In this document: one piece after another, positions 1 to 64,000 of the stretch | How the letters are laid out: every line of letters starts with the position of its first letter | Position numbering within the stretch: the stretch's first letter is position 1 | Assembly: GCA_016786495.1 (NCBI GenBank) | Contig: JAEUUJ010000033.1 | Span: forward strand, 1 to 64,000 | Reading direction: 5' to 3' | Length of the DNA: 64,000 bases | Origin: Cyclobacteriaceae bacterium | Lineage (GTDB): Bacteria > Bacteroidota > Bacteroidia > Cytophagales > Cyclobacteriaceae | Notes under the pieces: generated by a model | What the model was told of the DNA's origin: nothing | Databases searched by the model: none | What the model saw: only the letters and a program-made list of their open reading frames with translations | Program-made: the position numbers and the translations under genes

Positions 1-5
1 CTTAA

Positions 6-106
<101 letters not shown>

Positions 107-110
<4 letters not shown>

Positions 111-222
111 TTCTTTTTATCAAAAGCCTCGTGTTAACGCACGGGGCTTTTTTTATGTCCTGACGCTACGGCTAGGATCCTGACTGAAACGTCACCATCG
201 CTGCCTTCTTTTTATCAAAAGC
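107..222 (+). repeat. 21-bp direct repeat bracketing two terminators
   Basis: The 21 bases at 107-127, covering the last bases of the 5S gene and the lead-in to terminator 1, recur exactly at 202-222, where they lead into a second hairpin. The second hairpin differs in its stem. This looks like the residue of a tandem duplication of an rRNA-operon tail, or of recombination between rRNA operons. Confidence 0.75.
122..154 (+). terminator. rRNA operon terminator 1
   Basis: The arm at 122-133 (AAAAGCCTCGTG) pairs with 140-151 (CACGGGGCTTTT), with one G-T wobble and a 6-nt loop, followed by a T run to 154. It lies 11 bases after the 5S rRNA and is a textbook intrinsic terminator. Confidence 0.92.
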
Positions 223-252
223 TTCATAGAATTATGAGGCTGTTTTGTTTTT
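220..252 (+). terminator. rRNA operon terminator 2
   Basis: AGCTTCATA (220-228) pairs with TATGAGGCT (233-241) around a 4-nt loop, with one wobble pair, followed by a T-rich tract. It is a back-up terminator between the rRNA operon and the gene starting at 288. Confidence 0.75.
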
Positions 253-274
253 AGGGGATTTTCACCCTAAAATC

Positions 275-282
275 TATCTTTG
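275..282 (+). promoter_or_regulatory. Bacteroidota -7 box TATCTTTG
   Basis: An exact match to the Bacteroidota -7 consensus TAnnTTTG ends 5 bases before the GTG start at 288. No TTTG lies at the expected distance upstream (the nearest, 244-247, is 27 bp away). If used, transcription would begin at or next to the start codon, giving a leaderless or nearly leaderless message. Confidence 0.5.
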
Positions 283-287
283 TCTAC

Positions 288-2945
288 GTGAAAAAAGCAC
301 CCTTCCTGATAACGCTCGGTTTATTTCTGCTGGTGGCGGGGTCTATTTTCGTATATCAGTTCTTTTTCAAAGAACGCGCGGCTACGATTTGGGATATGGT
401 ACCCGGGCAAACCGTGCTGATTTATGAACCCCGGGAATGCCAGGACTGCATTCAAAAGTCGGGAAATAATATCGGGCAGCTGGTTAAGAACTTACTTCTC
501 GATGCCGATAACCAGGATTCGCTGGCTAACGTGTTTGGCTTCCTGTTTACACCGCAATCCGGAAGAGCGATCTCGTTACACGTCATCAGCAAGGATGATT
601 TTGATGCCGTGTACTACTTTACCGGCAAACAGGCAACTTTTTTTAGATCGCACGTGAGCCAGTGGAAGGACACCAAAGGAGTTCGGTTTACGGAGCGAGA
701 ACTTAATGGTTTTAAGATTCTCGAATTCAGCATCAACGGCAAACTATTTTCATGTGTTGAACTTGATAATGCCTGGGCAGGAAGTTTTACACCTTTCCTC
801 ATCGAGAATGTTGTCCGCACCTTTGAATCAAAGGATGAAAGAAACTTACGAAAGGAACTTTCAGGCATTTATGCGCTTCCGCACGTCAAGGATGATGCGG
901 GCGATATTTACATTCATCTCGGTAATGTAGTTCGGCTTTTAAAGGTATTCCCGGCAAATTTATCGCGCCAACTCATGGATATCGGCGATGCGGGCCTGCT
1001 GGACATTAAGCAAACGGAAAACGCCATTGTTCTAAATGGTTTCAGCCTTGCCCGGAAAAATGACCCTACTGCATTGCTTTCCTATTTTGAAAGTCAATCG
1101 CCTGTTCAATTCACGATCAAACAGTATATATCGAACCAGACTATTGTTGGAGTGAATTATGGTATCAGTGACGGACTTGCTTTCTATAACAAGCTGTCAT
1201 TATCGCGAAATAAAGCCGTTCTCGACTCGCTGAACTCCCTGGTATCAATCGATTATCCCAAACTTTTTTCGTCTTTGGGCAAAGAGATGGCAGTTTGTTA
1301 TCTCGAGTCAGGTGAAGATGTGTCGAGCGTAATCGTGTTTGAAACACAAAGGCCCCGGGACTGGATTGCTGCGTTTGATCAACTTTCGGAGGAATCCCGA
1401 AAGGAAGACACTGTGTTCTTCGAGAATTATTCTACCTACACGATTCGTGAGATTGGGATCAGTAATTTTCCGGGTAAGCTCTTCGGCCCGCTTGCATCAG
1501 GCAATTCGACTACTTATTATTCATCGATTGGGAATTACATTATTCTTTCCGGGAGCATCGAAACAATGAAGGGATTTCTGGAAGACATTGATCAGGAGAA
1601 CGTGTGGGGTAAATCGGTAGCGTTTAACAAATTTACCGAGTCGACCTTGCTTGAATCCAATTTCAGCATCTATGTGAATACTCCGCTCGTCTGGAATAGC
1701 ATCACGGACAAGTTGAGTCCTCCGTGGAAAAAATTCGTTCAGAGTAATCAGGGTCTGCTGAACTCATTTGAATATGGAGCCATTCAGTTTAGCCATTTGA
1801 ATGAAAGCTACTACACCAACCTTACCTGGACATATGTTGATTATCAGGAGAAGGGTGGGAAAAAGATAAGTGTGCCAAGCGACAGACTCGTAGCAAGTTT
1901 TGGTTCTTCGCTCATCTCCAGGCCAACAATTGTTAAGAGTCATGTGAACGGAACGGACGAAGTGCTCGTGCAGGATTCGTCTTATGTTCTCTACCACCTG
2001 TCGGCTGATGGCAAAGTACTGTGGCAAAAGGAGATTCATGAGCCCATTGTGGGAAGAATCTATCAGGTTGATTATTACAATAATGGCAAACTTCAGTTCT
2101 TTTTCAGTACGAGCAACAAACTGCATATCATTGATCGTCTGGGAAATTATGTTAACTCCTATCCGCAGGAGGTTAAGCCTCGTGATGTTCTTTACACCAC
2201 ACTGGTGGACTACGATAAGAGTAAAAAGTACAGATTTTTGCTTGCTGACAGGGCGGGTAAACTCTGGATGTTTGATAAAGAAGGTGCAAATCTCGAAGGC
2301 TGGACTCCGTTTAACACAGGAGGTGATCTGATCGGACCTGCAAAGCACTATCGGATTCGTGGTAAAGATTATATCCTTGCCATTCGAAAAGATGGCTATG
2401 CATCTTTGACTACGCGCAGGGGAGAGATCATAAAAGGTTTCCCGTTCAATCTGGAGGCTCGTCCGCTTGGAGATTTTTATCTTGAGTCGGGAAATTCAGC
2501 CGGCGCAACAAACTTCGTATGCGTATCCAAGGATGGCTTTCGAATTCGGTTCAATCTTCAGGGTCAAATCCTGAGTCGTGAAACGCTGATAAAGCCTTCG
2601 TTTGAAACTCAATTCAGCCTGGTAGCAGAACAATCCGGCAAGTCGTATGTGATCAAGCGTCAGGATTCGAAACGGCTTACGGTGCTGAAACCCGATGGCA
2701 GCGAGATTTTCTCCAATGCAACTATCGGAATGAACATGGCTGAGGTTAAGTTCTATGATTTTGGAGCGGGTCGTGTATTTTACGCACTAACTGACCTGGA
2801 GCAGGAACTTTCGTTTGTCTATGATGCCGCAGGCAACTTGCTTACCACAACTCCGTTACAGGGCACTTCAATTGAACTGCGGCCTACCCGCAATGAAATG
2901 CCAAAAATTTTCCTGGTAGATGGCAACTCACTGATCATCCAGTGA
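288..2945 (+). CDS. Membrane-anchored protein with C-terminal beta-propeller-like region, function unknown
   Basis: An 885-residue protein that I cannot assign to a characterised family. Residues 5-27 form one hydrophobic segment after MKK, so the protein is probably an inner-membrane-anchored periplasmic protein or carries an uncleaved signal. The N-terminal half (about 30-530) has alternating beta and alpha patterns, with repeated phrases such as 'FKILEFSINGKLFSCVEL' and 'YYSSIGNYIILSGSIETM', resembling the DUF3352-like bodies seen in other bacteria. The C-terminal half (about 540-885) has blades like 'YVLYHLSADGKVLWQKEI' and 'KLHIIDRLGNYVNSYP', which look like a PQQ/WD40-type propeller. 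The start is GTG, chosen because it precedes a signal-like segment and follows a TATCTTTG box. It stands alone after the rRNA terminators, and its last 11 bases overlap the end of bioA on the other strand. Confidence 0.85.
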   Translation: MKKAPFLITLGLFLLVAGSIFVYQFFFKERAATIWDMVPGQTVLIYEPRECQDCIQKSGNNIGQLVKNLLLDADNQDSLANVFGFLFTPQSGRAISLHVISKDDFDAVYYFTGKQATFFRSHVSQWKDTKGVRFTERELNGFKILEFSINGKLFSCVELDNAWAGSFTPFLIENVVRTFESKDERNLRKELSGIYALPHVKDDAGDIYIHLGNVVRLLKVFPANLSRQLMDIGDAGLLDIKQTENAIVLNGFSLARKNDPTALLSYFESQSPVQFTIKQYISNQTIVGVNYGISDGLAFYNKLSLSRNKAVLDSLNSLVSIDYPKLFSSLGKEMAVCYLESGEDVSSVIVFETQRPRDWIAAFDQLSEESRKEDTVFFENYSTYTIREIGISNFPGKLFGPLASGNSTTYYSSIGNYIILSGSIETMKGFLEDIDQENVWGKSVAFNKFTESTLLESNFSIYVNTPLVWNSITDKLSPPWKKFVQSNQGLLNSFEYGAIQFSHLNESYYTNLTWTYVDYQEKGGKKISVPSDRLVASFGSSLISRPTIVKSHVNGTDEVLVQDSSYVLYHLSADGKVLWQKEIHEPIVGRIYQVDYYNNGKLQFFFSTSNKLHIIDRLGNYVNSYPQEVKPRDVLYTTLVDYDKSKKYRFLLADRAGKLWMFDKEGANLEGWTPFNTGGDLIGPAKHYRIRGKDYILAIRKDGYASLTTRRGEIIKGFPFNLEARPLGDFYLESGNSAGATNFVCVSKDGFRIRFNLQGQILSRETLIKPSFETQFSLVAEQSGKSYVIKRQDSKRLTVLKPDGSEIFSNATIGMNMAEVKFYDFGAGRVFYALTDLEQELSFVYDAAGNLLTTTPLQGTSIELRPTRNEMPKIFLVDGNSLIIQ

Positions 2946-4206
2946 GAAATTCTTCAATGGCGCTATAAATAGTTGACAGCTGTTGCCTGGATATGCAATA
3001 CGGAGCTACTATATAAAAAGTGTTTCCCAGTGGTCTTAGCAGAATATTTCGACTCATGAAGTAGTCGTAAATTTTGCCGCGGATAGAATTGGAATACGAT
3101 GTTTTTTCGGGCGTGCGTAATTCTATCGCCAATATCGTCCCCAGCGTTCGAACCTCTTTTACAATTGCGTACTTCTCCAGTTTGCTGGCAAATTCCTGGT
3201 GCAGATTTGCGATTGTCTTGATCTGCTGCTGACAATCGGAGCTTTGCAATAGCGTGAAACTTGCATTAGCAGCTGCACAGGCAAGCGGATTGGCTGTGAA
3301 GGAGTGCCCATGAAAGAAAGTCTTTGTAAACTCTATGGTTTGAAATGCGGTTAGAATTCTGTCCGAAACCGCAGTCACACCCAGCGGCAGGGTGCCTCCG
3401 GTTAAACCTTTTGACAGTGCAACCAGATCAGGTTTTGTTTCTACGTAGTCGCTGGCAAAAATTCTCCCTGTTCGGCCAAACCCGGTAAATACTTCATCTG
3501 CAATACAGACAACTTCTTTCGCCCGGGCTAATGAAAGTAATTGATTAAGAATGCTGGCTGCGTACATTCTCATGCCGCCTGCTGCCTGAATCAACGGCTC
3601 ATAAATAAATGCTGCGACATTACCGGAAGTAAGCAGACGTTCAAATGTCTCAAGTACGGTGGTTTCGTTTTCGGAAGTCGGAAACGGAATAAACTCGACT
3701 TCGAATAAGTATGGTGCAAAGGCAGCTGTAAAAATGCTTCGATCGCCAACCGCCATGGCACCAAATGTATCGCCATGATAGCTGCCTTCCAGTGCAATGA
3801 TTTTCTTTCGTTCAATTCCCTGGTTGTGCCAAAACTGCATGGCCATTTTAAGCGCGACCTCTACTGCGGTACTGCCGTTATCGGAAAAGAATATTTTTGA
3901 AAAGCCTTTCGGCAGGATGCTTAATACATTTTCTGAAAGTGTGATTGCAGGTTCGTGGGTGAAACCTGCAAAAATAACATGCTCAAGCTTGCGTGCTTGC
4001 TGCGCAACCGCTTCCGCGATAACGGGATGGGAGTGCCCGTGCAAGTTGACCCACCAGGAAGAAATGGCGTCAATAATTTTGCGCCCGTCGGCAGTGTAGA
4101 GATGAACTCCTTCGGCACGATCAATAAGCAGGGGTTCAATTCCGCCTTCGAGCGGTGTAAACGGATGCCAGATGTTCTTTTTGTCCTTCTCGGATAGATT
4201 GCTCAT
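2935..4206 (-). CDS. bioA: Adenosylmethionine-8-amino-7-oxononanoate aminotransferase
   Basis: This enzyme converts 8-amino-7-oxononanoate (KAPA) to 7,8-diaminononanoate (DAPA), using S-adenosylmethionine as amino donor, in cytosolic biotin synthesis. It is a 423-residue class III PLP aminotransferase of normal length. Visible features are the N-terminal 'IWHPFTPL' and 'SSWWVNLHGHSHP' blocks typical of BioA, the glycine-rich 'DNGSTAVEVALK' segment, the PLP-contacting Asp237 in 'IADEVF', and the Schiff-base Lys266 in 'LSKGLTGG'. It is last in the SDR-bioF-bioD-bioA operon, and its start overlaps the end of bioD by 4 bp (ATGA), indicating translational coupling. Its stop overlaps the convergent gene on the plus strand by 11 bp. 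Confidence 0.96.
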   Translation of the reverse strand: MSNLSEKDKKNIWHPFTPLEGGIEPLLIDRAEGVHLYTADGRKIIDAISSWWVNLHGHSHPVIAEAVAQQARKLEHVIFAGFTHEPAITLSENVLSILPKGFSKIFFSDNGSTAVEVALKMAMQFWHNQGIERKKIIALEGSYHGDTFGAMAVGDRSIFTAAFAPYLFEVEFIPFPTSENETTVLETFERLLTSGNVAAFIYEPLIQAAGGMRMYAASILNQLLSLARAKEVVCIADEVFTGFGRTGRIFASDYVETKPDLVALSKGLTGGTLPLGVTAVSDRILTAFQTIEFTKTFFHGHSFTANPLACAAANASFTLLQSSDCQQQIKTIANLHQEFASKLEKYAIVKEVRTLGTILAIELRTPEKTSYSNSIRGKIYDYFMSRNILLRPLGNTFYIVAPYCISRQQLSTIYSAIEEFLTG

Positions 4207-4802
4207 GTCAAACTTGTTCTCAACTGTTCGCTGTACTTTTTCACGGTGGCTGCAGATACTTCCTTTTCCCGATCAATCCGCAACAGGCATTTATAATTCG
4301 TGTGTTGCAAAATGATGCGCTCGCTTTCCGGATTAGAAGGGCCGTTGAAAATAATTCCCTTCACGCGATACCCTCGTGTTTTTAACAGGTGTGCGCTCAG
4401 CAGGGTATGGTTGATACTTCCTAAATACAAGTCTGCTACGAGTATAATTTCTGCATGCAACTGAGGGAACAAGTCGACTACAAAGTCTGTATCGTTCAGA
4501 GGAACCAGGCACCCACCCGCACCTTCAACCACCAGTCCGTCTTTTTTGGGTAATAAAAATGAAGCGAGTGTAATATTTACCCCGTCAATTTTTGCCGCGG
4601 CATGGGGAGATGCAGGTGTTTTGAGTACGTATTGTTCCGGGTGAACAACCGTTTCCGGCAGGAGGCTTTTGATTGTGTCCGAGTCTTTTGGAAAGCCTGC
4701 TTGTACCGGTTTCCAGTAGTCAAATCCCGTTGCAGCACATAGTATTGCTGATACAAGTGTTTTGCCCGAGTCGGTGTCGATTCCGGTTACGAAATAATTC
4801 AT
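4203..4802 (-). CDS. bioD: Dethiobiotin synthetase
   Basis: ATP-dependent carboxylase that closes the ureido ring of dethiobiotin from DAPA and CO2. The protein has 199 residues, slightly shorter than the E. coli enzyme. The N-terminal P-loop 'GIDTDSGKT' (residues 7-15), the Lys/Gln of 'YWKPVQAG' and the 'VVEGAGGCLVPL' strand match the BioD family. It sits between bioF and bioA with 4-bp ATGA overlaps on both sides, so the three steps are made from one coupled message. Confidence 0.96.
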   Translation of the reverse strand: MNYFVTGIDTDSGKTLVSAILCAATGFDYWKPVQAGFPKDSDTIKSLLPETVVHPEQYVLKTPASPHAAAKIDGVNITLASFLLPKKDGLVVEGAGGCLVPLNDTDFVVDLFPQLHAEIILVADLYLGSINHTLLSAHLLKTRGYRVKGIIFNGPSNPESERIILQHTNYKCLLRIDREKEVSAATVKKYSEQLRTSLT

Positions 4803-5923
4803 GCTATAGATGCAAGTTCATTGACCAGGCTTGTGATTTCCTGATCGGAGTTATACGTATGTAAACAAATCCGCAGTCGTTCTGAACCTTTTGGTACCGT
4901 TGGGGAAAGAATGGGGCGGATATCAAAGCCTTTTGCCTGAAGTTTCTTCGAAGCCTCTTTAACGCGTTCCACTCCCGGCAGAATAATCCCCTGAATCTGA
5001 GTATTGCTGTTCATCGAATCCAAACGTTGCTTCTTAACCAGAGAAACAAATAAGTTGATCTTTTGTTGCAGCACATGTTGCAGTGCGATATTGGCCTTTA
5101 GAAATTCAAAGGCGCATTCTATCCCGGCCACACTGTGGACTGGCATAGCGGTTGTAAAAATAAACGGGCGCGCAAAATTAATCAGGTAGTCGATCAATGT
5201 TTTTGATCCTGTTACGCAGGCACCATGACAGCCCATCGCTTTGCCGAATGTGTAAATGCGAATGGCAATTTTATCATGGACCTCTTCTGAAACGGCAAGG
5301 CCGGATCCCAACGGGCCGACAATACCAGTACTGTGTGCTTCGTCAATGATAACGTGCGCATCATATTGTTTGGCCAGTAAGACGAGTTCTTTCACAGGGC
5401 AAACGTCACCATCCATAGAATAGTAGGATTCCACCACTACAAATTTGTTCCCTGTTGCCTGCCTGAGTTTTTTTTCGAGATCAGTTAAATCGTTGTGACG
5501 AAACGAAAAATGACTTGCGAAGCTTAATCGTGCGCCATCCCGGATACAGGCATGAGCAAGCTCGTCATAGATAAGCGTGTCGCCTTTTTGAGGAATACAC
5601 GACAATACCGCCTGATTAGCTGCATAGCCAGAGTTGAAAATCAGTGTCGCTTCGGATTGGAAAGTTTTAGCAAGCGTTTGTTCTACCTGTTCGATGTACT
5701 CCGAGTTACCGGATAATAGCCTCGAACCAGTCGCACCGTTATAGTGAGGCAGCGCCAGCACTTTTTTCTGAATGAGGTGAAACAGCTCTTCAGAACGTGC
5801 CAGCCCGAGGTAATCATTCGATGTAAAGTCGATGAGCGAACGGTTGCTTACCAGTTGCCGGAACGCGTTGTCTGAATGGCGCTGTTGAAGTTTGCCGGCG
5901 AGAAGGTTATCTAACTCCGTCAT
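4799..5923 (-). CDS. bioF: 8-amino-7-oxononanoate synthase
   Basis: PLP enzyme that condenses a pimeloyl thioester with alanine, releasing CO2, to form KAPA, the first ring-building step of biotin synthesis. The alpha-oxoamine synthase signature is clear: 'TSNDYLGLA' near residue 35, 'GATGSRLLSGN' near 63, 'DEAHSTG' (Asp194, His197) and Lys228 in 'TFGKAMGCHGA'. The frame is open upstream to 6019, but those extra 32 codons run inside the preceding SDR gene and encode nothing BioF-like. The ATG at 5923 gives 'MTELDNLLAGKL', a normal BioF N-terminus, 8 bp after the SDR stop. The length of 374 residues fits the family. Confidence 0.94.
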   Translation of the reverse strand: MTELDNLLAGKLQQRHSDNAFRQLVSNRSLIDFTSNDYLGLARSEELFHLIQKKVLALPHYNGATGSRLLSGNSEYIEQVEQTLAKTFQSEATLIFNSGYAANQAVLSCIPQKGDTLIYDELAHACIRDGARLSFASHFSFRHNDLTDLEKKLRQATGNKFVVVESYYSMDGDVCPVKELVLLAKQYDAHVIIDEAHSTGIVGPLGSGLAVSEEVHDKIAIRIYTFGKAMGCHGACVTGSKTLIDYLINFARPFIFTTAMPVHSVAGIECAFEFLKANIALQHVLQQKINLFVSLVKKQRLDSMNSNTQIQGIILPGVERVKEASKKLQAKGFDIRPILSPTVPKGSERLRICLHTYNSDQEITSLVNELASIA

Positions 5924-5931
5924 TAACAAGT

Positions 5932-6789
5932 TTATTTCCCACGCATTTTCTCGATCGAATCCCAAAGTTCCTCCGGGATCGCTTCGAGATGACTGAACTC
6001 TCCGCCATTGCGAAGCCATTCACCGCCATCAATCGTAATAACTTCCCCGTTTACATAAGCTGAATAATCTGACATGAGGTATGCGGCCAGGTTAGCTAAT
6101 TCCTGATGCTCACCGACACGTTTTAATGGAATCCGTTCTGCAGGGTCAAACTTTTTTACCAATTCGCCCGGCAAGAGTCTGCTCCACGCGCCCTCTGTTG
6201 GAAATGGGCCCGGTGCGATGGCGTTGCTTCGGATTTTATACTTCGCCCACTCCACCGCGAGTGAACGCGTTAACGCTAATACGCCTGCCTTTCCGCACGC
6301 TGACGGAACAACATAGCCCGAGCCTGTCCAGGCATAGGTAGTAACAATATTCAAAAATACACCTGGCTGTTTTTTAGCAATCCAGTTTTTACCGGCTGCC
6401 AGCGTAGTGTAATAGGTTCCTTTTAAAACGATGTCGACAACAATGTCGAAAGCACGATGGGAAAGCCGTTCGGTGGGGCTGATGAAATTACCGGCTGCAT
6501 TGTTAAGCACACCATGAATTTGACCGAAGTTCGATTCGGTTTCGCGAAGTACATTTTCGATCTCTTCATACTTCCGCACATCGCAGACCACCGCCAGAAC
6601 TTTTCCTCCGGTTTCAGCCATCAACTCGCTGGCCGTGTTTTGTATAACGTCCGCTTTGCGACTGGTGATGACAAGATTTGCCCCGAGTTCCAGAAAGTAT
6701 TTTCCCATCGAACGACCAAGACCGGTGCCACCACCGGTTATGACAATTGTTTTTCCGGAGAGCGATCCGGGCTTAAGCATTCCTTCCAT
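5932..6789 (-). CDS. Short-chain dehydrogenase, 2,4-dienoyl-CoA reductase type
   Basis: NAD(P)H-dependent SDR of 285 residues. The cofactor motif is 'TGGGTGLG' (residues 18-25), the 'NNAAGNF' motif follows near 90, and the active-site region reads 'YVVPSACGKAGV', in which the usual YxxxK tyrosine is replaced by Ser while Lys is kept. This pattern, together with TGGGTGLG, is typical of 2,4-dienoyl-CoA reductases and peroxisomal-type enoyl-CoA reductases, so the likely job is reducing double bonds of unsaturated acyl-CoA during beta-oxidation. It is the first gene of the bio operon (8 bp before bioF), which suggests a link between acyl-CoA supply and pimeloyl precursor, though this is inference. 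A terminator at 6811-6834 separates it from the gene upstream. Confidence 0.85.
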   Translation of the reverse strand: MEGMLKPGSLSGKTIVITGGGTGLGRSMGKYFLELGANLVITSRKADVIQNTASELMAETGGKVLAVVCDVRKYEEIENVLRETESNFGQIHGVLNNAAGNFISPTERLSHRAFDIVVDIVLKGTYYTTLAAGKNWIAKKQPGVFLNIVTTYAWTGSGYVVPSACGKAGVLALTRSLAVEWAKYKIRSNAIAPGPFPTEGAWSRLLPGELVKKFDPAERIPLKRVGEHQELANLAAYLMSDYSAYVNGEVITIDGGEWLRNGGEFSHLEAIPEELWDSIEKMRGK

Positions 6790-6810
6790 AGCGGTTAAGT
6801 TAGGGCAAAA

Positions 6811-6834
6811 AAAAGAGGCCTCAAGGCCTCTTTT
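6811..6834 (-). terminator. Intrinsic terminator after the lipoprotein gene
   Basis: A perfect 11-bp inverted repeat, AAAAGAGGCCT / AGGCCTCTTTT, with a 2-nt loop, lies 19 bases after the stop of the minus-strand lipoprotein gene and before the start of the SDR-bio operon. A/T runs on both flanks mean it could work in either direction. Its position makes it the lipoprotein terminator. Confidence 0.88.
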
Positions 6835-6852
6835 TTAAAATGTTTGTTTTCG

Positions 6853-7905
6853 TTAGAGCAATCCCTCCAGACCGAGGCTTAAATCCTGCAATATATCGGA
6901 GAGAAGTTCGGTTGATCCGTCATTGTATTTGATATAGGGTATGAACTCACCGGTCGTTGCATCCTGTTCCAGGACAACCTTTCCACCCTGCTTTTCGCCC
7001 ACCCTCACGGAGATGTTTACAATGTCGTTAATATCTTCCGCGGTTTGTGACATCTTTCCGGTCATCGCAAATTTAACGTTCAGCAGTTGAACGTATGCGC
7101 TGGCAGATGAAACCGAGCTTTCGTCTTTCGTAGCGTCAGTAAAGGTTACGGATGCACCGAAGCCAATCAATACTTTTCCGCTTTTGCTCAGGGTTTCTGA
7201 AAAAGAAGATGACTTTGATTTCGTGTCATCGAAAGAAATCTCAAGTGCAAAAGGATTGGCGAAATAATAGATGTCACCTTTTACAGGCTGGTCTTCGCTG
7301 TTATATTCAACTTCTGCATTCAGCTCAAGTTCCTTCGTGCCGTCAACCTCAATTGAAGCCATGATCAGCGTGGGGCTGTATGCCTCGTCACCATTCGGTG
7401 TAGCAATTTCTTCATAAGCAGTCATTCTGAATTTTGCATCGTTGGTTTCTGAACCTTCGGTTGGGAACCAGATTTCGATAATTTCAGAATCACCGGTGCG
7501 CACAAAATTCTGACCCTCGAAGCTCCACTCGTACACTCCTTTATTGGCATCAAAATCGAAAGGCTCATCGCCAATCACACGTGCCTGTTGGGTTGCGTGC
7601 TTGAGGGTTCCGCGAATTGCGTAAACTCCGGCTTTGAGGTTTTCGATCGCTTGCTCACGCTTGCGCGCAGATTTACGTCCGAAGGGATTGCTTCCGTCCG
7701 TCAAAGTTGATAACTGATTCATGGCTGTATAGCCGGAACTCGTGGTAAAGGAATTCATGTCGGCTGAAACCTGATCGTTAGCCGTTTGCAGCGCAGCTTT
7801 AACTTCATCCTTGCTGGCTTTACCGGGTTCATCATCTCCGCACGAACTCAATATCAGGACGGTACTTAGCAAGAAAAATGAAAGAATAAGCTTTTGGTGT
7901 TTCAT
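6853..7905 (-). CDS. Lipoprotein of unknown function
   Basis: The 350-residue protein starts with a lipoprotein signal: a charged MKHQK, a hydrophobic core, and a lipobox 'LSSC' with Cys22 followed by GDDE. Acidic residues after the cysteine are common in surface-exposed lipoproteins of Bacteroidota. The rest is soluble and polar, rich in beta patterns such as 'YEWSFEGQNFVRTGDSEI', with a low-complexity 'DDTKSKSSSFSETLSKSGK' segment near 230. I recognise no enzyme motif and the family is unknown to me. It is a single-gene unit with its own terminator and is divergent from the OmpA gene at 8052. The 146-bp gap between them must hold both promoters. Confidence 0.85.
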   Translation of the reverse strand: MKHQKLILSFFLLSTVLILSSCGDDEPGKASKDEVKAALQTANDQVSADMNSFTTSSGYTAMNQLSTLTDGSNPFGRKSARKREQAIENLKAGVYAIRGTLKHATQQARVIGDEPFDFDANKGVYEWSFEGQNFVRTGDSEIIEIWFPTEGSETNDAKFRMTAYEEIATPNGDEAYSPTLIMASIEVDGTKELELNAEVEYNSEDQPVKGDIYYFANPFALEISFDDTKSKSSSFSETLSKSGKVLIGFGASVTFTDATKDESSVSSASAYVQLLNVKFAMTGKMSQTAEDINDIVNISVRVGEKQGGKVVLEQDATTGEFIPYIKYNDGSTELLSDILQDLSLGLEGLL

Positions 7906-8051
7906 ATGTACTAGGTGTTTGATTGTTTGATTAGTGATTTTGAATAACTCGGGCTGTCTGTTTGTAACCGCTTTTAACGGACGGTTTTCGGAGCTCTGTC
8001 CAAAAAAAATGTATTTTAGCGACCGAATAACGCTTTTTTAAACTCTTTATT

Positions 8052-9029
8052 ATGCATACCACAGCACCTTACGTATTCCGGCTTGCGAAGGTTGGGTTCT
8101 TTTTGCTTTTCCTGACTATTTTTTCATCCTGTATCGTATCCAAGAAAAAGTACGATGATTTGCTGGCGCAGAAGGTTCGATTGGATGCCGATTTGGCGGA
8201 TCGTGACACGCTGCTCGCCCAGGCTAACAAGAACATCCAAAGTTTAGATGAACGTGTGAAAAAGCTTTCCGCGGATACAACTTCGCTTGGTCAAAATGTA
8301 CGGTCTGCCTCAGGCAAACTTGCTGCCTTGGATAAGGAGTATTCCCAGCTTAATGCGTACTATAAAAACCTGCTGAACAGCAGCGGAAAATTGAATCGCG
8401 ACATGGCCCAGCAGCAGGAACAATTGCTCGCCATTCAAAATAATTTGGAGCGTACCCGCAAATTGAATGATTCGCTAAGCGTTAGTCTGACCGAACGCGA
8501 AAAGAAAGTTCGCGAATTGGAGAACATCATGGCAGCAAAAGACAAGGCTGTGAATGATCTGAAGAATAGCATCAGCAATGCGCTGTTGAACTTTAAAGAA
8601 AACGACCTGACCGTGAATGTAAAGAATGGTAAGGTTTATGTTTCGCTGGCCGAGCAGTTGCTGTTTGCGTCCGGAAGCACGGAAGTCGATGCAAAAGGAG
8701 TGAGTGCATTACAGCAGCTTGCAAAAGCGATAAAAGATCAGCGCGATATCAATATCATGGTCGAGGGGCATACAGACAATGTTCCGATCTCCAAGAAAAC
8801 TACGTACATGCAAGACAACTGGGACTTGAGTGTTATGCGTGCAACTGCGATCACTAAAATACTTACGAAGGCAGGCCTTGCTCCAGCGCAGGTTACCGCG
8901 GCGGGTAAAGGCGAATTTTCTCCGCTTGCACCAAATACGACTCCGCAGAGCAAGCAGAAAAACCGGCGAACAGAAATTATTATCACGCCTAATCTGGACG
9001 AACTATTCAAAATTCTAGGAACCAACTAG
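8052..9029 (+). CDS. OmpA-family peptidoglycan-binding lipoprotein with coiled coil
   Basis: A 325-residue outer-membrane lipoprotein. Residues 1-26 are a signal ending in the lipobox 'FSSC' (Cys27). Residues about 35-175 form a long charged coiled coil with heptad-like runs (for example 'DSLSVSLTEREKKVRELENIM'). Residues about 190-315 form the OmpA/MotB C-terminal domain, with 'LLFASGSTEVDAKG', 'VEGHTDNVPI' and 'KNRRTEIII', the last two contributing the diaminopimelate-contacting Asp and Arg. It should tether the outer membrane to the wall across the periplasm. A tiny membrane-protein gene follows after 3 bp, and then an MFS transporter, so the three may be co-transcribed. Confidence 0.93.
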   Translation: MHTTAPYVFRLAKVGFFLLFLTIFSSCIVSKKKYDDLLAQKVRLDADLADRDTLLAQANKNIQSLDERVKKLSADTTSLGQNVRSASGKLAALDKEYSQLNAYYKNLLNSSGKLNRDMAQQQEQLLAIQNNLERTRKLNDSLSVSLTEREKKVRELENIMAAKDKAVNDLKNSISNALLNFKENDLTVNVKNGKVYVSLAEQLLFASGSTEVDAKGVSALQQLAKAIKDQRDINIMVEGHTDNVPISKKTTYMQDNWDLSVMRATAITKILTKAGLAPAQVTAAGKGEFSPLAPNTTPQSKQKNRRTEIIITPNLDELFKILGTN

Positions 9030-9032
9030 CAT

Positions 9033-9209
9033 ATGATTAGAATACTCTACTTTCTTGTTTTAATCCTGGATATTCTTGCTGTAGTTGATGTGTGGCAGCG
9101 CGAAACCAACCTGGAGAAGCGTTTGTTGTGGACTGTCATTATTATTCTCCTGCCTATCTTGGGTCCGTTAGCCTGGTACCTCGTCAGCCGCAAAATCATT
9201 AATCTTTAA
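9033..9209 (+). CDS. Small two-helix membrane protein, PLDc_N-like (58 aa)
   Basis: A short gene from ATG 9033 to TAA 9207-9209 encodes 58 residues. The first hydrophobic helix is about 4-20, followed by a short polar loop 'WQRETNLEKRLLW', then a second helix about 34-51 with 'LLPILGPLAWYLV' and a basic end 'SRK'. The Pro-Leu-Gly-Pro pattern with a following Trp-Tyr is typical of the phospholipase D nuclease N-terminal (PLDc_N) family of small membrane proteins, whose function is unknown. It begins 3 bp after the OmpA gene and ends 9 bp before the MFS gene. Confidence 0.8.
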   Translation: MIRILYFLVLILDILAVVDVWQRETNLEKRLLWTVIIILLPILGPLAWYLVSRKIINL

Positions 9210-9218
9210 GGTTTGCAT

Positions 9219-10454
9219 ATGGAACAGGGCGACCTGAAGAAACTTTTCGGTTTACCGGTAATTGTTGCAGCCCTGGGCTACTTTGTAGACATCTACGACT
9301 TGCTGTTGTTCAGTATCGTCCGGGTAACCAGTTTGAAATCATTACATGTTGTTACGGAACAGGACCTTCTGGAAAAAGGTATCTACCTGATCAACGCGCA
9401 AATGGCAGGGCTCCTGGTGGGCGGCATTTTGTGGGGAATCATGGGCGATAAACGGGGCCGGCTTTCAGTTTTATTCGGATCGATCCTGCTTTACTCGCTG
9501 GCTAACATTGCCAACGGCTTTGTTACTTCCGTGGATCAGTATGCCTTTCTTCGCTTTATTGCAGGAATAGGATTAGCGGGAGAGTTAGGTGCAGGAATTA
9601 CATTAGTGTCAGAAGTTTTGCCGACACGCTTACGCGGATATGGTACAACGATTGTCGCGAGCGTGGGCTTGTTCGGTGCGGTAGCAGCTAATCTGGTGGC
9701 ACACACGGTAAAAGATAACTGGCAAGTTGCCTATTTTATTGGTGGTGGTTTGGGGCTTGCCTTACTGATCACCCGAATCAGTGTATTCGAATCAGGGATA
9801 TTCCTGCAGGTAAAAGAACAAACTTCGGATCGCGGCAATTTCATCAAGTTGTTTACCAGTCGCGATAAGCTTTCGAGATTTTTGAGCTGCATCTTTATCG
9901 GTTTACCGATTTGGTTTGTAATCGGAATTCTGATCACCTTCTCACCCGAGCTCGCACGTGAAATTGGATTTACCGGAAATGTGGTGGCAGGTGATGCCGT
10001 GATGATAAGCTATCTCGGCCTTGTAGCAGGTGATATCAGCAGCGGTTTGCTCAGCCAATATGTGCGTTCACGCAGGAGAGTGGTTCTGTGGTTTATTCTT
10101 TTTACGCTTGCGTTTATTGTGATATACCTGTTCGCACCGATAAAATCCATGTCGTTCTTTTATGTATGTACCTTTTTCCTCGGGTTTGGCGTAGGGTACT
10201 GGGCGTTGTTTGTTACGATTGCTGCGGAACAGTTCGGAACTAACCTCCGATCGACCGTTGCCACCACGGTTCCTAATTTTATACGGGGCACCGTGGTGCC
10301 GTTAACCATTGCTTTTAAGTTTCTCCACGATCAAATCGGCATTATTAACAGCGCCCTGGTGGTAGGCTTGTGTACCATTATCATCTCGCTTGTGGCGTTG
10401 CGCACCCTGAAAGAAACATTTGGGCGCGACCTTACATTTCTGGAGAAATCGTAG
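9219..10454 (+). CDS. Major facilitator superfamily transporter
   Basis: A 411-residue inner-membrane transporter with about 12 hydrophobic segments. The MFS signature between helices 2 and 3, 'GGILWGIMGDKRGRLSVL', is clear, and 'RFIAGIGLAGELGAGITLVSEVLPTRLRG' matches the helix 4-5 region of sugar/metabolite:proton symporters (AAHS or SP-like). The substrate cannot be told from sequence. A TTG at 9213 is in frame, but ATG 9219 is preferred: it leaves 9 bp after the small upstream gene and gives the polar N-terminus 'MEQGDLKKLFG'. The promoter of the kinase gene downstream begins just after its stop. Confidence 0.9.
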   Translation: MEQGDLKKLFGLPVIVAALGYFVDIYDLLLFSIVRVTSLKSLHVVTEQDLLEKGIYLINAQMAGLLVGGILWGIMGDKRGRLSVLFGSILLYSLANIANGFVTSVDQYAFLRFIAGIGLAGELGAGITLVSEVLPTRLRGYGTTIVASVGLFGAVAANLVAHTVKDNWQVAYFIGGGLGLALLITRISVFESGIFLQVKEQTSDRGNFIKLFTSRDKLSRFLSCIFIGLPIWFVIGILITFSPELAREIGFTGNVVAGDAVMISYLGLVAGDISSGLLSQYVRSRRRVVLWFILFTLAFIVIYLFAPIKSMSFFYVCTFFLGFGVGYWALFVTIAAEQFGTNLRSTVATTVPNFIRGTVVPLTIAFKFLHDQIGIINSALVVGLCTIIISLVALRTLKETFGRDLTFLEKS

Positions 10455-10465
10455 GCAAACGGCAT

Positions 10466-10495
10466 TTTGGAAAAAGCTCCAAATACCTATTTTTA
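10466..10495 (+). promoter_or_regulatory. Bacteroidota-type promoter of the TPR kinase gene
   Basis: TTTG at 10466-10469 and TATTTTTA at 10488-10495 (7 of 8 to TAnnTTTG) are separated by 18 bp, the same spacing as the strong promoter at 34916-34945. The start of transcription would fall near 10501, about 12 bases before the GTG at 10514, which supports that start codon over upstream in-frame codons inside the MFS gene. Confidence 0.6.
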
Positions 10496-10513
10496 CGCTA
10501 TAATTCCCTGAAC

Positions 10514-12580
10514 GTGCGCGGCTGCTGGCTTTTCATATTATTGACTTTTTCCCTTGCGACCCACGCCCAGAATGTCTCCCGTATTGATTCGCTTAAAACC
10601 AAACTCAGGCTGGCCAGTGGAGAAAAGCGATTTACCATTCTAAACGATCTGGGATTTGAATATCGCTTATCGGCACCCGACAGTACGATTTACTATTGTA
10701 AACAGGCTTACGATTTAGGTAAGTCACTAAACCTGAAAAAGTATCTCTCCAAGCCGCTTAGTTTCATTGGTCTTGCGTCTGCCTATAAAGGTGATTATAA
10801 AACATCGTTTGACTATCATCAGGAAGCGATTCGCGTAGCGTCTGATCAACAGGATTCGATACAACTGGGATACTGCTACAATAATTTCGGAAGATTATTT
10901 TTTGAGCAAGGTGATTTAACCCGTGCCTACAATAATTTTATTAAGGCTGACGAAATTTTTGCCGTGACGCGGGAAGACATTGGGAAAGCATATGTGGCAC
11001 GCAGTCTCTCCAACCTGTTTCGCTCGCAGGGCGATTACGTTAAAGCATTGAATATGTCGCGCCAGGCCTTTAAGCTGCGCGAAAAGATTGGCGACAAAAG
11101 GCAACTTATCTCAGCGCTTACAGAATTGGGTTTAGTGTACGGAGAAGTTGAACAAAAAGACAGCGCTAATCTGTGCTTTAAACGCGCGGATGCACTGGCC
11201 TATAGCATTAACGATGTAATAAGTTTAGCGGAATTGAAAATCGGCTGGTCAGAATTTCTGGCGAGCCACGGTGATATCAATGAGGCAGATACCCTGGCGC
11301 ATGATGCGTATTGGATTGTTGTGAATGCGGAGAATTACCGTTTGCTTCCACGCGTGAATTTATTGATGGGTCAGGTACACTATAAACTGGGCCAATACGA
11401 GAAAGCGCTTCCTTACCTGAAAAAACTCCTGACGATCACGTCAGAAGCGAACCTCGACTTGCAACGCGATGCACATTTTTACCTATCTCAGATATATGAA
11501 AAGAAAGGGGATGACGATCGTGCCACGCTGCACATAAACCGCTACCTGGTGCTGAAGGAGTCGTTGCAAAGCGTTGAACTCGCCCGACAGATTGAGAAAC
11601 TACAGTTTCAGTTGGAGATTGAGAAAAAGGAAAGCGAGAACGAGATTTTGAAAGCCAACAGCGCCCGAAACGATGCCATCATTGCTCAGCAGCGGCTAGA
11701 GAATATTATTCTGATTGCCGTGGTGACGTTTGTGAGTGCACTATTCTTTGTTCAGTACCGCAACAGCAAAAAGAAGCGCGAAATCAATAAGAAGCTTGAG
11801 CTGCAGTATGCTGAAATTCAACTGCAGAAGCAGGAGATTGCCAACCAGAACGAGAAACTTGAAAAGCGAAATCAGGAGCTTTCAGAGTTGAATCACGAGA
11901 AGGATACGCTGATGAACATCGTAGCGCACGATTTGAAGGCTCCGCTCAACCGCATCTTTGGCTTATCAGAGCTTGTTGAAATTGAAGGTAATCTCACCAA
12001 GGGGCAACTCAAATACATGAGCCTGATCAAGGATTCAACCCGGTCCGGGCTCGATTTGATCGTTGACCTGCTGGATGTCAATTCGCTGGAAGTAAACCGG
12101 GAGCCACGGTACACGATCTTTAATCTGAGCGAGTTTCTTCGTGACCGGGTGGCAGCGTTTGGTCATTATGCATCCGTAAAGGAGATAGAAATCAAGCTTG
12201 TCGAGCGCAACATCGATGATATTTATCTCGATCAGGAATACCTGGCGCGCATTATGGATAACCTGATTTCCAATGCCGTGAAATTCTCACCTCGCAATTC
12301 GTTGGTGATCGTATCGGCTGAAAAAGCAAATGGATATTTTGTTATTGAGGTAAAGGATCATGGACCGGGGTTTAGTGCAACGGATAAAAAACAACTTTAT
12401 CAGAAATTCAAAAAGTTGAGTGCACGGCCAACCGCAGGAGAAACTTCAAACGGACTTGGCCTTGCGATTGTCAAGATATTAGTGGATCGCATGGAAGGGA
12501 AAATCGAACTTGATTCAACCCCGGGTGTAGGCAGCGAATTCACCGTCTCTTTTCCGGTTCTAAAAGGCGTACTGGCATAA
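10514..12580 (+). CDS. TPR-containing sensor histidine kinase
   Basis: A 688-residue two-component sensor. From a GTG start, the N-terminus 'MRGCWLFILLTFSLATHAQ' is a signal peptide. Residues about 25-385 hold tetratricopeptide repeats in the periplasm (for example 'YCYNNFGRLFFEQGDLTRAYNNFIKA'-type helices). A membrane helix (about 396-415) follows, then a charged coiled coil with repeated 'KLELQYAEIQLQKQEIANQNEKLEKR'-type heptads, and the kinase core: H-box 'VAHDLKAPLNRI' with His472, N-box 'IMDNLISNAVKFSP', G1 'KDHGPGF' and G2 'GLGLAIVK'. All catalytic boxes look intact. No response regulator is adjacent, so its partner lies elsewhere. The frame is open back to 10370 inside the MFS gene, but the promoter and signal peptide argue for 10514. 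Confidence 0.92.
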   Translation: MRGCWLFILLTFSLATHAQNVSRIDSLKTKLRLASGEKRFTILNDLGFEYRLSAPDSTIYYCKQAYDLGKSLNLKKYLSKPLSFIGLASAYKGDYKTSFDYHQEAIRVASDQQDSIQLGYCYNNFGRLFFEQGDLTRAYNNFIKADEIFAVTREDIGKAYVARSLSNLFRSQGDYVKALNMSRQAFKLREKIGDKRQLISALTELGLVYGEVEQKDSANLCFKRADALAYSINDVISLAELKIGWSEFLASHGDINEADTLAHDAYWIVVNAENYRLLPRVNLLMGQVHYKLGQYEKALPYLKKLLTITSEANLDLQRDAHFYLSQIYEKKGDDDRATLHINRYLVLKESLQSVELARQIEKLQFQLEIEKKESENEILKANSARNDAIIAQQRLENIILIAVVTFVSALFFVQYRNSKKKREINKKLELQYAEIQLQKQEIANQNEKLEKRNQELSELNHEKDTLMNIVAHDLKAPLNRIFGLSELVEIEGNLTKGQLKYMSLIKDSTRSGLDLIVDLLDVNSLEVNREPRYTIFNLSEFLRDRVAAFGHYASVKEIEIKLVERNIDDIYLDQEYLARIMDNLISNAVKFSPRNSLVIVSAEKANGYFVIEVKDHGPGFSATDKKQLYQKFKKLSARPTAGETSNGLGLAIVKILVDRMEGKIELDSTPGVGSEFTVSFPVLKGVLA

Positions 12581-12602
12581 AAAAAGCCCCGAAAGGCTTT
12601 TG
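12581..12602 (+). terminator. Bidirectional intrinsic terminator
   Basis: AAAAGCC (12582-12588) pairs with GGCTTTT (12595-12601) around a 6-nt loop, directly after the kinase stop codon. With an A run upstream and a T run downstream, it can serve both the kinase gene and the convergent PLP-enzyme gene ending at 12624. Confidence 0.8.
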
Positions 12603-12623
12603 TATTGTATGCGCTTAAGTGTT

Positions 12624-13769
12624 TTATATTTTTCGCAACGCCTGATCGAGATCTTCAATCAAGTCTTCGGCATCCTCCACGCCAATGCTTAACCGGATCA
12701 ATGAGTCGGAAAGGCCGTTTTTGATTCGTTCTTCTTTTGGAATGCTGGCGTGCGTCATGGAAGCAGGGTGATTGATCAGGGATTCAACTCCACCGAGTGA
12801 TTCGGCCAGCGCGAACAGTTCCACACTTTTCATCAATGCGGAAGCTTTTTCAACGCTGTCATCCTTTAAGGTAAAAGAGAGCATTCCTCCGAAATCACGC
12901 ATCTGTTTTTTAGCAATGTCGTGATTGGGATGATCCGTGAATCCCGGCCAGTACACTTTACCAACTTTGGAATGTGTCCGCAGAAATTCGGCAATTTTCT
13001 TTCCGTTCAAACAATGGCGTTCCATGCGGAGATGGAGTGTTTTGATTCCGCGAAGTACGAGGAACGAATCCTGCGGCCCCGGGACCGCTCCACACGAATT
13101 ATGAATAAAGGCAAGTTCCTGATGAAGCTTCTCGTCATTGGTAATGAGGGCACCCATCACCACATCCGAATGACCGCCCAGGTATTTTGTAACTGAGTGC
13201 ATCACAATATCGGCCCCGAGATCGAGCGGGTTCTGCAGATAGGGTGAAGCAAAGGTATTGTCGACTGCTACGATAATGTTGTTCTTTTTCGCGATGTCAA
13301 CACACGCTTTGATGTCGATGATATTCATCAACGGATTGCTGGGCGTTTCAAGCCAGATTAGTTTGGTCTTTGCATTGATATATGAATTCAATGCTGAGGC
13401 CTGGGTAAGATCGATAAAGTGAAACTTGATGCCGAAACGTTCGAATACACGTTTAAACATCCGGTAAGAGCCTCCGTACAGGTCGTTGCTGGTGATAACT
13501 TCATCGCCCGGATTAAGCATTTTAATGACAGCGTCTGTGGCGCCCATTCCGCTGGAGAAGCAAAGCGCAAACTTTCCGTTTTCCAGGGCAGCCAGACTTT
13601 TTTGGAGTGCATTTCGGGTCGGATTGGCCCCGCGGGCATAGGCGTAGCCCTTGTGTTTCGCGGGTTCTTCCTGAACGTATGTAGAGGTTTGATAGATGGG
13701 TGTCATGATCGCCCCGGTAGAAGGGTCGGGCGCAACACCGGCATGCACAGCTTTGGTACCAAATTTCAT
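12624..13769 (-). CDS. Cystathionine gamma-synthase / gamma-lyase family PLP enzyme
   Basis: A cytosolic trans-sulfuration enzyme of 381 residues, the normal length for the Cys/Met metabolism PLP family. Diagnostic features are 'YAYARGANPTRNALQ' (phosphate and substrate contacts), 'CFSSGMGATDA', Asp170 in 'VAVDNTFASP', and the Schiff-base Lys195 in 'HSVTKYLGGHSD'. The 'FALAESLGGVESLINHPASMTHASI' block near the C-terminus is shared by cystathionine gamma-synthase (MetB) and gamma-lyase, so the direction (making or splitting cystathionine) cannot be decided from sequence alone. It is a single gene with a TATTTTTG -7 box about 22 bp upstream of its ATG. Confidence 0.92.
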   Translation of the reverse strand: MKFGTKAVHAGVAPDPSTGAIMTPIYQTSTYVQEEPAKHKGYAYARGANPTRNALQKSLAALENGKFALCFSSGMGATDAVIKMLNPGDEVITSNDLYGGSYRMFKRVFERFGIKFHFIDLTQASALNSYINAKTKLIWLETPSNPLMNIIDIKACVDIAKKNNIIVAVDNTFASPYLQNPLDLGADIVMHSVTKYLGGHSDVVMGALITNDEKLHQELAFIHNSCGAVPGPQDSFLVLRGIKTLHLRMERHCLNGKKIAEFLRTHSKVGKVYWPGFTDHPNHDIAKKQMRDFGGMLSFTLKDDSVEKASALMKSVELFALAESLGGVESLINHPASMTHASIPKEERIKNGLSDSLIRLSIGVEDAEDLIEDLDQALRKI

Positions 13770-13790
13770 GATAATGAGTTAAATATGCCT

Positions 13791-13798
13791 CAAAAATA
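13791..13798 (-). promoter_or_regulatory. -7 box for the cystathionine enzyme gene
   Basis: On the minus strand these bases read TATTTTTG, an exact match to TAnnTTTG, ending 21 bases before the ATG at 13769. No clear TTTG lies 18 bp further upstream. Confidence 0.4.
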
Positions 13799-13848
13799 AG
13801 AACAGATTGGTCACTTTGCGGGTAGATTCACGATTTAAGCAAGTCACC

Positions 13849-13856
13849 TAAATTTG
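13849..13856 (+). promoter_or_regulatory. -7 box for the surface-fibre operon
   Basis: TAAATTTG matches TAnnTTTG exactly and ends 36 bases before the ATG at 13893, leaving room for a leader of about 30 bases. A clear -33 TTTG at the usual spacing is missing, so the promoter may need an activator. Confidence 0.4.
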
Positions 13857-13892
13857 GTAACTTAAACCCCACTACCAACACCCACAACCAAT

Positions 13893-16800
13893 ATGAAAAG
13901 GCTACTTTTTGCGTCTTTTTTGGTGTCTCTGGCTTTTTTACCCCACATTTTGTTCGCTCAGGTGGGCATAGGAACCGAAACCCCCAGTTCGAATGCTGTG
14001 CTTGAACTCCGGTCGCCCGGCAATAATCAGGGTTTTCTGGTTCCCAGGCTAACGACAGCGCAGCGCACCGCAACAACCTTTACATCCGTCCTTTCAATAA
14101 CCGAGAAGGGATTGCTGGTGTTTGACACCGATACGAACAAGTTCTATTACTGGAGCGGAACAGCGTGGGTCGTGATTGAGGACAGTGTGGGTACGGATAG
14201 TCAAACGTTATCGTTTACGCCCGCGACAAGCCAGCTTTCTATTAGTAGCGGAAACACCATCACTATCGCAGGAACCGCTCCGGGCGGAACAGCGGGTGGC
14301 GACTTAACAGGAACGTATCCCAATCCAACGATTGCTAACAATGCTGTCACGACAGGAAAAATCACCGATGGCGCGGTAACGGCAACTAAACTGGCGAATA
14401 CAACCGTGACCGCCGGAACGTATGGAACCGCTACGCAAGTTCCTCAGATTGTCGTTGATGCTCAGGGCAGGATCACAGGTGTTACACTGGTTACCATAGC
14501 GGGCATCGCACCGTCAGGTGCTGCAGGCGGAGATCTTACCGGAACTTACCCAAACCCTACAGTTGCAGCGAATGCAATTTCGAGTGCAGAGATTACGGAC
14601 GGTAGCATTGCCAGTGCCGATATAACCGATGGAACGATTGCGACCGCTGATCTCGCGAATGGTGCGGTCACAGCAGCAAAGCTTGCGAATACAGCCGTTA
14701 CTCCGGCAACGTACGGTACTGCAACACAGGTGCCACAATTAACAGTAGACGCTCAGGGACGGATTACGGGTGTTGTGAACACTACGATAAGCGGAGTTGC
14801 ACCTGCGGGAACAGCCGGGGGTGATTTGACAGGTACCTATCCTAATCCCACCGTTGCGAACAATGCAATTACTTCCGCGAAAATCACGGATGGTACCATT
14901 GCTGCAGCGGATTTAGCGGATGGCTCGGTAACAGCGTTAAAGCTTGCCAACACTACGGTTACTTCGGGCACATACGGAACGGCCACACAAGTACCTGCGC
15001 TCACCGTTGACGCGCAAGGCCGGATAACGGGCGTTGTTAATACAACCATTACAGGAACAGCTCCCGGTGGTGCAGCGGGTGGAGACCTTACAGGAACGTA
15101 TCCTAACCCAACTGTCGCAGCAAACGCAATTTCAAGCGCAGAGATTACGGATGGAAGTATCACCACTGCCGATATAACCGATGGAACCATTGCAACTGCT
15201 GATCTTGCAAACGGCTCAGTAACTGCTGCCAAGCTTGCGAACACAACAGTTACAGCAGCCACCTACGGTACTGCCACGCAAGTGCCACAGTTAACCGTTG
15301 ATGCACAGGGAAGAATAACCGGTGTGGTCAATACAACCATCAGCGGGGTGGCTCCCGCCGGAACTGCGGGCGGTGATCTGACAGGAACATATCCTAACCC
15401 AACCGTAGCGAATAATGCTGTTACGTCTGCCAAGATTGCAGATGGGACTATTGCTACTGCTGATCTCGCAGACGGCTCTGTGACAGCTTTAAAATTGGCA
15501 AACACAACCGTTACAGCAGCGACTTATGGCACGGCAACACAAGTGCCGCAATTAACCGTGGATGCACAAGGTCGCATTACCGGAGTTGTTAATACAACCA
15601 TCAGTGGAGTGGCTCCGGCTGGAACTGCAGGAGGTGATCTTTCCGGAACGTATCCAAACCCAACGGTTGCCGCCAATGCGATAACTTCCGCAAAAATTAC
15701 AGACGGCACAATTGCTACCGGAGACCTGGCAGATGCATCGGTTACGGATGTCAAGATCGCTGCGGTAGCACCTTCTAAGATTACAGCAGGCGGTGCAACC
15801 ACCGGTCAGGTGTTGAAGTGGAATGGAACGAATTGGGCTCCTCAGGCGGATGCCGGAAGTGTTACCAGCATTACTGCCGGAACAGGTTTAACCGGAGGCA
15901 CAATCACGACCACCGGAACGATTGCATTAGCGAATACCGGAACTGCGGGAACGTATGGCTCAGCCACACAAGTGCCGGTATTTACCACCGATGCACAAGG
16001 ACGTGTTACGGCTGTAACGAATACAACGATTACCGGAACAGCACCGGGTGGTGCATCTGGCGGTGACTTGAATGGCACCTATCCTGATCCAACGGTTGAC
16101 GGATTGCAGGGCAGGGCCGTAGCCCCAACTGCTCCGACCACCGGACAAGTTTTGGAGTGGAATGGGACAGCATGGGCTCCGTCGACAGATGATGCGGGTA
16201 CCATTGTGTTACCCTATTCTGCGACACAAACCAGTGCAACCACATTGTTTAGTTTGACGAACCAGGGAACTGGTCGTGTTGCTCAATTCACATTTGATAA
16301 CCCCGCTAGCAACACGCCTGCTATGAGTGTGTCAACGAACGGAGGAGGATTCGCAGTTGTGGGCGGGGGTGTTACCTTTGGGGTAGCCGGAACGTCAACC
16401 GCTCAAAATGGTGTTGCGGGGTATTTTCTTAATTCTGCCGATCGTGGTTTTGGAGTGCTCGCGGGTCTGCAAACTGCGGGTACGGCATCGACCGGAGCCT
16501 TGGGGGCAACATATTTAAATGACGGAACTTACTTCGGAGTAGGTGTGCTGGCCAACGGGAGCTCGTATGGAATCCGGTCAACAGGAGGCACCTACGGAGG
16601 TTATTTTCAAAACACGGCTGGGGATCTTACGGCAATTCTTGCCGGTAATAGCAACGGAGTTTGGGCAAGGAATGATCAGGACTTTGGAACGGGCGTTTCA
16701 GGTATTGGTGGAGGACTCACAAGCACTGGTGTTTACGGTTCCGGAGTGCAATACGGTGTTAGTGGAAATACACTGGATGTAAACGGGTCGGGAGTTTATG

Positions 16801-17660
16801 GCGTTCACTTAGCTGGCACCGGAACTGCAGCTGGTGTACACGGGGAAACAAGTTCTACTTCCGCCAACGCATCGGGCGTTACAGGGGTCGTGTTGTCAAC
16901 ATCTGCCGGGGGCTCTTCTTCCGGAGTGAGGGGCATCAACAACAGCACAACTGGTTCGGGCATCGGAGTTTATGGGTATCAGGCAGGCTCCGGCTGGGGG
17001 GTTTATGGAAGTGTTGGAAATGCTTTAGGCTATGCAGGATATTTTTCCGGTCGCGTAAACGTAACCGGTGCACTTAGTAAAGGAAGCGGTACGTTCAAGA
17101 TCGATCACCCGCTTGATCCAACAAACAAGTATCTGTATCACTCATTTGTGGAATCTCCCGACATGAAAAACATTTATGATGGTGTGGTTGTGCTGGATGC
17201 GAACGGACAAGCAGAAATAACACTTCCTGAATGGTTTGGCGCCCTGAATAAAGATTACCGGTATCAACTAACGTGTATCGGAGGGTTTGCTCAGGTTTAT
17301 ATTTCAAAAGAAGTTGCAAACAACCGCTTTAGTATTGCGGGCGGAACTCCGGGCTTAAAAGTTTCCTGGCAGTTAACCGGTATTCGTAAAGATCCTTATG
17401 CAGAAAAGAACCGGGTTCAGGTTGAAGAAAACAAACCGGAAAATGAACGCGGCAAGTACCTCTATCCGGAAGCATACGGGCTTCCGAAATCAATGGGTGT
17501 TGATTACAACGCGTTGATGCAGAATGGTACAACTCCATCCAACAGCGTTTCACCGGCAGCCATGGAAGATATTAAGCGTAAAGATGAAAAGTTAAGGAAG
17601 GCGCCTGCACAGACAAAGGGTGGGAAAGAGATCATACCGCCTACTCCGCTTAAACCATAG
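13893..17660 (+). CDS. Giant secreted repeat (fibre-like) protein A
   Basis: A 1255-residue secreted protein. Residues 1-22 are a signal peptide ('FLPHILFAQ' cleavage region). Residues 23-115 form an N-terminal domain ('VGIGTETPSSNAVLELRSP', 'FYYWSGTAWVVIEDS') shared with protein B. Residues about 137-740 are tandem repeats, each marked by 'GDLTGTYPNPT' and 'TVDAQGRITGV'. The region about 800-1040 is Gly-rich with 'GVYG' turns, like phage tail-fibre shafts. From about 1063 a C-terminal domain starts with 'FKIDHPLDPTNKYLYHS' and contains 'PEWFGALNKDYRYQLT', a module I associate with secreted proteins in several phyla. There is no T9SS sorting domain of its own. It is the first gene of a three-gene operon with B and the T9SS cargo at 20713. 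Role inferred: extracellular fibre or adhesin. Confidence 0.85.
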   Translation: MKRLLFASFLVSLAFLPHILFAQVGIGTETPSSNAVLELRSPGNNQGFLVPRLTTAQRTATTFTSVLSITEKGLLVFDTDTNKFYYWSGTAWVVIEDSVGTDSQTLSFTPATSQLSISSGNTITIAGTAPGGTAGGDLTGTYPNPTIANNAVTTGKITDGAVTATKLANTTVTAGTYGTATQVPQIVVDAQGRITGVTLVTIAGIAPSGAAGGDLTGTYPNPTVAANAISSAEITDGSIASADITDGTIATADLANGAVTAAKLANTAVTPATYGTATQVPQLTVDAQGRITGVVNTTISGVAPAGTAGGDLTGTYPNPTVANNAITSAKITDGTIAAADLADGSVTALKLANTTVTSGTYGTATQVPALTVDAQGRITGVVNTTITGTAPGGAAGGDLTGTYPNPTVAANAISSAEITDGSITTADITDGTIATADLANGSVTAAKLANTTVTAATYGTATQVPQLTVDAQGRITGVVNTTISGVAPAGTAGGDLTGTYPNPTVANNAVTSAKIADGTIATADLADGSVTALKLANTTVTAATYGTATQVPQLTVDAQGRITGVVNTTISGVAPAGTAGGDLSGTYPNPTVAANAITSAKITDGTIATGDLADASVTDVKIAAVAPSKITAGGATTGQVLKWNGTNWAPQADAGSVTSITAGTGLTGGTITTTGTIALANTGTAGTYGSATQVPVFTTDAQGRVTAVTNTTITGTAPGGASGGDLNGTYPDPTVDGLQGRAVAPTAPTTGQVLEWNGTAWAPSTDDAGTIVLPYSATQTSATTLFSLTNQGTGRVAQFTFDNPASNTPAMSVSTNGGGFAVVGGGVTFGVAGTSTAQNGVAGYFLNSADRGFGVLAGLQTAGTASTGALGATYLNDGTYFGVGVLANGSSYGIRSTGGTYGGYFQNTAGDLTAILAGNSNGVWARNDQDFGTGVSGIGGGLTSTGVYGSGVQYGVSGNTLDVNGSGVYGVHLAGTGTAAGVHGETSSTSANASGVTGVVLSTSAGGSSSGVRGINNSTTGSGIGVYGYQAGSGWGVYGSVGNALGYAGYFSGRVNVTGALSKGSGTFKIDHPLDPTNKYLYHSFVESPDMKNIYDGVVVLDANGQAEITLPEWFGALNKDYRYQLTCIGGFAQVYISKEVANNRFSIAGGTPGLKVSWQLTGIRKDPYAEKNRVQVEENKPENERGKYLYPEAYGLPKSMGVDYNALMQNGTTPSNSVSPAAMEDIKRKDEKLRKAPAQTKGGKEIIPPTPLKP
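14310..16076 (+). repeat. Coding tandem repeats of 231/291/261 bp in protein A
   Basis: Seven 'GTYPNPT/GTYPDPT' markers start at 14310, 14541, 14832, 15093, 15384, 15645 and 16074. The spacings are 231, 291, 261, 291, 261 and 429 bp, that is 77, 97, 87, 97, 87 and 143 codons. The first five differ by exactly one 30-bp (10-residue) subunit of the form ITDGTIATAD, present 1 to 3 times per unit. DNA identity between copies is moderate, so these are older than the copies in protein B. Confidence 0.9.
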
Positions 17661-17725
17661 TTGATGTTCTCATTTGTTGGCTGATCAATATTTTCTATTT
17701 TGAATTTTGCTGTCATTTTAAATCT

Positions 17726-20707
17726 ATGAAAAACACACTACGCTATTTAGTTATTGTCTTCTTCTTTACTGGTTTTTCTTCTGCTTTTGCTCAAGTGGGT
17801 ATTGGAACCGATGCGCCAAATGCAAAAGCTGTTCTTGAACTAAAATCACCAAACAACAATCAGGGTTTCCTGGTACCTCGCCTGACAACCGCACAGCGAA
17901 CTGATGCGGCATTTACGGGATCACTGACAACAGCTGAGACGGGGTTATTGGTGTTCGACACCGACACAAAGAAATTTTACTACTGGAGCGGTAGCGCCTG
18001 GACGGTAATTGAAGACAGCGTTGGCACCGACAATCAAACACTATCATTCACTTCGCCTAACTTGAGTATTTCGGGTGGCAATAGCGTGAATCTTTCAACC
18101 ATCAATACAGATGGTCAAACTCTTTCATACGTTGCGGCTTCCGGCCAGTTGAGCATAACCGGGGGAAACGCAGTCACCATTACCGGTACCCTTCCGGGAG
18201 GTGCCGCGGGCGGAGACTTAACGGGTACGTACCCAAATCCTACCCTTGCCGCGAACGCGGTTACAACTACAGAGATTACAGATGGAACAATTACCTCTGG
18301 TGATATTGCTGATGGTACCATTGCCACCGCTGACCTTGCCAACGGTTCTGTAACGGCTGCCAAACTTGCGAACACCGCAGTTACCGCAGGGTCGTATGGA
18401 ACGGCAACTCAGGTTCCACAATTAACCGTTGATGCACAGGGACGAATTACCGGTGTTACACTGGTTTCGATCACAGGTATTCCTCCCGGTGGAGCAGCCG
18501 GTGGGGATTTAACCGGGACCTACCCTAATCCAACAATTGCTAATAATGCCATTACTTCAGCAAAAATTACAGATGGAACAATAGCCACCGCCGATTTGGC
18601 AGATGGTTCGGTAACAGCGTTAAAGTTGGCGAACACCGCGGTGACATCCGGCACGTACGGAACGGCCACACAGGTTCCACAACTTACCGTGGATGCACAG
18701 GGACGGATTACCGGAGTGGTGAATACAACCATCACGGGCGTAGCTCCTGCCGGAACAGCCGGTGGTGACTTAACGGGTACGTATCCGAATCCTACAGTTG
18801 CAAACAACACAATCACGTCAGCGAAGGTTGTTGATGGAACAATTGCTACGGCAGATTTGGCCGATGGCTCAGTAACAGCGTTAAAGTTGGCGAACACCGC
18901 GGTGACATCCGGCACGTACGGAACGGCGACACAGGTACCACAACTTACCGTGGATGCCCAGGGACGGATTACCGGAGTGGTGAATACAACCATCACGGGC
19001 GTAGCTCCTGCCGGAACGGCTGGTGGCGATTTAACGGGTACGTATCCGAATCCTACAGTTGCAAACAATACAATAACATCAGCGAAGGTTGTTGATGGGA
19101 CAATTGCTACGGCAGATTTGGCCGATGGTTCAGTAACAGCTTTAAAGTTGGCGAACACCGCGGTGACATCCGGCACGTACGGAACGGCAACTCAAGTACC
19201 ACAACTTACGGTGGATGCGCAGGGACGAATTACAGGTGTAGTAAACACAACCATATCGGGGGTTGCTCCGGCCGGAACGGCTGGTGGCGATTTAACCGGC
19301 ACATATCCCAATCCAACAGTCGCAACGGGATCAATTTCTACCGGCAAACTTGCTGATGGCTCAGTTACCGATGTGAAAATTGCCGCAGTAACTCCTTCAA
19401 AAATTACAGCTGGTGGCGCTGCTTCCGGTCAGGTATTGAAATGGAACGGAACAAACTGGACTCCGCAAGCGGATAATGCCGGAGCAGATGCGCAAACATT
19501 GTCGTTCACGTCACCCAACTTAACCATCGCAGGCGGAAACTCAGTAAACCTTTCTGCAATCAACACCGATGCACAAACACTCTCATACACACCTGCTTCG
19601 GGCCTTCTTGCGATCAGTGGAGGAAATAACGTTACCATTACAGGAACCGCTCCGGGCGGTGCCGCAGGCGGAAACCTGACCGGGACCTATCCCAATCCAA
19701 CAATCGCGACCACAGCCGGTACCAATGTTGTAACCGCCATCAATGACGTATCAACAACCGGAACCATTAATACCGCGCGCTTGAATAGTGGCGTTGTACT
19801 TGATACCGAATCCCCGGCAGCGGGAGACATAACCGGAAGTTATTCTGCCGGACTCCAGTTGGGTGCGAACTCGGTTACCGCAACAGAAATTGCCACAGGT
19901 GCAGTGGGAACTACCGAGATAGCAGACGGATCGGTAACCGCTTTAAAGCTCGCATCTACCGGAGTTACAGCCAATACGTACGGATCCGCCACAACGGTTC
20001 CTCAGATTACCGTTGATGCACAAGGAAGAATAACAGCGGCAACCAATACAACGGTTTCAGGAGTTGCTCCTGGTGGAACGGCAGGCGGAGATCTTAACGG
20101 AACGTATCCGAACCCAACAGTTGATGCGTTGCAGGGCCGGGCAGTTTCTGCTACTGCGCCAGCGCTAAACCAGGTGTTAAAATGGAACGGTACGGCCTGG
20201 GCTCCTGGTACCGACGACTCCGGCAGCGGAGGAATCGGTGGAGGAGGTGCTGCAACGCAGGTTGGTTATTGGAGCAGCGCATCTACGATTGTGGGAAAAG
20301 CGGGCTTTGTGTTTGACGAAAAAGATAACCGTCTCGGAATTAACACTTCGGCCCCATTGGGTAATTTACACGTGATAGGTTCACAATTCGTTAATCAGGT
20401 TCAGGTGCTGGACAACTATGTCATTAAAGACACGGATTATTCTATCATCGTTCCGAACACCGCCAAGCCTGTGACGATCGATTTGCCAGTTATTGCACCG
20501 GATAATGTAGGCCGCGTTTTAATTTTCAGAACCGTTAACTCTGCAACCGTTACGCTGGTTGCCGCAACGGGGCCAAAAGATGAGATTGATACCTTCGGGG
20601 GCAGTTATCCGATGGAGATTAATGGAGAACAATACCGGGCACTGATCCTAATTGCCACGCAGTTTGCCGGCCAGGATCGCTGGATGCTTGTAAGCGGAAC
20701 AAAATAA
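17726..20707 (+). CDS. Giant secreted repeat (fibre-like) protein B
   Basis: A 993-residue paralogue of protein A, 65 bp downstream. The signal peptide is residues 1-22 ('GFSSAFAQ'). Residues 23-115 repeat the A-type N-terminal domain almost word for word ('NQGFLVPRLTTAQRTDAAF'). Repeat markers 'GTYPNPT' fall at residues 167, 264, 351, 438, 525, 653 and 792, with 'QTLSF/QTLSY' beta motifs inserted in two places. The C-terminus differs from A: from about 835, 'GYWSSASTIVGKAGFVFDEKDNRLGINTSAPLG' is a tail-fibre-like phrase, and residues 890-993 form a compact beta domain ending 'DRWMLVSGTK'. No T9SS sorting domain is seen. The shared N-terminus suggests a common assembly or anchoring site for A and B. 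Confidence 0.85.
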   Translation: MKNTLRYLVIVFFFTGFSSAFAQVGIGTDAPNAKAVLELKSPNNNQGFLVPRLTTAQRTDAAFTGSLTTAETGLLVFDTDTKKFYYWSGSAWTVIEDSVGTDNQTLSFTSPNLSISGGNSVNLSTINTDGQTLSYVAASGQLSITGGNAVTITGTLPGGAAGGDLTGTYPNPTLAANAVTTTEITDGTITSGDIADGTIATADLANGSVTAAKLANTAVTAGSYGTATQVPQLTVDAQGRITGVTLVSITGIPPGGAAGGDLTGTYPNPTIANNAITSAKITDGTIATADLADGSVTALKLANTAVTSGTYGTATQVPQLTVDAQGRITGVVNTTITGVAPAGTAGGDLTGTYPNPTVANNTITSAKVVDGTIATADLADGSVTALKLANTAVTSGTYGTATQVPQLTVDAQGRITGVVNTTITGVAPAGTAGGDLTGTYPNPTVANNTITSAKVVDGTIATADLADGSVTALKLANTAVTSGTYGTATQVPQLTVDAQGRITGVVNTTISGVAPAGTAGGDLTGTYPNPTVATGSISTGKLADGSVTDVKIAAVTPSKITAGGAASGQVLKWNGTNWTPQADNAGADAQTLSFTSPNLTIAGGNSVNLSAINTDAQTLSYTPASGLLAISGGNNVTITGTAPGGAAGGNLTGTYPNPTIATTAGTNVVTAINDVSTTGTINTARLNSGVVLDTESPAAGDITGSYSAGLQLGANSVTATEIATGAVGTTEIADGSVTALKLASTGVTANTYGSATTVPQITVDAQGRITAATNTTVSGVAPGGTAGGDLNGTYPNPTVDALQGRAVSATAPALNQVLKWNGTAWAPGTDDSGSGGIGGGGAATQVGYWSSASTIVGKAGFVFDEKDNRLGINTSAPLGNLHVIGSQFVNQVQVLDNYVIKDTDYSIIVPNTAKPVTIDLPVIAPDNVGRVLIFRTVNSATVTLVAATGPKDEIDTFGGSYPMEINGEQYRALILIATQFAGQDRWMLVSGTK
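18515..19297 (+). repeat. Three near-identical 261-bp tandem units in protein B
   Basis: 'GTYPNPT' codons start at 18515, 18776, 19037 and 19298, exactly 261 bp (87 codons) apart. Adjacent units differ by only a handful of bases over 261 bp (compare 18610-18860 with 18871-19121), much closer than the copies in protein A. This points to recent unequal crossing over or gene conversion. Confidence 0.9.
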
Positions 20708-20712
20708 TAGCC

Positions 20713-21876
20713 ATGAGAAACAACTTTACTTTTTCTGTTCTTCTGCTGATTGCCGTTACAACGCTTACGCAGGCTCAGAATTTTTATAACAAATCGGGTA
20801 CTACGGTTAGCATTTCCGCTAACGGGATTATCAGTGTTAAAGATACCCTGGTTAACGAGGGTACGCTGATCAACAACGGAAACATGGTTGTGGGCGGAAC
20901 TTGGCTTAACCTAGGTACCTACGATGCCGGGGAGGGACAGATTACCTTCAACAGCACCGATACCTCAATACCGCAGATCATCAATCACAACAATCAGTCG
21001 TTTAGCAAACTGGTTATCAGTGGTGGCGGACTCAAACAGATTCTGGCTGATCTCACAGTTGCCGAAAGCCTGACGCTAACAGACGGAATTATCACTGCGC
21101 AGAACGGCTCGAAAGTTAATTTTTCCCCGACCGCGGTCATTACGGGCGGGTCGGACGCATCGCACATTCATGCACCGGTGTATCATCAGGGCACCGGTAC
21201 AAAAGTTTTCCCGGTAGGAAATGGAACAACCTACCTTCCGGTAGAAATCAATGGAATAACAACAAACTCGGATATTGGCGTAACGCTGACGGAGTTACAG
21301 GCGGGACAAACGCTTAATCGAAATTCTTCTCTTGATGATATTTCCGATAAACGGTATTGGGCCGTTGATGTGGCTTCTGGATCGCTGGAGGGCGCAAAGA
21401 TTGTTTTACCCGTTGAAGGCGATGAAGGGCTGGATGCTTCGGCTGCCAGCCGTTTTGTGGTAGCATATTCGAATGATGTTGCCGATGATTTTAAGTCGAT
21501 TGGTCGCGGAACGGGTTCAACGAGCACGCTTACTGAAAGCGGACAATCACCTCTAGCCGGATTGGTAACGCTTGGCATACTTGCAGAGAATCAATCGATC
21601 GTTGTGTTTAATGCGATCTCACCCAATCCCGATGATGAGATCAATAATTATATTCACATTGATAATCTCGTGGAAGGTGACGTAGTGTCAATTTACAATC
21701 GCTGGGGCGACCTGGTTTTTGAAATGAAAGACTATGACAACGATGATGTTGCGAAGCGATTCAACGGGCGATCGAACGTGAGCGGAGGCAAAGATCTTCC
21801 AACCGGAAATTATTTTTATGTGATCCGCAGAAAAGCCGGAGAGTCCGTGAGCGGCTACTTATCGTTGCGGAGATAA
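20713..21876 (+). CDS. Secreted protein with T9SS type B (gliding-motility-associated) C-terminal domain
   Basis: A 387-residue protein starting 5 bp after protein B. Residues 1-21 are a signal peptide ('TTLTQAQ'). Residues 22-285 are beta-rich and adhesin-like ('NEGTLINNGNMVVGGTWLNLGTY', then 'KVFPVGNGTTYLPVEI'). Residues about 295-387 match the type B sorting domain of T9SS cargo: 'FNAISPNPDDEINNYIHID', 'VSIYNRWGDLVFE', 'FNGRSN', 'DLPTGNYFYVI' and a terminal 'GYLSLRR'. In this family the domain sends the protein across the outer membrane and leaves it on the cell surface or released. As the only member of the operon with a sorting domain, it could anchor the two fibre proteins; that is inference. 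Confidence 0.9.
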   Translation: MRNNFTFSVLLLIAVTTLTQAQNFYNKSGTTVSISANGIISVKDTLVNEGTLINNGNMVVGGTWLNLGTYDAGEGQITFNSTDTSIPQIINHNNQSFSKLVISGGGLKQILADLTVAESLTLTDGIITAQNGSKVNFSPTAVITGGSDASHIHAPVYHQGTGTKVFPVGNGTTYLPVEINGITTNSDIGVTLTELQAGQTLNRNSSLDDISDKRYWAVDVASGSLEGAKIVLPVEGDEGLDASAASRFVVAYSNDVADDFKSIGRGTGSTSTLTESGQSPLAGLVTLGILAENQSIVVFNAISPNPDDEINNYIHIDNLVEGDVVSIYNRWGDLVFEMKDYDNDDVAKRFNGRSNVSGGKDLPTGNYFYVIRRKAGESVSGYLSLRR

Positions 21877-21896
21877 TCGAACGATGATTTAAATAA

Positions 21897-21921
21897 AAAA
21901 GCCCTGCTTCACAGGGCTTTT
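21897..21921 (+). terminator. Bidirectional terminator after the fibre operon
   Basis: AAAAGCCCTG pairs with CAGGGCTTTT (10 bp, 5-nt loop), with an A run before and T runs after. It lies 20 bp after the T9SS cargo stop and 5 bp before the end of the convergent E2 gene, so it can stop both. Confidence 0.9.
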
Positions 21922-21926
21922 GTTTT

Positions 21927-23225
21927 TTAGATGCTTCTGTTGGTGTCAAACTTCTCGAGGTAGTCGGCAACACGTCTTACTAACATTCCACCGAGTGAGC
22001 CATCGACCACGCGATGGTCGTACGAGTGGGAGAGGAACATTTTGTGGCGGATCGCAATCGCGTCTCCGTAAGGAGTTTCAATCACGGCAGGTTTTTTCTG
22101 AACAGCCCCCAGCGCGATAATACCCACTTGCGGTTGCATGATAATGGGTGTTCCCATAACGTTACCAAATGAACCTACGTTTGAAACGGTGAAGGTTCCG
22201 CCTGAAAGCTCGTCGGGCTTAAGTTTGTTTTCGCGCGCACGCTTCGCGAGATCATTTACCACCTTGGCCAGTCCTGTGAGGTTAAACTGATCAGCATTTT
22301 TAATGACTGGAACGATCAGGTTGCCGGTTGGCAGCGCCACGGCCATCCCGATGTTGATATCTTTTTTCTTGATGATCCGGTCGCCATCCACCTGAATGTT
22401 GATCATCGGATAGTCTTTGATCGCCTGGATAATCGCTTCGATGAAGATTGGAGTAAACGTCAGCGCATCGCCTTCGCGTTTCTGGAACTCGTTCTTCATT
22501 TTGTTCCTCCAGAATACAATGTTGGTAACGTCTGCTTCCACGAAAGAGGTAACGTGTGGAGAAATGCGCTTGGAGTCCACCATGCGCTCAGCAATCATCT
22601 TGCGCATGCGATCCATTTCGATGATCTCGTCACCCGCGCTAACGGAGGCCGGAACAAGCGGTGCATTGGATACTGCTTTGACAGGTGTTGCCTGGATGGT
22701 TTTACCAAGTTGGCGATTCTGCACGTAGCCGAGAATATCTTTTTTGGTCACGCGGCCTTCCAGACCCGACCCTGCAATGGATTCAAGCTCTACCACAGAG
22801 ATATTCTCTTCTTTCGCGATGTTCTTCACCAGCGGTGAATAAAACCGGTTGGAAGATTTATAATCAGCCGCAGCATGCGTAGCTCCGTTCGAATTGCTAA
22901 CAGGCTCAGCCGCTTCTTTGGCAGCTTTCTTCGATTCCTTTTTTGGTTCGGTTGTTACTGGTGCTGCACCGTTTGTGGCTTCGGCATCGGTTGTAATAAT
23001 CGCAATCGGTTTCCCCACTTTTACCACTTCACCTTCTTTTGCCAGAATTTCTTTGAGCACCCCGGCATGGGTGGAGGGCACTTCGGTATCAACCTTGTCG
23101 GTGGCAACCTCCAGCACGGATTCATCCTGTTCAATTTTGTCGCCAGGCTTCTTTAACCATGAAAGGATAGTCGCTTCCATGATACTTTCGCCCATTTTAG
23201 GCATGATTAGTTCGACTGATGCCAT
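21927..23225 (-). CDS. Dihydrolipoamide acyltransferase (E2) of a 2-oxo acid dehydrogenase complex
   Basis: Core component of a 2-oxo acid dehydrogenase complex, moving acyl groups from E1 to CoA through a lipoyl arm. The order is: lipoyl domain (residues 1-78, lipoylated Lys in 'VATDKVDTEV'), Ala/Lys-rich linker (85-120), peripheral subunit-binding domain (about 128-165, 'FYSPLVKNIAKEENI' to 'GRVTKKDIL'), a second linker, then the catalytic domain (about 200-432) with 'HSYDHRVVDGSLGG' holding the active-site His and Asp. A single lipoyl domain and this catalytic domain are closest to branched-chain or generic Bacteroidota E2 enzymes. No E1 or E3 gene is near, so the substrate is undecided. 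Confidence 0.93.
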   Translation of the reverse strand: MASVELIMPKMGESIMEATILSWLKKPGDKIEQDESVLEVATDKVDTEVPSTHAGVLKEILAKEGEVVKVGKPIAIITTDAEATNGAAPVTTEPKKESKKAAKEAAEPVSNSNGATHAAADYKSSNRFYSPLVKNIAKEENISVVELESIAGSGLEGRVTKKDILGYVQNRQLGKTIQATPVKAVSNAPLVPASVSAGDEIIEMDRMRKMIAERMVDSKRISPHVTSFVEADVTNIVFWRNKMKNEFQKREGDALTFTPIFIEAIIQAIKDYPMINIQVDGDRIIKKKDINIGMAVALPTGNLIVPVIKNADQFNLTGLAKVVNDLAKRARENKLKPDELSGGTFTVSNVGSFGNVMGTPIIMQPQVGIIALGAVQKKPAVIETPYGDAIAIRHKMFLSHSYDHRVVDGSLGGMLVRRVADYLEKFDTNRSI

Positions 23226-23357
23226 AGAGTTCTAACGTTTTCGGAGCGTAAAATTAGCCTTTTTTGTGGGAACGCCATCCGGGGCCGATCGGGTCAGGAG
23301 TAAAAAAACCGCCTGTGCCGATGATGGCTCATAACAATCGGTAATTGCGCAAATGGG

Positions 23358-26171
23358 CTAGGATTGCATCCGGTATTCGGAAGGCGATACACCAAATTCG
23401 CGTTTAAACGTTTTGGAGAAATACGACTGGTCTTCAAAGCCAACGCTGTAACCAATTTGAGAAACCGAATCGGCATGGTTTCGCAACAGGTTTGCGGCAC
23501 GTTTCAAACGCACGTTGCGGATGAATTCGCTGGGTGCGAAACCTGTGATCGTTTTCATTTTGCGGTGGAGGTTAACGCGGCTCATAGCCATTTCTTCGGC
23601 CATTCTTTCGACATTAAAATCCCGGTCCGCAATATTTTTTTCGACCACTTCCAGTGCCTTTCGAAGCAGTCGCTGATCCGCTGATTCTACTGACTCAGCA
23701 TCTGTTCCGGTGATGGCCTGTTTATACTTTTCACTTAGTTCTTCGTTCTGGCTCGTCAATAAATCAATTTGAATGTTCAGGAACTCGCGGTTTTTACGAT
23801 CCCGGTATTGTTGAATAGAATACGTCAATACAAAAGCAAGCATCACAAGTACGAATCCGGCTATCAAAATGTTTGTCCAGAGCGTTTGAATTCGTTTGTC
23901 TTTTTCCAGCAGCTGAATTGCCTGAGCTTGCTTTTCCCGCTCGGTGCGAGCCTCCATCTCGGCCATTTTCATCGTCTGCTCCTGGGTATAGAGCGTGTCG
24001 CGGATTTCCTGAAGGCGTTGGGCGTATGTATAGGCACCCTGGTAGTTCTTTCTCGATTCTTCCATGATTCGCAAGGCGTCATAAACATTCTCTTTGCGTT
24101 TCTTATCTCCGATCTGATGAGCAAGCTTGAGCGCTGCCTGGTAATGCTCAAGAGCCGATGTATAATTACCCTTCGCAACATCAATGGAACCGAAGTTCTG
24201 ATCAATCAGCGCGATCATATTGTTGTTATTGAATTTTTTCGCCAGTCGTTGCGCTTTTGAAAGATGCTCAAGGGCTACAGGATAATTTTCAAGCGTGCTA
24301 TTTATCGCTCCCACGTTAAGAAAGGGTAAAATCATTTCGGCCGAATCACCGATCGCCAGGCGCATATTCAGTGCTTTGACGTAATAGTCGCGCGCTGAAG
24401 TGAAGTCTTTCATCAATTCATGGGTGTAGCCCAGGTTGTTCAGGTCGCGTGCAATGCCTGTTTTAACGTCCATCCTGGTATCCAGCTTGAGCGCTTTTTT
24501 GTGATACTCGATGGCCTTTTCATAGTTGTTTGCCTGTGAATAGTTTAAGCCAATCATCCCGTACGACCAGCTTACGCCCTTCAAATTGCCAAGCTTTCGA
24601 TACACCTCCTGGGCCAACAAGGCGTAGTCCATGGCACTTGCATAATCCGTTTGGCTCCAATAATAACTTGCAATTTCGCGATACGAGGCTGCGACTCCTT
24701 TCGGGAAGTTCAGGCTTTCAGACAGCTTGAGTGCTTCCATCGCGTAGTCAAAGTTTTTATGTGGATCTGTTGTCCATGATTTATGCGTGATCGCATTTAG
24801 CAGATTTACCCGCACGGTGTCTTGCTCCGGGTGCTTTTGTAACTCGCGAATGAGGCTGTCACGCTTGCTAACCTGGCCGTAGCTTAGAAATGAAAGCAGC
24901 ATGAGAATCATTAACAGCGTATTCGATTTTGGTAAACTCTGCCGGATCAGGTTCAATACGGCAATGGATGCCGTGCGAATGTTAATCATGCGGTCTTTCG
25001 AAAGCTGCAGTTTTTTTGTTACCGTTTGATGCTTGTCGGAGTACGCAATCCACACCGTCCCCACAGGCTTGTCGGGGGTTGCACCGCCCGGGCCGGCAAT
25101 ACCACTGGTTGCCACGCCGATGTCGGTGTTGAATTTAGCGCGAACGATGTTCGCCATTTCGATGATGGTGGGTTCGCTTACGGCACCATATTTTTCGAGT
25201 GTTTCTGGCTTCACACCGAGTTGCCGCATTTTGATTTGATAGTCGTAGGGGACAATGCTGCCCAGGAAGTAGCCCGAACTACCGGGAATGCTGGTGATGA
25301 GGTGCGACAAATATCCGCCTGTACAGCTCTCTGCAATGGACAGGGTGAGTTTTTGATCCAACAGTTTCTTGCCGATCACTGATTCGATGGGCTCATCGCC
25401 ATATCCAAAAATAAACTGACCGATACGGCCTTCAAGTGTTTTTGTTAAGCCATTGATTTCCTGCTCGAGTGCTTCGTGCGAATGGCTAAAACCGGTGATC
25501 CGCAATTTTACTTCACCGAGACTTGGTAAATACGCCAGGCCGATGTGTTCAGGCAATGCGTTTTCCCAGTCGGCAATTTTCTCGGCAAGAATTGATTCGC
25601 CCACACCGATGGTGCGAACCACTTTGTGATAAATAATGGGTGTCTTGAATGTGGCCTTTAATCTCGGCAGCACAAAATCGGTCATCATCATTTTCATTTC
25701 GTGCGGTACACCGGGCATCGACATGAAAACTTTATTGCCTTTCGGGAACCACATTCCGGGAGCTGTGCCGATCTGATTGGTAATTTTCTCGCAGGCGGTG
25801 GGAAGCATGGCCTGCAGCCGGTTTACTTCGGTAAGTTCACGGCCACGACTTTTAAAAAACTCCGTTACTTCGGCCAATGCCTCGTCATTTAGAACCATTC
25901 CGCAGTTAAAATATTTGGCGAGGCACGGTTTGGTCAGGTCATCGTTGGTGGGTCCGAGGCCACCGGTTATCAGAACAACATCGGCACGCTTTTCCGCTTC
26001 CGCGAAAGCGGTAAGAATCTCGTCTTCCTGGTCACCCACGGTAGTTTTACGGATAACCTTGATGCCGATTTTATCAAGCTCCACACTCATCCACTGCGAG
26101 TTGGTGTCCACAATTTGACCGTACAGAATTTCATCACCAATCGTCAGCAGTTCAGCCAGTATCTTTTTCAT
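23358..26171 (-). CDS. CinA-TPR-AraC fusion: competence/damage-inducible protein joined to a transmembrane TPR regulator
   Basis: One uninterrupted frame of 937 residues from ATG 26171 (an earlier in-frame start at 26189 adds only six residues). Residues 1-170 are the MoaB/MoeA-like domain of CinA ('LLTIGDEILYGQIVDTNS', 'ITGGLGPTNDDLT'). Residues about 255-415 are the PncC nicotinamide-mononucleotide amidase domain ('SIAESCTGGYLSHLI', 'ATSGIAGPGGATPDKPVGTVW'). CinA normally ends here. The frame then enters a hydrophobic stretch (about 418-431, ending 'SYGQ'), tetratricopeptide repeats (about 444-750), a coiled coil, a membrane helix (about 765-786) and an AraC-type helix-turn-helix (about 834-937, 'VGFEDQSYFSKTFKREFGVSPSEYR'). 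Two membrane passes would leave both CinA and AraC in the cytoplasm and the TPRs in the periplasm. Alternatively, the second half starts separately at the in-frame TTG 24954-24956, which gives a good signal peptide. Confidence 0.82.
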   Translation of the reverse strand: MKKILAELLTIGDEILYGQIVDTNSQWMSVELDKIGIKVIRKTTVGDQEDEILTAFAEAEKRADVVLITGGLGPTNDDLTKPCLAKYFNCGMVLNDEALAEVTEFFKSRGRELTEVNRLQAMLPTACEKITNQIGTAPGMWFPKGNKVFMSMPGVPHEMKMMMTDFVLPRLKATFKTPIIYHKVVRTIGVGESILAEKIADWENALPEHIGLAYLPSLGEVKLRITGFSHSHEALEQEINGLTKTLEGRIGQFIFGYGDEPIESVIGKKLLDQKLTLSIAESCTGGYLSHLITSIPGSSGYFLGSIVPYDYQIKMRQLGVKPETLEKYGAVSEPTIIEMANIVRAKFNTDIGVATSGIAGPGGATPDKPVGTVWIAYSDKHQTVTKKLQLSKDRMINIRTASIAVLNLIRQSLPKSNTLLMILMLLSFLSYGQVSKRDSLIRELQKHPEQDTVRVNLLNAITHKSWTTDPHKNFDYAMEALKLSESLNFPKGVAASYREIASYYWSQTDYASAMDYALLAQEVYRKLGNLKGVSWSYGMIGLNYSQANNYEKAIEYHKKALKLDTRMDVKTGIARDLNNLGYTHELMKDFTSARDYYVKALNMRLAIGDSAEMILPFLNVGAINSTLENYPVALEHLSKAQRLAKKFNNNNMIALIDQNFGSIDVAKGNYTSALEHYQAALKLAHQIGDKKRKENVYDALRIMEESRKNYQGAYTYAQRLQEIRDTLYTQEQTMKMAEMEARTEREKQAQAIQLLEKDKRIQTLWTNILIAGFVLVMLAFVLTYSIQQYRDRKNREFLNIQIDLLTSQNEELSEKYKQAITGTDAESVESADQRLLRKALEVVEKNIADRDFNVERMAEEMAMSRVNLHRKMKTITGFAPSEFIRNVRLKRAANLLRNHADSVSQIGYSVGFEDQSYFSKTFKREFGVSPSEYRMQS

Positions 26172-26267
26172 GATTCTATATAAAAGCACGCAAATATCAG
26201 CAAAATCGGGGAAACCGGAACGGAGCGAAAAATTGGCAGGGCAGCTGATTCTTTGTAGTTTACCTCT

Positions 26268-27548
26268 ATGGAAGAACCGCTATCCGCCCCCGATTGGCAA
26301 AAGGAAATCTACCTGAATGGCTTTGCCGGGAAAAAGCTTTCCGCAAAAGTGTCATTTGAAAAACTGGAACGAAAGGCGAAGAAGGAAATGTCGCGCGAAG
26401 CATTCGCATACATTGCCGGGGGTGCGGGAGCCGAAGCAACCATGCACGCAAACCGTACCGCATTTGATCAATGGCACATAGTTCCGCGGATGTTACGGAA
26501 TGTTTCAGAACGAGATACTTCCATAGAACTTTTCGGCCAGCGGCTACCTGCGCCACTTTTATTCGCTCCGGTGGGTGTGCTGGAAATGGTACATCCAAAG
26601 GCTGACATCGCGGTAGCGAAAGCTGCAGCGCGATTGCAACTGCCGTATATTTTTTCGAACCAGGCTTCACGGCCGATGGAGGCGTGCGCAGAGGTGATGG
26701 GCGATAGTCCGCGATGGTTTCAGTTGTATTGGAGTAAATCGAACGATTTGGTATTAAGTTTTTTACAGCGTGCCGAACGTAGTGGCTGTCGGGCCCTGGT
26801 GGTAACGCTTGATACTACCCTGCTGGGATGGAGAACGCGCGATCTTGATGTTGCTTATCTTCCTTTTCTGGAAGGGAAAGGCATTGCGCAGTATACATCG
26901 GATCCTGTGTTTCAAAAGTTATTGGATGAACCGGACGACAGCGAGCCTGTTAAACGGAAGGTGACGCTCCAATCGGTGTTGGGGCTGATATCGATGGTTA
27001 ACAATTATCCCGGGAATGGATTTTTTGCGAAGCTCAAGTCGGGACGGCCGTTGAAGGCTGTCAGAAAATTTGTGAGCATCTACTCCAATCCGGCTACTAC
27101 CTGGGATGATTTAAACTTTCTTCGGCAAAACACTAAGTTGCCCATCCTTTTAAAAGGAATCATTCATCGTGATGACGCGAGAAAAGCACTGGATGCGGGA
27201 GTAGATGGAATAATTGTTTCCAATCATGGTGGCCGCCAAACCGATGGATCGATTGCCACGCTCGATGCGCTACCAAAAATTGTTGAAGTTGTACAAAACA
27301 AAATTCCGGTGCTGCTGGATTCGGGTATTCGCGGGGGTGCCGATGTAGTGAAGGCGCTTGCACTGGGTGCAAAGGCGGTGTGTGTAGGCCGACCCTATGT
27401 TTATGGATTAGCCATTGCAGGTGAGCAGGGGGTTTACGAAGTTATGCGGAATATGATGGCTGATTTTGAATTGACCATGGCCCTTTCGGGATGCAAAAAT
27501 GTTGCGGAAATCAACCGGGAAATGCTGGTTCGCGGTATACAATCGTGA
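26268..27548 (+). CDS. FMN-dependent alpha-hydroxy-acid oxidase/dehydrogenase
   Basis: A 426-residue TIM-barrel flavoenzyme oxidising an L-2-hydroxy acid, such as lactate or glycolate, to the keto acid. Diagnostic sites are 'FAYIAGGAGAEATMHANR' near the N-terminus, 'FAPVGV' (FMN contact), 'WFQLYW', 'VTLDTTLLGWRTRDLD', the flavin-binding Lys in 'PILLKGI', the catalytic His319 in 'SNHGGRQTDG' and the phosphate-binding 'DSGIRGGADVVKALALGAKAVCVGRPY'. The 'GWRTRDLD' loop resembles lactate monooxygenase-type members, so lactate is the best guess. There is no membrane anchor. It is divergent from the CinA fusion, with 96 bp between them. Confidence 0.9.
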   Translation: MEEPLSAPDWQKEIYLNGFAGKKLSAKVSFEKLERKAKKEMSREAFAYIAGGAGAEATMHANRTAFDQWHIVPRMLRNVSERDTSIELFGQRLPAPLLFAPVGVLEMVHPKADIAVAKAAARLQLPYIFSNQASRPMEACAEVMGDSPRWFQLYWSKSNDLVLSFLQRAERSGCRALVVTLDTTLLGWRTRDLDVAYLPFLEGKGIAQYTSDPVFQKLLDEPDDSEPVKRKVTLQSVLGLISMVNNYPGNGFFAKLKSGRPLKAVRKFVSIYSNPATTWDDLNFLRQNTKLPILLKGIIHRDDARKALDAGVDGIIVSNHGGRQTDGSIATLDALPKIVEVVQNKIPVLLDSGIRGGADVVKALALGAKAVCVGRPYVYGLAIAGEQGVYEVMRNMMADFELTMALSGCKNVAEINREMLVRGIQS

Positions 27549-27611
27549 CATAGAATTCAATAGGATTTTGATAGCCCTTCCTATAATTTAGCCCCGATAC
27601 AAAACTCTTCT

Positions 27612-28328
27612 ATGCGGAAAATCAAATGGATTCTGGCGGTTGTGCTAACCGGTTGCACGTCTGCACAGATTAACCAGGCTCTCGATAATGTTAACAAGAC
27701 GTTGGGAAGCGAAAAGCCCCTGACAACAGCTGAAGTTGCGGAGGGATTGAAAGAAGCACTGGTGAAAGGTATTTCCACGGGAGCTGATTTGGTTTCCGTT
27801 ACAGACGGGTATTTCAAAAATCCCGAGATTAAAATTCCGTTTCCGCCCGATGTAAAAAAGGTTGAAGATGCCGTTCGCAAAATCGGACTGGGCAACCAGG
27901 TGGATAAATTTGTGATGACATTGAACCGCGGAGCCGAAGATGCTGCGAAAGAAGCCAAACCTATTTTTATTGCTGCCATCAAGTCGATGACCATTCAGGA
28001 CGCGTGGGCAATTTTACGCGGTGAAGAAAATGCAGCAACCGACTATCTTAAACGAACTACATCCGCACAGCTCAAAGAAAAGTTCAAGCCAGTTATTCAG
28101 AACTCGCTGAATAAAGTAAGTGCCACAAAATATTATGGTGAAATTGTTTCGCGCTACAACCAAATTCCGTTAGTAGAGAAAGTGAATCCGAACCTGGATG
28201 ACTACGCCACCGATAAGGCAATTGAAGGGTTGTTTGTGATGATTGCAAAAGAGGAAAAGAGTATCCGTCAGGATCCTGTTGCCCGCACGACCGACTTGCT
28301 CAAGCGCGTGTTCGGATACAAAAAATAA
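27612..28328 (+). CDS. DUF4197 family lipoprotein
   Basis: A 238-residue lipoprotein with a very short signal and lipobox 'LTGC' (Cys15). The rest is mainly helical and matches the DUF4197 family in its recurring phrases: 'LKEALVKGISTGADLVSVTDGYFKNPEIKIPFPPD', 'FVMTLNRGAEDAAKEAKPIF' and 'ATDYLKRTTSAQLKEKFKPVI'. The function of the family is unknown. It precedes the aldehyde dehydrogenase gene by 30 bp and may be transcribed with it. Confidence 0.9.
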   Translation: MRKIKWILAVVLTGCTSAQINQALDNVNKTLGSEKPLTTAEVAEGLKEALVKGISTGADLVSVTDGYFKNPEIKIPFPPDVKKVEDAVRKIGLGNQVDKFVMTLNRGAEDAAKEAKPIFIAAIKSMTIQDAWAILRGEENAATDYLKRTTSAQLKEKFKPVIQNSLNKVSATKYYGEIVSRYNQIPLVEKVNPNLDDYATDKAIEGLFVMIAKEEKSIRQDPVARTTDLLKRVFGYKK

Positions 28329-28358
28329 ACTAGTTGAGATTACTTAATCAAAATTCCC

Positions 28359-30023
28359 ATGAGTCTTTTTGAAAAACATAATGCTGTTCTCACGAAAGCT
28401 ATTGATGCGTTGCACAGCCGTACGTTCTACGCTGCGTTCCCCGAACATCCGGCTCCATCCGTTTACGGTGAAACCGCGGATGCAGATGGTCAGGCAAAAT
28501 TTAAAGCTGCGCTCGGTAATAAGTTCTCGGAACTAAAGCAAACGAATGCCGAAGGTTGGGCCGGACAGGAAGAGTCGCCTTACCTGCAGGAGCCTCTCAA
28601 GATATCATATCCGACATTCTCTGTCGATACATTAATCGGTAATGCAAAAAATGCTTTTCATACGTGGAGGAAGGTAAGCGTGGAGGATCGGGCGGCAGTT
28701 TTGATGGAGTCGCTTGATCGCATGAAAGCACGATTCTTTGAAATCGCGTACGCGACCATGCACACTACCGGCCAGGGATACATGATGGCGTTTCAGGCGT
28801 CTGGTCCGCATGCGGCAGATCGCGCGCTGGAAGCGATTGCAGCCGGCTATGAAGAACTGAAACGTTTTCCTGCATCAGCCTTGTGGGATAAGCCGATGGG
28901 TAAATTTAATATCCAGTTGAATAAAGAATGGCGGGCAATTCCGAAAGGCATTTCGGTGGTGATTGGTTGCTCAACATTCCCCACCTGGAACTCGGTAACC
29001 GGCATTTATGGTAGCCTGATTACGGGCAATGCAGTAATCGTAAAGCCTCATCCGGGCGCAATTCTTCCGATTGCGATTGTTGTGGCAGAAATTCAAAAAG
29101 TACTGAGTGAAAACAATTTTGATCCGAACACGTGCCAGTTAGCGGTCGATACGTATGATAAGATGATCACCAAAGAACTCGCGGAACACAAAGATGTTAA
29201 GCTGATTGACTATACCGGTAATTCAAATTTTGGTAGTTACCTGGAGGCCTTACCGGGCAAAATCGTATTCACCGAGAAAACAGGCGTTAATTCGGTCATC
29301 CTGGATTCGGTTGCCGATATCGATAAAGCAGCGGCTAACCTCGCGTTTTCGGTAAACCTGTACAGCGGACAGATGTGTACCGCGCCTCAGAATTTTTATA
29401 TCCCGGAAGGAGGAATATCAACGCCAAACGGAACGGTGAGTTTTGATGAGTTCGCTCAGAAACTGGTGGATAACATTAACGGTCTGATCGACAATCCCAA
29501 AGCAGGCCCGTTTGTGCTGGGTGCTGTTCAAAATAAAAAGACAAGCGAACGTGTGCTGGAAGCGGAGAAACTTACCGGAAAAGTTTGGCTTAAATCGCGC
29601 ACGTTTGAAAACCCGATGTTTAAGAATGCGCGGGTAGCGACTCCGGTCATTGTGGAGGTTGGTGCATCCAAAAAGGAAATTTTCAGCAAAGAACTGTTTG
29701 GTCCGATTGTATTGTTGATCAAAACGAAAAATACGGATCAGTCAATCGAGTTGGCGCAGGAAATGGCAATTCATCACGGTGCGATCTCCTGCGGGGCGTA
29801 TACAACCAACCCTGCGGTGCGCGAAAAGATTGCAGATGAGATGGCGCTTGCCGCTACACCGGTGTCATTCAATTTAACCGGAGGTATCTACATGAATCAA
29901 AATGCAGCGTTTTCTGATTTCCATGTAACGGGAGGAAATCCTTCCGGTAATGCATCGTTTACGAATCCGGAATATGTCACGAAACGCTTTACGTGGGTGG
30001 GTCACCGCGAGCCCGTGATGTAG
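28359..30023 (+). CDS. paaN: PaaN-type aldehyde dehydrogenase
   Basis: A 554-residue enzyme of the aldehyde dehydrogenase superfamily, of the stand-alone PaaN type annotated in phenylacetate degradation and known to differ from the PaaZ fusion enzyme. It has an unusually long N-terminus (about 100 residues: 'RTFYAAFPEHPAPSVYGETA', 'SPYLQEPLKISYP') before the Rossmann part. The nucleophile is Cys340 in 'YSGQMCTAPQNFY', and the region 'CSTFPTWNSVTGIYGSLITGNAVIVKPHP' corresponds to the NAD-binding Lys segment. No other paa genes are present in the window, so it may work in another aldehyde pathway. Its stop codon abuts that of the convergent PAP2 gene. Confidence 0.88.
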   Translation: MSLFEKHNAVLTKAIDALHSRTFYAAFPEHPAPSVYGETADADGQAKFKAALGNKFSELKQTNAEGWAGQEESPYLQEPLKISYPTFSVDTLIGNAKNAFHTWRKVSVEDRAAVLMESLDRMKARFFEIAYATMHTTGQGYMMAFQASGPHAADRALEAIAAGYEELKRFPASALWDKPMGKFNIQLNKEWRAIPKGISVVIGCSTFPTWNSVTGIYGSLITGNAVIVKPHPGAILPIAIVVAEIQKVLSENNFDPNTCQLAVDTYDKMITKELAEHKDVKLIDYTGNSNFGSYLEALPGKIVFTEKTGVNSVILDSVADIDKAAANLAFSVNLYSGQMCTAPQNFYIPEGGISTPNGTVSFDEFAQKLVDNINGLIDNPKAGPFVLGAVQNKKTSERVLEAEKLTGKVWLKSRTFENPMFKNARVATPVIVEVGASKKEIFSKELFGPIVLLIKTKNTDQSIELAQEMAIHHGAISCGAYTTNPAVREKIADEMALAATPVSFNLTGGIYMNQNAAFSDFHVTGGNPSGNASFTNPEYVTKRFTWVGHREPVM

Positions 30024-30845
30024 TTAAAACCTGTACGCAAGATGGAAGTACCCCGGCATGACTGATACCGTCAGATTGTCCGGGGTATTTTTATGTAGAA
30101 CCGGAATGAAATACCCGATGGCGCTTCCGACAAGCGCGCCTGCCAGAACATCCGTTGGATAGTGTTCGCCTGCAGCAACACGCGCGTATGCGGTTAACGA
30201 TGCCGCGGTGAGCGTGGTGCTCCACACAAGTATGCTGGCGGCTCCCTTACCGTAAATGTCTGTGAATGTTTTCGAGGTAAATACCGCGAACGCAAACGTG
30301 CGGGAACTGTGTCCTGAAATGAACGAGGTACTTGCCGTGGGAGCCTCTGTATTTTGAAACTGGAAACGCTCTTCAGGAGAGAAAGACGTGTTGTAGAGAT
30401 AGGGCCTTATTCGTCCGGTAAGAGATTTTGAGATATCGGTAACTCCCGTGGTGAGCCAGAGTACTTCCATGTACATCACGCCCAGCGTTACCGCATGATT
30501 CCATCGCTTTTGAACGAGTTCCGGAGCAACCAGCGCAACGGGGAGGTAGGGCAGTGTTTTATACAAAACGTTACTGGTCTTATCCATGGAACGATTCCAG
30601 TGGTAGGTTGCATTGCGATCGAACCGGTTCACATCATTGCGATCCAGTTTTGTGATTTGATTCACCGTGAGGTTATGATCTTTTTGATCGCTCAGCTCTT
30701 TTGATCCGTAATAGGCAACCGTGCTGACGGGAATGGCGATGAAATCTTTTTTAGTGAGTTTGTAAGGAAACGAATTCTCCTGTGCCGAGGCGGTTAACGC
30801 CAGTGGTAGCAAAAACGCTGGAATGAGCCAATCCGTCAACTTCAT
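30024..30845 (-). CDS. PAP2 family phosphatase, exported
   Basis: A 273-residue membrane-associated acid phosphatase of the PAP2 superfamily, which removes phosphate from lipid phosphates such as undecaprenyl pyrophosphate or phosphatidic acid. From ATG 30845 the N-terminus 'MKLTDWLIPAFLLPLALTASAQ' is a signal peptide. The earlier in-frame ATG at 30869 adds eight residues before this signal and is less likely. The three catalytic motifs are present: KX6RP as 'KSLTGRIRP', 'SFISGHSSRT' with the first His, and 'RVAAGEHYPTDVLAG' with the second His and Asp. The frame ends at 30024, directly against the paaN stop. Confidence 0.9.
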   Translation of the reverse strand: MKLTDWLIPAFLLPLALTASAQENSFPYKLTKKDFIAIPVSTVAYYGSKELSDQKDHNLTVNQITKLDRNDVNRFDRNATYHWNRSMDKTSNVLYKTLPYLPVALVAPELVQKRWNHAVTLGVMYMEVLWLTTGVTDISKSLTGRIRPYLYNTSFSPEERFQFQNTEAPTASTSFISGHSSRTFAFAVFTSKTFTDIYGKGAASILVWSTTLTAASLTAYARVAAGEHYPTDVLAGALVGSAIGYFIPVLHKNTPDNLTVSVMPGYFHLAYRF

Positions 30846-30898
30846 AGGATGAAGATAACGGGTAACCACGAATCAAGCCAACGATTGCAGTATGCGGC

Positions 30899-32203
30899 TT
30901 AAAATTTACGTATTAGCTTAAAAGCCGGATACGAAATTACCCCCACGCCAAGAACAATCAGGAAATTGAATTGATCACTTTTAGCAAAGCCAATAAACAT
31001 GGCCGCTGTTGCTAATAGAACAATCACGGGAGTTACGGGATAGCCCCAGGCACGATAGGGTCGGGGAGCATTGGGCTCGGTTCGTCGCAATTTGATGTGG
31101 GCTGCAAAGCTGAGCCCGGTAACCACGAGCGACATAAACCCCGCTAATGCAAAAAGTTGCTGGAAAGAACCTACGATAATCAAAACAAAACTGAAGGCTG
31201 TTGTGATAAGTAATGAGATAACGGGAGTTCCGCCTTTATTGATGTGTGTGCCTTGCCGGATAAAAAAACGGTCACGACTTAGTCCAAACATAATGCGCGC
31301 GGGGATCATCATGTATGCATTCAGGATACTCAAAATAGAAACAACCGCGATGATGATTACAAGCTTTGATCCGGATTCACCAAATACAACCCGCGCAACA
31401 TCGGATGCCGCGAGCGGTGAGTTGGCCAACGCAGCAGGCGGAATCACATGCATAAACGCCATGTTGAGGAGAATGTAAATCACAATCACCATGATAACGC
31501 CCGTAAACAGCGACTTTGGAATGTTTCGTGATGGATCTACATCTTCTTCCGCGAAAAAACACCCTGACCACCAGCCATTGTACGCTCCCATAATGAGTTG
31601 CAGGGCCGTGAGGAAACCAAGAATTGTTGTGCTTTCGACAAGACCTTCTGCCTTTTCGGGTGTGATTGTTCCGGTGTCAACAAAAAAGCAGGCTATGACC
31701 AACGCAACGAAAAATAAAACTTTTGCCACGCTGGTTATCTGCTGGGCGATGCTGCCACTCTTGACGCCACTCAAGTGAAACAGCATGAACAGAATCAAAA
31801 AGCCAAGGCCGATCAGTGTTTCAAACCCCGCGAGTGGCGTGAACAACAGCGCGAGATACTCACCGATTACAATACAGAAATAGGCCGGTGCGATCGAGTT
31901 GAGTAAATAATCAAACCAGCCTGAAATAAATCCGGCATAGTCACCAAACGCGCGCTTCACATAATTATAGGGGCCGCCTGCTTTCGGCATCATGGTAGCC
32001 ATTTCGGCAAACAATCCTGCGGCCAGCAATACATATCCGCCAACAAATAACCATGCAAATATGATCAGCCAGTAACTGTGCACATGGCCTGCGATGATTC
32101 CGGGAGCGCGTAAGATGCCAACACCGATGGTTCCTCCCACCAGCACAGCAATGCCAAAGCCGGCTCCGAGAATTTTCTTTAGTTCGTTTTTTTGCTGACT
32201 CAC
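30899..32203 (-). CDS. Amino acid permease (APC superfamily)
   Basis: A 434-residue inner-membrane transporter with about 12 hydrophobic helices. The APC signature in helix 1, 'LVGGTIGVGILRAPG', and the helix 2-3 region 'AGLFAEMATMMPKAGGPYNYVKRAFG' are clear, as is 'AYNGWWSGCFFAEEDVDPSRNIPKSL' in the middle. It resembles the LAT-like/AdiC-like branch that moves neutral or basic amino acids by exchange or proton symport. Substrate unknown. It is the last gene of the fmt-folA operon, 25 bp after the SDR gene. Confidence 0.92.
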   Translation of the reverse strand: MSQQKNELKKILGAGFGIAVLVGGTIGVGILRAPGIIAGHVHSYWLIIFAWLFVGGYVLLAAGLFAEMATMMPKAGGPYNYVKRAFGDYAGFISGWFDYLLNSIAPAYFCIVIGEYLALLFTPLAGFETLIGLGFLILFMLFHLSGVKSGSIAQQITSVAKVLFFVALVIACFFVDTGTITPEKAEGLVESTTILGFLTALQLIMGAYNGWWSGCFFAEEDVDPSRNIPKSLFTGVIMVIVIYILLNMAFMHVIPPAALANSPLAASDVARVVFGESGSKLVIIIAVVSILSILNAYMMIPARIMFGLSRDRFFIRQGTHINKGGTPVISLLITTAFSFVLIIVGSFQQLFALAGFMSLVVTGLSFAAHIKLRRTEPNAPRPYRAWGYPVTPVIVLLATAAMFIGFAKSDQFNFLIVLGVGVISYPAFKLIRKF

Positions 32204-32228
32204 GCGAAGGGGTTAAGAAATTTGAGGG

Positions 32229-33038
32229 TTACCGCACCTTCGCGTTTCGTACAATCTTCGAGAAAAACCCGGGAAAGAATCGCTTCATGCGGATAGCCAT
32301 CACTTCTTTTGCACCTCCGATGTACACCTCTTCTTTCCGCGCTTCAATGGCCCGGATCATTTTCTTGGCAAATACGTGTCGGTCCATACCCGATCCGGTG
32401 GTCTCGTCCATGGTCTTATTCTTTGATCCATCGCCCACTAGCGCATTAACCGAAATGTTGGTATGAATCCAGCCCGGACAAACCAGGGTTACGTGAATGT
32501 TTTTGCTTTCGTGCCAAAGTTCCGCGCGAAGCGAATCAAAGAATCCATGTAATGCATGCTTGGCGGCAGCGTATCCTGTCCGGTAGGCCGTGCCGATAAT
32601 GCCCATGACACTTGTGATCGTTACGTAATGCCCGCTTTTGCGCTTGATGAAATGCGGCATCAAAAATTTGGTGAGTGCTATCGTACCGAAGTAATCAATT
32701 TCCATGATTCTGCGGTCGACATCCAGGTGCGTATCTTTTGCAAGACTGCGCTGACTGATCCCTCCGTTGTTGATCAGGATATCAACATGACCAAACAATT
32801 GAATCGCAGCTTCTACGCTGAGTTGCAGGGTTGATGACTCCGCCAGGTCTAACGGCAGCACGCGAATGTTCGGCTGTGCCTGCGCGATGCAATTTCCCTT
32901 TACCCGCTCAAGCTCTTCTTTCCTGCGGGAAGAAATGATCAGCTTTACGTTCTTCTTCGCCAATGCATAAACCAATGCTTCGCCAATCCCAGACGATGCA
33001 CCCGTTACCCATATTACTTTGCCTGTGAGTTTTGCCAT
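32229..33038 (-). CDS. Short-chain dehydrogenase/reductase (DHRS7-like)
   Basis: A 269-residue classical SDR with 'TGASSGIG' (cofactor), 'NNGGIS' (variant of NNAG), the catalytic Ser in 'TITSVMG' and YxxxK as 'YAAAK'. The C-terminal extension 'MAIRMKRFFPGFFSKIVRNAKVR' is basic and amphipathic, as in DHRS7/DHRS11-type enzymes acting on lipids or steroids. Exact substrate unknown. The start codon shares one base with the stop of the upstream membrane-protein gene (TAATG), showing tight translational coupling. Confidence 0.88.
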   Translation of the reverse strand: MAKLTGKVIWVTGASSGIGEALVYALAKKNVKLIISSRRKEELERVKGNCIAQAQPNIRVLPLDLAESSTLQLSVEAAIQLFGHVDILINNGGISQRSLAKDTHLDVDRRIMEIDYFGTIALTKFLMPHFIKRKSGHYVTITSVMGIIGTAYRTGYAAAKHALHGFFDSLRAELWHESKNIHVTLVCPGWIHTNISVNALVGDGSKNKTMDETTGSGMDRHVFAKKMIRAIEARKEEVYIGGAKEVMAIRMKRFFPGFFSKIVRNAKVR

Positions 33039-33415
33039 TATGCTGCTGCGCGTTTTGCTTTGTTATCTTCAATGTAAACCCAAATCGTGTATCCGCACAA
33101 TGCTGTACCGAGCGGGAAACTAAATACACCCAGACAGCCGAAAATCAATGCCATCGTCATTGCCCACGGTGCTTTATTGAGCAATCCGATTCCCGCAATG
33201 ATGCGTGGAATGGCAAAAACAAAAATGATGCTCCAGCCAATTATTTGAATGAAAGACTCAATCCACTCCACCGCCCACAAGTCACTGGCGGGAACTTCGT
33301 GAATAATCAGGGGGAAGATGATGGAGAAAAAGGCCATCAACAATACCATTGCAAAAATGCGTAAGACTCCCGATACGATGAACAGGATGCCAAGAATGCG
33401 TTTATGTGAATCCAT
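33038..33415 (-). CDS. Small membrane protein with about four helices
   Basis: A 125-residue protein with four predicted membrane segments (about 8-35, 55-78, 82-105 and a shorter one near 105-115), ending in the charged tail 'YIEDNKAKRAAA'. I recognise no family motif. It lies in the middle of the fmt-folA-SDR-permease operon, 8 bp after folA and overlapping the SDR start by 1 bp. It looks like the small 'hypothetical membrane' proteins common in Bacteroidota. Confidence 0.8.
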   Translation of the reverse strand: MDSHKRILGILFIVSGVLRIFAMVLLMAFFSIIFPLIIHEVPASDLWAVEWIESFIQIIGWSIIFVFAIPRIIAGIGLLNKAPWAMTMALIFGCLGVFSFPLGTALCGYTIWVYIEDNKAKRAAA

Positions 33416-33423
33416 AGTGTTAG

Positions 33424-33930
33424 TTAAGCAGGTTTTTTGTCGTAAATCACGAAGTCAAAACTGTACGCATGCCGGGCGTCAGCGGGATGAGATTTCCGGG
33501 AAACTTCGTTCCATTCGTACGCATTAATACTGGGGAAGAATGCGTCACCTTCCAGTGATGTTTGAATTTCGGTGAGGTACAAGCGGTTCGCAAACGCAAG
33601 ACTTTGGGCATAGATTTCAGCGCCCCCGATGATAAACACTTCCGGCTCGTGATTATCGATCGCGATGTCGATGCCGGCAGAAATGGAGTTAACCACGATA
33701 CAGCCGGGTGCCTCGTATTCGTCCTGACGAGTTACGACAATGTTGGTACGGTTAGCGAGCGGTCGGAATTTGGCCGGAATGGATTCGTAATTTTTTCTCC
33801 CCATAATCACATGATGGCCGAGGGTCGTTTGCATGAAATATTTCATATCGTCAGGCAAATGCCAGGGCAGGTCGTTACTCTTCCCAATAACCCGGTTCTC
33901 GGTAAGCGCTGCGATCAGGGAGATAATCAT
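33424..33930 (-). CDS. folA: Dihydrofolate reductase
   Basis: Reduces dihydrofolate to tetrahydrofolate with NADPH. The 168-residue length is normal. The family pattern is complete: '[30 protein letters not shown]', with Trp and the substrate-binding Asp in the 'LPWHLPDD' region, '[13 protein letters not shown]' (NADPH contacts), 'NIVVTRQ' and '[14 protein letters not shown]' (the GG cofactor turn). It is translated 9 bp after fmt, which consumes formyl-tetrahydrofolate, so the two are functionally linked. Confidence 0.97.
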
Positions 33931-33939
33931 ATCCGAAAG

Positions 33940-34866
33940 TTACACTTTATTGCCTCTGAAAAACTCTTCTACCGTCATTCGTTTTTTGCCTTCCGGCTGA
34001 AGCTCCACAATCGCAACCCAGCCGTCTGAAGTCCGGATATCCAAATGCGTTTTGTTGTCGGTGCGGGTTGATCCGCTGTCGATGGTTAAATGCCGGCCCT
34101 GATCAGGTGCTTTCTGTGCAACAAAGATTTTATAGTTTTTTCCGTTCAAGGTTGTCCAGGCGGCAGGATACGGACTCAATCCCCGTATAAAGTCGACCAC
34201 GCGTTGTGAAGGTTGCGCCCAGTTGATTTCACATGTCTCCTTAAAAATCTTGGGTGCGTGCTTGATTTCTGTTTGCGCATCCTGTGGAACGGAAGGATAG
34301 CTTCCGGTTTCAATGGCCTGAACGGTTTTCAAAACCAGGTGAGCGCCTTTACGCATCAATCGTTCGTACACGGTGCCGACATTATCCGTGTCGTGGATAG
34401 GTTCTTTTTCCTGAAAGATGATGCTGCCCGTATCAATTTCATGTTTCAGAAAGAAGGTTGTTACACCCGTTTCTTTTTCTCCGTTGATAATGGCCCAGTT
34501 GATCGGAGCCGCACCCCGGTATTGGGGCAGGAGGGAAGCATGCAAATTAAACGTACCAAACTGCGGCATGGCCCACACAACTTCTGGCAACATCCGAAAT
34601 GCCACGACCACCTGCAGATTGGCGTTGTAGCTTTTCAACTCTTCGATAAACTCAGGTGCTTTCAGATTAGTCGGCTGCAATACCGGGATGTTCAGCCGCA
34701 GGGCGGCTTCCTTAACGGGTGAGCCGCTAAGTTTTTGGCCGCGGCCCTGGGGTTTATCGGGCGCGGTAATTACGGCCACTACATTGAATTTGTTTTTGGC
34801 CAGAATCTCCAGGCTGGGAACGGCAAATTCGGGCGTTCCCATAAAAATTATTCTCAGTGAATTCAT
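33940..34866 (-). CDS. fmt: Methionyl-tRNA formyltransferase
   Basis: Transfers the formyl group of 10-formyl-tetrahydrofolate to initiator methionyl-tRNA. At 308 residues it is of normal length, with the catalytic domain (1-205) carrying 'IIFMGTPEFAVPSL' and the active-site Asn-His-Asp set in 'NLHASLLPQYRGAAPI' and 'EIDTGSII', then the OB-like C-terminal domain (about 210-308, 'GLSPYPAAWT'). It is the first gene of a five-gene minus-strand operon and is divergent from padR. The shared upstream region holds the PadR operator array, so it may also respond to PadR. Confidence 0.97.
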   Translation of the reverse strand: MNSLRIIFMGTPEFAVPSLEILAKNKFNVVAVITAPDKPQGRGQKLSGSPVKEAALRLNIPVLQPTNLKAPEFIEELKSYNANLQVVVAFRMLPEVVWAMPQFGTFNLHASLLPQYRGAAPINWAIINGEKETGVTTFFLKHEIDTGSIIFQEKEPIHDTDNVGTVYERLMRKGAHLVLKTVQAIETGSYPSVPQDAQTEIKHAPKIFKETCEINWAQPSQRVVDFIRGLSPYPAAWTTLNGKNYKIFVAQKAPDQGRHLTIDSGSTRTDNKTHLDIRTSDGWVAIVELQPEGKKRMTVEEFFRGNKV

Positions 34867-34902
34867 GCAGAAACGGCAAATATGAGATAAAATATCAATT
34901 TC

Positions 34903-34940
34903 TGATACATAGATATTTGATATATAGAAATATGATATAT
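34903..34940 (+). repeat. Three 15-bp spaced iterons, probable PadR operator
   Basis: The octamer TGATAYAT occurs at 34903-34910 (TGATACAT), 34918-34925 and 34933-34940 (both TGATATAT), exactly 15 bp apart, each followed by similar A/T-rich spacers. The second and third copies overlap the -33 and -7 elements of the padR promoter. Regulators of this family commonly bind their own promoters, so autoregulation is likely. Confidence 0.65.
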
Positions 34941-34945
34941 CTTTG
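34916..34945 (+). promoter_or_regulatory. padR promoter, best Bacteroidota-type promoter in the window
   Basis: TTTG (34916-34919), an 18-bp spacer and TATCTTTG (34938-34945, exact TAnnTTTG). The padR ATG begins at 34950, only 5 bases after the -7 box, so the transcript would start at or within the start codon and be effectively leaderless. Confidence 0.8.
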
Positions 34946-34949
34946 TTCT

Positions 34950-35288
34950 ATGTATTCAAAAGAACTGCTAAAAGGCACGATTTCGATTATTGTGCTCAAA
35001 CTATTGTCCGAACAGGAACGCATGTACGGATACGAAATCTCGCAACGCGTGAAAGAATTGTCTGACGGCAAAATTCACCTGAAGGATGGGTCATTGTATC
35101 CGGCTCTCCAAAAAATGACGGCAGACGGCTTGTTGTCGTTTAAAGAGGAGGAAGTTGGCGGCCGCGTTCGCAAGTATTACTATATCACGAAGCAGGGTCA
35201 CACGGAAAAGACGGCTTCGGTTAACGAGTTGCAGGATTTCATCGCAACATTAAATAAAATCGTATTTCCCGAATTTAGAACAGCATGA
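34950..35288 (+). CDS. PadR family transcriptional regulator
   Basis: A 112-residue winged-helix regulator: 'KELLKGTISIIVLKLLSEQERMYGYEIS' is the PadR N-terminal helix set, 'LKDGSLYPALQKMTADGLL' is the recognition helix with its preceding turn, and 'RVRKYYYITKQGH' is the wing. An in-frame ATG at 34857 exists, but it lies within the fmt start region and upstream of the promoter. The ATG at 34950 gives the normal PadR N-terminus. The stop overlaps the start of the membrane partner gene by 4 bp (ATGA). Such pairs are common in Bacteroidota, where the regulator is thought to control its own operon. Confidence 0.92.
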   Translation: MYSKELLKGTISIIVLKLLSEQERMYGYEISQRVKELSDGKIHLKDGSLYPALQKMTADGLLSFKEEEVGGRVRKYYYITKQGHTEKTASVNELQDFIATLNKIVFPEFRTA

Positions 35289-35893
35289 AACTTTCGATAG
35301 ATCAGGTTTTCCTTGTCAGGCAATACGTTCAGCAAAGCGGCATTGCCAATCAGGGGTTGCAGGATGACCTTATCGATCATTTGTGTTGTGCCGTCGAATT
35401 CAAGATCGAACATGGCACGTCACTGCCTGTTGCGCTGGAGGAAGCCGTGAACGAGCTGGCGCCTGAAGGACTTATCACCCTGCAACTTGAAACTGTATTT
35501 CTGTTAAACTCCACAAAAATAATTCGCATGAAAAAAGTAATGTACACAATCGGTGCCCTTTCGGTAATGTTATTCGTGCTGGGATGGTGCTTCGGCATGA
35601 TGGGTTGGGCGGGTGCCAGGGAATTATCGATTTTCGGTTTTCTTGGCTTTGTCTTTCTTTACGCACCTCTTTTAATCGTTGATCGCTTCAAGACCAGGAT
35701 TCGCTGGGTGCTGTCGGAAAAACTAAAATTTATATTGGGAACGATCAGCGGCTTTGTTTTGGCGCTGGCCGTATTTTTTAAAATCATGCACTTGCCGGGG
35801 GCTGATCAACTTTTGTTGTTGGGAACCGGATTGTTCACATTCGGATTCGTTCCGTTTCTTTTCTTTACGATGTATAAGAAATCGGTGAGCTAG
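35285..35893 (+). CDS. Membrane partner protein of PadR
   Basis: A 202-residue protein. Residues 1-80 are soluble and helical, with 'GIANQGLQDDLIDHLCCAVE' (a conserved DDLxDHLCC phrase in PadR-linked proteins of this phylum), followed by four membrane segments (about 84-104, 108-128, 144-166, 174-195). The arrangement resembles HAAS/DUF1700-type proteins coded next to PadR genes, which have an N-terminal soluble domain and C-terminal helices. Function unknown; it may sense membrane state or modulate PadR. It is translationally coupled to padR. Its TAG stop overlaps the nth stop on the other strand. Confidence 0.82.
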   Translation: MKLSIDQVFLVRQYVQQSGIANQGLQDDLIDHLCCAVEFKIEHGTSLPVALEEAVNELAPEGLITLQLETVFLLNSTKIIRMKKVMYTIGALSVMLFVLGWCFGMMGWAGARELSIFGFLGFVFLYAPLLIVDRFKTRIRWVLSEKLKFILGTISGFVLALAVFFKIMHLPGADQLLLLGTGLFTFGFVPFLFFTMYKKSVS

Positions 35894-36525
35894 TCGCGCA
35901 AGTCCTTTCGGATATATTTTTTGCAGATCGGGCACGTCTTCCAGTCATGACCGCGCGCAGTGCAATACTCGCGGCCAAAATAAATGATTTGAAGATGGGC
36001 CTTGTTCCATTTCTCCACGGGAACCAAACGCTTCAGGTCCTTCTCTGTTTGCTCAACACTTTTTCCGGTACTCAGGCCCCAGCGGTATGCAAGCCGGTGA
36101 ATGTGTGTATCCACGGGAAACGCAGGCACGCCAAACCATTGTGTCATGACCACCGAGGCAGTTTTATGGCCAACGGCCGGTAGCGACTCCAGCGCCTCGA
36201 AGGTGTTGGGAACTTCACCGTTGTATTGCTCCACAAGAATTTTCGACAAGCCCGCAATGCCTTTTGATTTCATCGGAGAAAGGCCGCAGGGCTTAATGAT
36301 CTCACGAATGTCTTCAACGGAAAGCTTCATCATGTCATAGGGATTGTCGGCCAGCCTGAAAAGTGAGGGTGTTGTTTTGTTCACCCGAACGTCTGTGCAC
36401 TGGGCGGAAAGCAACACGGCAATCAAAAGGGTGTAGGCGTCTTTGTGGTCGAGTGGAACAGCCGGATCAGGATACAGGTTATCCAGCGTTGTTAAGATGT
36501 CAGCAACTTTTTCGGATTTAGTCAT
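35890..36525 (-). CDS. nth: Endonuclease III (base-excision repair glycosylase)
   Basis: A bifunctional DNA glycosylase/AP lyase removing oxidised pyrimidines. Of its 211 residues, the helix-hairpin-helix 'LPAVGHKTASVV' contains catalytic Lys121 and 'FPVDTHIHRLAYRWG' contains Asp139. The iron-sulfur loop is unusual: Cys188, Cys198 and Cys201 are present with a 9-residue first gap, and the fourth cysteine of the usual C-x6-C-x2-C-x5-C pattern is absent because the chain ends in 'KKYIRKDLRD'. His193 lies in the enlarged loop. Either the cluster has a different ligand or it is lost. Its stop overlaps the PadR partner gene by 4 bp. Confidence 0.93.
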   Translation of the reverse strand: MTKSEKVADILTTLDNLYPDPAVPLDHKDAYTLLIAVLLSAQCTDVRVNKTTPSLFRLADNPYDMMKLSVEDIREIIKPCGLSPMKSKGIAGLSKILVEQYNGEVPNTFEALESLPAVGHKTASVVMTQWFGVPAFPVDTHIHRLAYRWGLSTGKSVEQTEKDLKRLVPVEKWNKAHLQIIYFGREYCTARGHDWKTCPICKKYIRKDLRD

Positions 36526-36533
36526 ACCATCAA

Positions 36534-37706
36534 CTAGGGGTACAGCAGATATTTTTGCCGCATCTTTTTATACCGGTCGAGTTCGGACTTCCAGGTTTCG
36601 CGGATTTGATCTTCTGTCATTCCCTGTTGAATTTGTTGCTTCAACTTTGGTGTGGCGGCAAGAACATCAAAATACGAATTGAAAAATTTTTCCTTTTCAG
36701 GATAAGCCTTGTATATCGTCAACAGATAGCCAAGGTTGATTCTCCGGGCCGGTATTTCGTTTCTTAAGTCGACACCATAACACAGTTTATTTTCATGGGG
36801 CGGCTTTACGGCAACTCCTTTAATCGTTACCGGGGTAAACGTGAAGTTCATTTCGTTAAGTTCCGGATTTCCGATGGCCTGAAACGGGAAGGGTGTTCCG
36901 CGACCAACACTGATCACGGTTCCTTCAAACAGACAAATCGAAGGATACAGTCTGATCGCCTGATTATTTGGCAGATTCGGGGAAGGGCCAACCGGCAAGT
37001 CATAAGCTTGGCCGTGCTTCCAGTTTTTAACTTGAATGATTTCGAGATCACATTTCAGCTTATTGGTCAACCAGCCTTCGCCATTGATCATCTGTGCGAG
37101 CTCGCCAACCGTTAAACCGTGTGCCGTTGGAATCGGGTGCATGGCTACGAACGACTGAAATGGGTTTTCATTCATTGGCCCGTCAACAAAATCATTTGGG
37201 TTAGGGCGGTCCAGAACGATCATTTTTTTGTTTGATTCCGCACATGCCTCCATCGCGTAATGCATGGTGCTGATGTAGGTATAGAATCGGGTTCCCACAT
37301 CCTGGATGTCGAAAACGACCACATCAACGTTTTCCAGTTGCTGCGGTGTAGGTTTTTTGTTCTTTCCGTAAAGCGACACCAGCGGAATTCCGGTTTTTAC
37401 ATCGATGCTGTCGTTCACGTGTTCGCCATCGGCTGCGTTTCCGCGAAAGCCATGTTCAGGTCCGAATATTGTAACGATGTTTACACCGAGTGCTTTCAGG
37501 GTATCAGCCAAATGGGTTTTTCCAATCAAGGACGTGTGATTCACCACCAACGCCACCCGCTTGCCGAGTAACGGCTTGTAAAAGGTGTTAAGCTGATCAG
37601 CTCCTGTGCGAACAGCGGTATCAGCAGTTTTTGTTTTTGACGCAGATTGCGGATGACATGCAATCGCCTGGAACAAAAAAAATACGAATACCAATAACCT
37701 GATCAT
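36534..37706 (-). CDS. namZ: Exo-beta-N-acetylmuramidase (NamZ/DUF1343 family), lipoprotein
   Basis: A DUF1343 protein of 390 residues, the family of NamZ (GH171), which releases MurNAc from the non-reducing ends of peptidoglycan fragments for wall recycling. The family marks are 'GKRVALVVNHTSLIG', 'TIFGPEHGFRGNAADGE' (Glu84, His85), 'VVVFDIQDVGTRFYTYISTMHYAMEACAE', 'MIVLDRPNP' and 'GRGTPFPFQAIG'. The N-terminus is hydrophobic, ending 'QAIAC' (Cys17), so it is probably exported and lipidated. It follows nth by only 8 bp in transcription direction (nth downstream), suggesting co-transcription. Confidence 0.9.
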   Translation of the reverse strand: MIRLLVFVFFLFQAIACHPQSASKTKTADTAVRTGADQLNTFYKPLLGKRVALVVNHTSLIGKTHLADTLKALGVNIVTIFGPEHGFRGNAADGEHVNDSIDVKTGIPLVSLYGKNKKPTPQQLENVDVVVFDIQDVGTRFYTYISTMHYAMEACAESNKKMIVLDRPNPNDFVDGPMNENPFQSFVAMHPIPTAHGLTVGELAQMINGEGWLTNKLKCDLEIIQVKNWKHGQAYDLPVGPSPNLPNNQAIRLYPSICLFEGTVISVGRGTPFPFQAIGNPELNEMNFTFTPVTIKGVAVKPPHENKLCYGVDLRNEIPARRINLGYLLTIYKAYPEKEKFFNSYFDVLAATPKLKQQIQQGMTEDQIRETWKSELDRYKKMRQKYLLYP

Positions 37707-37749
37707 TTCTTTTTATTTTGCCGGTGTAAAGCCAAAATTAAGCCATTCC

Positions 37750-38988
37750 TTGAACCTTTCGTATTTCATATCGAAAAGAATAAGCCAGGGTAAGCAGTCA
37801 GGTTTTTCATCTACCATTCATGCGATTGCCATCGCCAGTATCGGCATTGGGCTTGGAGCAGCCATCGTTTCTTTTTTGATTATGAATGGCTTTCAGGAAA
37901 CTGTTAAGAACCGTATCTATAGTTTCAATGGCCATTTGCTGATTACCAAATTTTCGGTTGATAACTCCGTTGAAGAGGTTCCGTTTGATATCAATTTTAA
38001 GGTATTCACGAATGCAAAGGATCTGCCGTACGTGCATCATATGCAGGAGTATGTCCACAAGGCCGGACTGATTAAAACGAATGAGGAAATTCTGGGTGTG
38101 GTGCTGAAAGGCGTGGGGAAGAGTTTTGACACAACCGCCTTTCATACGAACATGGTTGACGGAAGATTTATTCATTTTCCGGATTCAGGCTACTCCAATG
38201 AAGTCGTGTTGAGTAAAGTGATCGCCAATAAACTCAACGTGAAAACAGGTGACTTGATTACGCTTCATTTCTTCCAAAATCCGCCACGGTTCAGGAGGTT
38301 AAAAGTTACCGGCTTGTACGAAACAAACCTGAGCGAATACTTCGATGGTAAAATCGTTATTGGCGACATCCGCCTGATTCAACGCCTGAACGACTGGGCC
38401 GACAGTATTGCCGGTGGCGTGGAGATTTTTTTGAAGGATAACGTAAACATTGACGAGGCTCAGCTTCAACTGGAGACGTTGCTCGACAAAGACCAGAAAA
38501 AGAATTTTGATAAAGATGTAAGCTCAATTCCTGAGAAATATATCCAGGTTTTTGAATGGCTGGGTTTGCTGGATCGTCAGGTGGCAATTCTGCTGGGCAT
38601 CATTCTTTTTGTGATCTCGGTAAACATGATCTCCATTATTCTGATTTTGGTTATGGAGCGTACGCAGATGATCGGCATGCTCAAGGCACTGGGTGCTTCC
38701 GGGGGTTTAATCCGTTCCATTTTTGTTTACAACGGAATTAACCTCATCATAAAAGGTCTGTTGCTGGGAAACCTGTTAGGAATAGGCTTCTGCTACCTGC
38801 AAGACACGTTTAAGTTCATTAAACTCAATCCGGAAGACTACTACATGAGTTTTGTACCCATCAGTTGGCACTGGGATGTTGTACTGATGCTCAACCTGCT
38901 CACGTTTGCCATGGTCACCGTGGTGTTGTTGCTGCCTACGGCAATCGTCTTCCGAATCACGCCAATCAAAGCGATTCGCTTCGATTGA
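37750..38988 (+). CDS. FtsX-like ABC transporter permease (LolC/LolE type)
   Basis: A 412-residue inner-membrane permease of the MacB/FtsX class. Topology: one helix near 22-45, a large periplasmic domain (about 50-270), then three C-terminal helices (about 275-300, 320-345, 372-400). The phrase 'MIGMLKALGASGGLIRSIFVYNGINLI' is the coupling-helix region that contacts the ATPase, as in lipoprotein exporters. The start is TTG at 37750 (reading 'MNLSYFISKRIS', a usual N-terminus for this group). No ATPase gene is next to it. It is divergent from namZ. Confidence 0.9.
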   Translation: MNLSYFISKRISQGKQSGFSSTIHAIAIASIGIGLGAAIVSFLIMNGFQETVKNRIYSFNGHLLITKFSVDNSVEEVPFDINFKVFTNAKDLPYVHHMQEYVHKAGLIKTNEEILGVVLKGVGKSFDTTAFHTNMVDGRFIHFPDSGYSNEVVLSKVIANKLNVKTGDLITLHFFQNPPRFRRLKVTGLYETNLSEYFDGKIVIGDIRLIQRLNDWADSIAGGVEIFLKDNVNIDEAQLQLETLLDKDQKKNFDKDVSSIPEKYIQVFEWLGLLDRQVAILLGIILFVISVNMISIILILVMERTQMIGMLKALGASGGLIRSIFVYNGINLIIKGLLLGNLLGIGFCYLQDTFKFIKLNPEDYYMSFVPISWHWDVVLMLNLLTFAMVTVVLLLPTAIVFRITPIKAIRFD

Positions 38989-40956
38989 TCACTGTTTCTT
39001 CTTAAAGAGCCAGTCGTAATTTTGTACTTGCAGTGCGCGATTGAAAAGCTCTTTCAGGTATTTGTATTCAACTGATGTGTACACGGGCTTGGAAAGCACG
39101 AGTGAGTATGTCATCGTAGCTTTCGTTCCGTTATCGGTTACCTCAAAGAGAAACTTCCCGCCACCTCCCGGAATGGACAGTGTATTCCGTTCGGGTTTTT
39201 CAACGATCATGAAATTTTCAGGATAGGTTAAATTAAGAATGATGGTGTATTCGTGTGTGGTGCCGAAGTTTACGGGGTAAAGGCGTTCGGTTAACTTAAA
39301 CGGATTGGATTCCATCTTATCGAGGAAAAACGGATTCAGCGTAAATCCGTCACCGAGCTGATTGAGTGCTTCAATCTCTACATCAAAGTTGTGAACAACC
39401 TTCGGGTCATAAATATCTTCTCCTGTCAATTCAAACGAATTGATGGTAACCAGTTTCATCTTTTTCTTCAGGTCTGCCAGATAGTCTTCTTTTGAATTGA
39501 ATGAGGCCAGGTCCGTGCGTTTATCGTACGCGTCATAGCCGTAATAGGCGTACTCCAGATCGCCTTTGATCGTTCCTTCCGGCTGCAGCGTCAGGTTCAT
39601 AATGGCAACTTCTTTGAACTTTTCGGTTGGAACGATATCGTACCAATACGAGGGTCCTTTTTCAGGGACAACGCGTGCCTTTCCATTCAGGCAGCGGAAT
39701 GGAAGCATGCCGAAAGGCAGATAATTCACTGTAGCATCTACCAAATACGATTTATCACCCAAGTTAACCTTCGCTGCCACGAAGTTGAAGTCGGTAATCA
39801 CGGGGTGCAGTTCCGTTGGTACGCCATTTTCGCGAGTCGAAATTAGTGCCAGTTCAACATCTAAGCCAGCTGCCCGCATAGCCGCAATTAGCGCGAGATT
39901 GATATCCCCAACACTTCCTGTTTTCTTATCAAAAGCTTTCTTTATTCCATCATCACTCCAGTAGCCAAAATACTCATTCCACCTGAACCAGTCATTTATA
40001 AAGGAATGAATGCGTTTAGCTTTTTCAAGCGGATCGGTGATACCCTTCAGTTCAGGTTCAATCTTTTCAAGGATGTCTTTTCCTTTTTTTAGTTGCATCC
40101 CAATTTTCGGATCAGTCCGGATTTCACTATCAGCGTCTTTCCACTCTTTGGTGATTTTATCCACACGACCGTCAAAATAACGCACTTCCGAAAGCTCGAA
40201 GTAAACCGCTGAAATAAAGTTCGACTTGGCAGTCATGAACCCTTCTTTCTTAAACGCGGGGATGTTTTCCATCGCCATTTTGTAGCGGCCGCAATCGGCC
40301 TTGTATGCACCTGGTGAAAAGCATTCCTTTATCAGTTCACTTTCATTTTTGGAAAATTTCTGAAATCCCCGCCAGGTGATGTTATAGATATAGTTGCCCG
40401 GAATAGTAGCCCAATATTCGCTGTACACTTTGGGAATGTCGGATTGAAATTCCCACGTGTGAAAATTGTAAAAAAAGAAAGGATCATCGATGGAATACTG
40501 TACCTCGATAATACTGCCCACCCGCACATTAGGAATGGTGATCTTTTTTTCATCCCAGTACTTATTGCTCTTTTCTGTAAAGATGTTTTTAGAATTGACC
40601 GGGCTTTCTTCCACTTTACCATTTTGAATGTTGTAAGCCGATGCTTTGATAGACAGCAATTGCTGCTGGCGTGTATCACTTTTTCGTAGTGGGATTGAAA
40701 TGTTAGCTTGGTTCAAGCCTTCGGTTTTGAGTATCTTAATCAGATAGTGATTTTCAAAGATCAAACCCCGGTCTTCCGATGAACTGATATAGGCCTCACC
40801 AAATTCACGCAACACAACGGCACTGGCAGATGAATCGCGTGCATAGCCAGTCGCTGCAAGTTGTTCAACTGAAATCTGCCCATAGGGAAAGCCGTGATCC
40901 TGGGCAAAGGTTGCCGATGCGAGAATGCAGAAAATGGCTGTAAAGACGAGCTTCAT
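38989..40956 (-). CDS. DUF3857/transglutaminase-like protein, catalytically degenerate
   Basis: From ATG 40956 (signal peptide 'MKLVFTAIFCILASATFAQ') the protein has 655 residues. Residues about 30-290 form the DUF3857 domain, residues about 300-430 a transglutaminase-like domain, and the C-terminus a DUF2569-like beta region. In the transglutaminase core the active Cys position reads Val349 ('TGSVGDINLALIAAMRAAGL'), the His position reads Phe392 ('DFNFVAAKV'), and only the Asp (Asp407, 'VDATVNYLP') remains, so it should not cross-link proteins or act as a protease. The frame continues 17 codons upstream to 41007, but those codons precede the signal. Its stop abuts the FtsX gene stop. Confidence 0.88.
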   Translation of the reverse strand: MKLVFTAIFCILASATFAQDHGFPYGQISVEQLAATGYARDSSASAVVLREFGEAYISSSEDRGLIFENHYLIKILKTEGLNQANISIPLRKSDTRQQQLLSIKASAYNIQNGKVEESPVNSKNIFTEKSNKYWDEKKITIPNVRVGSIIEVQYSIDDPFFFYNFHTWEFQSDIPKVYSEYWATIPGNYIYNITWRGFQKFSKNESELIKECFSPGAYKADCGRYKMAMENIPAFKKEGFMTAKSNFISAVYFELSEVRYFDGRVDKITKEWKDADSEIRTDPKIGMQLKKGKDILEKIEPELKGITDPLEKAKRIHSFINDWFRWNEYFGYWSDDGIKKAFDKKTGSVGDINLALIAAMRAAGLDVELALISTRENGVPTELHPVITDFNFVAAKVNLGDKSYLVDATVNYLPFGMLPFRCLNGKARVVPEKGPSYWYDIVPTEKFKEVAIMNLTLQPEGTIKGDLEYAYYGYDAYDKRTDLASFNSKEDYLADLKKKMKLVTINSFELTGEDIYDPKVVHNFDVEIEALNQLGDGFTLNPFFLDKMESNPFKLTERLYPVNFGTTHEYTIILNLTYPENFMIVEKPERNTLSIPGGGGKFLFEVTDNGTKATMTYSLVLSKPVYTSVEYKYLKELFNRALQVQNYDWLFKKKQ

Positions 40957-41041
40957 GTGCGTAAACGTGTTAGAGGTTATTTTATTCTTATCAAACATCC
41001 TGTTCACCCAACTTCGCGGTGCCTGGCGTACGGATCAGTCG

Positions 41042-41782
41042 TTACCGTGACGAGACCGGGATATATTTTTTAAACCAACTCTGGATGGTCATCTGGAGGA
41101 CGCCAAAGAATGCTTCTTTGAAAATACCGGCCGACATCTTCGACTGGCCCCGTGTCCGTTCCGTAAAAATAATCGGAACTTCTTTCAGGATAAAACCATA
41201 CTTCCAGGCTAGGAATTTCATTTCGATCTGAAAGGCATACCCGACAAACTTAACCTGATCGAGCGGAATGGTTTCCAGTACTCTTTTTCGGTAGCAAACA
41301 AATCCAGCGGTGGTGTCACTGATCGGCATAGACGTTACCACCCGAACGTAGAAACTTGCAAAATACGAAAGCAGTACCCGGCCCATAGGCCAGTTAACCA
41401 CGTTAACTCCCGTAGCATACCGTGAACCGATGGCTACGTCACTGCCTTCTTCACAGGATTTTCTTAAATGAATCAGATCTTTTGGATCGTGAGAAAAATC
41501 TGCATCCATCTCCAGAATGTACGCGTACCCGTTGGCCAGCGCATAGCGGAAACCTGCAAGGTAGGCTGTTCCTAATCCTTGCTTGCCTGAACGTTCGAGG
41601 ATGTGAAGCCTGCCGTTGTATTGAACCTGAAGGTTTTTTACAATTCCGGCAGTTCCATCGGGCGAACCATCATCCACCACCAGCACATGAAACGGATGCG
41701 AAAGGGAAAATACAGCCGACAAAATCGCCTCGATATTCTCTTTTTCGTTATACGTTGGAATTATGACGATTGAGTCGCTCAC
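41042..41782 (-). CDS. Polyprenol-phosphate mannosyltransferase-like glycosyltransferase (GT2)
   Basis: A 246-residue soluble family 2 glycosyltransferase of the dolichol-phosphate mannose synthase (DPM1) type, which loads a sugar on a polyprenyl phosphate. The motifs are 'IVIIPTYNEKENIEAIL', 'VVDDGSPDGTA', 'GLGTAYLAGFRYA', the DxD-like 'ILEMDADFSHDPKDL', 'IGSRYATG', 'TTAGFVCYRKRVLE' and 'IIFTERTRGQSKM'. Short of any C-terminal membrane helix, it ends in 'WFKKYIPVSSR', as in single-domain DPM1 homologues. It is a single gene, 85 bp upstream of the DUF3857 gene's start. Confidence 0.93.
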   Translation of the reverse strand: MSDSIVIIPTYNEKENIEAILSAVFSLSHPFHVLVVDDGSPDGTAGIVKNLQVQYNGRLHILERSGKQGLGTAYLAGFRYALANGYAYILEMDADFSHDPKDLIHLRKSCEEGSDVAIGSRYATGVNVVNWPMGRVLLSYFASFYVRVVTSMPISDTTAGFVCYRKRVLETIPLDQVKFVGYAFQIEMKFLAWKYGFILKEVPIIFTERTRGQSKMSAGIFKEAFFGVLQMTIQSWFKKYIPVSSR

Positions 41783-41943
41783 GAGTAGTGGTTATCTATG
41801 CAAAATAATAAAAAGCCAGGTGCAAACCGACAGGATTTTTACGGGTAACACGCAAAAATGATGCAGGCAACTGACGTTTTTTCCTGTTGTGAATCATAAA
41901 TCTTAAAAAATCCGATACCTTGAGCGGTATAAACTCCAAGGGT

Positions 41944-42780
41944 ATGAAAATCAGATTATTAGTTGCGTTACTGCTATGGGTGAATTTTGTACACGCGCAG
42001 GATTTTGAAGGCACCATTAAGTGGTCGATGAAAATGAATATTACGGATCCGCGACTTAAGGTGCAGATGGAAGAGGCCGAGAAGAAAATGAAGGATCCCG
42101 CCACGCAGGCTCAGATGAAGCAGGCGATGGAGAAAATGAATGATCCTCAGTTCAAAAAAATGATGGAGTCCAACCCGCAACTGAAAGCTCAAATGGAATC
42201 GATGATGAAGAACATGCAGGGTGGGAATGTGAATTCGATGATGCCTTCCGGAATGATTCTGAAAACAAAAAATGGTCATACGCTGTCCATGCTGGAAGGC
42301 GGAATCATGGGCGGAACCGAAACGCTTCATCTGAAAGGAAAGGATGAAACGTACCTGATTAACCGCAGCAGCAAAACATATTCTGTGGTTTCCCATCCTG
42401 CGGATTCGAAAAGCCCTGCGCACGACCCCGCTGTCACCGTCACCAAATCAGCGGAAACGCAAAAAATACTAAACTACACCTGCACAAAAAACACGGTAAC
42501 GCTTACCGAGAACGGCCAGACGATCACGCAGATTTTTTGGACGACCAATGAAATCAAAGGCATTGATTTCAAGAGCATGGGAGATCAGCGGATGGGAAAA
42601 GGTAAACAGTCGATGTATTACAAAGACCTTGACGGTGTTCCGTTAAAAATGGAAATGACCATGCCGCAGGGAACGATGATGATGGAAGTGATCGAGATTA
42701 AAAAGCAAACCCTGCCGGCTTCCGATTTCGAAATACCTGCAGGGTTTACCAAAACGGCTATGCCTGGGATGGGTCAATAG
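41944..42780 (+). CDS. Secreted DUF4412 protein, methionine-rich
   Basis: From ATG 41944 the N-terminus 'MKIRLLVALLLWVNFVHAQ' is a signal peptide and the protein has 278 residues. Residues about 35-90 are highly charged and rich in Met, Lys and Gln, with pseudo-repeats 'QMEEAEKKMKDPATQAQMKQAMEKMNDPQFKKMM', each stretch separated by 'DP', probably a helical segment. The rest resembles DUF4412: 'GTETLHLKGKDETYLINRSSKTYSV', 'NYTCTKNTVTLTENGQTITQIFWTT' and a C-terminal 'SDFEIPAGFTK'. Function unknown. Its end overlaps the convergent speA gene by 7 bp. Confidence 0.85.
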   Translation: MKIRLLVALLLWVNFVHAQDFEGTIKWSMKMNITDPRLKVQMEEAEKKMKDPATQAQMKQAMEKMNDPQFKKMMESNPQLKAQMESMMKNMQGGNVNSMMPSGMILKTKNGHTLSMLEGGIMGGTETLHLKGKDETYLINRSSKTYSVVSHPADSKSPAHDPAVTVTKSAETQKILNYTCTKNTVTLTENGQTITQIFWTTNEIKGIDFKSMGDQRMGKGKQSMYYKDLDGVPLKMEMTMPQGTMMMEVIEIKKQTLPASDFEIPAGFTKTAMPGMGQ

Positions 42781-44165
42781 CCCAAAATCTTCAGCATGGA
42801 TTGTTCATTCTGCTGTTCTGCGAACAGTCGGGTGGTAATCTCACCGTCTTCATTCCGGTCGATGAGCACGTGCTTGGGGGCGGGAACAAGGCAATGCTGA
42901 ATGCCGCCATATCCGCCGAGCGATTCCTGGTATGCACCCGTGTGGAAGAAGCCGATGAATAATTGCTCTTCGTCATTGATCATCGGTAAGAACACTTCAC
43001 CGGTGTGGGCTTCCGAGTTGTAATAGTCCATGCTGTCACACGTGAGGCCGCCCATGTTCACTTTATGATACGGGTCGTCCCATTTGTTGATGGCCAGCAA
43101 AATGTATTTCTGGTTCAATCCCCAGGCATCGGGCAGGTGGGTAATGAAAGATCCATCGATCATGTACCAGAGCTCTTTATCGTTCTGGAGTTTCTGGTCG
43201 ATAACCTGATATAACACCGCTCCGCTTTCGCCCACGGTGTAGCTTCCGAATTCGGTAAAGATGTTCGGAACTTCTACGTTGTTCTTGTCGCAAATCCACT
43301 TGATGTTTTCCACAATCTGCTCGATCATGTACTTATAGTCGTAGTGGAAGGTTAACGAAGTCTTGATCGGGAAACCACCACCGATGTCAATTGAATCCAG
43401 GGAAGGGCAAATCTTTTTCAGTTCGCAGTATTTGAATACGAAGCGGCTTAATTCGCTCCAGTAGTAGGCGGTGTCTTTTATGCCCGTGTTGATGAAGAAG
43501 TGAAGCATCTTCAGCGATGCTTTCTTGCTCTTCTCGATGTTTTCTTTGTAGAACGGAATAATATCGCTGTACCGGATGCCGAGACGTGACGTATAAAACT
43601 CGAACTTCGGTTCTTCATCGGCTGCTACGCGAATGCCCACGCGGTACGGGTTTTCCACATGCTTTTCGTATTCCTCAAACTCGCCCATTTCATCCAGAAT
43701 GGGAATGCAGTTTTTGAAACCGTCATTCAGCAGTTCTGAAATGTATTGGGTGTACAACGGCATTTTAAATCCGTTGCAAAGGATGTATGAATCTTTGGTA
43801 AGCTTACCTTTTGCATAAAGCGAGCGCACAATCGGAATGTCAAAGGCCGAAGAAGTCTCCATGTGCACGTCTTCATTCTTCAGCGCTTCCTCCATCACAA
43901 AAGAAAAGTGTGACGATTTGGTGCAGTAGCAATACGTGTATTTACCGTTGTACTTGAACTTTTCAAGTGCACTGTTGAAAAGCGCCTGGGTTGAACGGAT
44001 ATTTTCCGAAATCCGCGGCAGATACGTGAGCTTCAGAGGCGTGCCATATTGCTTGATGATGTCCATCAACGGGACGTCATTAAATAATAACTCGTGATCA
44101 CGGACTTTAAATTCCTTTTGGGGAAACTCAAACGTCTGCTCAATCAGGTCCCGGTAGCTCTTCAT
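42774..44165 (-). CDS. speA: Arginine decarboxylase, alanine-racemase fold
   Basis: A 463-residue PLP enzyme that removes CO2 from arginine to give agmatine, the first step of the agmatine route to putrescine. The PLP Lys83 is in 'YCYCTKSSHFSF', the phosphate-binding glycine stretch in 'LDSIDIGGGFPIKT', and the C-terminal Cys loop in 'MGGLTCDSMDYYNSEAHTGEVFLP'. This is the short biosynthetic ADC found in Bacteroidota, shorter than the proteobacterial form of about 650 residues. Ornithine or diaminopimelate as substrate cannot be fully excluded, but the arginase-family gene transcribed divergently 246 bp away favours arginine. Confidence 0.85.
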   Translation of the reverse strand: MKSYRDLIEQTFEFPQKEFKVRDHELLFNDVPLMDIIKQYGTPLKLTYLPRISENIRSTQALFNSALEKFKYNGKYTYCYCTKSSHFSFVMEEALKNEDVHMETSSAFDIPIVRSLYAKGKLTKDSYILCNGFKMPLYTQYISELLNDGFKNCIPILDEMGEFEEYEKHVENPYRVGIRVAADEEPKFEFYTSRLGIRYSDIIPFYKENIEKSKKASLKMLHFFINTGIKDTAYYWSELSRFVFKYCELKKICPSLDSIDIGGGFPIKTSLTFHYDYKYMIEQIVENIKWICDKNNVEVPNIFTEFGSYTVGESGAVLYQVIDQKLQNDKELWYMIDGSFITHLPDAWGLNQKYILLAINKWDDPYHKVNMGGLTCDSMDYYNSEAHTGEVFLPMINDEEQLFIGFFHTGAYQESLGGYGGIQHCLVPAPKHVLIDRNEDGEITTRLFAEQQNEQSMLKILGY

Positions 44166-44411
44166 CGATCTTTCAGTATTATGCGGTTAAGTAACTCGAA
44201 AACGCGGTTTTAATCAACAAAAATAGGGTGCAATATTGGGATAAATTTGCCATCTTTGCAATGCTAAAAAACCATGAACAACCGGTATCTCAATCCCGTT
44301 TTCGCCATAGCGCACGGCCTGCCTGATTTCTGAGGCTGTACGGTACCGTTTTGTTTTCCTTGCTCCAAACATTAGCATCTCCTGTTCGTTTAAAATTCTA
44401 AGTGTACTCCT

Positions 44412-45374
44412 GTGAAAGAGATTAAGATTATTGAGGTTAAGTCCGAGATCGGTGCCGGTACCCGCGGGGCCAGCCTGGGCGTGGAGGCCATGAAGATTGC
44501 CAGCCTCGACCTGAAATCGGACTTTTTCAGAACGTATGATTCGGTTGAAGTTGAGAACGTGAACGAGCTCCTGTTCGATGGAGCAAAACACTCGTACGCC
44601 AAGTTTATTGACGGTGTTTTGATCATGGAAGAACGCGTTTGCCTGGAAGTTTACGAAACCATTTGGGACGACAACTTTCCGTTTGTAATCGCGGGCGATC
44701 ACAGTACTGCCTACGGAACAATTTCCGGAATTAAGAAAGCAAACCCGGGCGCCAGACTCGGTGTAGTTTGGATTGACGCTCATGCCGACATCCACACGCC
44801 TTATACAACGCCTTCCGGCAACATGCATGGAATGCCCCTGGCCATGGCCACCGGCCTCGACAACCTGGAATGCAAAGTAAACGACCCGAAAGGCGAAACG
44901 CTTGAATACTGGGAGCAGTTGAAGAATGTGGGCATTCCCGGAGCAAAGGTTTACCCGGAAGATATCGTGTACGTTTCGGTCCGCGATTTAGAAAAGCCCG
45001 AGAATTACCTGATCAACAAGCATAACATTAATTTCATTGAGACGGAGGACGTCAAAAAGTTAGGCTCGGTTGAAATTGCCAGACGCGTGTTGGCCATGCT
45101 CGACCACTGCGACCTGATTTATATTTCCTTTGATGTTGACAGCATCGATAGCCGCGTATCAACAGGAACCGGTACGCCTGTACCAAACGGATTAACCGTT
45201 GAGGAGGCAAAATCGTTGAATGTGGAACTGGTAAAAGATCCCCGTGTGTGCTGCTGGGAGATCGTAGAGGTAAACCCAACGCTCGACACCGAGAACCGGA
45301 TGGCGGAAAGCGCCTTTGAAATTCTGGAAGCAACTGCTAAATCGATTGCCAGTCGCCCGGTGATGGCAGAATAG
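44412..45374 (+). CDS. Arginase/agmatinase family enzyme
   Basis: A 320-residue binuclear manganese ureohydrolase. Metal ligands appear in 'AGDHSTAYGT', 'IDAHADIHTP' and 'SFDVDSIDSR'. The loop 'TTPSGNMHGMPLAMA' is the arginase-type substrate loop (compare SGNxHGxP), whereas agmatinases usually have a different sequence there. The neighbouring arginine decarboxylase suggests the substrate could still be agmatine. Both outcomes feed putrescine synthesis, directly from agmatine or through ornithine. The start is GTG at 44412 ('MKEIKIIEVKSEIGAGTRG'). The 246-bp divergent gap to speA holds two small overlapping open frames and no clear promoter. Confidence 0.88.
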   Translation: MKEIKIIEVKSEIGAGTRGASLGVEAMKIASLDLKSDFFRTYDSVEVENVNELLFDGAKHSYAKFIDGVLIMEERVCLEVYETIWDDNFPFVIAGDHSTAYGTISGIKKANPGARLGVVWIDAHADIHTPYTTPSGNMHGMPLAMATGLDNLECKVNDPKGETLEYWEQLKNVGIPGAKVYPEDIVYVSVRDLEKPENYLINKHNINFIETEDVKKLGSVEIARRVLAMLDHCDLIYISFDVDSIDSRVSTGTGTPVPNGLTVEEAKSLNVELVKDPRVCCWEIVEVNPTLDTENRMAESAFEILEATAKSIASRPVMAE

Positions 45375-45387
45375 ATATTCGTTAAAA

Positions 45388-45430
45388 GTTAATAGTTAAT
45401 CGTGTCTGCCTTGAACGATTAACTATTAAC
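45388..45430. repeat. Perfect 16-bp inverted repeat between convergent genes
   Basis: GTTAATAGTTAATCGT at 45388-45403 and its exact complement ACGATTAACTATTAAC at 45415-45430, with an 11-nt loop. It lies between the arginase-family stop (45374) and the flotillin stop (45445). ATTCGTTAA/TTAACGAAT copies flank the arms. Position suggests a transcription or RNA end structure; its AT-rich stem is unlike the GC-rich terminators elsewhere in the window. Confidence 0.85.
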
Positions 45431-45444
45431 GAATAACCTTTAAC

Positions 45445-46947
45445 TTATTTTTCTTTTTTCGGAAGCTCTTTCGCTTCCTTAACTTCTTCTCCTTTTAAAT
45501 AAGCAGGAAGATTCAAACCGGCCATGTTGAACAAGTCGTTCAGGGGTGGAACGGTTTTCATCATGCCCGAAACAAAGTTGGCTGTTGAGTTCGTGCCATT
45601 CTCGCCGTTACCGGAATCCCACACGGTAATCTTATCAATCTTGATATTCTTAACGGCTTCAACCTGCGTCTTAATCAGTTCAGGCAGTTTTTCTACCAGC
45701 AATAACTGGAAGGCCTTGGTAGGATCACCGCCTGCCGCCTGCACCACCTGCTTGTAACCCTCAGCCTGTTTAGTCAGGATTTCAAACAAACCTTTCGCTT
45801 CGGCTTCCATCTTGGCGTAGATCGCATCGGCTTCACCTTTTGCCTGCTCCCGGATTTTTTCGGCCATTGCTTGTGCTTCGATGATGGCGCGTTGCTTCGC
45901 GATTTCAGCCGGGATCACGATGTTCGCATTCTGCGTTGAACGTTCACGTTCCGCACGAGCGGTTTCAGCTTTTTGTTCTGCTAAATAGGCTTCCTCCAGT
46001 GCTTTTGCCTGTTGTACTTTTTCAGATGCTAACGCAATGCGTAAGGCTTCCGCTTCTTTCTCTCGTCTTACTGCTTCCGACTGAGCAATGGCAATCTTTG
46101 CTTCGTTTTCACCTTTGATTGCAATTGCGTTGGCTTCGGAGGTTTTTACACGTGTATCGCGCTCTGCTTCAGCCTTACCAATCGATTCGTCTTTCTTGGC
46201 TGCGGCAATGCTAATCTCTTTATCCTTTTGCGTAATGGCGATTTTTACATCCCGGTCACGGTGTGTTTCAGCAATTTGCGTATCCTTTTCACGATCGGCA
46301 GCCGCCTTACCGGTTTCACCGATTTTTTCCTGCGCGGCAACGGAGATTTTCGCTTCGTTGATTGCTTTTGCGGCAGCTTCCTTACCAAGCGCTTCAATGT
46401 AGCCCGACTCATCTTTAATATCGGTTACGTTTACGTTGATCAGTTTCAAGCCAATTTTCTTCAATTCACTGTCAACGTTTTTCGAAATGTTGTCCAAAAA
46501 CTTATCGCGATCGGAGTTGATTTCTTCAATCGTCATCGTTGCGATCACGAGGCGCAACTGACCGAACAAAATATCTTTTGCAAGTTCCTGGATCTGACCA
46601 TGCGTTAAACCAAGCAAACGTTCCGCAGCAGCGTTCATGCTGTCGTGCTCAGTTGAAATGGCGATGGTAAAACGACACGGAACGTCAACGCGGATGTTCT
46701 GACGACTCAGTGCATTTGTCAGGTTCGCGTCAATCGATAATGGTTTAAGATCGAGGAAGGCATAGTCCTGAATAACCGGCCATATAAACGCACCGCCTCC
46801 ATGTACGCACTTGGCAGAACTTCCGCCTGTGCGGCCGTAGATAACGAGAATCTTATCAGAAGGGCATCGTTTGTAACGTGAAATAAGTGCTGTGATGGTT
46901 ACAAAGCCGACCACAACGGCAACGAGAATTAAAATTACTGGAGACAT
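45445..46947 (-). CDS. Flotillin-like SPFH protein
   Basis: A 500-residue membrane-scaffold protein. One membrane segment (residues 4-23) is followed by the SPFH/band 7 domain (about 28-200, 'CVHGGGAFIWPVIQDYAFLDLKPLSID', 'LNVNVTDIKDESGYIEALGKEAAA') and a long Ala/Glu/Lys coiled coil (about 200-400) of the flotillin type. The C-terminus carries 'LFEILTKQAEGYKQVVQAAGGDPTKAFQLLLVEKLPEL', typical of flotillins (FloT/YqiK). It organises membrane microdomains. The NfeD-like gene 18 bp upstream is the usual operon partner. Confidence 0.92.
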   Translation of the reverse strand: MSPVILILVAVVVGFVTITALISRYKRCPSDKILVIYGRTGGSSAKCVHGGGAFIWPVIQDYAFLDLKPLSIDANLTNALSRQNIRVDVPCRFTIAISTEHDSMNAAAERLLGLTHGQIQELAKDILFGQLRLVIATMTIEEINSDRDKFLDNISKNVDSELKKIGLKLINVNVTDIKDESGYIEALGKEAAAKAINEAKISVAAQEKIGETGKAAADREKDTQIAETHRDRDVKIAITQKDKEISIAAAKKDESIGKAEAERDTRVKTSEANAIAIKGENEAKIAIAQSEAVRREKEAEALRIALASEKVQQAKALEEAYLAEQKAETARAERERSTQNANIVIPAEIAKQRAIIEAQAMAEKIREQAKGEADAIYAKMEAEAKGLFEILTKQAEGYKQVVQAAGGDPTKAFQLLLVEKLPELIKTQVEAVKNIKIDKITVWDSGNGENGTNSTANFVSGMMKTVPPLNDLFNMAGLNLPAYLKGEEVKEAKELPKKEK

Positions 46948-46965
46948 AGGGTATTTGAGGTTAGA

Positions 46966-47526
46966 TTAAAGCGTTTCTACAAGAAGGATATTACCATTCA
47001 GGACTTTCACAATCCTGACCATCGCATGACTTGGGATTTTTTCATACTCAGTCATGGCATCCAGTTCATGGAACGTTCCTTTTACACTTACCATGACTTT
47101 TCCTTTTCCGGATTTACGTTCCGGGATGGCCAGGTATACTTCTGCGGTTTTATTGATCGTACTGTCTATTTTAAACGAGTTGTCTTCTGCAAGCTTCTGA
47201 ATTTGCCGGATGATGACAAAAAAGACATAGACAAAGGCGGCACCTACCAGCACGGCCAATCCGATCAACACGGTTTTATTTTCAATCGTGTTAAAAAATG
47301 AAATTCCGGTCCAGCTGAAACCCAATAAGAAGTTGATCAGGTTGCGAAGCGAGAACAATTGAAACGGGGTTTCACCGTGCGCGAGGTCTCCATCGAAGTC
47401 GGCCTCGAGGCCATCGGTTGCATCGACTCCGGCAAAGGTCATAATGGTTTGAATCAAAAAGATTAAACTGGTTGGGATGGCCACGAACCAGAAAATCCGT
47501 AACAGGGGATCCAGATTCTCAAACAT
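46966..47526 (-). CDS. NfeD-like membrane protein, flotillin partner
   Basis: A 186-residue protein with three hydrophobic helices (about 10-32, 60-82, 86-108) and a C-terminal soluble beta domain of OB-fold type (about 125-186: 'GKGKVMVSVKGTFHELDAMTEYEKIPSHAMVRIVKVLNGNILLVE'). This is the short NfeD (NfeD1b/YqiJ-like) form lacking the protease domain, normally coded beside flotillins, with which it is thought to form membrane domains. It precedes the flotillin gene by 18 bp. Confidence 0.88.
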   Translation of the reverse strand: MFENLDPLLRIFWFVAIPTSLIFLIQTIMTFAGVDATDGLEADFDGDLAHGETPFQLFSLRNLINFLLGFSWTGISFFNTIENKTVLIGLAVLVGAAFVYVFFVIIRQIQKLAEDNSFKIDSTINKTAEVYLAIPERKSGKGKVMVSVKGTFHELDAMTEYEKIPSHAMVRIVKVLNGNILLVETL

Positions 47527-47646
47527 GGGTTGTTTTTTTGGGCGTTTATGAGGGCAAAACCGGGCTTGTAACCCGATTGGAAGTTATAAAAAAAAGAATT
47601 TTTAGCAGGATTGCTGCAACCTTTATTTATCAATTACGTGCGGTCG

Positions 47647-48306
47647 TTATTTCACGTACGGCCGAAGACTATCCCGCCAGATATCGTAACCTTTTCGGTT
47701 CATGTGGAGGCCGTCTTCTATGAAAAGCTCTTTGCGCAAGGAGCCATCGGCATTCAGCATCTTGTTCCAGATGTCAATGAAGTACACGTTTTTCCTGGAG
47801 TTGGCCCAGGTTTGTAGTTCTTTATTAAATTGTACGTACCTGTCCCGTAAATACCAGCGCGCTATACTTGGTTTAGCTGAAATAAAGTAGACCTTAACGC
47901 TGGGCGAAAGTTTTGTTCGGATGAGGGTCAGTAAACTATCCGCGGAAGCGAGAATTTGCTGCGGGGTTGCATTCGCAAAACCGAGATCGTTATCCCCTTC
48001 ATAAATAAAGATTGTTTTGGGGTTGTACGGAACGATCACTTCGTTAGCAAAATATAACAGGTCGCGCATGGTTGATCCGCCAAAGGCACGATTCAATACA
48101 TTTTTGCCTGTGAAATCTTTGTCGAGATCGGTCCACATCCGGATGCTTGAACTCCCGGTAAACAAAATGATGCCTTTCCGGTGTTTGATCAGGCTATCGG
48201 CCCGAACAAGTTCTTTTACTTCATTTTCAAAAACATGTGTTTCCTGGGCAGCAAGCGAAAGTGTCAACAGCAACGCAATACCCAGCACGGAGAGTTTTTT
48301 CAGCAT
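47647..48306 (-). CDS. Secreted SGNH/GDSL-type hydrolase
   Basis: A 219-residue lipase/esterase-like enzyme with an N-terminal signal ('LLLTLSLAAQ'). The SGNH blocks are present: block I 'ILFTGSSSIRMW' (nucleophile probably Ser53), block II 'NRAFGGSTMRDLL', block III 'IYEGDNDLGF' and block V 'FIEDGLHMN' with Asp198 and His201. Similar proteins remove acetyl or other esters from polysaccharides or peptidoglycan, but the substrate is unknown. It is co-directional with, and 2 bp after, the beta-lactamase-like gene, so the two are probably in one operon. Confidence 0.9.
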   Translation of the reverse strand: MLKKLSVLGIALLLTLSLAAQETHVFENEVKELVRADSLIKHRKGIILFTGSSSIRMWTDLDKDFTGKNVLNRAFGGSTMRDLLYFANEVIVPYNPKTIFIYEGDNDLGFANATPQQILASADSLLTLIRTKLSPSVKVYFISAKPSIARWYLRDRYVQFNKELQTWANSRKNVYFIDIWNKMLNADGSLRKELFIEDGLHMNRKGYDIWRDSLRPYVK

Positions 48307-48308
48307 GG

Positions 48309-49922
48309 CTATCGGGTTTGGGTAACTTTTGTAAACGGAACGCGCTCTGCGCGGGAGAGATTGATTTCAAAGCCGGTTACAGTTCCCTTGCGATCGCGCT
48401 TGAACTCGAGCAGGTCGAATTCACTTCCGCGGTATCCGTCATAGTAAAGTGGTGTGAGTTTGTAAGCGGTTGCCGGCTTGCGACTGATCCAAACTTCATT
48501 TCCTTTTACGGACACGGTAAATTCGGTGTCTGCTTCTTTACTCACAAACCTGCCGGCCAAGGCTTGAAGGTAGCGTTGCGTTGAATCGGCTGGATTTACC
48601 TGACGGTACAACGAAGTGTCCTGCGGGGTTCTCACAAGAACTCTCCCGGGTTTGACATAGGCCCATTTCAAATCATTATAAAAGAGCGTATCGCGGTGAG
48701 ACGGCATAAGGGCCATGTGATTCCAGTACAGTTTTTTGTCACGCAGTGAAAGGGTAAACACGTCAAAGTTCCGGATGCTTCTGTACGTACCGGTAAATTT
48801 TTTCAGGTCGGGCTCCGGTAATTCCAACGTGGCCGGTTTTTGCATTTTTGATTCAGATTTGCCCAGTACGATTTCAGCAATCTTTTTGCCCGAGGCCACT
48901 ACGTTTCCGTTCGCATCATTGCTGAGGATGGCAATCGTAATTTTTTTATCGGGATAGTACGCCAGCCATGCACGGTACCCCGCCGTTGAACCGCTATGAC
49001 TGATCTCGGTATATTGATTAAACGTTCCGATGTTCAATCCGCCAGCATAGTAAATCGTTTTACGGTTTTTCAATTGACCTTGCTGCACACGCATCGCGTA
49101 CAGCGCATCCCCGCCAATTGCATGCGTCTGAAGCAATGCGTTCCATTTCATCAGATCGCCTGTGGTTGTCAACAGTCCGCCATGGCCATGAATGTTTTCG
49201 AACGGCATCATTTGCTCGTAGCCGGAAATCGTTTTGCTGTACGCTACGGATCGGTTCGGAATAATCTCCCGGAAGTTATCCCGCCATTGCGTATGGGTCA
49301 TTCCGAGGGGTTCGAAAAACCTCGTGCGGGTAAACTCCGCCAACGACATACCGGAGACGCGTTCAACAATTGTCACCAGCAAGGTGTAGTTTGAATTACT
49401 GTAGGAGTATTCGGTGCCGGGTGTAAAATTTAAGGATCGCTGTTTGCAGATAATATCAAGCGCAAGTTCCTGGGTGTACACCCGTGTTGTTCGCGGCCAG
49501 CCGGTAAGTGAGCCGATTGAGCCCCAATCTTTTAATCCGCTGGTATGATTCAATAAATGTTGAATGGTAACCGGTGCATCATACACGGGCAGCTCCGGAA
49601 TGTACTTACGAACATCATCCTGCGTAGAGAGTTTTCCTTCCGTAGCCAATAACAAAAGTGACGCGGCTGTAAACTGTTTTGAAACAGAGCCACCTTCAAA
49701 AATTGTTTCAGTGGTATTGGGTACGTTATGTTCGAGGTCGGCAAGTCCGAAAGCTTTGTGATAAATAACAGAACCGTTTCGCGAAACTAATACCGACCCG
49801 CCCGGAGTAGCATTGTTCCAATGTGTGAAAATTTCATCGATGCGACTAATCGTGTCCGCAGATTGGGCGTGCGCGGTGAAGAATAGCGCGCAGCCTATGC
49901 AAAAGAGCAACAGGTGTTTCAT
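48309..49922 (-). CDS. Serine hydrolase of the class C beta-lactamase/penicillin-binding type
   Basis: A 537-residue exported enzyme. Residues 1-19 form a signal ('FFTAHAQ'). The beta-lactamase fold (about 25-345) has SxxK as Ser79-Val-Ser-Lys82 ('GGSVSKQFTAASLLLL'), YxN as Tyr174-Ser-Asn176, and the third motif as 'ISHSGSTAGYRAW', that is HSG instead of KTG. The C-terminal about 180 residues form a beta-rich DUF3471-like domain. Such proteins are D-amino-acid peptidases, esterases or unknown, rarely true beta-lactamases. It is likely to be cotranscribed with the SGNH hydrolase and perhaps the START protein upstream. Confidence 0.9.
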   Translation of the reverse strand: MKHLLLFCIGCALFFTAHAQSADTISRIDEIFTHWNNATPGGSVLVSRNGSVIYHKAFGLADLEHNVPNTTETIFEGGSVSKQFTAASLLLLATEGKLSTQDDVRKYIPELPVYDAPVTIQHLLNHTSGLKDWGSIGSLTGWPRTTRVYTQELALDIICKQRSLNFTPGTEYSYSNSNYTLLVTIVERVSGMSLAEFTRTRFFEPLGMTHTQWRDNFREIIPNRSVAYSKTISGYEQMMPFENIHGHGGLLTTTGDLMKWNALLQTHAIGGDALYAMRVQQGQLKNRKTIYYAGGLNIGTFNQYTEISHSGSTAGYRAWLAYYPDKKITIAILSNDANGNVVASGKKIAEIVLGKSESKMQKPATLELPEPDLKKFTGTYRSIRNFDVFTLSLRDKKLYWNHMALMPSHRDTLFYNDLKWAYVKPGRVLVRTPQDTSLYRQVNPADSTQRYLQALAGRFVSKEADTEFTVSVKGNEVWISRKPATAYKLTPLYYDGYRGSEFDLLEFKRDRKGTVTGFEINLSRAERVPFTKVTQTR

Positions 49923-49943
49923 ATCAGGAATACTCGTAAAACG

Positions 49944-50570
49944 CTACTTGGTTTCGGCAACCGAAATTAACGTATTCATGGTGCTCATGAAATTATTTCG
50001 CACAATGTTATCGGTGACGGCCCGCGGGATGTTGACCGGCTCGCCCGTAATGAAGTAAGTAACTTTTATTTTCCCGGCTGTCGTTTTTTCGAGAATCCAC
50101 TTTCCGTAGGCTTTCATCCGGTCGATCTTCTCACGTTTGGGCGCTACCTTTTCATTCACGGCTGGTTCGAACACCAGTACCACGCGGTTTGGTGTGCGCT
50201 CCCGGATTTTGTACAACGCAAAATAATCCTGATCGGTCAGCGGCCAGGGCATTTTGTACCAGGTATAAAAATGCCACACCGAATCGTTTTTTGGATACGA
50301 CTTGAATTCGGCAAGATTTTTTTGCCACTCTTTCAGTTTGGCCTCCTGAGTGATCACCGTGATCATTTTGTCCATCGAGGCAGACGTGGTGAAAACAACT
50401 TTCAGCGCCCGGGCCTTGGTGGTAGTTCCCGGAAAATCGGCCCAGCGTTCATATAAAAAAATCCGTTCGTCCTGCCGCACAATCTCGTATTCATCCGCAG
50501 TTGTTGACGTCTGTGGAAAGACATGGAAAGAAATGAATACGAGGAGTACTGCGAAGGTGAGGCGTATCAT
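49944..50570 (-). CDS. Secreted START-domain-like protein
   Basis: A 208-residue protein with a signal peptide ('FISFHVFPQ'). The remainder has the alternating pattern of a START lipid-binding domain: 'YEIVRQDERIFLYERWADFPG', 'ARALKVVFTTSASMDKMITVITQEAKLKEWQKNL', 'YTWYKMPWPLTDQDYFALYKI' and the long C-terminal helix 'AVTDNIVRNNFMSTMNTLISVAE'. It probably binds a hydrophobic ligand in the periplasm. Co-directional with the serine hydrolase, 21 bp upstream of it. Confidence 0.82.
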   Translation of the reverse strand: MIRLTFAVLLVFISFHVFPQTSTTADEYEIVRQDERIFLYERWADFPGTTTKARALKVVFTTSASMDKMITVITQEAKLKEWQKNLAEFKSYPKNDSVWHFYTWYKMPWPLTDQDYFALYKIRERTPNRVVLVFEPAVNEKVAPKREKIDRMKAYGKWILEKTTAGKIKVTYFITGEPVNIPRAVTDNIVRNNFMSTMNTLISVAETK

Positions 50571-50679
50571 TGGTTAAGTATACTGCTTTTTTTTACATCA
50601 ACATCCGTGCCCCGGGATGTAAGGCTGTAAAACCCGCTGAAATTATTAATTTCGCACCGTAAAATCTGAAACAACCACT

Positions 50680-51657
50680 ATGAGTCAGAATAGACCGATT
50701 TCTTCTTTTATTGAAAAGAACTTTTTGCATTTCAACGCAGCTGCGCTTGTCGATGCAGCCAAAGGATATAAAAAACACATTGCCGAGGGCAAAAAAATGA
50801 TGGTGACGCTGGCCGGGGCCATGAGCACGGGCGAGCTTGGAATCAGTTTTGCCGAAATGATCCGCCAGAACAAGGTGCACATCATTTCCTGTACGGGTGC
50901 CAACCTGGAGGAGGATATCATGAACCTCGTGGCGCATTCACATTATAAAAGAATCCCCAACTACCGCGATTTGACTCCGCAGCAGGAGTGGGATCTGCTG
51001 GAGAACCACCTGAACCGGGTTACGGATACGTGTATTCCCGAAGAAGAAGCTTTCCGTAAACTTCAGTCGCACTTGTTCAAAGTTTGGAAGGATGCCGAAG
51101 ACAAAGGCGAAAGACTTTTTCCGCATGAGTTCATGTTCCGCATGATCAACAGCGGAGAACTGAAGCAGCACTATGAGATCGATCCGAAAAATTCGTGGAT
51201 GATCGCAGCGGCCGAGCGCAACATGCCGATGGTGGTGCCGGGCTGGGAAGACAGCACGATGGGAAATATTTTTGCATCGTACGTATTAACAGGCGAATTG
51301 AAGGCAAGCACCATGAAGTCGGGTATTGAATACATGGTTTGGCTGGCCGACTGGTATACTGAAAATGCAGGTAAAGATGGAATTGGCTTCTTCCAGATTG
51401 GCGGAGGTATTGCCGGTGACTTCCCGATTTGCGTTGTGCCGATGCTTCATCAGGATCTGGAGCGCGATGGCGTTCCGTTCTGGAGCTACTTCTGCCAGAT
51501 CAGTGATTCGACCACCAGTTACGGTTCGTACTCCGGTGCTGTTCCGAACGAAAAAATCACCTGGGGTAAACTCAGCATTGATACACCGAAATTCATTGTT
51601 GAATCGGACGCGACTATCGTTGCTCCGCTGATGTTTGCGTATATCCTTGACATGTAA
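50680..51657 (+). CDS. Deoxyhypusine-synthase-like protein (homospermidine-synthase candidate, SpeY-like)
   Basis: A 325-residue homologue of deoxyhypusine synthase, a spermidine-dependent NAD enzyme family. Bacteria lack eIF5A, and a related protein (SpeY) makes sym-homospermidine from putrescine in Anabaena, so homospermidine synthesis is the working hypothesis. Family features: 'MVTLAGAMSTGELG' (NAD site), 'ISCTGANLEED', 'KDGIGFFQIGGGIAGDFPICVV', 'STTSYGSYSGAVPNEKITWGKL'. The catalytic Lys of eukaryotic enzymes (in GGGVxKHH) is replaced here by Gly246. Arginine decarboxylase and an arginase-family gene lie about 6-8 kb upstream. ArgS follows. Confidence 0.85.
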   Translation: MSQNRPISSFIEKNFLHFNAAALVDAAKGYKKHIAEGKKMMVTLAGAMSTGELGISFAEMIRQNKVHIISCTGANLEEDIMNLVAHSHYKRIPNYRDLTPQQEWDLLENHLNRVTDTCIPEEEAFRKLQSHLFKVWKDAEDKGERLFPHEFMFRMINSGELKQHYEIDPKNSWMIAAAERNMPMVVPGWEDSTMGNIFASYVLTGELKASTMKSGIEYMVWLADWYTENAGKDGIGFFQIGGGIAGDFPICVVPMLHQDLERDGVPFWSYFCQISDSTTSYGSYSGAVPNEKITWGKLSIDTPKFIVESDATIVAPLMFAYILDM

Positions 51658-51660
51658 AAT

Positions 51661-51730
51661 AGTATTGAGTAGGGAGTCTTTAGTATTGAGCAATGCTTAT
51701 CTAAGGACTCAATACTCATGACTCAATACT
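51661..51730. repeat. Nested inverted repeat before argS
   Basis: Outer arms AGTATTGAGT (51661-51670) and ACTCAATACT (51721-51730); inner arms AGTATTGAG (51682-51690) and CTCAATACT (51708-51716). The decamer is thus present four times, twice in each direction, and can form a two-layer hairpin ending 1 base before the argS ATG. It could be a terminator remnant or an RNA element controlling argS. Confidence 0.8.
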
Positions 51731-51731
51731 C

Positions 51732-53519
51732 ATGAACTTAGAACACTCTCTTCGCTCCGAAATACAGAAGGCTATCACCGCGCTGTTCAATGCGCCGGTT
51801 GATCAGGTACAACTCCAGCCAACCAATCAGGAATTCGAAGGGTCGCACACGTTGGTTTGTTTTCCGTTAACAAGAGCTTCAAAACTTAAACCGGAAGAAA
51901 CAGCGAAAGCGATCGGGGACTATCTGGTTCAGCATTCCAGAATTGTGACACGTTACAACGTTTTGAAGGGTTTTTTAAACCTGGTAGTTTCCGATACAAC
52001 CTGGGCGGAGACATTTGCTTCCATCTACGCCAACAAAAATTATGGCTTCCTTCCGGCTAACGGTAAGGAGATTATGGTGGAGTATTCTTCACCCAACACC
52101 AACAAGCCGCTCCACTTAGGACATTTGCGAAATAACTTTTTGGGATACAGCGTAGCGGAGCTTTATAAAGCCAATGGGTACAACGTCCATAAAGTTCAGA
52201 TCATCAACGACCGTGGCATTCATATCTGCAAGTCGATGGCCGCATGGAAGTTTTACGGAAACGGAGAGACTCCCCAAAGCAGCGGGTTGAAAGGTGATAA
52301 GCTTGTTGGTAAGTACTACGTTGAATTCGACAAAAACTATAAGGCTCAGGCGAAGGAACTGCAGGAAAAGGGTTTGAGCGAAGCAGATGCAGAGAAGCAG
52401 GCGCCCATCATGAAGCTGGCGGTTGACATGCTGCAAAAGTGGGAAGCAAAAGACCCGGAAACGGTTCAGCTTTGGAAGACCATGAACGGCTGGGTGTACG
52501 AAGGGTTCGATTCCACGTACAAGCGCATGGGTGTTGATTTTGAAAAACTGTACTACGAGTCTGACACCTACCTGCTCGGAAAAGAGGAAGTTTTAAAAGG
52601 CGTGGAGAAACGAATCTTCTTCAAAAAAGAAGATGGTTCGGTTTGGGTTGACCTCACAGCCGATGGTCTAGATCAAAAAGTTTTGTTGCGTTCGGACGGA
52701 ACTTCTGTTTACATGACGCAGGATATCGGAACTGCCATTTTGCGTTTCCGCGATTTCCCGAAAATAGAAGGTCAGATCTATACCGTAGGAAACGAACAGG
52801 AGTATCACTTTAAAGTGCTGTTCCTGATTCTCGGCAAGCTTGGCTACGAGTGGGCGAAGAAGTGCTACCATCTTTCATACGGTATGGTTGATCTGCCGTC
52901 AGGCAAAATGAAAAGTCGCGAAGGTACGGTTGTAGATGCGGATGATCTGATGCAGGAGATGGCCGATGAGGCTGAACGGCAAACCCGCGCGTTAGGCAAG
53001 ATTGATGAGTTAAGTGAGGCTGAATCGAAACAGCTTTTTGAAATGATCGGCCTCGGGGCATTAAAGTTTTTCCTGCTGAAAGTTGATCCGAAGAAGCGGA
53101 TGTTATTCGATCCGAACGAGTCGATTCAATTGCAGGGTTTTACCGGACCATTCATTCAATACACGCACGCTCGGATTCGGGCGATTCTGCGCAAAGCGGA
53201 AAGCATGAATATCGTTCCGACAGAGAACGACCTGAAAGGACTGTCTTCGCTGGAGCCGTCTGAACGTGAAGCGTTGCATTTGCTCAGCTTGTTCGAAAAC
53301 AAGGTCAGGGAGGCCGCAAAAGACTATTCGCCTGCTGTCATCGCAAACTACGCCTACGACCTGGCCAAGCAGTACAACCAGTTCTACCAGAACATTTCCA
53401 TATTTAATGAAGCCGATCCCCTGAAACTGAAGTTCCGGGTGGCACTGTCGGACAGCATTGCTTCGGCTATCAAAAAATCGATGAATCTGCTCGGAATTTC
53501 TGTTCCGGAGCGGATGTAA
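51732..53519 (+). CDS. argS: Arginyl-tRNA synthetase
   Basis: Attaches arginine to tRNA-Arg. A 595-residue class I synthetase of normal length, with the N-terminal Add-1 domain, the HIGH-type motif 'SPNTNKPLHLGHLRNN' (His128, His131), the catalytic Rossmann fold, a KMSKS variant 'GKMKSREGTVV', and the helical anticodon-binding C-terminus ('GPFIQYTHARIRAILRKAE', 'YDLAKQYNQFYQNISIF'). The start is ATG 51732, two bases after the nested inverted repeat. Confidence 0.97.
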   Translation: MNLEHSLRSEIQKAITALFNAPVDQVQLQPTNQEFEGSHTLVCFPLTRASKLKPEETAKAIGDYLVQHSRIVTRYNVLKGFLNLVVSDTTWAETFASIYANKNYGFLPANGKEIMVEYSSPNTNKPLHLGHLRNNFLGYSVAELYKANGYNVHKVQIINDRGIHICKSMAAWKFYGNGETPQSSGLKGDKLVGKYYVEFDKNYKAQAKELQEKGLSEADAEKQAPIMKLAVDMLQKWEAKDPETVQLWKTMNGWVYEGFDSTYKRMGVDFEKLYYESDTYLLGKEEVLKGVEKRIFFKKEDGSVWVDLTADGLDQKVLLRSDGTSVYMTQDIGTAILRFRDFPKIEGQIYTVGNEQEYHFKVLFLILGKLGYEWAKKCYHLSYGMVDLPSGKMKSREGTVVDADDLMQEMADEAERQTRALGKIDELSEAESKQLFEMIGLGALKFFLLKVDPKKRMLFDPNESIQLQGFTGPFIQYTHARIRAILRKAESMNIVPTENDLKGLSSLEPSEREALHLLSLFENKVREAAKDYSPAVIANYAYDLAKQYNQFYQNISIFNEADPLKLKFRVALSDSIASAIKKSMNLLGISVPERM

Positions 53520-53639
53520 CCAAAACTTTACGGGCAGGTAATACATCCATCCTGTGGTGGAATTATTTTCTGCTGCCTGTACGGCACATACCGGATTCTT
53601 CGTTTATTTTGAAACCTATTCCCAACTAACCCAATACCC

Positions 53640-56618
53640 ATGATCAGAACAGTTAAAGCACTTTGTTTCGTGTTGCTAATCGCCTTTACGGCATGCAAGA
53701 ACGAAACCGGCAGCAAACTAAAAACCGCGGAAAGCAACGGGTACTCGTACGAGTACATGGAGAACGATCCGCTTAACGTAAGAATTTATACGCTCAAGAA
53801 TGGTTTAAAAGTATACCTGAGCAAATACGGAGCTTCACCCCGTATTCAAACCAATATTGCCGTAAAGGCTGGAGGCAAGAACGACCCGGCAACCAATACC
53901 GGACTGGCGCATTACCTGGAACACATCATGTTTAAGGGTACGGCCGACTTCGGAACGCTTAACTGGGAAAAAGAATCGGTATTGCTCGACAGCATTGAAC
54001 GCATGTTCACGCACTACGGAACGTTAACCGATTCGGTTGAGCGCGCTGCCTATTACAAAAAAATCGATCAGGTTTCGAACGAGGCCGCGAAGTACGCCAT
54101 CGCCAATGAGTACGACAAGATGGTGGGTGAGATTGGCGCACAGGGAACGAATGCTTACACGACCGAGGACAGAACGGTTTATGTAAATGATATTCCGGCT
54201 AACCAGGTAGAGAATTGGCTGCAGATTGAAGGAAACCGCTTTAAGAAAATTGTTCCGCGGCTATTCCATACCGAACTCGAAGCGGTATACGAAGAGAAGA
54301 ATCGCAGCTTGGACAACGACTACTGGAAAACGTATGAAGCGTTTTACCAGGCCATATTCCAGAAACACCAGTACGGAACACAAACTGTTATCGGAACAAT
54401 CGCGCACCTGAAGAATCCTTCCATCACGGAGATTAAAAACTATTTCGACAAATACTATCGTCCGAACAACGTGGCGATCTGCATGAGCGGTGACCTTGAT
54501 TTTGACAAGACGATTGCGCTCATCGACAAAAATTTTGGCGACTGGCAACCGAATGATCAGATTCCGCAATGGACGAGAATCGAAGAGCCGGCATTAACAG
54601 CACCGGTTGCGAAAGAAGTGTATGGCCCGGACGCGGAATGGATTCAACTTGGTTTCCGTTTTAACGGAACCAGCAGCGAAGATGCACAGTTGCTTCGCCT
54701 CACCGACATGATCCTGGCGAACTCAAAGGCTGGTTTGATCGATATCAACCTGAAGCAGGCTCAGAAAGTAATTGAGCCCACCAGCTATGTAGACTACCTG
54801 AACGATTATTCAATTCATACGTTTAGCGCGCGTCCGCGGGAAGGTCAGTCGCTGGAGCAAGTTCGCGACCTGATGCTTGAGCAGATTGAACATCTTAAGA
54901 AAGGTGAGTTTGAAGACTGGTTGATTGAGGCTGTTATCAACGACTTGAAAAAATCGGAAATCCGCGGCTCGGAGTTCAATGGCTCACGGGCAAACGACCT
55001 GGTGATGGCGTTCACGAACAATATTCCGTGGGATAAGTATGTAACCCGCACCGATGCGCTTCGCAAGTACACCAAGGAAGACATCGTGAAGTTTGCCAAC
55101 GAGCATTACGGCAACAACTATGCAATTGTATTCAAGCGTACGGGTAAGGACCCGAATGCGCAGAAAGTGACTAAGCCGTCCATCACGAAAGTGCCGTTGA
55201 ATAAAGAAGATGTTTCGCCTTTCCACAAGATGATCACGGAGAATAAGGTTGAGAAGCTGCAGCCGGTTTATGTTGATTACAGCAAGGATCTGGTCACAAC
55301 AAAAATGAATAAGTATATTGAGGTGTTGTACACTCCGAATAAAGAGAATGACTTGTTCACGCTTTATTACTTGTCGGACGTGGGTACCAACAACAATCCG
55401 AAAATGGATGTAGCGGTTGAGTACCTCGAGTATGTGGGTACGGAAGATATGTCGGCTGAAGAAATTCAGAAAGAGTTTTACAAGCTCGGCACGACCTTCA
55501 GCGTGTTTGCATCGGGTGATCAAACCTATGTATACCTCGAAGGCTTGAATGAGAATATGGATAAGTCAATCCAGCTTTTCGAGAAGTTGCTGGCTAATGC
55601 GAAACCCGACGAGGAGGCGAAGAAGAAAATGATTGACGGTATCTTCAAGAAACGCGATGATGTGAAGAAAGACAAGGGTGAAATTATGTTCAGCGGCCTG
55701 ATGAATTACGGTTTGTACGGACCGAAATCGTCATTTACGAACGTGGTGACCAATAAAGATCTCAGCGCGCTGAAAGCCGAAGAACTGATCGACATCATTC
55801 ACAACTTCACAAAAACCGAGCACCGGGTATTGTACTACGGTCCGAAGAAGGAGGATGAACTGATTGCATCGCTTAACCAGTATCACATCCTACCGGAGAA
55901 ACTGACTCCCGTTCCACAGCCGGTTGAGTTTAAAATGCAGGACATCACCAAGCCGAATGTGTATTGGGCTGATTACGACATGGTGCAGGCTGAAATCATG
56001 TTCTTATCGAAAGGAAAAGAGTTCAGTCCTGAGCAAATGCCGATGGCCAGATTGTTTAACGAATATTTTGGCGGCAGCATGAGCTCGCCTGTTTTCCAGG
56101 AACTTCGTGAAGCGCAAGGTTTGGCATATTCAGCGTTTGCTAACTATGGAGTTGCCGGCAAAAAGAAAGATAACGACTCATTTTATGCCTACATCGGCAC
56201 ACAGGCCGATAAGCAGCCGGAAGCCATGAAGGCTATGCTGGACTTACTTCAGAATTTTCCGAAGTCGGAAAACGGTTTTGTGGTGGCCAAGAATGCGATC
56301 ATGAATCAGATCGAAAGTCAGCGTGTAACGAAGGCTGGAATCTTATTTAATTATGAAACGGCCCGCAAGCGCGGACTGGATCATGACGTACGGAAGGATA
56401 TTTATGAAAAGGTTCAAACCGCCACGCTGGCCGATGTGGAGAAATTCCAGCAGGAAAACCTGAAGAATAACAAGTACAATGTGGTGCTGATTGGAAGCAA
56501 GGACAAGATTAATTTTAAAGACCTCGAGAAATACGGAACCGTGAAGCAGCTTACGCTGGATGAGCTTTTCGGCTACGAAAAACAGGAAAAAATTAACCTC
56601 GAACAGCCGAATCAGTAA
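53640..56618 (+). CDS. M16 family (pitrilysin/insulinase-like) peptidase, lipoprotein
   Basis: A 992-residue exported zinc peptidase. The N-terminus is a lipoprotein signal with lipobox 'FTAC' (Cys19). In the first half the zinc site HXXEH is His91-Tyr-Leu-Glu94-His95 in 'GLAHYLEHIMFKG', with the third ligand in 'ELEAVYEEKNRSLD'. The second half (about 520-992) repeats the M16 fold without the HXXEH motif and carries 'YFGGSMSSPVFQELREAQGLAYSAFANYG', the usual substrate-binding arm. It should degrade peptides in the envelope. A single gene, ended by the large hairpin at 56636. Confidence 0.93.
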   Translation: MIRTVKALCFVLLIAFTACKNETGSKLKTAESNGYSYEYMENDPLNVRIYTLKNGLKVYLSKYGASPRIQTNIAVKAGGKNDPATNTGLAHYLEHIMFKGTADFGTLNWEKESVLLDSIERMFTHYGTLTDSVERAAYYKKIDQVSNEAAKYAIANEYDKMVGEIGAQGTNAYTTEDRTVYVNDIPANQVENWLQIEGNRFKKIVPRLFHTELEAVYEEKNRSLDNDYWKTYEAFYQAIFQKHQYGTQTVIGTIAHLKNPSITEIKNYFDKYYRPNNVAICMSGDLDFDKTIALIDKNFGDWQPNDQIPQWTRIEEPALTAPVAKEVYGPDAEWIQLGFRFNGTSSEDAQLLRLTDMILANSKAGLIDINLKQAQKVIEPTSYVDYLNDYSIHTFSARPREGQSLEQVRDLMLEQIEHLKKGEFEDWLIEAVINDLKKSEIRGSEFNGSRANDLVMAFTNNIPWDKYVTRTDALRKYTKEDIVKFANEHYGNNYAIVFKRTGKDPNAQKVTKPSITKVPLNKEDVSPFHKMITENKVEKLQPVYVDYSKDLVTTKMNKYIEVLYTPNKENDLFTLYYLSDVGTNNNPKMDVAVEYLEYVGTEDMSAEEIQKEFYKLGTTFSVFASGDQTYVYLEGLNENMDKSIQLFEKLLANAKPDEEAKKKMIDGIFKKRDDVKKDKGEIMFSGLMNYGLYGPKSSFTNVVTNKDLSALKAEELIDIIHNFTKTEHRVLYYGPKKEDELIASLNQYHILPEKLTPVPQPVEFKMQDITKPNVYWADYDMVQAEIMFLSKGKEFSPEQMPMARLFNEYFGGSMSSPVFQELREAQGLAYSAFANYGVAGKKKDNDSFYAYIGTQADKQPEAMKAMLDLLQNFPKSENGFVVAKNAIMNQIESQRVTKAGILFNYETARKRGLDHDVRKDIYEKVQTATLADVEKFQQENLKNNKYNVVLIGSKDKINFKDLEKYGTVKQLTLDELFGYEKQEKINLEQPNQ

Positions 56619-56635
56619 GCGAAACTGACCTGTAG

Positions 56636-56708
56636 AAGCCGTCATGTTGACGTAGCCGGGAATCCTGCTTGGGTTCCGGGGCCGCGAACAATATGACGGC
56701 TTTTTTTG
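56636..56708 (+). terminator. Branched terminator hairpin after the M16 gene
   Basis: AAGCCGTCAT (56636-56645) pairs with ATGACGGCTT (56693-56702), followed by a T run to 56707. Inside the loop, GGAATCC and GGGTTCC can form a second hairpin, and CGTCA/TGACG allows an alternative pairing. It lies 17 bp after the M16 stop and 26 bp before the first peroxidase gene. Confidence 0.82.
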
Positions 56709-56733
56709 TTTACTTTACAACAAATCTTTCGCT

Positions 56734-57234
56734 ATGAAACTACTCGCTATGATTGCTATGGTTGGCCTATCCCTGTTTTCTGCCAGTTCGGTTTACGATT
56801 TCAAGGTTAATGCACTTGACGGGAAACTGATTGATTTTGCGCAATACAAGGGAAAAACACTTTTGATTGTCAATACTGCCTCGCAATGCGGCTATACACC
56901 ACAATATGCAGATCTGCAAAAGCTGCACGAGCAATTCGGAGATAAAATAACAATCCTCGGGTTCCCGGCTAACAACTTTGGTGCACAGGAGCCAGGCACA
57001 AACGCTGAGATCGGAGAGTTTTGCCAAAAGAACTATGGCGTGACCTTCCAGATGTTTGAGAAGGTTTCCGTGAAAGGGAGCGATCAGCACGCTTTGTATA
57101 AATTTCTGAAGGAAAAAACAGGACAGGAACCTACCTGGAATTTTTGCAAGTATCTGGTTAAGCCTGACGGAACCATCACATTCTTTCCGTCAAAAGTTAA
57201 TCCGCTTGATGCGAAGATAACGGCAGCGCTTTAA
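56734..57234 (+). CDS. Glutathione peroxidase-type peroxidase, exported
   Basis: A 166-residue thiol peroxidase of the GPx family. The N-terminal 18 residues ('MLLAMIAMVGLSLFSASS'-type) look like a signal peptide, so it probably works in the periplasm. The peroxidatic Cys52 is in 'NTASQCGYTPQY', the catalytic Gln in 'GFPANNFGAQEPG' and the Trp-Asn pair in 'PTWNFCKYLV'. A further Cys in 'IGEFCQKNYGVTF' matches the resolving cysteine of thioredoxin-dependent GPx enzymes, so glutathione is not needed. A paralogue without a signal follows after 13 bp. Confidence 0.92.
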   Translation: MKLLAMIAMVGLSLFSASSVYDFKVNALDGKLIDFAQYKGKTLLIVNTASQCGYTPQYADLQKLHEQFGDKITILGFPANNFGAQEPGTNAEIGEFCQKNYGVTFQMFEKVSVKGSDQHALYKFLKEKTGQEPTWNFCKYLVKPDGTITFFPSKVNPLDAKITAAL

Positions 57235-57247
57235 TACGGGTGCTGAG

Positions 57248-57757
57248 ATGGGTTTACGTTCGCTGATCGGCAAACTTTTTGGAGGCGGTGCTGAAGTGCC
57301 TGCCTCAATTTATGATTTCAAAATGAAGTCGTTGTCGGGAAAGGAAATTGACTTCGCTCAATTCAGAGGGAAAAAACTGCTCATCGTCAATACTGCATCG
57401 AAGTGCGGGTTCACCTATCAGTATGAAGACTTGCAAAAGCTTCATGAACAGTATGGTGATAAGGTTACCATATTAGGGTTCCCGGCAAACAATTTTTTGT
57501 TTCAGGAGCCGGGTTCCAACAGCAACATCGAAGAGTTTTGCCAAGTGAACTATGGTGTCAGTTTTCCGATGTTTGAAAAAATTTCGGTGAAAGGGTTTAA
57601 TCGCCATCCGCTCTATACGTGGCTGAAAAGAAAATCCGGAAAATCACCTTCGTGGAATTTTTGCAAATACCTGATTGACCAATCAGGCAACGTAACAGGA
57701 TTTTTCAATTCGCGGGTAGAGCCGCTCGATAAACAAATACTCGATAAGATCGCATGA
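57248..57757 (+). CDS. Glutathione peroxidase-type peroxidase, paralogue
   Basis: A 169-residue paralogue of the preceding gene, with similar motifs: Cys53 in 'NTASKCGFTYQY', Gln in 'GFPANNFLFQEPG', the second Cys in 'IEEFCQVNYGVSF' and 'PSWNFCKYLI'. It starts 'MGLRSLIGKLFGGGAEVPASIYDF' and has no clear signal peptide, only a weakly amphipathic head. It may therefore be the cytoplasmic or membrane-associated version. Its stop overlaps the menA start by 4 bp (ATGA), so the peroxidases and quinone synthesis share a message. Confidence 0.9.
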   Translation: MGLRSLIGKLFGGGAEVPASIYDFKMKSLSGKEIDFAQFRGKKLLIVNTASKCGFTYQYEDLQKLHEQYGDKVTILGFPANNFLFQEPGSNSNIEEFCQVNYGVSFPMFEKISVKGFNRHPLYTWLKRKSGKSPSWNFCKYLIDQSGNVTGFFNSRVEPLDKQILDKIA

Positions 57758-58641
57758 AACATTGGGTTAGCGCGTTCCGCCTCCGGACGTTACCACTCGC
57801 TCTTTCATCCATCATGATGGGGGGATTCCTCGCTGCGGCTGCCGGAGCCTTTCAATGGGATGTATTTTTGCTCTGCATCGCCACCACGATTTTTCTCCAG
57901 ATACTTTCCAATCTCGCGAACGACTATGGCGATTCGGTACATGGAGCCGATAGTGCTGACCGCAAAGGGCCGTCCCGGGCTGTTCAAAGCGGCCGCATCT
58001 CGACTGCGCAAATGAAAGCAGGGATTGCTGTGTTTGTGGTGTTGAGTTTGATCAGCGGAATTAGTTTGTTGTTTACCGCGTTCGGGTTGAACTGGAATGC
58101 GATCTTCTTCTTTTTGGGCCTGGGTGTATTGTCCATTCTTGCTGCAATCGGCTACACGGTTGGAAAGAAGCCTTACGGGTATGCTGGTTTGGGCGACATT
58201 TCTGTTTTTATTTTCTTCGGATTGGTTGGTGTGATGGGTTCGTTGTATTTGTTTACGCATGAATTGTCGTGGCAATACGTGTGGCCGGCTGTAAGCTGTG
58301 GGGTATTTGCCGTAGGCGTGCTGAACATCAATAACATGCGCGATATCGACTCCGACCGGAAGGCTGGTAAGTTTTCAATCCCGGTACGAATCGGAAAACA
58401 AAATGCGGCCGTTTATCACTGGAGCCTGGTGTTGATCGGGTTGGGAAGTGCGGTTGCCTTTGTGGCTATGCATTTCGAGTCGGCTATACAACTGCTTTTT
58501 ATGCTGAGTGCGCCTGCATTTATGATAATCGCGCGGAAAATTCAGGTGAAGCCCTCGCATGAACTTGATCCCTATCTAAAGTTTATGGCGTTGTCAACGC
58601 TGCTTTTTGTGATTCTGTTTGGCGTTGGCCAGCTGGTTTAA
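57754..58641 (+). CDS. menA: 1,4-dihydroxy-2-naphthoate polyprenyltransferase
   Basis: Attaches the isoprenoid tail to dihydroxynaphthoate, giving demethylmenaquinone, in the inner membrane. The 295-residue protein has about nine hydrophobic helices of the UbiA fold and the two Asp-rich motifs 'NLANDYGDSVHGADSADRKGP' (the NDxxDxxxD substrate site) and 'NINNMRDIDSDRKAGK' (second site). The N-terminus 'MKHWVSAFRLRTLPLALSSIMMGG' is typical of MenA. It is coupled to the upstream peroxidase gene. Its stop overlaps that of the cation-efflux gene on the other strand. Confidence 0.95.
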   Translation: MKHWVSAFRLRTLPLALSSIMMGGFLAAAAGAFQWDVFLLCIATTIFLQILSNLANDYGDSVHGADSADRKGPSRAVQSGRISTAQMKAGIAVFVVLSLISGISLLFTAFGLNWNAIFFFLGLGVLSILAAIGYTVGKKPYGYAGLGDISVFIFFGLVGVMGSLYLFTHELSWQYVWPAVSCGVFAVGVLNINNMRDIDSDRKAGKFSIPVRIGKQNAAVYHWSLVLIGLGSAVAFVAMHFESAIQLLFMLSAPAFMIIARKIQVKPSHELDPYLKFMALSTLLFVILFGVGQLV

Positions 58642-59543
58642 ACTTCCGGTTTGCAGCACGGATATCCTTCTGTTTCCAATTCAATCGTTGTATGCTGCAG
58701 CGACATTTTTTTCAAGATCTCTTTGATTCTGTTTTTGAGGGCTTCGCGCTGATCAGCCGTTAACTCGTTGGAAACAATAACGTGCAGTGTACCGATGTTA
58801 TAGTTACCATCCATCGACCAAACGTGGATGTCGTGTACCCCTTTAATCTCCGGAAGTGCGGTAAGCTGTTGGCTGATTTTTTCTTCCGAGATGTTTTCCG
58901 GCACGCCCTGCAAGACAATCTGGAAAACAGACTTCATGTTCCGGTACACGTTAAACAGAATGAACGCAGCAATGCCAAGGGAAAGCAGCGGGTCGAGAAT
59001 GGGTACGTTATAGAACATCATCACCAGGCTGCCCACTAAAACCGCTGCCCAGCCCAACACATCTTCGAGGAAGTGAAGTGAGATAACCCGTTCATTGATC
59101 GACTTTCCTTTTTTAAGCCGCAGCATGGCAATCAGATTAACGCCAATGCCGATCACGGCCAGGATGAGCATTCCTTTGGCATCCGGTTGTGCAGGATTAG
59201 CAATGCGTTCAATCGACTCAACAATAATGAATACCGAACCTACCGTTAGCACGATGCTGTTGATGAAGGCACCTAACAACGAAAACCTGCGATAGCCGTA
59301 CGTGAAATGTTGGTCCGGGTGTTTTTGCGCTTTCTTTTGAAAATACCACGAGGTGCCAAGCGAAAGACTGTCGCCCAGATCGTGAAGCGCGTCTGACAAA
59401 ACCGCTACGGAGTTAGTGTACAACCCGCCCACGAACTCCAGCAGTGCAAATCCTAAATTAAGCCAGAAGGCTAATCGAATATTATCCGTGCCATGATGAT
59501 GATCATGTGCATGATCGTGCCCGTGATGGTGGTGATGGCCCAT
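58638..59543 (-). CDS. Cation diffusion facilitator (zinc-type efflux) protein
   Basis: A 301-residue inner-membrane cation/proton antiporter of the CzcD/ZitB type, exporting Zn2+ or similar ions. The N-terminus is rich in histidine ('MGHHHHHGHDHAHDHHHG'), a natural metal-binding tail. Six membrane helices follow, with 'SVAVLSDALHDLGDSLSLG' in helix 2 and 'HFLEDVLGWAAVLVGSL' in helix 5 (the transport site), and a C-terminal ferredoxin-like domain (about 205-301, 'HDIHVWSMDGNYNIGTLHVIV', ending 'GYPCCKP'). A GTTGCA-type palindrome lies 48 bp upstream. Confidence 0.92.
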   Translation of the reverse strand: MGHHHHHGHDHAHDHHHGTDNIRLAFWLNLGFALLEFVGGLYTNSVAVLSDALHDLGDSLSLGTSWYFQKKAQKHPDQHFTYGYRRFSLLGAFINSIVLTVGSVFIIVESIERIANPAQPDAKGMLILAVIGIGVNLIAMLRLKKGKSINERVISLHFLEDVLGWAAVLVGSLVMMFYNVPILDPLLSLGIAAFILFNVYRNMKSVFQIVLQGVPENISEEKISQQLTALPEIKGVHDIHVWSMDGNYNIGTLHVIVSNELTADQREALKNRIKEILKKMSLQHTTIELETEGYPCCKPEV

Positions 59544-59591
59544 GCCGAAAGGTAAATCGGAAAATTGTTTTTATCGATATATCGCAATGCT

Positions 59592-59605
59592 GTTGCAGGT
59601 GCAAC
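59592..59605. promoter_or_regulatory. 14-bp palindrome upstream of the cation efflux gene
   Basis: GTTGCA-GG-TGCAAC has perfect 6-bp arms. It lies 48 bp upstream of the efflux gene start and 1 base after the DUF4268 stop, in the position of an operator. TATCGCAAT occurs as a direct repeat on both sides (59580-59588 and 59608-59616). A metal-responsive repressor would fit; none is present in the window. Confidence 0.5.
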
Positions 59606-59606
59606 A

Positions 59607-60068
59607 CTATCGCAATTCTTCAAAGCTCCACCGTGCGTTTTCCCAAAAGCTGTCGAGTGCAATGATGCGCGGCTTGAAGAACGAGATCAGTTCCGGCCAT
59701 TGATCTTTATTGAAAATGGAAACACCGGGGAGCGTTTTGCTGATTCTCGAGACTTCGCGGCCATCGGTAAGCGTTATATTTTTCTCCCATGTCCATGCTT
59801 CTTCCAGTGTGGTGTGCAGCAAATCTTTGAACTCAAGGGATTGTTCGAAGTACAAGTCGCGGATTCCCGCATCGCGGTGCTCAAGTGTAATCGCAATAGC
59901 GGCTTCCTTTGCCCCGGCATCCATACGAAAGTACACATCGCGCACGCGCGTATGGTAGTTAACCCAGTTGATGCGCAATCCTTCCGCGGAGGGTACGGGA
60001 CTCATGTACCGACCAAAAGTAGTCCAGAATTCGTGGCGCAGATGAGAGGCTTGCTCGCGGGTGTACAT
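59607..60068 (-). CDS. DUF4268 family protein
   Basis: A 153-residue soluble protein, probably cytosolic (no signal). It resembles the DUF4268 family in 'REQASHLRHEFWTTFGRYMSP', 'LRINWVNYHTRVRDVYFRMDAGAKEAAIAITLEHRD' and the terminal 'LISFFKPRIIALDSFWENARWSF'. The family is unknown in function, though some members are joined to nuclease-like domains. Upstream of the cation-efflux gene on the same strand, 63 bp apart. Confidence 0.8.
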   Translation of the reverse strand: MYTREQASHLRHEFWTTFGRYMSPVPSAEGLRINWVNYHTRVRDVYFRMDAGAKEAAIAITLEHRDAGIRDLYFEQSLEFKDLLHTTLEEAWTWEKNITLTDGREVSRISKTLPGVSIFNKDQWPELISFFKPRIIALDSFWENARWSFEELR

Positions 60069-60144
60069 AAATAGATTTGGCGATTTCCGCCCTGCACGTT
60101 ATTCCGATAAACCGTTATTCCGTTGATCCTGAACGCGAATGGCA

Positions 60145-60279
60145 TCACCAGACGTTGAGCTTGGTAAGAGAAAAGAAATAGATGTTTTCTTCATCAATCA
60201 AAGGCTTAACATAGAATCCCTTAAGGTAATTGTTTTCTTTCTTCAAACTGACTTCAATCGGCTTTTTAACTGATATAAA
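60145..60279 (-). pseudogene. Short open frame without a standard start (gene remnant or 33-residue protein)
   Basis: In the 269-bp gap between the DUF4268 and stress-protein genes, the minus strand holds a stop-free frame of 44 codons bounded by stops (60280-60282 and 60145-60147). It reads protein-like, with 'KKPIEVSLKKENNYLKGF' and 'KPLIDEENIYFFSLTKLNVW'. No ATG or GTG is available; a TTG at 60244-60246 would give 33 residues. It may be the C-terminal end of a decayed gene. No family recognised. Confidence 0.3.
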
Positions 60280-60337
60280 TCATACCTGTTTCGCATCGTT
60301 TTTTTCTTAATTTAGAACTCTATTTAATCCCCGTGTT

Positions 60338-61192
60338 ATGAAGAAAATTCTTGTTCCGACCGATTTTTCGAAGCCTGCGCAGATCGCTGTTGATGTTGCT
60401 GCCGATATCGCTAAAAAAGCGGGCGCTGAGGTTACGTTTTTGCATGTTATTGAGGAGGTTACCGGAGGGTCGTTCAACGTAGAAGGGCAGATGGACCTGG
60501 ATGGTAGCATGGAAGAAAAGTTATTTACCCTTGCCTTAATCAAGAAGGCAAAAAAACAAATGGAAGCACTGCTCAGCAGTCCGCAGCTGGAAGGTGTGAA
60601 AGTTAAGTCGCAACTGCGGGTTGGTACACCGTTTCACGGCATGCGTACCATCATTACCGAAAACAAGGTTGATCTGGTAGTGATGGGAACCGCAGGGCAT
60701 AGCCAGATGCAGGAGATGATCATTGGTACCAACACGGAAAAAGTTGTGCGCCACGCAAAATGTCCGGTGCTGACTGTTCAAAAGAAGCCCGGTAAAACCG
60801 ATTTCAAGAATATTGTTTACGCGACAGCACTCAGCAAAGACGAAGAGCCTTTTGCAGCCGTGTTGAAGCAGATGCAGGGATTGTACGAAGATTCGGTTGT
60901 TCACTTGGTTCGGGTGAATACACCGGGAAATTTCCAGCGGGATGTGGTTGTAAAAAAACAGATGCAGGAGTTTGCGAAAAAACAAATGCTGAAGAAATAC
61001 ACCATTAATATCTTCAACGACCTTCGCGAAGAGGAGGGTATCATTTACTTTGCCGACAGCATCAATGCCGATATGATTGCCATGGCAACCCACGGCCGTA
61101 CCGGCTTTGCGCACGTGTTGGCGGGAAGCATAGCAGAAGATGTGGTTGGTCACAGCAAGCGTCCCGTGCTCACCTATGTGATTAAAAAGTAA
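60338..61192 (+). CDS. Tandem-domain universal stress protein
   Basis: A 284-residue cytosolic protein with two USP domains (about 1-148 and 150-284). Domain 1 starts 'KKILVPTDFSKPAQIAVDVAADIA' and has the nucleotide motif 'MGTAGHSQMQEMIIGTNTEKVV'. Domain 2 has 'ATHGRTGFAHVLAGSIAEDVVGHSKRPVLTYV', close to the G-2x-G-9x-G-S/T ATP motif. Such proteins are induced in starvation or stress. It leads a run of three co-directional genes (stress protein, DnaJ-membrane protein, SUI1) that may form an operon. Confidence 0.92.
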   Translation: MKKILVPTDFSKPAQIAVDVAADIAKKAGAEVTFLHVIEEVTGGSFNVEGQMDLDGSMEEKLFTLALIKKAKKQMEALLSSPQLEGVKVKSQLRVGTPFHGMRTIITENKVDLVVMGTAGHSQMQEMIIGTNTEKVVRHAKCPVLTVQKKPGKTDFKNIVYATALSKDEEPFAAVLKQMQGLYEDSVVHLVRVNTPGNFQRDVVVKKQMQEFAKKQMLKKYTINIFNDLREEEGIIYFADSINADMIAMATHGRTGFAHVLAGSIAEDVVGHSKRPVLTYVIKK

Positions 61193-61223
61193 GTAGAGGA
61201 AGAAAATTGCCGGCTCTGACGTT

Positions 61224-61988
61224 GTGAAAGACTACTACGCCATTCTTCGCGTTAGCCGGAGTGCCGACCTTCAAACGATCAAACGCTCATACCGCCTGCT
61301 GGTTCAACGGTATCACCCCGATGTGAACCCCGACCCGCAGGCGGCCGAGCTCATTAAAGAAATTAACGAGGCGTACGAAGTGTTGAGCGATCCGTCGAAA
61401 AAGGCGGAGTACGATAATCCCTATCAGGCCTACATTCAACCACCGTCTGAACCTCAAGCTCCGCTCCGCAACCGCGATCCTTATTTTAAACGGAGAGGTT
61501 TCCGGCCCGCCGCGCGCAGACCAACGCAATACGAACTCGTGATGCAATACTTTCATTACGTAAAAGCCATCTCGGTTTCGGGTCTGGTGGTTTGCTTTTT
61601 TTTGATGATAGACTATTTAGTGCCGCGTGTTTACCGGAACGTTCCGGTCAAAGTTGCTTACGAGGCCGGGTTCGATTATTTGCTGGTTGACGATGCGTAC
61701 ATTCCGTTAACGGGCGATAATTATAATATTCGCGCCATCGAACAGTCTGTCGAAGTGCAAGTAGTGGAAACCCGTTTGCTAAGAAAAATCGTCAAAATTC
61801 AAACGCTGAACAGATTGTATTCCATCACAACGTTTGGAACGATTTACGGAACGTTTAAATTCGTACCGATAATTGTGGTGATTACTGCACTCATTTGCCT
61901 GTTCGTGCGCGACAATGAAGAATTCCGGTTCGGGTTGTGTGTGCTTACGGGGTTTGCGTTGTTCTTCACCTTGGTGTTAATGTTTTGA
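61224..61988 (+). CDS. J-domain membrane protein
   Basis: A 254-residue protein with an N-terminal J-domain (residues 2-65, '[35 protein letters not shown]', HPD intact) that should recruit DnaK, then a proline/arginine-rich linker (about 70-100) and three membrane segments (about 113-130, 212-232, 236-252). Unlike DnaJ it has no Gly/Phe region or zinc fingers, so it is a specialised co-chaperone at the membrane. The start is GTG at 61224. The client protein is unknown. It ends 2 bp before the SUI1 gene. Confidence 0.88.
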
Positions 61989-61990
61989 GT

Positions 61991-62338
61991 ATGGCTAAGA
62001 AAAATGACTGGAAAAATCGCGAGGGTGTTGTGTACTCAACGAACACCGATTTTAATTATCAATATCAGCAGGAGAATTCGGAAAATGATGTTCCTGCCAA
62101 GCAGCAAAATCTGAAAGTGATGCTGGATAAAAGCATGCGCGCAGGCAAGCAGGTCACGCTGGTAACAGGGTTCACCGGAAAAACCGGAGAGATCGAGGAC
62201 TTAGGCAAGCTTCTTAAAACCAAATGCGGAGTTGGCGGTTCTGTAAAAGGTCGGGAAATTCTGATCCAGGGCGATCACCGCGACAAGATTGTACAACTCC
62301 TGCTGAAAGAAGGATATAAAGCAAAACGGGTGGGATAG
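61991..62338 (+). CDS. SUI1/eIF1-like translation factor (YciH family)
   Basis: A 115-residue protein similar to eukaryotic eIF1 and bacterial YciH, which checks initiation complexes on the small ribosomal subunit. From ATG 61991 it has a polar N-terminal tail and the SUI1 core (about 45-113): 'KQVTLVTGFTGKTGEIEDLGKLLKTKCGVGGSVKGREILIQGDHRDKIVQLLLKEGY', with the basic Gly-rich loop intact. The 18-codon in-frame extension upstream lies in the J-domain gene and does not resemble the family. It ends 2 bp before the LytTR gene on the other strand. Confidence 0.92.
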   Translation: MAKKNDWKNREGVVYSTNTDFNYQYQQENSENDVPAKQQNLKVMLDKSMRAGKQVTLVTGFTGKTGEIEDLGKLLKTKCGVGGSVKGREILIQGDHRDKIVQLLLKEGYKAKRVG

Positions 62339-62340
62339 GC

Positions 62341-63117
62341 TTAGTGACTTCCGTCAAACCACTCTTTAAACGGAGCTACTTTTTCGCGGCTTACCACAAT
62401 TTCTTTATCAAACTCCTGCGTCAGCGTGATCTTCAGGCGACTGTTGGAGTACACAATCACATCTTTAATCGAGTTGATGTTGAGAATATACGTGCGGTTG
62501 ATTCTGAAAAATGTTTTCGGTTCCAGTAAATCTTCCAGTGTTTCGAGTGTGTAGTCGATGATGAATTTCCGGCTTTGTACGGTCACCAGGTACACATCGC
62601 GGCCATCCGCATAGAATAAAGCAATCTGGTCGGTGGTGATCGAACGAATGTGATCTCCCAGCTTTACCATGAACCTGTTCTTGTAACCGGCGGTCTTGGG
62701 TGCGACGAATGTTTCCTGAAGCTGCTCGGTTTTTTGCGGATTCCATTGCAGTTGCTCGCGCAGGCTCTCGAGTTTTTTCAGACTTGCGGAAAGATCCGTG
62801 AACGTAATCGGTTTGAGCAGGTAATCAATGCTGTTCACCTTAAACGCGTCCAGCGCGAACTCATTAAAAGCCGTAATAAAAATTACAGGCTTCCGGATGA
62901 TCACCTGCTGAAAAATCTGGAAACTCAGTCCGTCCGTCAGTTGAATGTCCATAAAAATCAGGTCGACGGAATCCTGCTTCTCCTTCAGCCACTGAACAGC
63001 ATCTCGAACGGAAGTCAGGTGATCTACAACTGCGATTGCGGGATCATATTTAGCCAGATAGCGGGTTAGCTTTTCGGCTGCCGGAATTTCGTCCTCAATG
63101 ATTAAAACCTTCATCAT
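62341..63117 (-). CDS. LytTR family response regulator
   Basis: A 258-residue two-component regulator. The receiver domain (about 2-120) has the acidic pair near residues 9-10, the phospho-accepting Asp57 in 'IFMDIQLTDGL', and Lys102 in 'YLLKPI'. The LytTR DNA-binding domain follows (about 150-250, 'RFMVKLGDHIRSITTDQIALFYADGRDVYLVT', 'FFRINRTYILNINSIKDVIVYSNSRLKITL'). It is in an operon with the upstream sensor-like gene, overlapping it by 4 bp (63114-63117). The receiver looks fully functional even though its partner is not. Confidence 0.93.
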   Translation of the reverse strand: MMKVLIIEDEIPAAEKLTRYLAKYDPAIAVVDHLTSVRDAVQWLKEKQDSVDLIFMDIQLTDGLSFQIFQQVIIRKPVIFITAFNEFALDAFKVNSIDYLLKPITFTDLSASLKKLESLREQLQWNPQKTEQLQETFVAPKTAGYKNRFMVKLGDHIRSITTDQIALFYADGRDVYLVTVQSRKFIIDYTLETLEDLLEPKTFFRINRTYILNINSIKDVIVYSNSRLKITLTQEFDKEIVVSREKVAPFKEWFDGSH

Positions 63118-64000
63118 GCGTGTGTCAGCGCTTCTTCTGCCAAACGCAGAACGGGCAATTTAATATAATTCTCCTCGTAAGCCTTTACCTGTATTAGCGG
63201 CTTTTCGCTGTACAGGGTGTACGACTTTTGCAGCCGGGCGAGGGCAAGGGTGCTTCCGGTATGTCGCACGAGCCGGTCGTTAAGCCTGGATTGTAACACA
63301 AGATATTCGCCATCCTCCAGGTAACACCGGATGATCAATGGGTCGTTTGCCGAGATAATCGTATTGCGCACAATGGCTTCTACCGCTACAGGCAAGGAAC
63401 CGGGAATCAGTTGAAGGTCCATGTCTACTCCCTCCAGAGTAACCTCCAGCCTGATTTGACCGAAATACTTCTCATTTAGCAGTCTCACAATATTTTTTCC
63501 GGCATCAATCTCCGAGCGAAGGGAAATCAACTCCTGCTGGCGGTTGGTGAGCACGTACCGGTAAGCGCTTGCCAGGTAATCGATGTATTCCTCGGCATCG
63601 CTGTTTCGCCGGTTGATGAGGCTGATCACGTTTTCCAGACTTTCATACAGCAGGTCCGGGTTGATGTCGTTGCGGAATTCATCCATCTCCAGTTCCAGCA
63701 CTTCGCGCTGCTGGCGTTCCGCAGTAAGCTTCAGTGTGTTTTCCCGCAACTGATAGTCGTTACTAACATACAGCAGGTTGTATAACACCGCAGAAAAACT
63801 GAAAATGATGGCGAACAGAACGAGCTGCGATCCTGCGCTGAATCCGACCACGTAAGTGAAGTAAAGCGAGATAGCCCCGGTAACCAGGAGCGTGGGGATC
63901 GCGATTCCGGCCAAAAACTGGATCAGCAGTTTGGCGCGCGAAAAGGAATTTTTTAGAAACCGGTTGATCAATATGATAACGAGCCTGGCCGATTCAAAGC
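63114..64000 (-). CDS. LytS-like sensor, lacks the phospho-acceptor His (5' end outside window)
   Basis: The frame runs open to the window edge; the first in-window start is TTG 63969-63971, so the N-terminus is incomplete. From there: two membrane helices (about 17-42 and 48-70), a coiled coil, and a His_kinase-type (PF06580) core. The H-box should read INPHFLFNSLN, but here it is 'INPDLLYESLENV', with Asp106 in place of His (codon 63654-63656). In the N-box-like 'IVRNTIISAND' the Asn is kept but the usual Glu and His are changed. The G-box near 'TGSTLALARLQ' is degenerate. It should not autophosphorylate, so it may sense a signal or act as phosphatase or scaffold for the LytTR regulator. 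Confidence 0.85.
   Translation of the reverse strand, partial: FESARLVIILINRFLKNSFSRAKLLIQFLAGIAIPTLLVTGAISLYFTYVVGFSAGSQLVLFAIIFSFSAVLYNLLYVSNDYQLRENTLKLTAERQQREVLELEMDEFRNDINPDLLYESLENVISLINRRNSDAEEYIDYLASAYRYVLTNRQQELISLRSEIDAGKNIVRLLNEKYFGQIRLEVTLEGVDMDLQLIPGSLPVAVEAIVRNTIISANDPLIIRCYLEDGEYLVLQSRLNDRLVRHTGSTLALARLQKSYTLYSEKPLIQVKAYEENYIKLPVLRLAEEALTHA

Follow-up and report, generated by a model that had tools for sequence, protein, structure and literature searches.

The window, by which we mean the whole 64,000-nucleotide stretch of DNA analysed here (contig JAEUUJ010000033.1 of a Cyclobacteriaceae bacterium, genome G000), carries on its minus strand one open frame of 937 codons, which runs from an ATG at 26171 to position 23361 and closes with a stop codon at 23358-23360. 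Pfam recognises in it, all above the cut-offs, MoCF_biosynth (residues 8-172), CinA_KH (182-256), CinA (260-412), several TPRs and HTH_18 (857-935). The preliminary description had read the frame as CinA followed by a hydrophobic stretch, TPRs, a membrane helix and an AraC domain, and the translation and the order of the Pfam domains bear this out. The frame is a genuine, narrow and conserved in-frame fusion of a complete CinA with a TPR/membrane/AraC regulator. It is a new architecture built of known families, and its domain order was not met elsewhere in these searches.

The CinA part covers residues 1-415 without a terminal stop codon (24927..26171, minus strand, as are all features of the locus) and comprises a COG1058 ADP-ribose pyrophosphatase domain, a KH domain and a PncC/CinA NMN deamidase domain. 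Inside it, the in-frame TTG that had been pointed out earlier is present as codon 406 (24954..24956) and is a candidate internal start for the regulator. The joint (residues 416-432, 24876..24926) is signal-peptide-like by motif and hydropathy, with a candidate signal peptidase I site before Q433. The TPR array and the helix after it (residues 433-762, 23886..24875), assigned from Pfam TPR_12 and other TPR models, AlphaFold and Foldseek, are predicted to be periplasmic. A membrane helix follows at residues about 763-785 (23817..23885), where the Kyte-Doolittle (KD) windows of 19 residues above 1.6 start at 761-770, and then a putatively cytoplasmic part with the AraC-type HTH (23361..23816). 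A spacer (23226..23357) leads to the next gene (21927..23225), which we take, from its sequence, to encode a 2-oxoacid dehydrogenase E2-like protein. Elsewhere in the window, 17726-20707 encodes a protein of 993 aa in which a 261-bp unit is repeated in tandem 3.9 times (18306-19325) and which in part matches phage tail-fibre families. Similar proteins of 918 aa and 898 aa are found at the same place in two related genomes (L038 and L039), and the repeat number may vary.

The CinA half matches NCBIfam NF001813 over the length of the model (residues 6-414, 419.9 bits against a cut-off of 379), and the COG1058, KH and PncC domains are all present, in order and at full length. Its end had been placed near residue 415, which is correct, as the stop codon of the unfused cinA in a relative (G008, the same as L039) is codon 416. 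In the alignment with the Thermus thermophilus CinA, residues D78, E158, Y309, K314, S356 and R394 of the fusion correspond to D76, E156, Y296, K301, T340 and R377, and the T. thermophilus residues D76, E156, G284, S286, Y296, K301, A343, G344 and R377 are identical in the fusion. T340 is replaced by S356 and T314 by A330; according to PMC4246079, T340 is Ser in some CinA sequences and T314 is often Ala. Judged from this alignment, the CinA active site is kept in the fusion. A profile search of both genomes that carry the fusion (G000 and G011) found it to be the only PF02464 match in each. G008 has, besides its unfused cinA, a second, single-domain PncC-type match (G008:C7:377137-377556, a 166-aa open frame), of which there is none in G000 or G011. 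Codon 416 of the fusion is not a stop, and the chain does not finish behind the PncC domain in the manner of a soluble CinA; since no stop separates the two parts, ribosomes that start at cinA read on into the regulator, and free CinA of the ordinary kind is not to be expected.

The regulator half ends in an AraC-type HTH (HTH_18, 84.2 bits) and shows the order signal peptide, TPRs, membrane helix and AraC domain, where the signal peptide is judged by motif and hydropathy only. Residues 493-564 are the best TPR stretch in Pfam. The AlphaFold model of this half, made with 10 sequences, has a mean pLDDT of 81.3 and a pTM of 0.56, with the TPR part mostly at pLDDT 80-95. It consists of a TPR superhelix, a long helix (model residues 325-414, which are protein residues 730-819 and span the membrane segment) and the AraC domain, and Foldseek matches it to the TPRs of LGN, Rap and NprR. 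The full-length model has a mean pLDDT of 70.5 and a pTM of 0.41; its CinA blocks are mostly above 80 and its TPR blocks mostly at 67-87, and pLDDT is below 50 at 416-435 and at nearly all of 782-937, among others. This model fits a flexible or membrane-bound joint and says nothing on cleavage. A promoter of the Bacteroidetes type was not found as a pair within the gene, where a lone -7-like box is located at ORF position 759.

Directly after K415 of CinA, residues 416-432 and the following Q433 read SNTLLMILMLLSFLSYG-Q and SNTLLVILMLLSFLTYG-Q in the two fused genes. The joints thus end in SYGQ and TYGQ, and combine a short hydrophobic core with small residues at -3 (S or T) and -1 (G). The core is 12 residues long and no 19-residue window in it reaches a KD value of 1.6, which makes this first stretch resemble the core of a signal peptide rather than a full membrane helix; the second helix exceeds 1.6 in ten such windows. 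Of the two membrane passes proposed in the preliminary description, the second is borne out, and the first looks more like a signal-peptide core. The topology proposed with them is supported in that CinA and AraC can, by their predicted placement, both be cytoplasmic. All eight free-standing homologues that were read begin with their own signal-peptide-like stretch at the place of the joint, and in five of them this stretch closes with [FY][SG]Q. The cleavage site is judged from this motif, which the other three homologues lack, and from homology, and its retention at the joint is a weak test because only two fused genomes were found. With these limits, the joint resembles a signal peptide that can still be cleaved. 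Two free-standing relatives (L044 and L045) start with MKSH, which makes it plausible that an ancestral start of the M-K-S type was joined at the last Lys codon of cinA.

The second fused genome is a Cyclobacteriaceae metagenome-assembled genome (MAG; G011, the same as L038), whose contig JAIBBC010000004.1 holds the same 937-codon frame with 93% amino acid identity, no indel and no internal stop. The same missing stop codon had been proposed as something to look for in relatives, and it was thus found. At the DNA level the two genes are 0.839 identical in the CinA part and 0.849 in the regulator, so 15-16% of the nucleotides differ. The dS is 1.195 for CinA and 0.898 for the regulator, which is about one change per synonymous site, and the corresponding dN/dS ratios of 0.026 and 0.056 indicate strong purifying selection on both halves. 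The low ratios argue that both parts are in use, and these dS values together with the identical position of the joint argue that the shared joint is not recent.

A stop codon between CinA and the regulator in a close relative had been named as the result that would speak against a fusion. No such case was detected; the next relative, G008, has a stop but no regulator there. Its cinA ends with K415 and TAA, followed after 121 bp by the E2 gene. The 124-bp stretch formed by this stop and gap aligns locally to the regulator with a score of 24, while 200 shuffles gave an average of 22.9 and a maximum of 34. A loss of the regulator in G008 that left a remnant was rejected on this basis, and a traceless loss is compatible with the score. 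The final part of the spacer, about 40 bp before E2 (window 23226-23270), is nearly identical in G000, G011 and G008, from which it follows that the regulator lies between cinA and the leader of E2. These 40 bp may represent a promoter or leader. For six genes of the locus, namely cinA and five of its neighbours, the fused genomes are 0.846 identical to each other in DNA, and 0.794 and 0.803 identical to G008. Going by these values, a single gain before G000 and G011 split would be the simplest history, and an earlier gain with subsequent loss in G008 is compatible with them too. The grouping of G000 with G011 rests on the DNA identity of these six genes, cinA among them, as the CinA protein tree does not resolve G000, G011 and G008 (support for the fused pair 59/25). 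In the tree of the regulators the fused pair groups with G304, but by long branches which were flagged by the program. One alignment that combined CinA-only with regulator-only proteins came out misaligned and was left unused; two others took its place.

The fusion is narrowly distributed. An orthologue of the regulator, in fused form, is present in 2 of the 17 genus genomes, two of which are only 81% and 87% complete, and the other 15 have none at E-values up to 1e-40. Out of the 295 family genomes searched, the same two contain the fused regulator. At an E-value of 1e-70, eight of the 295 match at ten places, which are the two fusions and eight free-standing genes. The latter are 35-38% identical to the fused regulator, and two of them are paralogues within the fused genomes. 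A second, free-standing TPR-AraC regulator of 35-36% identity occurs in five of the 17 genus genomes (L002, L047, L046, L044 and L045), both fused ones included. A search for a closer donor of the regulator in 395 phylum genomes, a sample without G011, returned at an E-value of 1e-85 only the window's own copy. On the CinA side, 124 of 128 genomes in the family sample (again without G011) have a match, and only the one in the window lies in an open frame of more than 500 aa. In the order sample 122 of 138 genomes match, with frames above 500 aa in G000, G414 (621 aa) and G396 (541 aa); the latter two were rejected as fusions of this kind, since their extra length lies upstream and each frame closes 7 codons past the match. 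Some CinA matches are cut by contig ends, so that their C-terminus is not seen. In a Bacteroidetes MAG with a CinA of 81% identity (L040), the match reaches as far as residue 415, after which comes a stop codon.

We regard it as probable, if narrowly so, that the locus is a one-off inherited fusion giving a two-in-one precursor, which would be split by signal peptidase and possibly supplemented by extra regulator made from the internal TTG. A regulator of the free-standing type, with signal peptide, TPR sensor, one membrane helix and AraC DNA-binding domain, would have landed just behind cinA in the ancestor of the two species. Comparison with the relatives shows that the joint lacks both the stop codon of cinA and a start codon belonging to the regulator, and translation from the cinA start gives one chain of 937 residues. 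CinA would fold in the cytoplasm, while the old signal peptide would export the remainder until the TPRs lie outside and AraC inside. Signal peptidase I would most probably still cleave ahead of Q433, and as the joint is signal-like, this enzyme is the natural candidate for releasing CinA. The cut would yield CinA carrying a membrane tail and, in a one-to-one ratio with it, the regulator in its normal mature form, and some regulator may also come from the TTG at 24956. Free CinA could come from this cutting or, less likely, from a frameshift. Against the precursor it can be said that a folded domain of 415 residues ahead of the signal could hinder cleavage.

If the signal sequence were instead kept as an anchor, the product would be one uncut membrane sensor with CinA and AraC on the same side, in which the AraC dimer is set partly by the dimer of CinA or by CinA's ligand state (NMN, ADP-ribose), and the TPRs read something in the periplasm. 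Such a protein is permitted by the topology and in keeping with a frame retained over about one change per synonymous site, with the apparently intact CinA active site and with the lack of any other PF02464 gene found in the genome. The T. thermophilus CinA is a dimer according to PMC4246079. The first hydrophobic stretch is however short and retains the cleavage motif of the family, and no other CinA is fused in this way in the 124 family and 122 order genomes with a match, some of which are cut by contig ends. We consider the uncut sensor unlikely. The same holds, a shade more strongly, for its functional extension, namely an uncut one-chain regulator in which the one NMN deamidase/ADP-ribose pyrophosphatase of this family in the cell supplies, from the cytoplasm, the input to an AraC factor that senses the periplasm. 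The coupling to NAD metabolism that the preliminary description had proposed is possible, but it is not the most likely reading.

The locus could also be two overlapping genes in one frame, where the TTG at 24956 is the main start of the regulator and the cell merely puts up with the long CinA chain. A regulator started there would have a normal signal peptide, with an n-region containing R and K and then the core. The longest identical DNA run between the fused genes measures 41 nt (window 24943-24983, codons 397-409) and includes this TTG. Among the 105 pairs of 15 cinA genes (out of 18 at hand) only the fused pair has no difference at these codons, and two other pairs that are closer overall differ there. 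This stretch was picked post hoc as the longest run, and a run of at least 13 identical codons arises somewhere in cinA in about 10% of simulations; the TTG is moreover found at the same place in 3 of the 13 unfused cinA genes compared (L040, G001 and G006). The start at the TTG that the preliminary description had suggested thus gains some post-hoc support, but because cinA is left without its own stop, starting internally cannot restore CinA in its normal form and is not the whole story. We judge it rather improbable that overlapping genes account for the locus; the identical run may be a hint that the regulator is also made alone, alongside the two-in-one precursor.

A programmed frameshift near codon 415 would release CinA as well, and stops in the +1 frame were seen by eye at the same place in both genomes, a few codons past AAA-TCG; as the site has neither a slippery heptamer nor more than three or four A in a row, we hold this to be very improbable. 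Least credible of all is an error made in sequencing or assembly, or a mutation that arose very recently in a single strain, for although L038 is a MAG and G000 a draft of 90 contigs, the same joint occurs in two assemblies that differ at about 15% of bases, and an error was rejected unless both assemblies err alike.

In both genomes the only CinA-family gene found is tied to a membrane regulator and conserved in this form, and CinA is separate in the relatives examined. If the chain is cut, the locus would be a natural example of a single frame that yields both a soluble enzyme and a regulator of the secreted type, divided at the former signal peptide. An uncut chain would physically connect NAD recycling with transcription in a direct way, and NAD turnover and an outside signal would be read together.

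Among the literature matches listed, neither a CinA-AraC fusion nor such a TPR-AraC arrangement appears in titles or abstract openings. PMC3855486 mentions that CinA domains are occasionally fused to other domains, cases that are set aside there, and according to PMC3680494 the fusion partner of COG1058 is PncC in most bacteria and FAD synthase in plants and mammals. The fusion is like the two-domain CinA/PncC proteins, which combine NMN deamidase and COG1058 ADP-ribose pyrophosphatase (T. thermophilus CinA, 4CT8), over the length of NF001813 and in the active-site residues, but it has no stop, runs on for 522 residues and is predicted to be membrane-bound. With the free-standing TPR-membrane-AraC regulators (G304, G263, G210 and the genus paralogues of 35-36% identity) it shares the domain order and 35-38% identity over most of the length, whereas these begin at a start codon of their own with a signal-peptide-like stretch, and no CinA precedes them in frame. 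The model of the FimS-type TPR sensor kinases (NF053520) matches residues 538-796 with 87.4 bits, below its cut-off of 600, and the output of the fusion is AraC and not a kinase. The likeness to the Rap/NprR proteins in the TPR superhelix, found by Foldseek, is a resemblance of fold only; these proteins are not known to have a membrane part, and they have other partners. For the two-in-one precursor that we favour, a parallel is the cytochrome b/c1 precursor FbcH of Bradyrhizobium, where one frame encodes two proteins with an internal signal peptide between them that is cut by signal peptidase. The FbcH proteins are unrelated to the fusion, and their cleavage has reportedly been shown by experiment.
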